DNA from: a virus
Strand: one strand, 5' to 3'
Length of the DNA stretch: 37,307 bases
Virus record (IMG/VR): IMGVR_UViG_3300034062_002964
Span: 1 to 37,307 of that record
Both the position numbers and the translations under genes were made by a program. The notes beneath the pieces were generated by a model. It was not told the origin of the DNA and ran no database searches. It saw only the letters and a program-made list of their open reading frames with translations. This document shows, piece after piece, positions 1 through 37,307 of this stretch. How positions within the stretch are numbered: the stretch's first letter is position 1; each line of letters begins with the position of its first letter.

Positions 1-639
1 GAGTCCAAGATGCGCGGCGAGGAGCTACACGCTGCGATCATAGCGACGTTGTTGCTCATGCAGCAGAACATCGCCACCGCGCCAACGGGGATCGACTACA
101 AGGTTTTTGTTGACGTATTGACGAAAGACCTACAAAAGCAATTTTCAGAATCAGTATCTGTCCTCGATCTGTCACAAGCCTCGACCAAAAATCCTCCGGG
201 ATTGGAGGAAGAAATTCTGCAACAGTTCGCGAGGGAAACGGACGCTGAGATCAAAAAATTTACCGCAGAAGAAGCCGCCCGCCTCAGTGCAAAAATCGAA
301 CTCAATCTCCAAGAAGGAGGTCGCACCGACCGTCTCGACGAAATCGTCGAAGCGGAGCACGGCGTTGCGCAGCGCAAAGCCCGGTTCGTTGCGGAAAACG
401 AAACCAGTCGTGTCGTTTCACAATATCGACAACAGCGGTTTGAGTCCGTCGGAAGCACCCAATACGTCTGGCAGACTTCCGAAGACGAGCGAGTCCGCAC
501 GGACCACAGGGCTCTCAATGGTCGCACGTTTAACTGGTCGTCTCCGCCGGTGGTGGATACAGCTACTGGTCGCCGTGCTCATCCCGGTGGGGATTACAAC
601 TGCCGCTGTGTCGCCCGCGCAGTAATACCCGACGCATGA
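1..639 (+). CDS. MuF-like head morphogenesis protein, 5' end outside window
   Basis: Minor head protein of the phage Mu gpF / SPP1 gp7 family, which sits next to the portal inside the capsid and helps head assembly or DNA delivery. The family signature is the C-terminal block at about residues 160-203 (counting from the first visible ATG, base 10), with R-x-DHRALNGR, HPGGDYNCRC and a final CVA. The frame is open from base 1 with no stop, so the protein probably starts upstream and the ATG at 10 may be internal; 209 residues are visible from it. The middle part is charged and helical. The stop overlaps the next start in an ATGA arrangement, so translation of the two is probably coupled. A portal gene would be expected just upstream. 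Confident on family, less so on the start. Confidence 0.85.
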   Translation, partial: ESKMRGEELHAAIIATLLLMQQNIATAPTGIDYKVFVDVLTKDLQKQFSESVSVLDLSQASTKNPPGLEEEILQQFARETDAEIKKFTAEEAARLSAKIELNLQEGGRTDRLDEIVEAEHGVAQRKARFVAENETSRVVSQYRQQRFESVGSTQYVWQTSEDERVRTDHRALNGRTFNWSSPPVVDTATGRRAHPGGDYNCRCVARAVIPDA

Positions 640-1757
640 GCACTGTCCTCGAAATCACTCCTGAGACGATCCGCGAATCCTCTGTGGTTCATCGGTTCAA
701 CCTTGCCCCCGGTACGAAGAAATTCCGGTGCAAGTTCATCGAACCCGGCCTCGTTTCCTATCGCGATGTCCCCGGTGGCGGGTTGGAACTGCTTCGCAAA
801 GAGACCATCGACTCTGCGCTCGAAAGCGCCCTCGGTAATCCTCTCACCATCGGCCACGTCCAAGTCACTCCCGAGAACCGCATCGACGTGGAAAACGGCG
901 TCGTGACCGGCGTGGACTACAACGCCGAGGATGGCTGGTACTACGCCAACGGCACCGCCGAAACCGACCAAGCCGTCTCCAAGATCCAGCAAGGTCAGCG
1001 CCCGTCCTGCGCCTACGCCGTCCGCGCCTTTGGCCCCGGCGGGGTGTATCACGGGATCAAGTACGACCGCGAGATCATGGACATCGAATTTCAGCATTTA
1101 GCCATTGTCGAAAAGCCCCGCTACGAAGGCGCGGATTTTCGGCTCAACTCATTAACCAATCCCATGAAACTATTCAAGTTCATCAAAAACCTCCTCGTCC
1201 GCGAAAACGGTATCGAGTCGTCCAAAACCGAGATCAGCGAAATGCCGGGTAACACGGTCGTCGAGATCGACGGCGTTCCTGTCCGCCTCAATGATCTTGC
1301 CTCCGTCTGGGAAGCCCAGAAGGGCCAGATCTTCCAAGGCTCGATGGACGACATGATCGAGATCGACGGTCAGTGCGTCAAAATGAACGAGCTGGTCGAG
1401 ACCTACAAAAAGACCCGCTCCAACAGCTCGCACGACAAGAAAGAGGAGATGAAGGAGAACGCCGTGCCGGAGAAAAAGGAGGACGTTAAAGAAAACGCCG
1501 CCGCTCCCGCTCCTGTCGTCGTCAAAGAGAACGCCGCCGCCCCTGTCGCGCCGGTCGCAGTCGTCAAAGAAAACGCCGCCCCTGCTCCTGCCGTCGAAGA
1601 AGGCTTGAAGCACTTCCAAACTCTCCACAACGCTCGTGAAAACGCTGCGTCGCTTATGGTCGAAGAACCCCGCCTCGGAGCTGGTTCCCTGCCGGATCGA
1701 GTGAAGAACGGACAGAACAAATATGGTTCTGCCCCTGTCATTGTCGCAGCTAAATAA
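636..1757 (+). CDS. DUF2213-type prohead protease fused to scaffold-like region
   Basis: Probable capsid maturation protease with a scaffold tail (373 residues). The N-terminal part (about 1-172) looks like DUF2213: an LTIGHVQV segment with His74, an RPSCAYAVRA segment near 122-131, and HLAIVEKPRYEGADF at 154-168. The rest is helical, charged and low in complexity, as scaffolds are. It contains two related segments (EIDGVPVRLNDL at about 210, EIDGQCVKMNEL at about 242) and five KENA/RENA motifs at 273, 285, 297, 311 and 334 separated by Pro/Ala linkers. It lies between the MuF-like gene and the decoration and capsid genes, the normal place for this function. An in-frame ATG at 1164 may start a separate scaffold (see separate entry). 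Catalytic residues are not proven. Confidence 0.75.
   Translation: MSTVLEITPETIRESSVVHRFNLAPGTKKFRCKFIEPGLVSYRDVPGGGLELLRKETIDSALESALGNPLTIGHVQVTPENRIDVENGVVTGVDYNAEDGWYYANGTAETDQAVSKIQQGQRPSCAYAVRAFGPGGVYHGIKYDREIMDIEFQHLAIVEKPRYEGADFRLNSLTNPMKLFKFIKNLLVRENGIESSKTEISEMPGNTVVEIDGVPVRLNDLASVWEAQKGQIFQGSMDDMIEIDGQCVKMNELVETYKKTRSNSSHDKKEEMKENAVPEKKEDVKENAAAPAPVVVKENAAAPVAPVAVVKENAAPAPAVEEGLKHFQTLHNARENAASLMVEEPRLGAGSLPDRVKNGQNKYGSAPVIVAAK
1164..1757 (+). CDS. Possible nested scaffold protein (in-frame internal start)
   Basis: Inference: Met177 of the protease/scaffold gene (ATG at 1164) falls exactly between the DUF2213 domain and the charged repeat region. The 21 bases before it (1143-1163) contain no G and include TTAACCAATCCC. 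This closely matches the leader of the tail tube gene, TTAACCAAATCCAACC, which precedes a true start. Independent initiation would give a 197-residue scaffold without protease, the lambda C/Nu3 arrangement. The bases also encode normal protein, so the match could be chance. Confidence 0.4.
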   Translation: MKLFKFIKNLLVRENGIESSKTEISEMPGNTVVEIDGVPVRLNDLASVWEAQKGQIFQGSMDDMIEIDGQCVKMNELVETYKKTRSNSSHDKKEEMKENAVPEKKEDVKENAAAPAPVVVKENAAAPVAPVAVVKENAAPAPAVEEGLKHFQTLHNARENAASLMVEEPRLGAGSLPDRVKNGQNKYGSAPVIVAAK

Positions 1758-1779
1758 TCATCCTTAACCCACCACTAAA
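1758..1779 (+). promoter_or_regulatory. G-free leader before decoration gene
   Basis: The 22 intergenic bases contain no G and no Shine-Dalgarno core; they read as a C/A/T-rich leader ending in CACTAAA directly before ATG. The leaders before the capsid, sheath, tube and fibre-region genes are of the same type, so this is likely the phage's own translation-initiation context. Confidence 0.5.
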
Positions 1780-2277
1780 ATGGCTCAAGTAGTACAAAAT
1801 CAAAATCAGTTCGCACAGACGCCAATCTTGGCTCAAGTGTCGATGCTTCCGAATCCCGACATCGTGTCGGCGCTTCTCAACCCGTCTTCCACGGCGGTTC
1901 TCCAAGCTGGTTCTTCCGTCAAACTCATCGCTTCTACCGGTCTCGGTACGCAAGTGGTCGTTGATGCAGTTTCCGGCCCCACCGACGGCCCAGTGTTCGG
2001 CGTCATCGCGTACAATCTCCGCAAGAATCTCTATTCTCCCGGCGACGTTTGCGAAGTGGCGTGCAACCTCTCCTACATCACCCTCCTCTCGTCCGCAGCT
2101 ATCGCTCGCGGCCAGAAGGTCACGGCTACCGCCGCCACCACGGGCAACGACCCAACCGTCGCTGCGGTCACGGTCCCAAGCACCCAGTACGTCACTGGCG
2201 TCGCTATCGACCCTGCCTCCGGCGCTGGTTCTCTAATCCGCGTCAAAGTTCAGCCCTCGTTCAACGGCGCTGTCTAA
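1780..2277 (+). CDS. Capsid decoration protein (DUF2190-like)
   Basis: Small 165-residue beta-rich protein directly before the major capsid gene, the standard place of the head-decoration or stabilising protein. After an N-terminal arm of about 40 residues it has the features of the DUF2190 fold: an alternating hydrophobic stretch AGSSVKLIAS, GPVFGVIAYNLRKN, then a PGDVCEVACN segment and an ARGQKVTATA segment, ending in SGAGSLIRVKVQPS. Such proteins bind the outside of the capsid shell. The start follows a 22-base G-free leader. The role is inferred from position and fold-like motifs; there is no single diagnostic residue. Confidence 0.7.
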   Translation: MAQVVQNQNQFAQTPILAQVSMLPNPDIVSALLNPSSTAVLQAGSSVKLIASTGLGTQVVVDAVSGPTDGPVFGVIAYNLRKNLYSPGDVCEVACNLSYITLLSSAAIARGQKVTATAATTGNDPTVAAVTVPSTQYVTGVAIDPASGAGSLIRVKVQPSFNGAV

Positions 2278-2302
2278 CCCTCAACCAACTAAAATACTCA
2301 CC
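2278..2302 (+). promoter_or_regulatory. G-free leader before major capsid gene
   Basis: These 25 intergenic bases contain no G and end in CTCACC directly before the ATG of the most highly expressed gene expected in the window. There is no purine-rich ribosome-binding site. The leader shares the CAACC and CTAAAA words with the leaders of neighbouring structural genes. Confidence 0.5.
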
Positions 2303-3400
2303 ATGAAAAGCGTATTCTACCAGACCGTTCGCCACAACTCCGCTGGCCAACCAGTGAAGGAACCGGTCTTCCTCAACCACACCAACCGTCTCTCGATCTT
2401 CAAGGATCGGAACCAGAGCAACGGTCTTGATCTCCGTCTCAACGCCGTTGGCGACACCGCCGACAGCGCGACCGGTTATCAGATCGTGATCGACACCCTG
2501 ACCTACATCAAGAAGCAGGTCAGCGAGCAGAAGTTCTACGAAGTTGCTCCAGCCGACTTCATTCCGGTGTCCGTGGGCGATGGCGCGTTCGCCGCGAACA
2601 TCCTCACGAACCGCACCTATCAGGTGGCGGATGACTTCGAGAGCGGCAACATCCGTACCGGCGCTGACAGCTCCCGTCTCGCTGGTGTCGATGTCGCTAT
2701 CGACTCGAAGACGATGGCCGTCATCAACTGGGCAAAATCCGTTGATTACTCCATCTTCGACATCGAACAGGCCCTCGTTGCTAACAACTGGGACCCCATC
2801 GAGCAGAAGCATCGTTCGCGTAAAAAGAACTGGGATCTCGGTATCCAGAAGATCGCCTTCCTCGGCTCGACGCTCACCCCGTCAACCGTTCCCGGTCTTT
2901 TCACCACGACTTCGGTCAACACGGACACCAGCACCATCGTCAAACTCATCAGCTCGATGAACGCGACGGAGTTCTCGACGTTCGTGCAGAACATCCTTGC
3001 GGTGTACTTCGCGAACACGAACAGCACCGTGTTGCCGACCTCGTTCATCATCCCGTATGATGATTACCTCGGCTTGATGACCCCGGTCAGCTCGACCTAC
3101 CCGAACATCCCAAAGCTCAATTATCTTGAGCAGGCGTTCAAGGCGATCTGCGGGCCAAACTTCAAGATCCTGCCCAATGCCTACGGTACTCCGGCGAACA
3201 ACGCCGTCGCTGGCTTGAACAAGCACGTCTATTGCTTGCTCCGCTACGACCCAGAGTCCCTTCGCATGGACATCCCCGTGGATTACACCACGACCCAGCC
3301 AAACAGCGTCAACAACTTCCAGTTCCAAGACGTTGCTTACGGTCAATACACCGGCGTCGGTTTCTACCGCGCTCTTGAAACCCTGCTGTTCACGTTCTAA
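2303..3400 (+). CDS. Major capsid protein (DUF2184 family)
   Basis: HK97-fold major capsid protein of the DUF2184 type, 365 residues. Visible features are the N-terminal arm with FLNHTNRLSIFKDRNQ, the segment YEVAPADFIPVSVGDGAF, the long stretch RTYQVADDFESGNI, and the helix with WAKSVDYSIFDIEQAL followed by KNWDLGIQKIAFLG. The C-terminal half has SFIIPYDDYLGL and RMDIPVDYTTTQP, typical of this family. It comes after the protease/scaffold and decoration genes. The start is set by an ATG behind a 25-base G-free leader. The stop TAA shares its last base with the next ATG (TAATG). No HK97-like processing site is obvious near the N-terminus. Confidence 0.9.
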   Translation: MKSVFYQTVRHNSAGQPVKEPVFLNHTNRLSIFKDRNQSNGLDLRLNAVGDTADSATGYQIVIDTLTYIKKQVSEQKFYEVAPADFIPVSVGDGAFAANILTNRTYQVADDFESGNIRTGADSSRLAGVDVAIDSKTMAVINWAKSVDYSIFDIEQALVANNWDPIEQKHRSRKKNWDLGIQKIAFLGSTLTPSTVPGLFTTTSVNTDTSTIVKLISSMNATEFSTFVQNILAVYFANTNSTVLPTSFIIPYDDYLGLMTPVSSTYPNIPKLNYLEQAFKAICGPNFKILPNAYGTPANNAVAGLNKHVYCLLRYDPESLRMDIPVDYTTTQPNSVNNFQFQDVAYGQYTGVGFYRALETLLFTF

Positions 3401-3747
3401 TGAAAGCCCAACCCGAACTTCGTGAAAAAGCTCCTTCCCCCGAGGAGCTTGTCCGCATCTACAATAGCGCCGAAGGAGCCCTCCGACACGATCTCGTGTT
3501 GGCGGACGGCACGAAGGTTACTTACTTCGTTGCTGGGGGTTCCTTCGGTAAAGTTGCTCCTGAGATTGCCGCAAAGTGGCTTGAGATGTTTCCCAACCGT
3601 GTTTCTACGGACAAGGACGCCATCGAGTCCGCCAGTCGCAAAGACGCTGACCTTGCCGCCGCTCAGAAGCGCATCGAAGAACTGGAAGCTCAGCTTGCGG
3701 CCAAGCCTGCGAAAGCAAGCAAGGCCAAGGCTGAAGTCCTAGTCTAA
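3400..3747 (+). CDS. Small structural-region protein with coiled-coil tail
   Basis: No family recognised. The 115-residue product has a compact N-terminal part (about 10-70) with LVRIYNSAEGALRHDLVLADGTKVTYFVAGG, which reads as a small alpha/beta domain. A predicted coiled coil at about 75-105 (repeated Ala, Glu, Lys, Leu) and a Lys/Ala-rich tail follow. It sits between the major capsid gene and the DUF4054 connector, where related phages carry a small uncharacterised head protein. Its start overlaps the capsid stop by one base, so it is probably translated by coupling. A minor capsid-associated role is a guess from position. Confidence 0.6.
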   Translation: MKAQPELREKAPSPEELVRIYNSAEGALRHDLVLADGTKVTYFVAGGSFGKVAPEIAAKWLEMFPNRVSTDKDAIESASRKDADLAAAQKRIEELEAQLAAKPAKASKAKAEVLV

Positions 3748-3754
3748 TGTTCCT

Positions 3755-4459
3755 GTGGCCTACATCCTCCCAACTGTTCCTGATTTCAAGACACAGTTCG
3801 TAAGGGATTTCCCTTACGCTGTGCCGGTCGCGGGCGGCGGGAGCGGTGCAGTGCTCACTCCCACCCTCGGGTCTAACCCCGGTGGTGGCATACTTTCCAT
3901 CGCGATCACCGCTGGCGGTTCCGGCTACCCCGGAACCCCCACCGTTATCGCCCAAAGCGGCAACGGTATTGGCTCGGTCATTACCGCCTCGATTACCGCA
4001 GGTGTCGTCACTGGCGTCACCATCGTGCGCACGGGTTACGGCTACACCCAAGTACCGACGATCTACGTTTCCAATGGTCGCGGCGACAATACGGACACCT
4101 CGAAGGTGACGGATTTCGACATCGCCAGCGCACAGAACAAAGCCGCCAGTTTCAACATGACCCAAGCCCTGTGGAGTTCGCAGGCGGGGTTTACCATCGC
4201 CTACGGGCTTTTGTCCGCGCATTACCTGTGCGAAGACCTCCTCGCGGGCGGCATGGGCATGAACGGCAAAGCTGAATGGCTCACCCAAAGCAAGACGGTG
4301 GGCAACGTCACGGAGTCTTACAGCATCCCGGATCGGATTCTGAAAAGCCCCTATCTTTCCAAGTTGTCGAAAACGACCTACGGGGCACAGTTTTTGGAAT
4401 TGGTTTCGCCCCAGCTCATCGGCAATTTCGCGAGCTTTCATCGCGATACTTTGCCGTGA
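3755..4459 (+). CDS. DUF4054 head-tail connector with inserted GSGY beta-repeat domain
   Basis: Head completion/connector protein of the DUF4054 type, 234 residues, with a GTG start. The N-terminal piece (1-23, PTVPDFKTQFVRDFPYAVP) and the C-terminal piece (about 113-234, with VTDFDIASA, FNMTQALWSSQ, LLSAHYLCEDLL, SKTVGNVTESYSIPDRILKSPYLS and TTYGAQFLELVSPQLIGN) together make a normal DUF4054 protein. Between them, residues about 24-112 form a Gly-rich insertion with repeats of the type AITAGGSGYPGTPTV and TIVRTGYGYTQVPTI, which in other phages occur in tail fibres. The inserted piece is probably a surface-exposed beta domain. The downstream gene overlaps by four bases (GTGA). Confidence 0.75.
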   Translation: MAYILPTVPDFKTQFVRDFPYAVPVAGGGSGAVLTPTLGSNPGGGILSIAITAGGSGYPGTPTVIAQSGNGIGSVITASITAGVVTGVTIVRTGYGYTQVPTIYVSNGRGDNTDTSKVTDFDIASAQNKAASFNMTQALWSSQAGFTIAYGLLSAHYLCEDLLAGGMGMNGKAEWLTQSKTVGNVTESYSIPDRILKSPYLSKLSKTTYGAQFLELVSPQLIGNFASFHRDTLP

Positions 4460-4917
4460 ACTCTGTCAAAAAAGACTTCTCAGGCTTCGCCAAGCTGCGC
4501 AAGCAGCTCCACGATCTCGAAACCTACAAAGCCGAGGTCGGCTTGTTCGAGGATACCGCTTTCCGCAAACCGGGACGCGGCGAGATTACCGACAATCCGT
4601 CTCTTGGTTTTCAACACGAGTTTGGCAACCCTGACACGAACCTGCCCGAGCGGTCTTTCTTGCGGATGCCCTTGATGACCCAGATGGGCGAAATGCTGAA
4701 GTTTGATTGGCTTCGCCGCATCCGCATGACGGGCGTCAAGTCTGCGGTCAAATTGCTCGGTGTTATGGGCGAGGAGACCGTGCAGGAGGCGTTCGCTACC
4801 GGTGGATTCGGCCAATGGCCTGCGCTCAGACCCCGCACGATCCAGCGCAAGGGTTCGTCCCGCATCCTGATTGACTCCGCTCAACTCCGAAAAGCAGTCA
4901 CTTCCCGAGTCGTATGA
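4456..4917 (+). CDS. Neck / virion morphogenesis protein (gpG/HK97 gp10-like)
   Basis: Predicted head-tail joining protein of 153 residues. The motif ITDNPSLGFQHEFGNPDTNLPERSFLRMPL (about 36-65; order N-x-SLG-x-x-HEFG, then PERSFLRMP) is typical of the phage virion morphogenesis/gp10-like families that build the neck or tail-completion ring. The reading frame is open further upstream to an ATG at 4276, but that part would lie wholly inside the connector gene. The GTG at 4456, which overlaps the connector stop as GTGA, is the better start. The C-terminal end has the expected ALRPRTIQRKGSS and LIDSAQLRKAV segments. Start moderately sure, family fairly sure. Confidence 0.75.
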   Translation: MNSVKKDFSGFAKLRKQLHDLETYKAEVGLFEDTAFRKPGRGEITDNPSLGFQHEFGNPDTNLPERSFLRMPLMTQMGEMLKFDWLRRIRMTGVKSAVKLLGVMGEETVQEAFATGGFGQWPALRPRTIQRKGSSRILIDSAQLRKAVTSRVV

Positions 4918-5312
4918 TCCCCAATCTAGGCATCCCCTGTGCGAACAAAGGTTCGGTCTCCGCTGCGAGTCCGCTACCCAACATGGGCTTTACCATCACA
5001 GGATGGTTCCGCCCAATGGAGCTGGTGCGCCGCATCACTACGCTGGTTGATCGCGAAGCACAGGTCGTATTCGTGCCGCTGCAATGCCAAGGCGTGATCC
5101 AGCCGCTTACGGGACGCGAGTTGAAGATCAAGCCCGAGGGTCAACGTGCGTGGAACTGGAATATGCTTCACACCACGCCCAACGTGAATCTGGCACCGGG
5201 CGAGGATTTCACTTTAGACGGTAAAAAATATCGGGTAATGTCGGACAAGGGGTATTCGGATTACGGATACATCTACTACGAACTCGTCCAAGATTATGTC
5301 GTCACAAGTTGA
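4914..5312 (+). CDS. Head-tail connector / neck protein, family not named
   Basis: 132-residue beta-rich protein in the neck gene cluster. It carries VFVPLQCQGVIQPLTGRELKIKPEGQRAWNW (about 47-78, split here by its GRELK core) and an ending with FTLDGKKYRVMSDKGYSDYGYIYYELVQDY. The 'quantity needed for position' pattern (deep beta strands, then a K-x-Y-R-V strand and a Y-x-Y-Y-E-L strand) is shared with neck proteins of DUF3383-sheath myophages. The ATG overlaps the previous stop (ATGA), and the next gene starts 17 bases before this one ends. The role as a collar or connector ring is inferred from position. Confidence 0.6.
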   Translation: MIPNLGIPCANKGSVSAASPLPNMGFTITGWFRPMELVRRITTLVDREAQVVFVPLQCQGVIQPLTGRELKIKPEGQRAWNWNMLHTTPNVNLAPGEDFTLDGKKYRVMSDKGYSDYGYIYYELVQDYVVTS

Positions 5313-5814
5313 GTACATCAAAGTCATCGCAGATTTGATCCAAACCCAAATGGATTTGGCTCCCAATCGCGTGTTCTTGTACAATCAGGCTTGGAACCTT
5401 CCGCCCGACGACGGTCTGTTTGTGAACGTGGGTTTGCTTTCCAAAAAGCCTTTTGGTCTCAGCAAGACGTACCAATCCGTCACGGAAGAACAGGGCGGAC
5501 TTTTGCAGGTTCAATCCATGAACGTGCAGGAAACGTACTCGGTTTTGATTTTCAGTCAGAACAACACCGCCCGCATCCGTAACCACGAAGTTCTGTATGC
5601 CCTCAACGGTGACGCCGCCCAGCAAGCGCAAGAGCGATACTCTTTCAAAATTGGCTATCTGCCCACGTCCCTCATGGACGTTTCAGAGATCGACGCTGCG
5701 TCACGGCTTAACCGATACAATTTGACCTTTAACATCCTCTGTGGCTACTCACAGTCACGGAGAGTGGAGTATTACAGCACCATCCAAGATCCATCCATTT
5801 ACACTCAACCATAA
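5296..5814 (+). CDS. Tail terminator / neck protein (gp12-like, LIC_12616-type)
   Basis: 172-residue protein placed directly before the sheath gene, where the protein that caps the finished tail is normally encoded. It looks like the LIC_12616/neck-terminator type: N-terminal IKVIADLIQTQMDL helix, then LPPDDGLFVNVGLLSKKPFG, a strand pair around MNVQETYSVLIFSQNN, a helix RIRNHEVLYALNGDAAQQAQE, and a C-terminal strand NRYNLTFNILCGYS followed by RRVEYY. The start ATG lies 17 bases inside the preceding gene, and no alternative start gives a better domain. Function rests on position and fold pattern. Confidence 0.65.
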   Translation: MSSQVEYIKVIADLIQTQMDLAPNRVFLYNQAWNLPPDDGLFVNVGLLSKKPFGLSKTYQSVTEEQGGLLQVQSMNVQETYSVLIFSQNNTARIRNHEVLYALNGDAAQQAQERYSFKIGYLPTSLMDVSEIDAASRLNRYNLTFNILCGYSQSRRVEYYSTIQDPSIYTQP

Positions 5815-5820
5815 ACTACC
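5815..5820 (+). promoter_or_regulatory. Short G-free leader before sheath gene
   Basis: The six bases ACTACC separate the previous stop from the sheath ATG. The same CTACC directly before ATG occurs at 24259-24263 and 24799-24803, which marks it as a recurring initiation context in place of a Shine-Dalgarno site. Confidence 0.4.
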
Positions 5821-6948
5821 ATGGCTAACCCAATCGACATCAGTAACGTCGTTACGATTTCCGTATCCGAAGCTCCTGCGGGCTTGTCGGATTTTCAAAT
5901 CAACAACCTCCTCATCCTCACCAAAGAAGTTGCGGTGGTTTCCCCCGGCAATTTTGGCGTCTATCTCAACCCTACCGATGTCGGCACGGATTGGGGTACT
6001 TCGTCTGAAGCGTACGCGATGGCGAATCTCATTTTCTCGCAGCAACCCAACATCATTTCCGGTGGTGGCTCGCTCATCATCGCCAATCAAGGCTCAAGCG
6101 AAACGCTTGCTGAGGCTATTGCTCGCCTTCAACCCTTGGTGTTCTTTGGCGGCGTACTCTGGGCGGGTTATGCTCCTACGGACGCTCAGATCCTAACCGC
6201 CGCTGCGGTGGTGCAGCCTCTCCGCAAGATGTTGTTTGCCTCTTCGCATCTCGCGGTGTCCGTTGATACCGGCGAGATTTTCGACGACGTTAAAACCGCT
6301 GGTTACACCTACGTCCGTTGTTTGCTCTACACGGTCAGTGCGCAAGCAGCCCGCTACATGGCGGCGGCTTATGCCGGTCGTGCGATGTCCACGGATTTCT
6401 CGGGTAGCCTCACGACTGCCACGATGCACATGAAAGAGCTGATCGGCGTCTTGCCTGACCCGAGCATCACTCAAACTGTCCTCAACAAGTGCAAAACGGT
6501 TGGCGCGGACGTGTACATCAACATCGGCGGTCTTTCCAAGGTGTTCTGCACCGGTGGCAATACCTACTACGATTCGGTGTACAACCTCACTTGGTTGGTG
6601 TTTGCCCTCCAAGTTGCGGGTTTCAACGCCATCGCGACGACCTCGACCAAGCTCCCCCAGACCGAAACCGGCATGGCCGTTCTCCGTGGCGCTTACCTCA
6701 ACGTCCTTACGCAAGGCGTGGTCAACGGCTACTCCGCACCCGGCACTTGGAATGGCGCGATCCCGTTCGGCAATCCTGCCGTCTTCGCTCGCAACATCTC
6801 CCAGCTCGGTTTCTACCTCTACTCGGCTCCAGTCAGCACCCAATCCCAAGCGGATCGTCTTGCTCGCCAAGCCCCGCTCGTTCAGATCGCCGTCAAGGAA
6901 GCTGGTGCAATCCAATCCAGCTCGGTCATCGTCAACGTCCAAGCCTAA
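5821..6948 (+). CDS. Tail sheath protein (DUF3383 family)
   Basis: Contractile tail sheath of the DUF3383 type, 375 residues. The N-terminal region has SEAPAGLSDFQINNLLILTKE followed by GVYLNPTDVGTDWGTSSEAYAMANLIFSQQPN, which are the family hallmarks. The central part includes the segment KMLFASSHLAVS and the C-terminal half has GYSAPGTWNGAIPFG and RQAPLVQIAVKEAGAIQ. Many copies form a tube around the tail tube that shortens on infection to drive the tube through the cell envelope. The tube gene follows, as in other contractile tails. The sheath identifies this phage as a myovirus. High confidence. Confidence 0.88.
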   Translation: MANPIDISNVVTISVSEAPAGLSDFQINNLLILTKEVAVVSPGNFGVYLNPTDVGTDWGTSSEAYAMANLIFSQQPNIISGGGSLIIANQGSSETLAEAIARLQPLVFFGGVLWAGYAPTDAQILTAAAVVQPLRKMLFASSHLAVSVDTGEIFDDVKTAGYTYVRCLLYTVSAQAARYMAAAYAGRAMSTDFSGSLTTATMHMKELIGVLPDPSITQTVLNKCKTVGADVYINIGGLSKVFCTGGNTYYDSVYNLTWLVFALQVAGFNAIATTSTKLPQTETGMAVLRGAYLNVLTQGVVNGYSAPGTWNGAIPFGNPAVFARNISQLGFYLYSAPVSTQSQADRLARQAPLVQIAVKEAGAIQSSSVIVNVQA

Positions 6949-6967
6949 CCCTTAACCAAATCCAACC
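6949..6967 (+). promoter_or_regulatory. G-free leader before tail tube gene
   Basis: The 19 intergenic bases contain no G and end in AACC directly before ATG. They nearly repeat the words found before the possible nested scaffold start at 1164 (TTAACCAA then TCC). Confidence 0.45.
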
Positions 6968-7423
6968 ATGTCTGTCGTCTCACTTACTGGTAACGATACC
7001 ATCGTAATCGCGGGCCGAGTCCTTACGGATTTCGGTGATGCCGATAACGCCACCTTGGAGTTCCCGAACGAACTTGCCGCCGTCAAGGTGGGCAAAAACG
7101 GTAACGCCATTTACGCTCTCAACGCCACCGGTCGCATGGCCGATGTCGTTCTTCGCATCATTCGCGGCTCGAACGACGATGCCTTCCTCAACAACCTCCT
7201 CGCCATCCAAAACGCCAATTTTGCGGCTACCGTGCTTCTCACCGGTCAGTTCGTGAAACGGGTCGGCAATGGTCTTGGCGGCGTCATGAGCGACACCTAC
7301 TTCACGTCTGGCGGCATCTTCTCGAAAGCCGTCAACGCCAAGTCGAACGTTGAGGGTGATACCGAGCAATCGCTCGCGATCTACACCTTGAAGTTCTCGA
7401 ACGCTGACCGCGCTCAACTGTAA
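6968..7423 (+). CDS. Tail tube protein
   Basis: 151-residue beta-rich protein directly after the sheath gene, where contractile phages encode the inner tail tube. It begins with SLTGNDTIVIAGRVLTDFGDADNATLEFP, continues with a segment VVLRIIRGSNDDAFLNNLL and a strand AATVLLTGQFVKRVG, and ends with LAIYTLKFSNADRAQL. The strand order and length fit tube proteins such as those of Pam3-like phages. The tube is pushed through the host envelope when the sheath contracts and carries the DNA. Position and pattern support the call, but no single diagnostic motif is present. Confidence 0.75.
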   Translation: MSVVSLTGNDTIVIAGRVLTDFGDADNATLEFPNELAAVKVGKNGNAIYALNATGRMADVVLRIIRGSNDDAFLNNLLAIQNANFAATVLLTGQFVKRVGNGLGGVMSDTYFTSGGIFSKAVNAKSNVEGDTEQSLAIYTLKFSNADRAQL

Positions 7424-7426
7424 TTT

Positions 7427-7840
7427 ATGAGCGAGCCGATCACGCTTAAAAGTGGGGCAGTCCTGATTCTCGGGACGCCCTCCTTTGCCCACGGGATGAA
7501 GCTGTTCAAGGTCATCGTCAACGAACTCAAACTCGTTGACCTCGATCTGAGCACGCTCGATCTCCGGGCCTTTGCAGGTAAGGACATCAACAGTCTCAAG
7601 AACGCCATTTTCCAGCTCCTCGGTTCCGATGCGCTGGAGAACGCGATCTTCGATTGTGCGATGAAATCTACCTACAACAGCATGAAGATCACTCGCGACA
7701 CGTTCACCCCCGACGAAGCACGCGCCGACTATTTGCCGGTCGCGTGGGAGGTGATTAAGCACACGCTGCGCCCTTTTTTCGCGAACCTAGACTTGTCGTT
7801 CTTGAGCGCCGACAAGCCGCAACAAAGCGACCCGCAGTAA
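7427..7840 (+). CDS. Tail assembly chaperone, short (zero-frame) product
   Basis: 137-residue protein between tube and tape measure genes, where tail assembly chaperones are always found. It is helical, with an N-terminal ITLKSGAVLILGTPSF segment, then LKVIVNELKLVDLDLSTLDLRAF and a C-terminal part with VAWEVIKHTLRPFF. After residue 118 a TTTTTTC slippery site is followed by a hairpin. A -1 shift there fuses the first 118 residues to a second frame (separate entries). By analogy with lambda G/GT and P2 E/E', the short form and the fused form would act together to coat the tape measure during tail assembly. Confidence 0.8.
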   Translation: MSEPITLKSGAVLILGTPSFAHGMKLFKVIVNELKLVDLDLSTLDLRAFAGKDINSLKNAIFQLLGSDALENAIFDCAMKSTYNSMKITRDTFTPDEARADYLPVAWEVIKHTLRPFFANLDLSFLSADKPQQSDPQ

Positions 7841-8013
7841 GGATCACAATGGACAATGCGCTGTTCATTGCCCTTCGGCTATCGAAGGAGGGCTTTGGCA
7901 GCGTAGAGGCCATTTTGGATATGAGCTTGGACGTGGTTCTAGCCACGTTGGAGTACTCGACATTCCTTGCCGAGTACGAGGAAACTGCTATCGAGATTAA
8001 CAAAGAACCGTGA
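7427..8013 (+). CDS. Tail assembly chaperone, -1 frameshift fusion (G-GT / E-E' type)
   Basis: Predicted fusion of about 195 residues: 118 zero-frame residues up to the Phe-Phe at 7775-7780, then 77 residues in the -1 frame to the TGA at 8011-8013. The -1 frame has no stop from the slip site through to 8013. It contains the small downstream ORF, so the joined frame explains why that ORF exists. The equivalent fusion in P2 also uses a T-TTT-TTG site in the tail chaperone. The efficiency cannot be read from sequence. The coordinates include both frames; the true product changes frame at 7780. Confidence 0.75.
7774..7780 (+). promoter_or_regulatory. -1 slippery heptamer T TTT TTC
   Basis: Read in the zero frame this is T-TTT-TTC, matching the X-XXY-YYZ rule for -1 slippage with both tRNAs able to re-pair. 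It lies 19 codons before the stop of the short chaperone, and the -1 frame is open through to 8013. Confidence 0.8.
7792..7816 (+). promoter_or_regulatory. Stem-loop downstream of slippery site
   Basis: CTTGTCG at 7792-7798 pairs perfectly with CGACAAG at 7810-7816, giving a 7-bp stem with an 11-base loop. It starts 11 bases after the slippery heptamer. This is the expected place for a structure that stimulates frameshifting, although slightly farther than the usual 5-9 bases. Confidence 0.7.
7849..8013 (+). CDS. Downstream tail chaperone ORF (T-like part)
   Basis: 54-codon frame between the chaperone and tape measure genes. It encodes a short helical peptide with LFIALRLSKEG, VEAILDMSLDVVLATLEYS and a Glu-rich end. 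It is the second part of the frameshifted chaperone. AAGGA at 7839-7843, five bases before the ATG, is one of the few Shine-Dalgarno-like sites in the window, so separate translation is also possible. Its stop overlaps the GTG start of the tape measure gene. Confidence 0.6.
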   Translation: MDNALFIALRLSKEGFGSVEAILDMSLDVVLATLEYSTFLAEYEETAIEINKEP

Positions 8014-9233
8014 AAATCGCATCCCTATTCGTCGAGCTAGGTTTCAAGGTCGAAGGCAGCGACCTCGATAGTATGCGCTCATTCGAGACGACCCTGAGCA
8101 ATATCGCGGCATCGGCAGAGCGGGCGGTAGCGGCTTTGAAGCAGTTGGGGATGGTGAAGATCAAACTGCCCCGCACTCCTGCGGCTGCGGCAGCGACCCC
8201 CGGTGCAGCAACAGCTACCCCAACACCTTCGGCCCCTTCTCGCCCTTTGCCGGGGATGATGGAGTTCATTGGGCCGGTTAAACCTCCTACGCCGCCCCCG
8301 GCAGCACCGGCTTCTGGAACTTTCGGATCTTCAATTTTTGCCGGACTGTCCAAAGCATTTCCCGGCCTCAAGATGTTTGCCCAGTTGGGCGCATTGGGCG
8401 CGGTAGTGGCGCTACTTTCCAAAGCGGTCACTTCGGCTACCACGGCGATAATCCGCATGAGCAAAGCCGCGTTGGACTCTGCCGTTTCTACGGACAAGGC
8501 TCGCGCCACTACCGGGTTGTCCGTTGCAGAGATTAAAGGTTTTGAGATGTTCGCTGCAAAAGCAGGCATTGGGTCGGACGCTGTTGTCGAGTTCGCTAAA
8601 AATTTGCAGACTGCGGTTCAAGAAATGCGGTACGCCGGTGGTGATCCGGTGGCGTATGGTTTTGCTCAAGTTGACCCGTTCCAACCCGTTGCAGGCTTCT
8701 TAAAAGATTTTGTTAGCCAGACAAAAGATTTGACGACGGAAGAAGCCCGTTACCGTGCGCAACGCATCGGCATGAACGACGAGCTGTTTTATGCGTTGCG
8801 TCAGTACGGGCCAGAAATTTCCAAAGCTCTTGATTCGTCTTTGATGTTGTCGGATGAACAACAGAAAAACACTCGCGAGGCAGCTCAAGCGTTGTCGGAA
8901 CTTACCCTCGCAGTGAAGATGACCTACGATGCTTTCTTTGCGGATCTAGCTCCGTTGATCCGCGACATCGCGAACGGTCTTCGCAGTTGGTTGCTATACA
9001 CGCCAAGTAAAAATCTTCAGTACCAGAACAGCTATATCCGCCCAATGGCTCCACCGGTATCCTCTTCGGTACGCTCTTCCGCTAATCAAAACACGGTCAC
9101 GGTAAATGCGGACATCCAAGTTGACGGAGCTAAAAATCCTACGGTTACGGCTGAACTGATTAGTCGGGAACTGAAACGGAGTCTTTCGGATGCCTACTAC
9201 CAATCCCCCGCGTTTCAAGGGGTAAATCGCTAA
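8010..9233 (+). CDS. Tail tape measure protein (short)
   Basis: 407-residue protein after the frameshifted chaperone genes, the position of the tape measure that sets tail length and occupies the tube lumen. The N-terminus MKIASLFVELGFKVEGSD is a common start of tape measure proteins. Residues about 53-104 are a Pro/Ala linker, residues about 120-155 are hydrophobic, and the middle (about 155-300) is helical. A GTG start at 8010 overlaps the TGA of the chaperone. At about 1.5 Angstrom per residue, the usual rule for extended helical tape measures, tails would be near 60 nm, short for a myovirus. No lysozyme or peptidase domain is visible. Confidence 0.8.
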   Translation: MKIASLFVELGFKVEGSDLDSMRSFETTLSNIAASAERAVAALKQLGMVKIKLPRTPAAAAATPGAATATPTPSAPSRPLPGMMEFIGPVKPPTPPPAAPASGTFGSSIFAGLSKAFPGLKMFAQLGALGAVVALLSKAVTSATTAIIRMSKAALDSAVSTDKARATTGLSVAEIKGFEMFAAKAGIGSDAVVEFAKNLQTAVQEMRYAGGDPVAYGFAQVDPFQPVAGFLKDFVSQTKDLTTEEARYRAQRIGMNDELFYALRQYGPEISKALDSSLMLSDEQQKNTREAAQALSELTLAVKMTYDAFFADLAPLIRDIANGLRSWLLYTPSKNLQYQNSYIRPMAPPVSSSVRSSANQNTVTVNADIQVDGAKNPTVTAELISRELKRSLSDAYYQSPAFQGVNR

Positions 9234-9234
9234 C

Positions 9235-10035
9235 GTGAATAACATCGTCCCAACTCAAGGTCTCGACGTTTTCTCCGCGTTAAATACGTTGGTGGTTCAG
9301 ACCTCGCGTCTGGCAATCGTGCGTCCCGACAATCCTCCTCCGGGCGTTGCGGGGTATTTGTTCAACATCGTCACGGACGATGCCGTAGATCTTGAAAGCG
9401 AGATCACCGATCACTTTATCGAGAACAACACGGCGATCCAAGACCACATCGCGCTCAAACCAGAAATCATCAGTGTGCGCGGATTGGTTGCAGAGCTGGC
9501 GGGTATTCAGCCCACGCAAGAAAACATTTCTCAGCAAACCAATGCGTTGCCGGAAATTCCCGGTTACTTGCCCGAATTTACCGATGGCACCGTTCAAACA
9601 ATGGTGCAGACGGAAATTGAACCTGAGCGTCAGCGAGCAGCTATTTCCGACTCTCAAAGCCTTTTCGGGTACTACAATTCTCGCGCTCCGCAGGAACCCA
9701 ATCAGACCAAGCAGAGCTACGTCTTCGGGTATTTCTACCAACTCTGGAAAGGTCGGCAGTTGTTCAGTGTCGAGACTCCGTGGGGCATCTGGAACAACAT
9801 GGCGATCATGTCGCTCAACGCCACGCAAGGCGAGGATACCCGCACCGTATCCGACATTCGGATACAGTTTAAGCGCATCAGCAAAGTAGAGACCGTCACG
9901 ATTACCCCCGGCAACTTAGCAGGTCGGGCTACCCTCCAACGCTCCGGAATTGCCCAGAATGGTGTCGTCGGTTTGCAGAATCTTACCTTTGCACAATCTC
10001 AGACCGTGATTGCGGGAATGAGTCCGATTGCCTAG
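9235..10035 (+). CDS. Dit-like / distal baseplate protein
   Basis: 266-residue protein after the tape measure, where the distal tail or hub-ring component is encoded. The stretch GVAGYLFNIVTDDAVDLESEITDHFIENNTAIQDHIALKPEIISVRG (about 38-84) has the order D-x-x-T-DHxxE-x-x-x-IQDH-x-x-x-P that marks the Dit-like domain of contractile phages. The C-terminal half has YVFGYFYQLWKGRQLFSVETPWGIWNNMAIMSL, typical of this domain, where a strand pair ends in NMAIMSL. It probably forms the ring connecting the tail tube to the baseplate. The GTG start is the only one that keeps the domain intact. Confidence 0.75.
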   Translation: MNNIVPTQGLDVFSALNTLVVQTSRLAIVRPDNPPPGVAGYLFNIVTDDAVDLESEITDHFIENNTAIQDHIALKPEIISVRGLVAELAGIQPTQENISQQTNALPEIPGYLPEFTDGTVQTMVQTEIEPERQRAAISDSQSLFGYYNSRAPQEPNQTKQSYVFGYFYQLWKGRQLFSVETPWGIWNNMAIMSLNATQGEDTRTVSDIRIQFKRISKVETVTITPGNLAGRATLQRSGIAQNGVVGLQNLTFAQSQTVIAGMSPIA

Positions 10036-10037
10036 TC

Positions 10038-10973
10038 ATGCAAAAGTTTGACCGGGTATATTCTTTGTCCGTCGAGGTGAATAGGGGATCGTATGTGGGG
10101 ATAAATACTTCCCCATTGAAAGAGCAGTATCTTCCAAACAGGAGTGTCACGATCACTTTGCCGTTCACTTTGGAGTTTGAGGTCAATCGAGGCGGCATAG
10201 CGACGGCTCAAACTGCTACGTTTCGCATCTACAATTTGGGAGAGGTTACCCGTAACGCCATTCAAAGAGACGCTTTCACTTTTACCGATTTTCGAGCTAT
10301 CCAATTTCGTGCGGGGTACTGGTCTCCTGCGGGCAATTTCATGCCTCTGGTGTTTAACGGTACGGTCAAAACGGCGTACTCGTATCGTCGCGGCGTGGAC
10401 TTCATCACCGAGATTCAAGCCTACGATGGCGGTTGGCAGATGAGCAACATCAACACCGTTTCGTTGACTCTCGAAGCCGGATCTACCGGAACCGAAACCA
10501 TTACCCGACTTTCAAAATTGATGACCGGATTAGACGGGATTCCCATTGTCGGCAATTACCCTGTCGCGAACAAACGCGGTGAAGTCTTGTTCGGCAATGC
10601 GTGGCAACTGATTCAGCTCAAAAGCGGGTTCACTGCTGTCATCGACAACGGTCAGGTCAAAGCTCTCAACCGCGACGAGATCATCGCTGGTCAGATCCCG
10701 TTGATCTCCTCGGCTACGGGATTGCTGGGTAGTCCGCAGCGCAGTGACGCCAGTCTTGATTTTGAGATGATCTTCGAGCCTCGACTTACTTTGTACCAAT
10801 TAGTCCGACTCGAAAGTTCTTCTCAGCCGATCTACAATCGTAATTGGAAAGTTATGGGCATCCAGCATCGGGGAACTATCTCCCCTCGCGTGGGCGGGGA
10901 TGCGCTTACCAAGGTTCAACTTTTTTTTAACGACACGTCTTTCAAAGCAATCGAAGCCAATCTCGTTCAATGA
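10038..10973 (+). CDS. Baseplate hub protein (gp27/gp44-like)
   Basis: 311-residue protein between the Dit-like and spike genes. The N-terminal half is beta-rich with FTLEFEVNRGGIATAQTATFRIYNLGEVTRNAI and GTVKTAYSYRRGVDFITEIQAYDGG, which resembles hub proteins of contractile tails (gp27/gpD type). The C-terminal half ends in YNRNWKVMGIQHRGTISPRVGGDALTKVQLFF, a familiar last strand of this fold. A run of eight T occurs near 10921 inside the gene; see rejected items. The hub trimer would connect the tube to the spike. Position and fold pattern support the call. Confidence 0.7.
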   Translation: MQKFDRVYSLSVEVNRGSYVGINTSPLKEQYLPNRSVTITLPFTLEFEVNRGGIATAQTATFRIYNLGEVTRNAIQRDAFTFTDFRAIQFRAGYWSPAGNFMPLVFNGTVKTAYSYRRGVDFITEIQAYDGGWQMSNINTVSLTLEAGSTGTETITRLSKLMTGLDGIPIVGNYPVANKRGEVLFGNAWQLIQLKSGFTAVIDNGQVKALNRDEIIAGQIPLISSATGLLGSPQRSDASLDFEMIFEPRLTLYQLVRLESSSQPIYNRNWKVMGIQHRGTISPRVGGDALTKVQLFFNDTSFKAIEANLVQ

Positions 10974-11599
10974 ACACCGCACCCCTAGCCTCCATCGCGG
11001 CACCAGATATGCGGTTGGTGCTGGACACTTGGATGAACAATTCGGCTTTGAAGCTAAACTGTCATCGGATCGGCACCATTGTTTCATTCGACACCGCCAA
11101 GCAAACGGCATCCGTTCAGATCGCCGCCCTTGCGGTGTTTGGCGACAAGACCGTGCCGTACCCTATCTTGACCCAGTGCCCGGTGTTTGTGCCTTCTGGT
11201 GGCGGCGGATGTCTGACCATGCCGGTCAGTCCGGGCGACTCCTGCCTCGTCCTGTTTAACGACCGGGACATGGACAACTGGTACGAGTCCGGCGCGGTTA
11301 CGGCTCCCAATACCGCACGCACGCACGACCTGAGCGACGGACTGGTGATCGTGGGTTTCCGGCATCAGGCCAACCCGATCCCGGATTACTCAGTGGACGT
11401 GGAGATGCGACACGGCACCACCATTGTCGGGTTGGAGGACAGCGGCAAAATAAGTATCCGCAATCAAGATACTACCTTGAAAAACGTGATGACCACTCTC
11501 ATAACCGCGCTGAATAAATTAGATGAGAAATCACCTAGCGGCAGTGCAGTTACCCAGATTCAGGACGTGAACACTCTCATCCAACAACTCCTCAAATGA
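10970..11599 (+). CDS. Baseplate spike protein (Gp138 N-terminal domain)
   Basis: 209-residue protein with an OB-fold-like Gp138 N-terminal domain: RIGTIVSFDTAKQTASVQIAALAVFGDKTVPYPIL (about 31-65), CPVFVPSGGGGCLTMPVSPGDSCLVLFNDRDMDNWYESG and then a DLSDGLVIVGF block (about 123). These are the marks of spike tips that pierce the outer membrane. The C-terminal part begins with VEMRHGTTIVGLEDSGKISIRNQ and ends with a predicted coiled coil. The gene overlaps the hub stop (ATGA) and is followed directly by the plug-fibre fusion. High confidence on family. Confidence 0.85.
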   Translation: MNTAPLASIAAPDMRLVLDTWMNNSALKLNCHRIGTIVSFDTAKQTASVQIAALAVFGDKTVPYPILTQCPVFVPSGGGGCLTMPVSPGDSCLVLFNDRDMDNWYESGAVTAPNTARTHDLSDGLVIVGFRHQANPIPDYSVDVEMRHGTTIVGLEDSGKISIRNQDTTLKNVMTTLITALNKLDEKSPSGSAVTQIQDVNTLIQQLLK

Positions 11600-14500
11600 A
11601 GATCATCACGGGCCTATCGGAGCAACCAAAACAGCAATCTACGCTTGTCCTTGCTGACGGGACTCGGGCTGTCTGGTCGATCTCCTACGTCGCACAGCAG
11701 ACGGGTTGGTTCTACGATCTGAGTTGGAACGGCACGGTGATTGCCACCGGTCAACGCATGGTGTCCTCCCCAAACATCCTGCGGCAGTACATCAACAAAA
11801 TCTCTTTCGGCATCGCGGTCATCTCGCCCAACCAGCTCGAACCGACGACCCAGACGGCGTTGGTCGATGGCACCGTCACCTGCTACCTTCTCGAAGGGAC
11901 GGATCTCCAGACCATCGAGACGACGCTGTTCAATGCCCCTGCCGGTCAGGTTCAACCGGTTGCCACTACTTCTGCCGGAGCACCGGTCGTCGTGTTGCCC
12001 GCAAATTGGGGGCCAGCGGGCGGGGATCTGGCGTATGCCTATCCCAATCCGCAAGTCGTCGCCATGCACGACAACACCGGTCAACGGTTGGCCTTTGGTA
12101 CGGTTGCCGATGGCAGGTTCCTCAAACGCGACGGAGCAAATATCATTGGTGCAACCGTAGCTCCCGGCACGGGCGATGTCAGCGGTCCGGCTTCTTCGAC
12201 TATCGGCAACGTCGCGGTGTGGGCCGATGCAGCAGGTACGGAGTTATCCGATGGCGGCACTCTGGGTACGGCTGCGTTCTTGCCTAGCTCCAATTTCCTT
12301 GGCGCTACCGCCGCCGCTACCGGGGATCTGGCGGGCAATTTTCCCAGCCCAAGAGTTGCGGCTATCCATACCACCACTGGCGGCGGGACCAAGCTCACGA
12401 TTGGCGCGGTTGCCGATGGTCAATATCTCGTTCGCAGCGGCAGCACTTTGATCGGCAGTACGCCCAGCGGTGCCGGTGACGTGTTCGGCCCTAGCTCGAC
12501 CGTGACGGTTGGCACCGTGGCGCTATTCGCAGCGACGGATGGCAAGTTGCTCGGACCTTCGGGGATTACTTTGGGAAGCATTGCTTCTCAGCCTGCGAAC
12601 AGCGTGAATATCACGGGAGGCAATATCTCCTCAGTTTCTATCACGGGTTCCACTGCGGCTCTCACCGGTTTAACCGTCAACACCACTACCCCTTCGAGCT
12701 ACGGTTCTATCGAGGTTAGCGGCACGATTGGCGCGTTTATTGATCTTAAATCTCCTGACACAGACGACTACGATCTCCGCATCATTACCGGTGGCAGCGG
12801 CGGACAAATTGTTGCTTCGGGCGATACCGGTATCGAAATCATTACCAATAATGTTCAACGGGCGCTAATTAACACCTCGGGTCTTGCGGTAACAGGCGCT
12901 ATTTCGGCTACCAGTACCCTTAGTGCCAGCAATTTTAGTGGCAGTTCCAGCGGCACAAATACCGGCGACCAAACTCTCTCCAGTTTGGGTGCAACAACTC
13001 TGGGTGCCAACCTAGTTACCATAGCCAATCCGAGCGCGATAACTTTTCCGCGATTTAATGCGGATAACACCGTCTCATCTCTTTCTGCGTCAGCTTTAAG
13101 AACAGCTATTGGAGCGACGACTATCGGTGCCAACGTATTTACTTTACCCGATCCCGGCGCGATAACATTCCCACGTTTTAACGCCGACAACACGGTTTCA
13201 TCTCTTTCCGCAACGGATTTTCGGACCGCGATTGGTGCGGGCACCAGTTCCACGACCGGCACAGTTACAAGCGTTGGCGGAACTGGTAGCGTCAACGGTA
13301 TTACCTTAACGGGTACCGTGACAAGTTCGGGCAGTCTGTCGCTTGGTGGTACTTTATCGGGTGTCAATTTGGCGTCTCAAGTTACCGGCAATCTTCCTGT
13401 TGCAAATCTCAATGGAGGAAATAATGCTACCGGTTCTACTTTCTGGTGCGGTAACAATACTTGGGCAACTCCCCCCGGCGGTGGCAATGTCACGGGTACT
13501 GCTCCCACCATAGCTGGACGCCTTGCGTCTTTCAATAACACTCTAGGAACCGGCATCCAAGACAGTGGGGTTCTCGCTTCCGACGTGGTAGTACAGGGCG
13601 GTAACGCTACATTAAGTATTGCGGCTATTACTCAACTTAAACTCGCGGCAGAACTTGGTTATCCCACTGGGGGGTCGATCACGTTCGATCTTTCGGTTAG
13701 CCGTAATCGTATAGCTCTTACAACCAGTCTCACCATTTCCGCTACTGCCAACAGAGCAAACAACGTCTCAAGTGTTCTCGAACTTTACAATTCAACCGGC
13801 GGATATTTAACGATCACTTGGTCGCAACTTGCTTCGTGGAAAACGAACGGCGTACTTCCCACGGCTATTGCTCCGGGTCAAACTCTTCAATTTCTTTTTC
13901 AGTGCTGGGGCACTACCGAAAGCGCAGTTTCAATAAACTACATTAACCAGATAGATTTTAAGCAGTTTAATGTACGCAACTACGGCGCAACCGGAGACAG
14001 CTCGACCAACGACCGCGCTGCTATTGCGGCGGCAGACTCTGCGGCAAACGCCGCCCGAGGGGTCTTGGTATTCCCTGCGGGTACCTATTACGTCGGAAGC
14101 AGCTTAACCCTCTCTTCTTCTGCGCAATTTGAGGGCGGGGCTCTTTCGATTGCTTCGGGTCAAACAGTCACCTTTAACCAAGCGGTAGTCGCCCCCGTTC
14201 AGCGGCTATTCTACGGGTCTGGCGTGGTTAGAATGGAGTTTCGCGGTGCTAAATGCCCCGTGGAATGGTGGGGCGCAGGCACCGGAACTGAAAGCACTCA
14301 AGTGGACGACAGGGCTTTTATCCAAGCAGCCTTTGAAGCGTGCCGAAATTATGGCGGGGACATATTTGCCGAAGTGATTTTTTCTCGCCAGTACTGGCTG
14401 TCGGATGAAATTGTCGTCCTATCAAACATAGGCATCGACACAAATAGTGCCTCGGCTTTGATGTCTAAAACCACCTCTGGAACTGGTAAAGGGTTACGGA

Positions 14501-15525
14501 TTCAAGGCCCTTTTGACACAAATCGAACTTGGAATTTGCCTAACTTTTCCGGGTTTACTGTCTTCGCTCTTAAAGTAGATCAAGCAAGCACGGCGCGAAT
14601 TAACATCGGACAAATATCTGGAAGCGGGCTTCTTGGCGACGGCATTGCGGTAGGTTGCAATGTAGTAGGCGCATCGACTCTGGATAACATCTTTAATGTT
14701 AATTTTATCGCGGGTTGCAAAAGTGCAATAAGGATATATTCCAACGTGGATGCAGTTGTAGCTCCTTTAGCTACTATCGAAGGAAATGAGTTTAACGTAA
14801 ACTTTGTAAACGACAATCTCAACGGCGTTGTGTTTGATTCCCTAGATGATTACACTCTTCCAACAGGAGTGGCTTACACCAAAGGAAGTGCATGGGACTG
14901 CAACATTTTCAACATAACCGCTCTTGACGCCCATGCCGGAGTTCGGCGCGGATTTTGGTATCGCGCCACCGGGTTACAGTACAGTCAAAACGTATTCCGA
15001 GTTCCGGTTTGGTTTGGGGGTTTTGATTCAAGCGGCATTTGGATTGACACAAGTGCCGCGACCAAAAGCACGTTTGAAATCGGGGTTCGTACGGGCGAGC
15101 AAATGATTTCTTACGGACAGTTAAACCTAAGGGGAAGCGGGAACACGCTTGTAATCAACGGATCAGGAAACACTTTTGGCGATCAGTTAGCCCCCACCAC
15201 ATTTACCGCAGTAACCAGTTCGGGCAGAGCCGGATTCAACGGTGGATCGCCTGTTCCTCGCAATCGAATGAAAGTTGATTTTGTGCTTTCTGGTGCCAGA
15301 GCCTTTGGTGATACTCAAACTTTCTATATTTATTCTCCGCTAGTTGATGGATACTCTAACCGCTTGCGCGTGTCGTTTATTGACAGCGGGGGGTTCATTG
15401 TTAATAATCTGTATGATAACAGCAACAACGTGGCGAATGAAATTGTTGTCGTATTTCAAAACGCCAGCGGAGTAACTCGTCCAATAGATTTTGTTATTTC
15501 TGCGTGGGTTGAAATTGCATATTAA
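11596..15525 (+). CDS. Baseplate plug domain fused to a long tail spike with pectate-lyase-like fold
   Basis: 1309-residue protein. Residues 1 to about 115 match the Pam3 gp18 plug type (QSTLVLADGTRAVWSISY, GWFYDLSWNGTVIATG, then ISPNQLEPTTQTALVDGTVTCYLLEG). In other phages this plug is a separate protein of about 100-120 residues at this locus. It continues into a long shaft: two 100-residue repeats starting at 12021 and 12321 (300-base period), a GTNTGDQT module near 450, a 41-residue repeat (ITFPRFNADNTVSSLSA twice), and Gly/Thr-rich linkers. From about residue 788 (FNVRNYGATGDSSTNDRAAI, then VLVFPAGTYYVGS) a pectate-lyase-like beta helix follows, usual in polysaccharide-degrading spikes. 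A small C-terminal domain completes it. Catalytic residues cannot be assigned. Confidence 0.8.
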   Translation: MKIITGLSEQPKQQSTLVLADGTRAVWSISYVAQQTGWFYDLSWNGTVIATGQRMVSSPNILRQYINKISFGIAVISPNQLEPTTQTALVDGTVTCYLLEGTDLQTIETTLFNAPAGQVQPVATTSAGAPVVVLPANWGPAGGDLAYAYPNPQVVAMHDNTGQRLAFGTVADGRFLKRDGANIIGATVAPGTGDVSGPASSTIGNVAVWADAAGTELSDGGTLGTAAFLPSSNFLGATAAATGDLAGNFPSPRVAAIHTTTGGGTKLTIGAVADGQYLVRSGSTLIGSTPSGAGDVFGPSSTVTVGTVALFAATDGKLLGPSGITLGSIASQPANSVNITGGNISSVSITGSTAALTGLTVNTTTPSSYGSIEVSGTIGAFIDLKSPDTDDYDLRIITGGSGGQIVASGDTGIEIITNNVQRALINTSGLAVTGAISATSTLSASNFSGSSSGTNTGDQTLSSLGATTLGANLVTIANPSAITFPRFNADNTVSSLSASALRTAIGATTIGANVFTLPDPGAITFPRFNADNTVSSLSATDFRTAIGAGTSSTTGTVTSVGGTGSVNGITLTGTVTSSGSLSLGGTLSGVNLASQVTGNLPVANLNGGNNATGSTFWCGNNTWATPPGGGNVTGTAPTIAGRLASFNNTLGTGIQDSGVLASDVVVQGGNATLSIAAITQLKLAAELGYPTGGSITFDLSVSRNRIALTTSLTISATANRANNVSSVLELYNSTGGYLTITWSQLASWKTNGVLPTAIAPGQTLQFLFQCWGTTESAVSINYINQIDFKQFNVRNYGATGDSSTNDRAAIAAADSAANAARGVLVFPAGTYYVGSSLTLSSSAQFEGGALSIASGQTVTFNQAVVAPVQRLFYGSGVVRMEFRGAKCPVEWWGAGTGTESTQVDDRAFIQAAFEACRNYGGDIFAEVIFSRQYWLSDEIVVLSNIGIDTNSASALMSKTTSGTGKGLRIQGPFDTNRTWNLPNFSGFTVFALKVDQASTARINIGQISGSGLLGDGIAVGCNVVGASTLDNIFNVNFIAGCKSAIRIYSNVDAVVAPLATIEGNEFNVNFVNDNLNGVVFDSLDDYTLPTGVAYTKGSAWDCNIFNITALDAHAGVRRGFWYRATGLQYSQNVFRVPVWFGGFDSSGIWIDTSAATKSTFEIGVRTGEQMISYGQLNLRGSGNTLVINGSGNTFGDQLAPTTFTAVTSSGRAGFNGGSPVPRNRMKVDFVLSGARAFGDTQTFYIYSPLVDGYSNRLRVSFIDSGGFIVNNLYDNSNNVANEIVVVFQNASGVTRPIDFVISAWVEIAY
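12021..12620 (+). repeat. Two 100-residue shaft repeats in the plug-fibre gene
   Basis: CGGGGATCTG occurs at 12021-12030 and again at 12321-12330, a period of exactly 300 bases. The protein repeats GDLAYAYPNPQVVAMH... and GDLAGNFPSPRVAAIH... keep the order VADGxFL, then GDVxGPxSS, then a valine-rich strand. Similarity at DNA level is mostly limited to short words, so the duplication is old. Confidence 0.7.
13036..13212 (+). repeat. 41-residue repeat with synonymous divergence
   Basis: The same 18 residues (AITFPRFNADNTVSSLSA) occur at 13036-13089 and 13159-13212, 123 bases apart. Eleven of the eighteen codons differ and all differences are silent. The surrounding residues are similar too (GANLVTIANPS against GANVFTLPDPG). 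Confidence 0.8.
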
Positions 15526-15527
15526 CC

Positions 15528-15890
15528 ATGATCTTCCGAGCCATAGACGGGACAAGCGATTGGTCTTTCGGCAGCGGGGTACAGAGCTACTTCCGCAACG
15601 AAAAAGCCATCGCCGCCAACCTCAAGACCCGACTGCAAGTCTGGCTGGGCGAGTGCTTCTTCGCCACCGCTGACGGCATCGACTGGCGCAATCTGCTTGG
15701 CGGCAAGAACCCCGCCGCCCAGCAGGGTATCGTTCTCCAATGCCGTACCGTCATCGTGCAGAGCTACGGCGTAGTGCGGGTCAATTCCGTGACGCCGACC
15801 TTTAACGCGAGTTCGCGAGCCTTGACCGTGACATACAACATTGACACGATCTTTTCCAGAAACGTGACCAACTCCGTTCAACTTCTCTGA
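15528..15890 (+). CDS. Baseplate wedge protein, gp25-like
   Basis: 120-residue protein of the gp25/IraD-like baseplate wedge type. The pattern AIAANLKTRLQVWLGECFFATADGIDWRNLLGGKN (about 28-62; short pieces NLKTRL, CFF and GIDW are the most conserved) and the C-terminal IDTIFSRNVTNSVQL are diagnostic. The protein links the baseplate wedge to the sheath and triggers contraction. The start ATG follows directly after the fibre stop with CC between them. Its order (plug-fibre, gp25-like, J-like, DUF2612) is the regular wedge cassette. Confidence 0.85.
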   Translation: MIFRAIDGTSDWSFGSGVQSYFRNEKAIAANLKTRLQVWLGECFFATADGIDWRNLLGGKNPAAQQGIVLQCRTVIVQSYGVVRVNSVTPTFNASSRALTVTYNIDTIFSRNVTNSVQLL

Positions 15891-15892
15891 CC

Positions 15893-17077
15893 ATGCCTAA
15901 CGCCATCGACAGTTCGGGTCTGACGATTCAGACAACCCCTGAGATCATCGCGGAGATCCTTGACGGCGCTCCCGGTTATCCGGGTATGCGTCAGATCTAC
16001 GGCGCGAACATCAATGTCGATGCCAACTCGCCCGACGGTCAGATGGTGAACATCATCGCGCAAGCGAAGACCGACGTGCTGGAACTCTCCCAGCAGATTT
16101 ACAATTCGTTTGATCCCGACAAAGCCGTGGGCACGTCTCTCGATGCCCGCTGCGCGATCAACGGCGTCATTCGTAATGCTGGCACCAAGACGATTCAGAA
16201 TGTCACCGTCACAACGGACCGGGCGCTGTCGTTGCCGGGTCTCGATACCTCGGTCACGCCGTTCACAGTTGCGGATACGAGCGGCAATCAGTACCAGCTC
16301 GTCTCGACGTATGCGTTCGTGGGAGCGGCTTCGACCTCCTTAGTTTTCCAAGCGGCTTTGATCGGCGCAGTCAGCTCTCTGCCCAACACGATTATTTCCA
16401 TCGTTACCGTCACGCTGGGAGTTACTGCGGTCAACAATCCCGCCACCTACACGACACTGGGGCTCAACGAAGAGACCGATTACGCTCTGCGCATCCGCCG
16501 TCAAAAGTCGGTCGCTTTGCCCAGCCAAGGCTATCTTGAAGGACTGCTCGGCGCACTGCTTAACACGACCGATGTCACCGAGGCAAAGGTGTACGAGAAC
16601 GACACCAACACGACGGATGCCAACGGCATCCCCGGTCATTCGATCTGGTGCATCGTGAAAGGCGGCACTAATGCTGCCGTTGCCAATGCAATCTACGTCA
16701 AACGCAATGCCGGTTGCGGCATGAAAGGGACAATTACCGTCCCAGTTCTACAAGCAGACGGCAGCTTTTTTTCGATCAAGTTTGATCGGCCTACGTCCGA
16801 GAATTTGTACATCTCGTTCAACATTGTGGCAGTCACGGGTTCGGTCGATGCGAACTTCATTCGCAGTCAGATTCTCGCTCAACTCAGCTACACGATTGCC
16901 CAACCTGCGGTCGCTTCGGAGATCACCGCTCTGGTCGAGTCCGTCGCCCCCAATGGTTCTGTCAGTGCTATGGGAGTGAGCAAAACCGGCAGCTCTTACA
17001 CTTCTCTCCTCGCAACGTCCGCGATCAACAATCTCTGGGCTTTGGCTTCGGCCCGAATCATCATCAATGGCAGCTAA
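15893..17077 (+). CDS. Baseplate J-like protein (Mu gp47 / T4 gp6 type)
   Basis: 394-residue J-like wedge protein. The beginning TIQTTPEIIAEILDGAPGYPGMRQIYGANINVDANSPDGQMVNIIAQ is the familiar N-terminus, and the segment DPDKAVGTSLDARCAINGVIR follows at about 72. The middle holds the strand-rich core and LGLNEETDYALRIRRQKSVALPSQGYLEGLLGALLN (about 187-222), also usual for this family. The C-terminal part ends with LLATSAINNLWALASARIIING. The protein forms the wedge ring together with the gp25-like and DUF2612 proteins. The next gene starts 11 bases before this one ends. High confidence. Confidence 0.88.
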   Translation: MPNAIDSSGLTIQTTPEIIAEILDGAPGYPGMRQIYGANINVDANSPDGQMVNIIAQAKTDVLELSQQIYNSFDPDKAVGTSLDARCAINGVIRNAGTKTIQNVTVTTDRALSLPGLDTSVTPFTVADTSGNQYQLVSTYAFVGAASTSLVFQAALIGAVSSLPNTIISIVTVTLGVTAVNNPATYTTLGLNEETDYALRIRRQKSVALPSQGYLEGLLGALLNTTDVTEAKVYENDTNTTDANGIPGHSIWCIVKGGTNAAVANAIYVKRNAGCGMKGTITVPVLQADGSFFSIKFDRPTSENLYISFNIVAVTGSVDANFIRSQILAQLSYTIAQPAVASEITALVESVAPNGSVSAMGVSKTGSSYTSLLATSAINNLWALASARIIINGS

Positions 17078-18026
17078 TCTCGCCAACGTAATTTCGTATT
17101 ACTGCGACCTGCTGTTGCTCCAGTACAAATGGCAAACCCGTGCGCGGGCTAACATCGCCATTTACTCCAAGCAGGCGGTCGGGGACTTGGTGATTCAAGA
17201 CATCGACGACGCTTTCAACATCGACACCGCCATCGGTGTTCAACTCGACACGTTGAGCAAATACGTCGGTGTCCCTCGCAACTCTGGCCCACCTGAGGAT
17301 CTGCCCTACTACGGTTTCTGGGATTACCTCATCACGGTTCCGTCTGAGCAAAATCAAAACGGGTTTCGCGAGTACACCGACTCCGCAACTAATGCTTCGG
17401 CGGTGTTCTATAACTATTCGGATTACGGCACCCGAAACACGGATCTGACCGACACTGCTTACCGCCTTCTGATCCAACTCAAAGTCATCCTCAATTCCAA
17501 CAACGGCACGTTGGCGTCGATTCAAAATTATCTCCATACGTTCTTCCCCGGTTTAGTTGCGTTGACGGATAACGCGGACATGACGATGACGTACACGATC
17601 CAAGAAGGTACGCCGCTACCCACCGACACTTTGAAAGCCTATCTGCCCAAACCAATGGGCGTAGGTCTCACCTTTGTGACGATGACGGCCACGATGTCTT
17701 CCGCAACGTTATCCAGAACCGTGGGCGGCACTGCACCGTTTGCCACGATTGCAACGAACACGCCGATCTCGGTGACAGTCACCAATGGCGTCGCACCGTA
17801 TTCGTACAACTGGCAGCTCCTCACGACTAGCGGTGTCACCTCGGAGTATGTTACCTCGGTAGTCAGCCAAGGAGAGTCCCCCACCAACTTCGCCCGTTTT
17901 GCCGCTCTCGATACCACCAACGTCACGACATGGCGCTGCGTGGTGACAGACTCTCGCGGACTCACGGCTACCGCTTCCCCTCTGACGGTGACTCTGGAGT
18001 ATTTGAACTCAGCCCCGCCGCCGTAA
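17067..18026 (+). CDS. DUF2612 baseplate wedge protein with Ig-like C-terminal domain
   Basis: 319-residue protein. The N-terminal part (1 to about 200) is DUF2612: YYCDLLLLQYKWQTRARANIAIYSK, then AFNIDTAIGVQLDTLSKYVGVPR, then DTAYRLLIQLKVILNSNNGTLASIQNYL, as in T4 gp53/Mu gp48-type wedge proteins. Usual members end near residue 200. Here about 115 more residues follow, with a strand-rich order: VTNGVAPYSYNWQLL, then TTWRCVVTDSRGLTATA, which has the Trp and Cys pattern of an Ig-like or PKD-like domain. The extra domain may be exposed on the baseplate and bind surface sugars. The start ATG lies 11 bases inside the J-like gene. Confidence 0.8.
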   Translation: MAANLANVISYYCDLLLLQYKWQTRARANIAIYSKQAVGDLVIQDIDDAFNIDTAIGVQLDTLSKYVGVPRNSGPPEDLPYYGFWDYLITVPSEQNQNGFREYTDSATNASAVFYNYSDYGTRNTDLTDTAYRLLIQLKVILNSNNGTLASIQNYLHTFFPGLVALTDNADMTMTYTIQEGTPLPTDTLKAYLPKPMGVGLTFVTMTATMSSATLSRTVGGTAPFATIATNTPISVTVTNGVAPYSYNWQLLTTSGVTSEYVTSVVSQGESPTNFARFAALDTTNVTTWRCVVTDSRGLTATASPLTVTLEYLNSAPPP

Positions 18027-18067
18027 TCAGCTTGAACTAATTTAACGTCTCCAATAATCCGATACCT

Positions 18068-18793
18068 ATGTCCAAGATCACGCGAGCAATTCAGAAAATT
18101 TTCGGCGGTTCTCTGACTCCGGCAAGCAACATCGCCCAGTTTGGTTCGCTCGCGGCTGGCTCTATCGCGTACTCCAGCGATCCCGCCGTCATCCAAGCTC
18201 TGAGCCAATACCTCAACGGTTGGTCGGCGGCAGTGCAGGGATCAAACTCTCCCGCGCTGCAAGACCGCAACGCTCTCGACTTCTTGTTCTCCCGTCAGCT
18301 CGCGTATCTGATGCAAGCGGGCTTGGCCGAGTGGGGCAGCACGACGACTTATTACACCGGCTCATGGTGTCAGGTTGACGGCGTGGCCTACGTCTCGCTC
18401 ACGGACACCAACATCAACAACAACCCCACGACCGAGACAAACGATTGGCGATTGGTCGCGGCGACGTTTGCTCCTTCGATGCCCGGTGTAGCAAAAGCGT
18501 GGATCTTTTTTAACGGTCAAGGTGGCGGCAGCGTTTATGATTTTTACAATGCCACGCTGACGCGCAACGGCACGGGCAATTACACGATCACCTTCCCGAC
18601 GCCGATTCCCTACGAAAATTACACGTTCTCGCTGTCCAACAATCAGGACGATTCTTCGGCTCAACTTTGCATGGCGACTCGTTTTCCGGGCGACATTAAA
18701 ACCACTAGCTCCTTCCAATTCCGTGTGCGCGATTGCGTGAACGGAAACGCCATCGACCCTTCGGAAGTTACCTGCCAAATCTGGTCAGCATGA
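18068..18793 (+). CDS. Tail fibre / baseplate-associated protein with CBM-like segment
   Basis: 241-residue protein after the wedge genes, where short tail fibres lie in related phages. Residues about 57-80 (ALQDRNALDFLFSRQLAYLMQAG) form a helix, followed by EWGSTTTYYTGSWCQVDGVAYVSLTDTNINNNPTTETNDWRLV (about 88-130), which has the order W-x(5)-Y-x(4)-x-x-V-DG--Y-x-S--...-P----N-W of the small carbohydrate-binding module of family 5/12 type. The C-terminal half is beta-rich (YTITFPTPIPYENYTFSLSNNQ), like other fibre tips. It probably binds host polysaccharide. The upstream gap (18027-18067) is the longest structural-gene spacer and shows no terminator. Confidence 0.65.
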   Translation: MSKITRAIQKIFGGSLTPASNIAQFGSLAAGSIAYSSDPAVIQALSQYLNGWSAAVQGSNSPALQDRNALDFLFSRQLAYLMQAGLAEWGSTTTYYTGSWCQVDGVAYVSLTDTNINNNPTTETNDWRLVAATFAPSMPGVAKAWIFFNGQGGGSVYDFYNATLTRNGTGNYTITFPTPIPYENYTFSLSNNQDDSSAQLCMATRFPGDIKTTSSFQFRVRDCVNGNAIDPSEVTCQIWSA

Positions 18794-19464
18794 GCGCAGA
18801 ATCCGCCATCTCCATTCGGCTCCAACTGACGACGCGCAGCGTTCCGCCTGTTCCGCCGTTTGACCTTGATACCGGCGAGTCCCCGGCCCTCTGGCGCGGG
18901 GAGAACGTCGATTTCCGCATTGCAGTTTTTAATCGTAATGCCGACCCGGTGGATCTGTCCAATCTGGCCTTTTTGGAGTTGGACATTTTCCCCCTATTGA
19001 TTCCCGGTGCGCAGCCCGACACCAATCAGGGATACGGTGCTTACACCACGCAACCATATCCTACCACAGCTCCGGCTCCGTTGCTTAGGAGAACTGTTCC
19101 GTCCTCAAGCATTACTGCCGTCGTGTCTCGGGCGGCATGGGAATCAGGCGATGAGCAAAACGCCGTGTTTTCTTTTACTTGGGAGGAAACCGCTTCTTTG
19201 GAATTAGCGGGATTACCTCAGCGTCAGTTTGGTTTGGTCGTTCACGGCATCACTGCTTCTGGATCAAAAATTACATACTCGGGTGGTTCCTTAAACGTGT
19301 TTGAGGCGGGCCAACAGAATTTATATTTACCCTCAAACGTAGTGCCTTTAGACGTGCCGCTTGACACCATTCTTTATGTGCAACCCAATCAACAACTTCT
19401 TTTTTCTGAGACCATATCTGTCGAAGGTTTGATCGAAGTTGAAGGATTGCTTGTTCAAGTTTAA
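18790..19464 (+). CDS. Unknown beta-rich fibre-region protein
   Basis: 224-residue protein, no family named. It begins with SIRLQLTTRSVPPVPPFDLDTGESPALWRGENVDFRIAVFNRNADPVDLSNLAFLELDIF, an order (sandwich strands with a V-DLSN turn) seen in baseplate upper proteins (BppU-like) and fibre anchors. The rest is Ser/Thr-rich and ends in a hydrophobic strand ISVEGLIEVEGLLVQV. The frame is open further back to 18733, but the ATG at 18790 overlaps the previous stop (ATGA) and is the better start. Role in fibre attachment is a guess from position. Confidence 0.6.
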   Translation: MSAESAISIRLQLTTRSVPPVPPFDLDTGESPALWRGENVDFRIAVFNRNADPVDLSNLAFLELDIFPLLIPGAQPDTNQGYGAYTTQPYPTTAPAPLLRRTVPSSSITAVVSRAAWESGDEQNAVFSFTWEETASLELAGLPQRQFGLVVHGITASGSKITYSGGSLNVFEAGQQNLYLPSNVVPLDVPLDTILYVQPNQQLLFSETISVEGLIEVEGLLVQV

Positions 19465-19467
19465 CCT

Positions 19468-19623
19468 ATGTCCTCTACCGCTTCTCTCAGTCTGCTTGTC
19501 GGAGATCCCTCGGAATGGGGTATTCCTCCCGTCGGCAAAGTTTTTATTGGTATCAACCTCGATGGCAAACTCGTCATCGTGGACAATGACGGAGTTATCT
19601 CCGTCGTAACTTCTGTACCCTAA
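19468..19623 (+). CDS. 51-residue paralogue of the next fibre's N-terminus
   Basis: Small ORF between the fibre-region gene and the 1540-residue fibre, each separated by only 3-5 bases. Its sequence ([33 protein letters not shown]) follows the order of residues 12-44 of the next protein ([33 protein letters not shown]): W-G-x-PP, then F-x-G, then G-x-LV, then GVIS. It has the start context CCTATG like its neighbour. It could be a free anchor or cap subunit that joins the fibre base, or a remnant of a longer fibre gene. Confidence 0.7.
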
Positions 19624-19628
19624 CACCT

Positions 19629-22600
19629 ATGTCTGGCCCAGCTTTTCAACTTGTATATTCTGACGCGGCAACTTGGGGCAATCCTCCCGAAAACTACACG
19701 TTCGTCGGCGTGGACGATAACGGCCTACTGGTTTTCAAAACCCATAACGGGGTGATCTCCCGACCCCTGATACCCGCTATCACCGACCCCATATTGGCGG
19801 GTAGCACTATCTTGTTCGACGCCTCAACAAACACTTGGAAAAACGCTCGGCTTACTGCGGGCGACGGTATTCAACTTACTTTTGGTAATGCCTCGGTCAC
19901 TATCTCGTCCACATATGTTGAATCCGTTTCAAGCGTTTTTGGTCGAACGGGCAACGTCGTTGCAGTTGCCGGAGATTATTCGGCATCGCTAATTACCAAT
20001 GTTCCCAGCGGAGGTATTTCTGCTACCAACGTACAGTCGGCTTTGAACGAATTGGACGGCGACAAATTGGCTAAGGCGGCAAATTTAAGCGACCTTACTT
20101 CTGCCTCAACCGCTCGAACCAATTTGGGATTGGGCACTCTTGCCACACAAAATGGCACGTTTAGTGGCACGTCTTCTGGCACGAACACGGGGGATCAAAC
20201 GATTAGCATCGCCGGGGACGTATCCGCTCCCGGTTCCCAAAGTGTCCTCACTGCCACCGTAACTAAAATCAATGGCACTTTATTGGCCGGATTAACTACG
20301 GGTATTCTCAAAAACACCACGGGCACCGGCGTCCCGTCCATCGCGGTTGCCGCTGACTTCCCGACGCTCAATCAGAACACCACGGGCAACGCCGCCACTG
20401 CGACCAACGTCGCCATTACTGGCGTCACGGGTCTGGGCACGGGCGTTTCGTCGTTCCTGCAAACTCCGACCAGCGCCAACCTGTCCTCGATGATTGTCGA
20501 TGAGACCGGATCTGGAAATCTGGTGTTCTCCAATTCTCCGGTCTTGGTGACACCCAATCTGGACACCCCTTCGGTTCTGACCCTGACCAACGCCACCGGT
20601 CTGCCGCTCACGACGGGCGTCACGGGCACCCTTCCTGTCGCCAATGGCGGCACGGGCGTCACCACTTCGACGGGCACCGGCTCTACCGTGTTGTCGGCTT
20701 CGCCTACGTTCACCGGCACGCCCGCTGCGCCGACGGCAGCAGTGGGTACGAACACGACCCAAATTGCGACGACGCAGTACGTCCAATCCAATCGCGGTGA
20801 CAAGTACCTCACCACGTCCAATAGCACCAACACGATCAACAACGGCAACGGCAAGATATTCAACTGCGCCATTGATCTGAGCTATATCCCGACTCAGCCC
20901 GTCACGATTGTTTATGACGTGAACAACCACATGCACGGTTTTGTTGTCAGCTACAATATCGCCACAGGCGTTATGGTTGTGGACATGGATTCGCATACCG
21001 GCAGCGGTACCTATTCTGCATGGACGATCAACATTGGCGGTCTTACCTCTGTTGGCGGCGCACTTCTTTCAGCCAACAATCTCAGCGACGTAGCTTCGGC
21101 TTCTACGTCTCGCGCTAATCTTGGTGTCACGGCAACGGGTCAGGATACGACCTACCTGTACCGCACTAACAATCTCAGCGATCTTAGCTCGACCAGCACC
21201 GCCCGCACCAATCTCGGATTGGGCACGATGGCGACGCAGGACTCGACCAACATCTCGGTCTCCGGCGGCACCCTTGCCTCGGTGACGCTGACGACGCCGA
21301 CGATCTCCTCGATCACCAACACCGGCACGCTGACGTTGCCTAACCAGACGGACACTCTGGTTGGACGTGCGACAACGGACACGCTCACGAACAAGACACT
21401 GACGAGTCCGACGATGACCGCGCCGGTTCTCGGCACACCGTCCAGCGGCACGCTGACGAGCTGCACGGGCCTGCCTCTGACAACGGGCGTGACCGGCACG
21501 CTACCAGTGGCAAACGGCGGCACAGGCGTGACCACCTCGACGGGCAGCGGCGCAAACGTGCTCTCTACGTCTCCCACGCTCACGACGCCAATCTCGGCGT
21601 CGCTCACCTCGCCAGCCGCCTCCAACCTTACCCTCGGCACCGGCACCTTCGGCACCGCGTTGACGTTCACCAGCGCGACGGGCGCGGCGACGTTTTCGGC
21701 TCCTGTTTCCGTTTTTGGGTCAACCGGCACCGAAGTAAATTTTGCGCTCAATCAGAGCGGGGTTGGGCAGTGGTCTTTACGCAACATAGCCACGAGCGGC
21801 GACTTTCGGTTATCGGTCGGCGGCAACGATTGGTTTAGCATCGTCCGAACTACCGGCGCGGCGACGTTTGTGGGCGCGATTGTTGGCCCGTCACTCACCT
21901 CGCCAGCCGCGTCCAACCTGACGCTCGCGGGCGGCGCAGGAAACAGCAGCATCTTGCTTACCCCACAAGGCACCGGACAGGTCTACACATCAAAATTCGC
22001 GGTTCAAAGCACGTCCTCGGCGTCCCGGCTTTCTCTCGATGTTGCTGACGCGACGACGACGCTTGGCCCTGTAAATTCACTGGAAGTCTTCAACAGCAAC
22101 GCGACGGTGAACAACATCTCCGGTCTTCTGCTCGGGCAGAGTTCAAGCGTGTATGCCGCAATCGCGGCAGTCCACAGCTCGCGCACGGGTGGAGCGCGGT
22201 CCATTGAACTGGATTTTTGGTCTGCGATTGGGAACACGCCAACGCAGCGTATGAGGCTCGCCAGTTCGGGTAATCTCCTCATAGGCGGCACGACCGACAT
22301 CAGCGGATCAGGCGGGCTCAAGGTGTTCGGCACCACCGCCAGCACCTCCACCACGACCGGCTCCTTGGTCAACGCGGGTGGCTTTGGCAATGCGGGGGCG
22401 GGTTACTTCGGGGGGCTTGTTTCCACCGGCAGTCGGTTCGTATTTACTGGTCCCGGAGTGGTTCCCGGCGCATCCGAGTTAGCCATCGGGACAAACGGAG
22501 TTGGCACGCGGATTCTGTCCAACGTCCCAACGGGCGGGGAGTTTAATTTTACCGTGAACGGCACTACTGTCACGGCGATTAACGCGACCACCGGCCTCTA

Positions 22601-24251
22601 CACCACGGGCCTAATCAACAGCACAAACACCACCGCCAGCACATCCACGACGACCGGCTCGCTCATCAACGCGGGCGGGTTCGGGAATGCGGGGGCGATC
22701 TTCGCGGGCGGCACAATCACTTCGGCAACGGCCAGCCATAACAGTATCACCAGCGCAGCCGCCTCCAACCTGACCCTAGGCACCGGCAGCTTCGGCACGG
22801 CGACGGTTTTGGCTTCTGCCACCGGGGCAATGACTCATGGTCCTTTTGCCACGTTTCAATCCGGGTTTCACGCTAATTCTGCTGTCGCGTCCATCGACAC
22901 CGCCTCATCCGGTGTTCTCGGTTTGAAGTTAGGCGTTTTGACAAACTCGCCATCCAACTCAACCGACGCCTTCGTGGGCGTTCAAAACACAGGCGGCCCC
23001 GGTGCGACCGCAGGCGATCTTCTATACATTGCCCGGTCTAGCGTCGCGGCAAGTCACCGCTGGTTCACCGGCAACGGCGGCGCGATTACATCCCGCATGG
23101 TGCTCAACAACGCGGGCGATCTTTCGCTATCGAGCACCACCGCCAGCACGTCCACCACGACGGGCTCTTTGGTCAACGCGGGCGGGTTTGGTAATGCGGG
23201 GGCGGCTAACTTTGGAAGCACGCTAGACGTGATTAGTGGCTTGCGCGACATAAGCAGTGGTCTGTCCCAATTTTCAGTCATAGCAACCGGAACTAGCGCC
23301 ATCGCCAACGGCGGCACGATTCAACTTGGCGGCGTATTTACAGGCACTTCTCAGGGAACCTTCGCCGGGCTTAAAGGCCAAAAGGAAAACGGCACCGATA
23401 ACAACACGGCAGGCGCACTTACCCTTTGGACGCGACCAGCAGGCGGCGCAATGACGCAGCGGGCCACGCTTTCGAGCGTTGGAAATTTCTCGCTGTCCTC
23501 CACCACCGCCAGCACGTCCACCACGACCGGAAGTTTGGTCAACGCAGGCGGCTTCGGCAATGCGGGTGACATTTGGGGCGGCGGCAAAGCCCGCATCGGC
23601 GGCAACTCGCTCTCTGGATTGGACGGCGGCGTGGGCGCGGACTTCGCCGTGACTTCAACCTCAGTCGCAAATGTTGCGGGCTTCTTGCAAGGCAGTTCGG
23701 GTCGTGGCATCCGGCTCTATCAAAATGGTTATGTGAACAGCACCACAGGCGGCGATTGGAGCGTCGCGGCAACGACGGCAGGAGCCAATATGTCTGCCGG
23801 AACTAACGGTGCCGCATCAGGCGGCACGCTGTCATTCACGGCTCCGACGTTGCTCTCGGTGCTCAACACCACCGCGACCTCATTGCAAAGCGCAGGCGGT
23901 ATCCGCTCGACCTCCGCAACGGGCGGCATCGGCTACGCGACCGGCGCGGGCGGCGCAGTCACGCAGATCACGAGCCGCACCACGGGCGTCACGCTCAACA
24001 CCGTCGCAGGCGCGATCACGCTTTTCACCGATGGTGGCTCAGAATTTTGGCAGAGCTTCACCGTCACCAACTCCGTCGTGGCCGCGACCGACACCATCAT
24101 CGTCAACCAGCGCAGCGGGACCGACCTTTACATGATGCACGTCACCGCCGTCGCCGCTGGCTCCTTCCGCATCAGCTTCGCCACCACGGGCGGCACGACC
24201 TCCGAAGCACCCGTGTTCAACTTCGCAGTCATCAAAGCCGTCTCCGCCTAA
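19629..24251 (+). CDS. Long repetitive tail fibre
   Basis: 1540-residue fibre. The N-terminal anchor (about 1-50) is shared with the preceding small ORF. Residues about 165-180 hold [15 protein letters not shown] and the [10 protein letters not shown] module also seen in the plug-fibre gene. Then come repeated shaft modules: [20 protein letters not shown] type at 20595 and 21465, [12 protein letters not shown] type at about 21607, 21895 and 22747, and four [21 protein letters not shown] units. The middle has a conserved fibre segment near 22080-22330 ([33 protein letters not shown]). No enzymatic motif is seen. The C-terminal end ([33 protein letters not shown]) is the likely receptor-binding tip. 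Adhesin in the outer baseplate is the likely role. Confidence 0.8.
20595..21551 (+). repeat. Silently diverged fibre module pair
   Basis: A 29-residue block ([19 protein letters not shown] followed by TGVTTSTG and a T or S, then G) occurs at 20595-20681 and 21465-21551. Only one residue differs (Thr against Ser), but most codons differ at the third base. Confidence 0.75.
22335..23570 (+). repeat. Four 22-residue fibre repeats
   Basis: The unit [20 protein letters not shown] plus two residues occurs at 22335-22400, 22632-22697, 23139-23204 and 23505-23570 (residues 903, 1002, 1171 and 1293). DNA identity is high, in contrast to the GLPL pair, so these copies are more recent or recombine with each other. 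Confidence 0.85.
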
Positions 24252-24263
24252 TTTTTTCCTACC
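24252..24263 (+). promoter_or_regulatory. G-free leader before small gene
   Basis: Twelve bases, six of them T, ending in CTACC directly before ATG. No G is present. Confidence 0.35.
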
Positions 24264-24515
24264 ATGAATGACCCAATCGTCGCCACCACGCTACAACGCA
24301 TCCAGACTGACCCGCAGGGCGAGTCTCCCGTCGCTACTGCCTTCTTCGAAAAGAAAACCGTCATCGACGGGCAGGTATTCGTGTCGCCTTGGACAACGGT
24401 TCAATGGCCGCTCCTAAGCGACAAAACCGTCACCGTCGGCGGCAAGACCTACACCTACGCCGAAGTCTCGGCTGCGGTTACGGCCATCGCCCACCAAGAA
24501 CTCGCCGCTTCCTAA
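24264..24515 (+). CDS. Small phage protein, unknown
   Basis: 83-residue protein directly after the long fibre, with no named family. It begins with NDPIVATTLQRIQTDPQGESPVATAFFEKKTVIDGQVFVSPW and continues with VQWPLLSDKTVTVGGKTYTYAEVSAAVTAIAHQELA. The G-G-K-T-Y-T-Y strand turn suggests a small beta-alpha fold. It could be a fibre-associated chaperone or attachment protein, since such proteins often follow fibres, but nothing in the sequence proves it. The start follows a leader ending in CTACC. Confidence 0.55.
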   Translation: MNDPIVATTLQRIQTDPQGESPVATAFFEKKTVIDGQVFVSPWTTVQWPLLSDKTVTVGGKTYTYAEVSAAVTAIAHQELAAS

Positions 24516-24516
24516 C

Positions 24517-24657
24517 ATGAACGCTGAACAAGCACTCCAAAACCTCTACGCAGGCAGCCGTCTGGCTCCATTACCCGCCGATCAGCACGATTTGCTACGC
24601 AAGTGCGCGGAGCAGCTTGCCGAGGCGTTAAAGCCAAAGGAACCGAAAGCCGAGTAA
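24517..24657 (+). CDS. 46-residue helical protein, unknown
   Basis: Single-domain peptide (NAEQALQNLYAGSRLAPLPADQHDLLRKCAEQLAEAL and a Lys/Glu-rich tail), separated by one base from the previous stop (TAACATG). The order ALQNLYxxSRLAPLxADQH is one I have seen repeatedly in phage small-gene cassettes near fibres, but no function is known to me. Two helices are expected. Short, so the coding call rests on spacing and the shared start context. Confidence 0.6.
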   Translation: MNAEQALQNLYAGSRLAPLPADQHDLLRKCAEQLAEALKPKEPKAE

Positions 24658-24658
24658 C

Positions 24659-24790
24659 ATGGCCGGAACCTCCGACACGAACTGGCGCAGCTACGTTGGA
24701 CCCGCCGACAACGGGCTGACGGTGGACGCAAATCTGGTTGCCCAAGTCGCGGCATTGTCTCAACGTGTCGCCGCACTCGAAAATTCCTAA
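24659..24790 (+). CDS. 43-residue coiled-coil peptide, paralogue of the 176-residue gene's N-terminus
   Basis: The first 19 residues (AGTSDTNWRSYVGPADNG after Met) match the first 19 of the gene at 24995 (SGTSDVNWRSYVGPQDNG). The rest, VDANLVAQVAALSQRVAALENS, is a heptad pattern that would form a trimeric coiled coil. The short form therefore keeps the shared head and swaps the beta part for a coiled coil. It has one base between it and the previous stop. Confidence 0.65.
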   Translation: MAGTSDTNWRSYVGPADNGLTVDANLVAQVAALSQRVAALENS

Positions 24791-24803
24791 TCAAAATACT
24801 ACC
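24791..24803 (+). promoter_or_regulatory. G-free leader before 62-residue gene
   Basis: Thirteen bases without G, ending in CTACC directly before the ATG at 24804. Confidence 0.35.
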
Positions 24804-24992
24804 ATGCCCGATACATCCCTCCCAACCATCGACATCAACGACCTCATTGCGGTTGTTCAGCTCATCGACGTTTGCTCCACCCGTGGAGCTTTTCGCGGTG
24901 AAGAACTCGCGACGGTCGGTGCCATGCGCACCAAATTTGCTGAGATTGTGAAATCCCAGCAAGCGCCAGCCGAGGCTCCGAAAACCGAATAA
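24804..24992 (+). CDS. 62-residue helical protein, unknown
   Basis: Helical peptide (PTIDINDLIAVVQLIDVCSTRGAFRGEELATVGAMRTKFAEIV, then a Pro/Ala/Glu tail). The frame is open further upstream to 24738, but the ATG at 24804 follows a G-free leader ending in CTACC and lies after the 43-residue gene's stop, so it is the better start. The pattern of two helices with a short RGAFRGEEL turn is found in many phages as an uncharacterised small protein. No function can be given. Confidence 0.6.
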   Translation: MPDTSLPTIDINDLIAVVQLIDVCSTRGAFRGEELATVGAMRTKFAEIVKSQQAPAEAPKTE

Positions 24993-24994
24993 CC

Positions 24995-25525
24995 GTGAGC
25001 GGCACCTCGGACGTTAATTGGCGCAGCTACGTTGGCCCACAGGACAACGGGAAGCTAATTACGTCCGAGGATTGGCAGGCTCCCGTTAATCCGCGAGATT
25101 ACGACGATCTTTTCAAATGCTCAAACGTGAGCGGACTAACGGCTACTGGACTAGTGATTCCTGCTAGCCGTGAGGACTCGATTGATTGTGTGCGCGGTAG
25201 CAATTACCTGATTCAGTCCTGCACGATTCAAGGCTCGGTCACGGTCAAAGGCGCGATTGAGGGATTTGAACTCAATAACTGCGTCATTTCGGGCACCGTC
25301 GAGTTGGGGCAGTACGACAACTACTGGTTCAAAGGCCGCGCTCCGACGCGCTATGTCCGAATCGTCAACTGTTGCTCGCCTGATGGCTCACCGATCCGCA
25401 TAAAAATCTGGGACGCTGAGCTAGCGCTCATCGCAGGAACGAGCGTGAAGGTCACGCGCATCCCAAAATGGATTTGGCTTCCTTACTTTTTGTTCCGCCG
25501 TTTGACGAATCCGAAGAAGGTATAA
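24995..25525 (+). CDS. Beta-helix-like protein with shared NWRSYVGP head
   Basis: 176-residue protein with a GTG start two bases after the previous stop. The head (1-19) is shared with the 43-residue ORF at 24659. The central part DCVRGSNYLIQSCTIQGSVTVKGAIEGFELNNCVISGTVELGQYDNYW reads as repeated short strands with N/G turns, like a small right-handed beta helix. Its C-terminus (IPKWIWLPYFLFRRL) is hydrophobic and basic and may contact a membrane. It lies between the fibre cassette and the holins. Surface binding or lysis accessory are both possible; neither is shown. Confidence 0.6.
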   Translation: MSGTSDVNWRSYVGPQDNGKLITSEDWQAPVNPRDYDDLFKCSNVSGLTATGLVIPASREDSIDCVRGSNYLIQSCTIQGSVTVKGAIEGFELNNCVISGTVELGQYDNYWFKGRAPTRYVRIVNCCSPDGSPIRIKIWDAELALIAGTSVKVTRIPKWIWLPYFLFRRLTNPKKV

Positions 25526-25528
25526 CCC

Positions 25529-25939
25529 ATGTTTCCAATCGCTGAAGTTCTCGGGATCGGCACGAAGCTGATCGACAAGCTGATTCCTGATCCGGAGGCG
25601 AAGGCGAAGGCGCAGCTAGAACTCACGGCGCTGGCGCAGTCCGGCGAGCTGGCGAAGATGAACGCGGATCTTGAGGCGTACAAGACCGAGCAGAGCAACC
25701 TCACCGACCGGCTCAAAGCGGATATGGCAAGCGACTCGTGGATGTCCAAGAACGTCCGCCCCATGACGCTTGCTGCAATCCTCGTCGGGTACTTCATCTT
25801 CGCTGGCATGAGTGCGTTTGGGTACAACGCCAACGAGTCCTACGTCTCGCTTCTTGGTCAGTGGGGGATGCTCATTATGTCATTTTATTTCGGGGGTCGC
25901 ACGTTGGAAAAAATCATGGAAATGAGGGTTAAAAAATGA
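25529..25939 (+). CDS. Holin-like protein (GTA holin 3TM type)
   Basis: 136-residue protein. An N-terminal cytosolic helix is followed by a coiled region (DPEAKAKAQLELTALAQSGELAKMNADLEAYKTEQ), typical of this type, and by VRPMTLAAILVGYFIFAGMSAFG (about 77-99) and GQWGMLIMSFYFGGRTLEKIMEM. The signature of GTA-type holins, a charged coil then WxxKNVRPMTL, is clear. Holins open the inner membrane at a set time so the endolysin can reach the cell wall. The stop overlaps the next ATG by four bases. Two clear transmembrane stretches and a weaker N-terminal hydrophobic segment can be seen. Confidence 0.85.
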   Translation: MFPIAEVLGIGTKLIDKLIPDPEAKAKAQLELTALAQSGELAKMNADLEAYKTEQSNLTDRLKADMASDSWMSKNVRPMTLAAILVGYFIFAGMSAFGYNANESYVSLLGQWGMLIMSFYFGGRTLEKIMEMRVKK

Positions 25940-26262
25940 ACGAACCCAAAGACCTGATGGAAGTGGCGAAACTTTGGAAAGAGACCGGTTGGCTGACTGC
26001 GGTCATCGGCGGCGCGGGTATGACTGCGCGGCTCTTGGCTAACCCAATTCAAGGGACGACATGGGACAGCATCCGCCGCATCCTGATGGCGGCTATCGTA
26101 TCAACTATCGCGTGGTTCATCGTCGAACAGATTGAGGTGAGTAGCTTGGTGAAGGCGATTACCTATGGAGTGGCTGGCGTCGTCTCGCCAGAGATCATCG
26201 ACGGGCTGACATCGCTGGCTAAAAAATACAGCAAGAATCCCGGCAAGCTGTTGAAGAAATGA
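25936..26262 (+). CDS. Second small membrane protein (holin or antiholin candidate)
   Basis: 108-residue protein with an ATGA overlap on both sides. Hydrophobic segments are WLTAVIGGAGMTARLLA, ILMAAIVSTIAWFIVEQI and LVKAITYGVAGVVSPEIIDGL, with a Lys-rich C-terminus (KNPGKLLKK). The layout fits a LydA-like (holin superfamily III) protein, which would act with the first holin, perhaps as a regulator. The family call is by layout only. Confidence 0.6.
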   Translation: MNEPKDLMEVAKLWKETGWLTAVIGGAGMTARLLANPIQGTTWDSIRRILMAAIVSTIAWFIVEQIEVSSLVKAITYGVAGVVSPEIIDGLTSLAKKYSKNPGKLLKK

Positions 26263-26855
26263 ATCCAAAGATCATCGCCGCTTTACTCGCTGCGGTCGTC
26301 GTTTGTTTCTCCGGCATCGGGGTGATGACGGTTCAAAAAGTTTCCGCGAACATCACGGCAAGCGACCGAGAGTTTGCGCTGACAAGCAACGTGCTCAGTC
26401 CGCTTTTTGACATCTACGGACTTTCAATCGTGGATGGTCAGGCCAAGGCAAGCAAAGGGTTGATCGACGCAAAAGACTTTTGCGACTCGCTGACAAAGCT
26501 CGAAGCCGATGCCGAGCGATTGCTCGCAGAATTTGGGAAACCGCCCGAACTCGTGGCTCAACATAAGCTCGTCAAAGCCTACTTGCAAAAGGCGCGTGCA
26601 GCCTGTGATAGCGGACAGATTGAAAGGCTAAACTCTGCGGCCATGACCGCTGAACTGTACAGTGTCATCGAGCCGATGACGGAGCTAATCAACAAGTCTC
26701 TGTCCAACAATCTTGCGATCTCGCGGCAATACAAAGACGAAGCAGACTCCGCGCTTCTCACGTTTGAGCGGTTTGCTTCTGTGGCTGCGGGGCTAGGTAT
26801 TGTTTTTGCCATAGCCCCTTGGATCGGTAAGAAGAAGCCCAAGCGTCGTCGCTAA
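26259..26855 (+). CDS. Two-TM protein with chemoreceptor-like four-helix bundle
   Basis: 198-residue protein, ATGA overlap with the holin-like gene. It has an N-terminal TM (about 5-24: IIAALLAAVVVCFSGIGVMT), then about 145 helical residues outside, a second TM (about 171-189: SVAAGLGIVFAIAPWIG) and a basic tail (KKKPKRRR). The periplasmic-type domain follows the order of the 4HB_MCP sensor of methyl-accepting chemoreceptors: LFDIYGLSIVDGQAKASKGLIDAKDF, then a second helix pair. There is no HAMP or signalling domain. It may be a spanin-like element, a superinfection-exclusion protein or a receptor decoy. It overlaps the endolysin stop by four bases. Confidence 0.65.
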   Translation: MNPKIIAALLAAVVVCFSGIGVMTVQKVSANITASDREFALTSNVLSPLFDIYGLSIVDGQAKASKGLIDAKDFCDSLTKLEADAERLLAEFGKPPELVAQHKLVKAYLQKARAACDSGQIERLNSAAMTAELYSVIEPMTELINKSLSNNLAISRQYKDEADSALLTFERFASVAAGLGIVFAIAPWIGKKKPKRRR

Positions 26856-27223
26856 TCCTCCAAGGACAGGCGCTGCATCTCAGTTCGCACCCGACGCCAG
26901 TAATCGTTTTTGTCGGGCTTGCGCCAACCGTCAGGCCCGCGATTCCAAATCATCGCCAGATCCTTTGACGTTGGGGACCGGCCCAATCTGCGGACGGTGC
27001 CGTAATGAGTCAGGTAAGTGCGGCAAATGTAAATCGCCGTCTCGCGCTGGTAGCAGTCGTGCAGATAAAAACGCTTGCCGGTGAGCCGGTAAATGTCGTC
27101 CAAGACCTCCTGTCTAATCTGAAGACTGCCGTGGCTTAGTCCCTTGTCACCCACTGCCCGGTCGTTGCCGCCAGACTCGACGGCAATGAGGGCGGAAAGA
27201 AAGAGAGCAGAGATCAAGGTCAT
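26852..27223 (-). CDS. Lysozyme-like endolysin
   Basis: 123-residue lysozyme-superfamily protein. The motif ALIAVESGGNDRAVGDKGLSHGSLQIRQ (about 11-38) contains the catalytic Glu16 in ESGGN and the downstream G-S-L-Q-I. The rest (YLTHYG, then SKDLAMIWNRGPDGWRKP) matches SLT/lysozyme-like phage endolysins. It would cut cell wall glycan after holin opening. The first 15 residues are hydrophobic and could help membrane passage. It is convergent to the holin block, with stop codons overlapping at 26852-26855. It starts four bases inside the glycosyltransferase-like gene. Confidence 0.8.
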   Translation of the reverse strand: MTLISALFLSALIAVESGGNDRAVGDKGLSHGSLQIRQEVLDDIYRLTGKRFYLHDCYQRETAIYICRTYLTHYGTVRRLGRSPTSKDLAMIWNRGPDGWRKPDKNDYWRRVRTEMQRLSLED

Positions 27224-27921
27224 GCCATGCTCCTCGCGTAGTCCGCGATGTCGATCACGGTGGGGTCAAATGGCGTCATGGTGCCGTCCATGCGCAGGGA
27301 GTTAAACTCCGCGACCAGAGGGCGCACAAAGAAACTTTGCAGCGATTCGGCAATCAGAGTCTCGGGATGGAGCGGCGCACCGTCGGCCAGCATTTTGTCC
27401 AGCCGGGTGAACGTGGTAAAATACAACTCGGCGGCGTCTTCGTTCATCACCGCCAGCCGGTCGTTTACCCCACCCCAACGCGACCACCACGGCGTATAAA
27501 CAAAAGGGCTGTGGGAGATTAAAGGCATCTCAAAGCGCATAAACCGGAGATCCGAGCGGATGCGAACCACGACATCGTACTCTGCTTCCTCGTTCTTTTT
27601 CTCTTGGTAGAACTCCCATCCTCGATTCAGCGCCCAGAGCTGGCGCAGGATGGCTTGCTTGCTGGCGCTGCGGGGGTACCCCGACAAGTGCGCGGGGTCG
27701 TCCGGTGGCTCGGGGATCTGAGGTTGCTCGACGTGCTCGATATGCACCACGGCAGGATCGAATCGCTCGTACAACCGGATCATGGCATCGGCGTTGTCGT
27801 CCTTGGCGACGCTGACAAAGAACTCCGGGTTCTCCAGCTTGCGCAGGACGTGCCAGTATTGGTTGGGAAATACCTGAGCGAAGGACCGAGCTTGGCCCGA
27901 GTAGATGACGGCGGTTCTCAT
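27220..27921 (-). CDS. Glycosyltransferase-like protein (DUF7796-type)
   Basis: 233-residue protein with an opening typical of GT-A-like sugar transferases: RTAVIYSGQARSFAQVFPNQYWHV, then LENPEFFVSVAKDD and, at about 128, VVVRIRSDLRFMRFEMP, where RSDLRF is the probable metal/sugar site. Then VYTPWWSRWGGVNDRLAVMNEDAAELYF follows. The family seems related to plant/bacterial proteins of unknown sugar specificity. It may modify a host glycan, a virion protein, or DNA bases. It lies between the replication helicase and the endolysin in the same operon, a strange place. Function is inferred from fold only. Confidence 0.6.
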   Translation of the reverse strand: MRTAVIYSGQARSFAQVFPNQYWHVLRKLENPEFFVSVAKDDNADAMIRLYERFDPAVVHIEHVEQPQIPEPPDDPAHLSGYPRSASKQAILRQLWALNRGWEFYQEKKNEEAEYDVVVRIRSDLRFMRFEMPLISHSPFVYTPWWSRWGGVNDRLAVMNEDAAELYFTTFTRLDKMLADGAPLHPETLIAESLQSFFVRPLVAEFNSLRMDGTMTPFDPTVIDIADYARSMA

Positions 27922-29234
27922 GTTGATCGGAGTTTCTTTAGGTTGATTAGGGTTTGCAGCATGGCGCTTTGAGAGTCACCGCGCAGCCGCAACGTCTCGA
28001 TGACGGCTTCGTCGATGGTGTCCTTGGCGATGATGCGGTAAATGCGGGGCCGCTTGTCCTGTCCCTTGCGGGCGAGTCGGGCATTGAATTGATCGTACAG
28101 CTCCCGGCTCCACGTCGGGGAGAACCAGACAATCGTGCGTCCGCCTTCTTGCAGGTTCAGACCGTGCCCCAGACTGCGGGGATCGGCTACGAGGAGCGGG
28201 ATCTTGCGACTGTTCCACGCCTTCTCGATGTCGCCTTCGTAAGTCGAAGCGTCCACGGCTCCCGTGTACTTTGCGATGCGGGCACGCTCATGGCGGTAAT
28301 TGCACGCGATCAGAATCGGCTCCCGACCTATTTTGCCGATGATACTGATGAGGGCTTCGATCTTGCCGTGGTCCACGATCACAACATTCCGCTGTTCGTT
28401 GTACACAGTGCCTCCGGTAAATTGGAGCAGCTTGTTGCTTAACACCGCAGCGTTGGACGCGACGAGTACGTCGTCTTCGATGGTCGTTAATAGATCCTTC
28501 TCCAAGGCCAAGTATTGTCGGCGGGCCTCGGGGTTGAGCACGGTTTCGATGTCTTCGAGAATCGTGTCTGGCACGTCGGAGTAATCCTGCGCCCGCTGGG
28601 TCAGCGTCAGGTCTTCGATCTTGCGGTAGATGGCGTCCTCAGAGCCTTCGTTCGGCTCCCAGTTGTACTCCATGTAGTCCGTCGCATGGAAGTAGGTGTT
28701 GCGAAAATGCGTGAAGCTCGGACTTAGCCTTTTGCCATCGTCAAGCAGACGGATTTGCGCAAACACTTCGAGCAAAGAATTGGGGCGCGGTGTGCCCGTG
28801 AGACCCCAACGGCGGTGATGCTTGAGCAACGGTCGCACCGCATTGATCCGTGTCGATTGAGGATTCTTCGCCTTCGTAAGCTCGTCGAACACGACAACAT
28901 CGCAGAAATCAAGGTTGGGGAGTTTGTGCAACTTCTCATAGTTGATGGTGTAGATGTCGGCTTTGCCCGAGGGCTTCTTGTGGTTGATGACCTCGACCTT
29001 CATCCAGTTAAATTGATCCCACTTGGCTATCTCGTTCGGCCATGTCAGCCGAGCCACCCGCAGCGGAGCCACGATCAGCGCGGCTTTGATAGCGCCATCT
29101 TGAAATAGCTGGTTGAGCGCACAGAGCGTCGCAGCGGACTTGCCGAGACCCATGCTGGCAAACAGCGCCGCACGTTCTCGGTTGTAGAGGAAATCGACTG
29201 CCTCTTGCTGGTATGGCTCAAGTTTGAGGTTCAA
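27918..29234 (-). CDS. SNF2-type DNA helicase
   Basis: 438-residue superfamily 2 helicase of the SNF2 type. Walker A is SMGLGKSA (about 27-34), followed by the DEAH-type motif VVVFDELTKAKN, motif III-like TGTPRPNS, then FSPTWSRELYDQFNARLARKGQDKRPRIYRI with the R-x-x-R-x-GQ motif VI, usual in phage replication modules. It would remodel DNA-protein complexes or unwind DNA during replication. The best start is a TTG at 29234, 17 bases inside the VRR-NUC gene; there is no ATG start near. The stop overlaps the next gene (four bases). Confidence 0.85.
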   Translation of the reverse strand: MNLKLEPYQQEAVDFLYNRERAALFASMGLGKSAATLCALNQLFQDGAIKAALIVAPLRVARLTWPNEIAKWDQFNWMKVEVINHKKPSGKADIYTINYEKLHKLPNLDFCDVVVFDELTKAKNPQSTRINAVRPLLKHHRRWGLTGTPRPNSLLEVFAQIRLLDDGKRLSPSFTHFRNTYFHATDYMEYNWEPNEGSEDAIYRKIEDLTLTQRAQDYSDVPDTILEDIETVLNPEARRQYLALEKDLLTTIEDDVLVASNAAVLSNKLLQFTGGTVYNEQRNVVIVDHGKIEALISIIGKIGREPILIACNYRHERARIAKYTGAVDASTYEGDIEKAWNSRKIPLLVADPRSLGHGLNLQEGGRTIVWFSPTWSRELYDQFNARLARKGQDKRPRIYRIIAKDTIDEAVIETLRLRGDSQSAMLQTLINLKKLRST

Positions 29235-29508
29235 GATCGAAATAAAAATCCAATAACGTTTTTGCGTTTATGAAGCTGTCCACCCAACTGGCGACGACGC
29301 CCGATTTCCGAATCTTTTCGATTTCGTGAAGCTGTAATGCCGTCGGCGTTTTGCCCGGAGCTTTTACCTCCATGAACATTACTCTGCGGTCCTTCATCAT
29401 TACGCGGTCGGGAACGCCGCGTTGAGAGGGCGACGAGAATTTGTAAGTGAGGATGCCGTTTTCTCGGCAATACTTTACGATCTTGGCTTCAAGGGCGGAT
29501 TCTCTCAT
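29218..29508 (-). CDS. VRR-NUC domain nuclease
   Basis: 96-residue single-domain nuclease. Key residues are G31-x-P33-D34 in RGVPDRV, E47-V-K49 in FMEVKA, and Q59 in ALQLHE, the PD-(D/E)xK core of VRR-NUC. This family cuts branched or flapped DNA and is often placed beside SNF2 helicases in phages. The frame is open further upstream, but the ATG at 29508 fits the family and overlaps the preceding ORF by four bases. Likely resolves branches during replication or before packaging. Confidence 0.85.
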   Translation of the reverse strand: MRESALEAKIVKYCRENGILTYKFSSPSQRGVPDRVMMKDRRVMFMEVKAPGKTPTALQLHEIEKIRKSGVVASWVDSFINAKTLLDFYFDLEPQT

Positions 29509-29771
29509 CGGAGTGCGGCTTCGAGTTTGATCTGAACCTTCTTGCGGGAGTTGGTGTTGATGCGCGACAGGAGCCGGTCGAGGATGGAGCGACGGCGCAT
29601 CCCCATTAGCTCGATCACCACGAGGCGGCGGATGTCCGCATCGTTGACGCCTTGCAGGAGAAACGCATGGAGAGACATCCAACCGGAGAGGTACGAACTT
29701 AGGCGTTCGGCATCCTTGTCGGACAGCTCAACGTGTTCGCTAAACAGTTGGAATTTCTTGGGTATGGTCAT
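29505..29771 (-). CDS. Small helical protein, unknown
   Basis: 88-residue protein between DNA polymerase and VRR-NUC genes. It is helical and basic, with LSDKDAERLSSYLSGWMSLHAFLLQG, then ADIRRLVVIELMGMRRRSILDRLLSRINTNSRKK. It probably binds DNA or a replication partner, as judged from its position and charge. No family recognised. A 20-base repeated element lies 13 bases 5' of its start. Confidence 0.6.
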   Translation of the reverse strand: MTIPKKFQLFSEHVELSDKDAERLSSYLSGWMSLHAFLLQGVNDADIRRLVVIELMGMRRRSILDRLLSRINTNSRKKVQIKLEAALR

Positions 29772-29784
29772 TTCAATTACAAAG

Positions 29785-29804
29785 ACAGTTTCTGTATTGG
29801 TGTC
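29785..29804 (-). promoter_or_regulatory. 20-bp repeated intergenic element, copy B
   Basis: On the minus strand this reads GACACCAATACAGAAACTGT and differs by one base from the copy at 34101-34120. It contains the inverted repeat ACAG-AAA-CTGT. It lies between the polymerase stop and the next start. A role as operator or promoter is likely but unproven. Confidence 0.5.
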
Positions 29805-29806
29805 GA

Positions 29807-31723
29807 TTACTTTCGATAGTACGGTGCCACCTTGCTCTCGACTTTAAGCGGCAAGCCCCGTGCCCAGTCGGGCAGTGACGCCAACGCCGCCGAGAACTCC
29901 TCGGGCGACTGTTGCTTGTCGCGTAGGGCAAGACCTTGGTCATGGATCAGGGTGAACGGCATCATGCCACGCTTCTCGGCTACGCGAGCACCATTGGACA
30001 TGATATCGGCGGCAACCCCTTGGGAGAAGTTCTCGGCAAACTTGCCGCCGTAGATCTTGACCCGTCCCCACGCCACCCCGACGGGGAGCTGGCCCCAGTA
30101 AGTGATCTGGTCGCGGTCATCACCGGGCTGGATCTCGATCTTGGGATGCGGGTACGCGATGCTGCGGCCCGAGGGCAACCGGCCCAAGAGATACGGGATG
30201 CCCGCAATCGAGCGCACGATGAACGGGCCATGCTGCGTGCCCGGTTCCGCGATAGCCGACCGAGCACTACGGTCGAGGAAGTACCAATACTTGACGACGT
30301 TGGGGTGAGTCTGGCGATAGGCTTTGACCGAGGACTCGGCCAGCTCCTCGCTGCACTCGACGCCATAGGCTTCGCACGTCGCCTTGAACTTGGCTGGCCC
30401 CATGCCGTAACCGCAGCCCAGAATGATGCGCTTGCCGTGGTCGCGGCCCTCGCTGTCAACGGCGGCTTCGGAAATGCCGTACACGCTGGACGCCATGAAC
30501 CGGTAGAGGTCGCGACCCGTGGCCCACATCGCCAGCATCTCCTTCTCGCCCGCCAGCCAACAGATGATGCGGGCTTCGATGGCGTTGTAGTCGCCGTCCA
30601 GCATCTCGTGATCGCCGTGGATGAAATGGCGGATGATGCCCGACAACAGCTCGAACGGATCGCCGTACATCAGGTCGAGGTAATCGGCATCCTTGCCCGC
30701 GATCACGTCGGCGTAAATCTGATCGGTCAGACCCTTCATCCACTTGGGCGTCTTCTTGAAATTCTGCGGCTGGATCAGTCGGCCCGACCAGCGGCCCGTG
30801 CCCGCGCCGTAATAGGTGTGGCAACCGCGCACGCGCCCGTCGGGGCACACGCAATCAAGCATCGTTTCGATCTTCTTAACGGCGGCGTAGGACAGTTTCT
30901 GATACAGCGACAGGATCTTATCCGTCGATTTATCGAGCAACGGGTCCAGTAAAGCTCCCGCCACGGTGTCGGAGGTCATGTCTGCCAGCCCGACAAGCTG
31001 ACGTACTTTCTCGCGCTGAGTGGGCTGGAGCTGGGTCAACTCCACGAACTGCTTGGTCACGGTGTTCTGCACATCGGTGACAATCTTCTGCGCGTTGAAC
31101 AGGGCTTGGCGGTTCACCGGGATGCCGGTGTGGTTCATGCGCAAGTCGAACAGGAACGTCTCCAGCGGCTCGCCGGTCAGCTCAAACGCCTTGAGCTTTT
31201 TGTGAATGGCTTTCTCGGTGCGCACGTCCTGCTTGCAGTACTCGCCAAAGGCCAACCACTCGTCAGGAAAATCCTTGGGGTTGTTAAACGTGCCATCCTT
31301 GTTCGGGATGCTAAATTTGCGGATCAGGGCTGCGCCCTTCTTATCCTTCTGCTGCGTCAGGCCCAATGCCTCGGCGCACTTGTCCAGTGACGGCGGCATA
31401 CCCGCACGTCGGGCCATTGCTGCGGTGCAACGCCACTTGTTGAGGTTTATCAGCCAATGCGATCCCCACGTCGCGGCGATCTCGAATGGCGCGTTGTGGG
31501 CGTAGATCAAATCGGCCTGATTCAAAATGTCTAAAGCCTCGGGGTCGCTCAGCATATCCGGTGTCTCGTACTTTGGGTTCACCCAAAGGTAGACACGGTC
31601 GCTGTCGTCCGCGCTGACGCCCGCCATCAGAATCTCAAAAGACTCGTCGGCGGCGTAACGATAAGCGCCGACCGTTTTAAGGTCGGCGCTACTACGGGTT
31701 TCGTAATCGACGTGAGCGATCAC
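29807..31723 (-). CDS. Family A DNA polymerase with 3'-5' exonuclease
   Basis: 638-residue phage PolA. Exonuclease: motif I D6-Y-E8-T, motif II HNAPFE, motif III EYCKQD. Polymerase: motif A DYNAIEARI (about 376), motif B RDHGKRIILGCGYGMG (about 426), and motif C IHDQ (H594-D595-Q596) where most members have HDE. No 5'-3' exonuclease domain is present, as in other phages with DUF2800/DUF2815 modules. A GTG start at 31723 overlaps the small ORF upstream by four bases. It should be the replicative polymerase. Confidence 0.93.
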   Translation of the reverse strand: MIAHVDYETRSSADLKTVGAYRYAADESFEILMAGVSADDSDRVYLWVNPKYETPDMLSDPEALDILNQADLIYAHNAPFEIAATWGSHWLINLNKWRCTAAMARRAGMPPSLDKCAEALGLTQQKDKKGAALIRKFSIPNKDGTFNNPKDFPDEWLAFGEYCKQDVRTEKAIHKKLKAFELTGEPLETFLFDLRMNHTGIPVNRQALFNAQKIVTDVQNTVTKQFVELTQLQPTQREKVRQLVGLADMTSDTVAGALLDPLLDKSTDKILSLYQKLSYAAVKKIETMLDCVCPDGRVRGCHTYYGAGTGRWSGRLIQPQNFKKTPKWMKGLTDQIYADVIAGKDADYLDLMYGDPFELLSGIIRHFIHGDHEMLDGDYNAIEARIICWLAGEKEMLAMWATGRDLYRFMASSVYGISEAAVDSEGRDHGKRIILGCGYGMGPAKFKATCEAYGVECSEELAESSVKAYRQTHPNVVKYWYFLDRSARSAIAEPGTQHGPFIVRSIAGIPYLLGRLPSGRSIAYPHPKIEIQPGDDRDQITYWGQLPVGVAWGRVKIYGGKFAENFSQGVAADIMSNGARVAEKRGMMPFTLIHDQGLALRDKQQSPEEFSAALASLPDWARGLPLKVESKVAPYYRK

Positions 31724-31914
31724 GTTTCTTCCAGATGGAGTTCACGGCTGCGGTATTCCGCAGCGATTTCATCGTCGCTGTAATGACTCATCGTCAGATC
31801 CAGCAGCTTGCAGATTCGTTCGGGAGCAAGATGCTCCTTTACTTGAGCGGCGGCTACTGGATCTGACTCCAAGGCACGGGCTATTTCACTGGCATGGATA
31901 CCGGGGTGTATCAT
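31720..31914 (-). CDS. Small protein, unknown (64 residues)
   Basis: Gene between the DUF2815 and polymerase genes. The helical sequence HASEIARALESDPVAAAQVKEHLAPERICKLLDLTMSHYSDDEIAAEYRSREL suggests two or three helices. The frame is open further upstream to 32232, but that part would lie wholly inside the DUF2815 gene, so the ATG at 31914 (ten bases after the DUF2815 stop) is preferred. The stop overlaps the polymerase start (GTGA). No family recognised. Confidence 0.6.
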   Translation of the reverse strand: MIHPGIHASEIARALESDPVAAAQVKEHLAPERICKLLDLTMSHYSDDEIAAEYRSRELHLEET

Positions 31915-31924
31915 GGCGGGGAAA

Positions 31925-32470
31925 TTAAACGGCGTCGTCGTCTTCTGCGCTGAGGTCGGGCAACACGGCTTCAGCGGGTTTAACTTTTTCGCCAAACTGT
32001 TCACCGTCCTTGACGAACTGGACGTGGGTAAGGCTGGCGTTGATACGCCTGCCGTACTTATTGTCCTGCACCCAAAGGTTGAACACGCCATTGACGTAGC
32101 AGCCGGAGTACGGCTTGCCGTCTTCCTCGGCCAACGGGCTGCGGTCGCGGTTGACGATGACTGGACGTTTGACGTTGCCAGCAGAAACGAACATGACCTC
32201 TGGGCCATATCCGTCGGTGTCAGCTTTGACACTGCCGTCTTTCAAACAGACTTTTTCTGCTCCGGGGTGTTTGCCCTTCAGACCTTCCTTCACCAGCTTG
32301 GCGATGGCGTCTTGAATGGTTTTGATGTCTTTTGCGTTTTGCTTTTTATCGAGCAAGAACACGCAGGAGAACTTAGGTTCGCCAGTGGAACCCTCCATTG
32401 CTTTGGCGCGAAAGATATTCGCGTAGCTTAGGCGGGCATTGGTGACTGTGATTTGGATGTTTTCGGCCAT
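31925..32470 (-). CDS. DUF2815 ssDNA-binding-like protein
   Basis: 181-residue protein of the DUF2815 family, which always occurs beside DUF2800 and PolA in phage replication modules and is thought to bind single-stranded DNA. It shows TNARLSYANIFRAKAMEGSTGEPKFSCVFLLDKK (about 10-43), IVNRDRSPLAEEDGKPYSGCYVNGVFNLWVQDNKYG (about 106-141) and an acidic C-terminal tail (LSAEDDDAV) as in SSB proteins. The start follows a 20-base spacer. The acidic tail could bring partner proteins. Confidence 0.88.
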   Translation of the reverse strand: MAENIQITVTNARLSYANIFRAKAMEGSTGEPKFSCVFLLDKKQNAKDIKTIQDAIAKLVKEGLKGKHPGAEKVCLKDGSVKADTDGYGPEVMFVSAGNVKRPVIVNRDRSPLAEEDGKPYSGCYVNGVFNLWVQDNKYGRRINASLTHVQFVKDGEQFGEKVKPAEAVLPDLSAEDDDAV

Positions 32471-32490
32471 GTTATTATCGTGTTATCGGG

Positions 32491-33687
32491 TTATACTAGC
32501 TCTACTCCGCCATCCAAGATGGGCAGCGGATTTGTTGTGTTGATCTGAAGGGCAGGACGCTTGTCCGTTATTGGGGCAAGCGTGGGCTTCCCTTCAGGTT
32601 TTGTAATGAGATCCGCAAAACGGTTCTCAAATTTGGTGCTCAGTTCCTTGCCCTTGAGGGCAGTCTCGGCTTGCGCCGGGGACACGAGCTTGCGGGGAAC
32701 GTAGCGTTCGTCCGCAGTAAGGTGGTTGCTTAACAAAGTATCGACGGCGGCTTCGTCCGTCCATACGCGGTTGGATTTACCAGCGACTAACTTGAACGCC
32801 AAGGGTTCAGCACCCGTAAGCAGTTCGTTCATCTCTTGGTCTTCTACGTCCTCCAGCCACTTGTTCAGATCCTTCTTCGCTTGCAGCACTCGGCACCGCT
32901 GTTCGCGGGTCAAGGCAGTGGGCGCAGGCAGGGCGGGAGCGATGTCCACGTCCAAGGGATCGAGTACTGGCAGGGCTTCGAGACCGTAGTTGGCGTAGGC
33001 ACGGCAGAAACCCTTCGCTGGGCACCAGCGGCAGACCGTATCGGGCTGCGGGTTGAACTGCACGGCTTCGTCACCAAGGTTGATGAGCGCAATGGCGTCG
33101 TTGATCGAGGCGCAGAACTCGGCCAGCTCTGCACGGGTGGTCGTCCACTGGCGGATCGGGTTAGGGTCGTTGCGGTCACGAGGTTGGTAAATCTCCAGCG
33201 TCACCGGCGTCTCGGGCTTCACCTCGTCCAGCTCCTCGATGATCTGGATGATGGACTCCGCGTAGATAGCGAGTTGCTTGTTGCGCTCGGCGTACACCGA
33301 GACCCCAGCGCCGTACTTAAGATCCTTAATGATGATGCGGTCGGGCGCGAAGATGCTCACGTCCACGGTGCCTTTGTCCTGTGGATAGTAAAACAGCGGC
33401 ACCCGACGCTCGACCCAGAGCGTGTCCTGCGGACGCACGTCGGCTTTGACCCATTGGGTGTAAGCCATGATGTGCGCCGCCATGTCGCGGTCGTCGGGCT
33501 TCGGCGGGTTGGGATCGTTCAGCAAAATGGCTTTCGCCAAGTCGTGTGCCCGTGTGCCCTCGTCCGCATGGACGCTACCCGTGTCAGCGGGGATGAGATG
33601 CGCGTTGTCCTCGATGAACTTCACGCTGGCGGTACAAACCGACCAACGTGAAGCCGACGACGGCGCTAATTTGGAGTGTCCGCTCAC
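32491..33687 (-). CDS. DUF2800 Cas4-like PD-(D/E)xK nuclease
   Basis: 398-residue DUF2800 protein, a RecB/Cas4-type exonuclease. The N-terminus (SKLAPSSASRWSVCTAS) contains Cys18; EGTRAH is at 43-48; the core GTVDVS (D109) and IIKDLKYG (D122, K124) with Q138 make the nuclease site. Three more Cys lie in VCRWCPAKGFC (about 215-225). Together with Cys18 these would hold a 4Fe-4S cluster, as in Cas4 and AddB. It probably resects DNA ends for recombination. The GTG start overlaps the previous stop by four bases (GTGA). Confidence 0.88.
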   Translation of the reverse strand: MSGHSKLAPSSASRWSVCTASVKFIEDNAHLIPADTGSVHADEGTRAHDLAKAILLNDPNPPKPDDRDMAAHIMAYTQWVKADVRPQDTLWVERRVPLFYYPQDKGTVDVSIFAPDRIIIKDLKYGAGVSVYAERNKQLAIYAESIIQIIEELDEVKPETPVTLEIYQPRDRNDPNPIRQWTTTRAELAEFCASINDAIALINLGDEAVQFNPQPDTVCRWCPAKGFCRAYANYGLEALPVLDPLDVDIAPALPAPTALTREQRCRVLQAKKDLNKWLEDVEDQEMNELLTGAEPLAFKLVAGKSNRVWTDEAAVDTLLSNHLTADERYVPRKLVSPAQAETALKGKELSTKFENRFADLITKPEGKPTLAPITDKRPALQINTTNPLPILDGGVELV

Positions 33688-34070
33688 AGGGAAGCAGCAA
33701 GGGCTTTAAGGTCGGCAAACACCGCGCTGGCCTTGGCGGTGCCAATACTTTCAGTGGCACGGGCGAGGTTGTGCTTGGTGTTGATCGCACGCAGCTTTTC
33801 CTTGCCGCCTTTGTCGAGGATCTGTTGGCAGACCTCGCGCATGGCGCTGAGACTCACCTCGGGGATCTCAGCCTCGACCGGTGCCGGTGCCGGTGGCGGC
33901 GTGACCGGTGCCGGTGGCGGCGTCACTGGCGCTGGCGGAGCAGCGTCAACCTCGACGGGCGCAGGAGTCTCAGTCTTGACGGCTTTCTTGGTCTTCGGCG
34001 CAGTGCCCATAAGGGCGGCGGTGTTGGCGTTTAACGCCTCAATCAGCTCTTGGATTTTTTGTTCGATCAT
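33684..34070 (-). CDS. Pro-rich linker protein, replication region
   Basis: 128-residue protein. The N-terminal helix IEQKIQELIEALNANTAAL is followed by a Lys/Thr stretch and a Pro/Ala/Val linker with two TPPPAPV repeats (about 48-68). The C-terminal helical domain is VSLSAMREVCQQILDKGGKEKLRAINTKHNLARATESI. Such a two-domain form with a flexible linker fits an adaptor between DNA-binding and partner proteins. No family recognised. The gene ends by overlap with the DUF2800 start. A 20-bp element is 30 bases 5' of its start. Confidence 0.6.
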   Translation of the reverse strand: MIEQKIQELIEALNANTAALMGTAPKTKKAVKTETPAPVEVDAAPPAPVTPPPAPVTPPPAPAPVEAEIPEVSLSAMREVCQQILDKGGKEKLRAINTKHNLARATESIGTAKASAVFADLKALAASL

Positions 34071-34100
34071 GGGAATAAGTGGTACGAGTTATAGGTGGAT

Positions 34101-34120
34101 ACAGTTTCTGTATCGGTGTC
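34101..34120 (-). promoter_or_regulatory. 20-bp repeated intergenic element, copy A
   Basis: On the minus strand it reads GACACCGATACAGAAACTGT, 19 of 20 identical to 29785-29804. It is preceded by TT, giving a TTGACA -35-like hexamer. It lies in the 62-base spacer between the helicase-primase stop and the next start, the largest spacer in the replication block. Confidence 0.5.
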
Positions 34121-34132
34121 AAGCGACTATTT

Positions 34133-36580
34133 TCACAAAAGCTCCATTCTTTCTGCCGCCGTCTCTCTGACGCTGCGGGCAAGGTCTTTGTGATAGAACG
34201 TGTGCGTCTCACCGCCGATCATCATGCGCCCGTGCTTGGTGTAACCCATCTCGCGCAGGACGGAGGCCAAACTTTGATCGCTGAAATCTTTTACGTTGTG
34301 CGAGCTGGCGATAATGTCGCGTAGTGCTGGAATGGATATGAGATCGCGGCGGACCAGTGCGTGACCCTCGTCCTCCAGTGCGTTCATCACCGCAGCGGTG
34401 AGCGGCGATGCCGAGCTGTCGGCCAGCTCTTTCAAATACTTCGTGACCGGTGCCCGTCCTTCGGGATTAAACTCGCCGCTGATGGTCCACTCCTCCAGCC
34501 ACGCCCGCAGTGCTCCGGGCATATCGCGGATCATGTTAAACAGCGTATCGAAATACTGACTACCACCGAGTCGGGCAATGTCGGTCGGGGTTTGTAGTTT
34601 CGACTCCACTACAAAATACCGACGGTCGTCTTCGCGTACCGCCAGTGAGTCGTGATGGTTCGTGAACATGAGGTAGTTCGAGACGTTGGGCACCGTGCGT
34701 GGGCTTTCCCGCATCTCGCGGATCGAGATGTCGTCGTCCGAGATACAGGGCTTCAGCTTGTCCATCACCGCATGACGGTTACTGCCCACGATCCGTACTT
34801 CCTCCAGCACTACAAGCTGGTGCCCGTAGGCCCAGCCGTTGTGCGTCGGCTCCATGACGTTCGACGGTGCGAGCTTGGCGACGTTGCGACGACCGAGAAC
34901 GGCGGTCATGGCGACAGCAATGGCCGTCTTGCCGCAACCCTGTGCGCCTTGGATGAGCACCGCCCAGCGGATCTTGCGACCGGGCTTCTGCACCATGTAC
35001 GCCAAGAAGTCGATCAACGTGCGTTGGTACTCCGGCTCGGCAATCAGGTTGGTGATGTGCGTTCTGAAGACCTCGCCCGCAATGGCTTTGTTGTCGTGGT
35101 CGAGTGCCGGGTAGGTGGGCCGGTAGGTGTTGACGTATGGCACGCCGTCCTCGCTGAACAGGCGCTTCTTCTCGGCAGGGTTGTAGCGCAGGTTCTCGAC
35201 TTGGGGAATGGACGCCATCTGCACAAGGTAGTCCCGTGGGCGTGGCGGCTTCTCGTCGCCAATCGTCGGCGTCGAGTGCAACAGGTCGATCACCTCGGGG
35301 CTGAAGCGACGCTCGCTCGTCGTCCGGTAGAACACGTTGAGACCGGTGACGAAGACCAAGTTCTTGGCCCACGGCGGCAGACCTTTGCTTTGCAGCTCCT
35401 CGCGCTCGATGCGAACGACGGTCTGCAAGATCTCTCGGGCGCTGAGAGGTTGTTGACGGAATTTGAAGATGGTGCTGAGGGTGTTGATGAGCACCTTGCG
35501 CTCCATCGCGGCAATCGTGTGGCTGATCTTGGCGATCCTGACCGGGCCTTGGTCCATCAGCTCTTCCGTTGAGCGGCTTGGCTCCCGTAGCCAATGCAGC
35601 ACTTCTTCGTAGTGGCGTTTGCCCAGTGCGGCGTTGCTCCAACCGCGACTGGCGGCGACCTTAAACAGACTGCGGATCGTCACCGGTGCGCGGTTAGGTT
35701 GCTCGCGGATGGTTGACCAACGGTACTCGGTCTCCTGTGAGTCCATGTACTTGTCACCCTTGGCGGACCACGCATCCCAGATCGCGAACGCCTCGTCTCC
35801 AAACTGATGCTTGAGACCCATGCCGATCTCGATCCACTGCTGCATCGCGCAGTCGGGATCGCAGACCGCCAGAGCTTGCTCGGCTATCTCCAGTGTCACG
35901 CCGTCCATCTTGTCGCGCAGGAAGCGCAAGTCCACGGCTTGATCTTGGTCAATCGTCGTGCTGGGCAGCGATGACTCCTCGTCACCGATCACCTCGCTCG
36001 ATGTCAGCGCCTCGCCATTCGGATTACAGATCACGATGGGCGAGATGTCCTCGACCGGGTTGTCGAAGACGATGGGGAGGTACATTGGCTGAGCTGCAAC
36101 GCACGACTCGCGGGTGACGTTGGTGAGACCAATCATCTCGGCCACGGTGCGCACGGCATCGGGGTAGCGGTCGGGCGCAATGGCTTCGGCAGCGACAAGG
36201 ACGCGCAGTCGTGGCGACTTGGGCGTCGAGTTGGCGGTGTGCCAGACGACGTAGGCGAGATCCGGCAGGATGTTGTCCCAACGCTGAGACAGGAGCCGGG
36301 TCGCTTCTTCTGAATCGTCAATGTCGAGAGCGATGAGGTTGCAACGGATCGCGTGTTCCTTGCGACGGCGTGAGGGCGTCTCGGCAAATGCGGCTGCGGT
36401 AATGTACGGTGCGCGTTTGATCTGGTCGCGCTCCTTCTTCTCCAATGCCAGAAACTCTTCCTGAGTGTAAGCAACGGTGCGAGTGTTGACGTTGATCCAG
36501 TCGCACAACTCGGAGAATGTTTTGAACGGTGCGGCGCTGACGTTGCCGAGATCGTCGGCTGATCCTATGAAGTATTTCAT
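34133..36580 (-). CDS. Primase-polymerase / SF3-type helicase fusion
   Basis: 815-residue replication protein. The N-terminal part (about 1-180) has an archaeo-eukaryotic primase fold: LIALDIDDS (D86, D88) and HTANSTPKSPRLRVLV (about 114-129). Then comes a PriCT_2-type region (EIAEQALAVCDPDCAMQQWIEIGMGLKHQFG and WDAWSAKGDKYMDSQE, about 229-295). The C-terminal helicase is DUF5906-like, with Walker A GAQGCGKTA (about 545), Walker B VVLEEV, sensor YLMFTNHHD and an arginine at DDRRYFV. The protein both primes and unwinds at the phage origin. An ATG start overlaps the HTH gene (four bases). Confidence 0.88.
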   Translation of the reverse strand: MKYFIGSADDLGNVSAAPFKTFSELCDWINVNTRTVAYTQEEFLALEKKERDQIKRAPYITAAAFAETPSRRRKEHAIRCNLIALDIDDSEEATRLLSQRWDNILPDLAYVVWHTANSTPKSPRLRVLVAAEAIAPDRYPDAVRTVAEMIGLTNVTRESCVAAQPMYLPIVFDNPVEDISPIVICNPNGEALTSSEVIGDEESSLPSTTIDQDQAVDLRFLRDKMDGVTLEIAEQALAVCDPDCAMQQWIEIGMGLKHQFGDEAFAIWDAWSAKGDKYMDSQETEYRWSTIREQPNRAPVTIRSLFKVAASRGWSNAALGKRHYEEVLHWLREPSRSTEELMDQGPVRIAKISHTIAAMERKVLINTLSTIFKFRQQPLSAREILQTVVRIEREELQSKGLPPWAKNLVFVTGLNVFYRTTSERRFSPEVIDLLHSTPTIGDEKPPRPRDYLVQMASIPQVENLRYNPAEKKRLFSEDGVPYVNTYRPTYPALDHDNKAIAGEVFRTHITNLIAEPEYQRTLIDFLAYMVQKPGRKIRWAVLIQGAQGCGKTAIAVAMTAVLGRRNVAKLAPSNVMEPTHNGWAYGHQLVVLEEVRIVGSNRHAVMDKLKPCISDDDISIREMRESPRTVPNVSNYLMFTNHHDSLAVREDDRRYFVVESKLQTPTDIARLGGSQYFDTLFNMIRDMPGALRAWLEEWTISGEFNPEGRAPVTKYLKELADSSASPLTAAVMNALEDEGHALVRRDLISIPALRDIIASSHNVKDFSDQSLASVLREMGYTKHGRMMIGGETHTFYHKDLARSVRETAAERMELL

Positions 36581-36759
36581 TTGCGTTTGAGAGTGTAGGT
36601 AAGGGTCGCCAGCAGTTCCGCGTTCATGTTGCGCCTGCGCAGTTCGAGGTCGCTGAGATACTGGGCTGAAATGTTCGCAGCCGAGGCAAGGTCGCGCAAG
36701 CTGATGCCTTTCTTCTCACGCTGCGCCCGGATAGGATGCGGTTTGATTTTGGTAATCAT
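36577..36759 (-). CDS. Small HTH regulator (Xre-like)
   Basis: 60-residue helix-turn-helix protein. The HTH covers about residues 19-40 (ISLRDLASAANISAQYLSDL), with Glu40 and three Arg after it. The frame is open further back to 36810, but that part overlaps the upstream coding sequence, and the ATG at 36759 has the usual ATGA overlap. It is at the head of the replication genes, so it could control them; the 20-bp ACAG-AAA-CTGT element is a possible target, which is an inference. A Cro-like role without a partner repressor in this window. Confidence 0.8.
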   Translation of the reverse strand: MITKIKPHPIRAQREKKGISLRDLASAANISAQYLSDLELRRRNMNAELLATLTYTLKRK

Positions 36760-37280
36760 AAAGTGCCTTTCATGGCGGCGAGTGCGTGCCGAGCGCGGTT
36801 CTGCGCCCATGCTTTAAAGCTGTCGCTCATGTCGCCCCATGTGTCAGGCTTGGCGTTGGCGATGTTGCCTAGCTCCTTTGCCAGTGCGTCGCGTTCAGCC
36901 TCGGCTTTCTCGGCGCGGGCGTATTGCTCTTGGAACGCAAGTTCCCACCGCTCCACCTCAGCGCGGAGGCGTTGAACTTCACCACAAGCAATGTCGTAGC
37001 AGGCTGTTTTACTGGCAAGCTCGGCGCGGAGGCGGGTGAGTTCGGCGGTGTAATCCTCTGTCCACTTCTGCACGTCGCCGCAGGTTCGCTTGTCGATTGC
37101 GCCGGACCAGAGGATCGAGGCGACACGAGTGATGGCGAGGTCGCGTTCCGACTGGGCGGCGGCGAGTTCGCGTTCGAGGATGCGGGCTAAATCGGTCATC
37201 TCCACAATGTATGCAGGCTCTGGGTAGCCTCTATGCGCGATGGCGTTGGTTCGTGGCGTCGGGTGATCGGGTGGATTCAT
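36756..37280 (-). CDS. Coiled-coil protein, early gene of the minus block
   Basis: 174-residue protein. The N-terminal PTPRTNAIAHRGYPEPAYIVEMTDLARILERELAAAQSERD is a form I have seen as the start of uncharacterised phage proteins (PRTDA then a LERELA helix), which supports the ATG at 37280 over the internal Met28. Two long helices, about 28-50 and 82-140, are predicted coiled coils with regular Leu/Ala/Arg. GDMSDSFKAWAQNRARHALAAM is the end. No function can be given. A GAAAGG sequence 9 bases before the start is one of few Shine-Dalgarno-like sites. Confidence 0.65.
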   Translation of the reverse strand: MNPPDHPTPRTNAIAHRGYPEPAYIVEMTDLARILERELAAAQSERDLAITRVASILWSGAIDKRTCGDVQKWTEDYTAELTRLRAELASKTACYDIACGEVQRLRAEVERWELAFQEQYARAEKAEAERDALAKELGNIANAKPDTWGDMSDSFKAWAQNRARHALAAMKGTL

Positions 37281-37307
37281 TTGAGGGCCTTTCGTTTGGT
37301 GCAGGGT

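Follow-up and report, generated by a model that had tools for sequence, protein, structure and literature searches.

The gene at 7427-7840 on the plus strand of the window, a virus record of 37,307 bases, encodes a tail assembly chaperone, which very probably exists in two forms due to programmed -1 ribosomal frameshifting. Most ribosomes would read the gene to the TAA at 7838-7840 and release a short form of 137 aa. A minority would move back by one base on the sequence C_CCT_TTT_TTC (7771-7780) and translate the -1 frame as far as the TGA at 8011-8013, yielding a long form of 195 aa to which a second small domain is added. By analogy with gpG and gpGT of phage lambda, the short form may serve as a coat for the tape measure protein, and tail tube subunits may be recruited through the second domain. 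A sequence-only reading of this DNA had already proposed a programmed -1 frameshift in the chaperone gene, and the proposal is now backed by a conserved site, by protein conservation in both frames and by relatives that have no start codon for the second part. The identity of the gene, the slippery site and its conservation, and the conservation of the -1 frame as protein, including the linker, are results of the computation; from these we infer the slippage itself and a rate that would leave most ribosomes in the 0 frame.

The chaperone gene is part of a contractile-tail module, which comprises the sheath (DUF3383, phrog_205; 5821-6948), a structural protein (6968-7423), the chaperone, a probable tape measure protein with a GTG start (8010-9233, plus strand; phrog_2013 and phrog_2276), a Dit-like protein, a baseplate hub and a Pam3-like plug. 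As in systems of the lambda G/GT kind, the gene has the tail tube region on one side and the tape measure gene on the other. Its 0-frame product (TAC-N) matches phrog_1613, tail assembly chaperone, and reaches 23.5 bits against the Pfam family PF21822 (Phage_TAC_15), which is just over the curated cut-off of 22. Fifteen of the 16 aligned relatives match the same family at E <= 0.001, the best of them with 6.1e-9. The AlphaFold model of the product (mean pLDDT 73.5) resembles a predicted phage tail assembly chaperone from a viral library (E 2.7e-7, TM 0.70). Foldseek against the PDB gave no significant match for either chaperone domain, a profile search of solved structures found no relative of the chaperone, and no DNA-level relatives were found among named phages. 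Two further proteins of the window were recorded on the way. A 1309-aa protein (11596-15525) carries at its N-terminus a baseplate plug domain similar to Pam3 gp18 and in mid-chain a pectate-lyase-like domain, and hence combines plug and spike-like parts in one chain. An ORF of 1540 aa (19629-24251), located 3' of the baseplate genes, has no Pfam match at all.

The sequence-only reading had named T_TTT_TTC at 7774-7780 as the slippery heptamer. This heptamer is real and lies in the 0 frame of 7427-7840 on the plus strand, but it is only part of the site, since the invariant core is C_CCT_TTY just 5' of it. In the window this core reads C_CCT_TTT (7771-7777, plus strand), a feature which had been missed together with GGAGGTG at 7747-7753 and the GTGA overlap at 8010-8013. 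The two overlapping heptamers form a composite site, 70 and 67 nt from the end of the ORF, and slippage on either of them would result in an identical protein. We propose that the Pro- and Phe-tRNAs slip back by one base on C_CCT_TTT_TTC, where both can re-pair one position further 5'. In E. coli the sequences C_CC.U_UU.U, C_CC.U_UU.C and U_UU.U_UU.C are shift-prone (PMC4066793), and the tRNAs of the phage host are assumed to behave in the same way. Of the ORFs of the window that encode 100 aa or more (97, counting both strands), 7427-7840 alone has an in-frame heptamer of the type X_XXY_YYZ (only AAA and TTT were scanned for YYY) and, in addition, a -1 frame that extends at least 90 nt past the stop.

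Relatives representing 19 diverged lineages were collected from named phages and viral contigs as well as from one genome bin of Opitutae. All 19 lineages have C_CCT_TTT or C_CCT_TTC at the corresponding alignment position, read in the 0 frame. T_TTT_TTN is kept in 17 of them and is lost in L060 (CCCTTTCTTC) and in Bdellovibrio phage phi1422 (CCCTTTTAC). Comparison of the same site in related phages had been suggested as a check, and it confirms a conserved site, although the heptamer originally named is lost in these two relatives. As C_CCT_TTY is invariant and T_TTT_TTN is absent from L060 and phi1422, C_CCT_TTY is probably the core under selection. The codon 5' of CCT specifies any of seven residues (R, A, S, G, V, L or T), but its third base is always C. 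The Pro at the site is always encoded by CCT, compared to a CCT share of 8-32% among the Pro codons of these loci. Synonymous constraint starts near codon 107 and continues through the overlap. Due to the shared ancestry of the lineages and the poorly resolved chaperone tree, product probabilities across lineages overstate the significance of these patterns. L060 is the Opitutae bin contig CAIYUD010000104.1, so that a related tail module occurs in a Verrucomicrobiota genome bin; this may indicate which group of hosts these phages infect, with binning errors being possible. In 286 genomes of the class to which the bin belongs, no PF21822 match was found beyond the known one.

No stop codon interrupts the -1 frame between 7759 and the TGA at 8011-8013, in agreement with the earlier claim of an open frame up to 8013. 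The fusion comprises 195 residues, the size that had been estimated, with 118 residues from the 0 frame and 77 from the -1 frame (7780-8013, plus strand), joined at RPFF/REPR. The downstream part matches phrog_16793, a group without assigned function, and AlphaFold predicts it to fold into a small, compact domain (mean pLDDT 84.7). Protein-level conservation of the -1 frame is seen both upstream of the 0-frame stop and beyond it. For the linker between the site and a downstream ATG (PRLVV..KRKA..KRP..), conservation far exceeds that under a randomisation preserving the 0-frame protein, with z values in three sets of 20.5, 13.9 and 8.6. When the test was reversed, the tail of the 0 frame likewise proved to be under constraint (z 12.1, 10.3 and 3.7). 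Since a product started at the ATG would omit the linker, its conservation in the -1 frame indicates that this frame is read as a fusion through the linker.

The same linker speaks against a reading without any frameshift, in which the downstream ORF is a separate gene that is translated from its own start only. The window does contain such a start with a plausible ribosome-binding site (7839-7851, plus strand): AAGGA at 7839-7843, as pointed out in the sequence-only reading, is located 5 nt 5' of the ATG at 7849. However, the conserved linker lies upstream of this ATG, the slippery site is invariant, and the start codon is absent in some relatives. In L020, L060 and L071-L079 no ATG, GTG or TTG for the downstream part was found near that place, which leaves frameshifting as the only evident route there; on the poorly resolved chaperone tree, this may represent one or several independent losses of the start codon. 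We therefore regard the downstream-gene-only reading as highly improbable and reject it on the linker conservation and the missing starts. It is a different matter whether both routes operate in the clade of the window, with the fusion made by frameshifting and a free second domain of 54 aa made from ATG 7849. Besides the AAGGA five bases ahead, an ATG at this place in most lineages and the separate annotation of the downstream ORF in the phi1422 record are in favor of such an arrangement. On the other hand, L010, L011, L052, L053 and L057 keep the ATG but have only a poor ribosome-binding site or none, the ATG is missing from the lineages named above, and the Met may be merely a conserved residue, so that we consider the use of both routes possible but rather unlikely. 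The earlier claim of two routes to the second part may thus apply to the clade of the window, but it is not general. Transcriptional slippage on the T run, giving mRNAs of altered run length in place of ribosomal slippage, deserves hardly any credence. The run consists of six T in the window and of seven in L005 and L006, and six T are short for slippage of the polymerase. Moreover, the run is broken in L060 and phi1422 while C_CCT_TTY is still in frame, for which reason we reject transcriptional slippage as the general mechanism.

A perfect 7-bp stem 3' of the site had been put forward as part of the frameshift signal. The arms of this stem exist: CTTGTCG at 7792-7798 and CGACAAG at 7810-7816 (plus strand) are perfect complements, starting 11 nt 3' of T_TTT_TTC. 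Its role in the signal did not hold up. Shuffling the 70 nt downstream, with dinucleotides preserved, gives a perfect stem of 7 bp or longer in 3.7% of the shuffled sequences, and the stem alone is therefore weak evidence. Across the relatives, 70.5% of cells allow the pairing, compared to a shuffled mean of 70.0%, and the stem is not contained in the minimum-energy fold of the window (z -0.84). With pairing at the shuffled level and the stem missing from the fold, we reject 7792-7816 as a stimulator. RNAalifold found no consensus structure 3' of the site in the relatives, and Rfam gave no match over 7400-8100. An alternative 6-bp hairpin in the relatives (alignment columns 33-38 with 45-50) is not claimed either, since its covariation is weak and dual coding already fixes its 5' arm. 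Frameshift sites of phages often have no downstream structure (PMC3091744), and the analysis of the present site revealed none that is conserved.

A candidate stimulator is located on the 5' side of the site. GGAGGTG (7747-7753, plus strand), 17 nt 5' of C_CCT_TTT, is a Shine-Dalgarno-like element, in which GAGGTG complements the anti-Shine-Dalgarno sequence. The codon GAG is kept in 17 of 17 lineages and GTG in 16 of 17, while codons slightly upstream vary freely. The combination GAG_GTG is found in 16/17 lineages at this place, in contrast to 16/107 E-V pairs elsewhere in the same loci, and this constraint falls 5' of the site, where the -1 frame is non-coding. A Shine-Dalgarno spacing of 9-14 nt is stimulatory for -1 shifts (PMC5009743), and spacings of 6-17 nt have been used in searches (PMC4066793). 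The distance of 17 nt is longer than the former range and at the edge of the latter. In view of this distance, we only propose that the conserved GAGGTG may function as a frameshift stimulator.

At its 3' end, the -1 ORF overlaps the tape measure gene, with TGA and GTG sharing the sequence GTGA (8010-8013). A four-base overlap of the ATGA or GTGA type, with ATGA in many of the relatives, is present in 12 of the 19 loci examined, and in most of the others stop and start lie within 5 to 13 nt of each other. The stop/start overlap suggests that synthesis of the tape measure protein may be translationally coupled to the long form of the chaperone. Frameshifting could then also deliver ribosomes to the tape measure start, which would add to the main explanation and not replace it. 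Both the frequent close junctions and the GTG start of the window, which has a weak ribosome-binding site, fit with such a delivery, but four-base overlaps are common between phage genes, and we consider the additional function doubtful. A combined model, in which C_CCU_UUU and U_UUU_UUC act as a composite tandem with the upstream heptamer as core, GAGGTG at 17 nt and not a hairpin stimulates the shift, and the shifted ribosomes end on the tape measure start, is offered tentatively, as plausible although short of probable.

Based on the sequence evidence, the chaperone gene of the window is a new and well-supported case of a known mechanism, as described for lambda G/GT, P2 E/E+E' and phage Adele. 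In lambda and P2, too, a short and a long chaperone are made from one start by a -1 shift, and the genes are located between those for the tail tube and the tape measure protein; the frameshift site of lambda is GGGAAAG. The proteins of both phages are not recognisably similar to the chaperone of the window in these searches. The P2 site is TTTTTTG (PMC3091744), which bears out the earlier statement that the P2 heptamer is similar. The chaperones of Vandenendeviridae and Andersonviridae (phage Adele) are also from myophages and have a conserved -1 site inferred by comparison, but their conserved motif is GTTTTT (PMC12846349). In the tail chaperone gene of the siphophage 9g, a very similar composite slippery sequence, CCCUUUUUUU, reportedly causes a -2 shift (PMC4276943), whereas the shift in the window would be by -1.

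By chaperone sequence, gp57/gp58 of Bdellovibrio phage phi1422 is the closest counterpart in a named phage (37% identity). It has the same place, a -1 frame that is open through, C_CCT_TTT in frame and GAGGTG at an equal distance, but T_TTT_TTC is absent, and gp57 and gp58 are annotated as two separate hypothetical genes. Haemophilus (Aggregatibacter) phage Aaphi23 is a myophage with a related DUF3383 sheath, and its ORF54-54', just 5' of the tape measure gene, has a -1 extension and is deposited as a joined gene. Its site, however, is T_TTT_TTT without the C_CCT_TTT part, and the sequence of its second domain differs. In all 17 sampled named phages with a DUF3383 sheath, the gene at the chaperone position has an in-frame heptamer, and its -1 frame extends 158-209 nt beyond the stop. 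BUCTT20, EKP1, P18-100 and 606R2 contain three overlapping heptamers in tandem, e.g. GGGAAATTTTTTG. Nearly all named DUF3383-sheath phages in the set L093-L108 are deposited without a joined chaperone gene. Among the named-phage records fetched, Aaphi23 ORF54-54' alone is deposited in joined form, and several records have no gene over the second part.

With this sequence evidence, the range of a classic recoding mechanism widens to include an uncultured group of phages with contractile tails. In most of the related records examined, the second half of the chaperone has been missed or is listed as a separate hypothetical gene. The conserved Shine-Dalgarno-like element at an unusual distance bears on the question of how -1 frameshifting is stimulated in bacteria.
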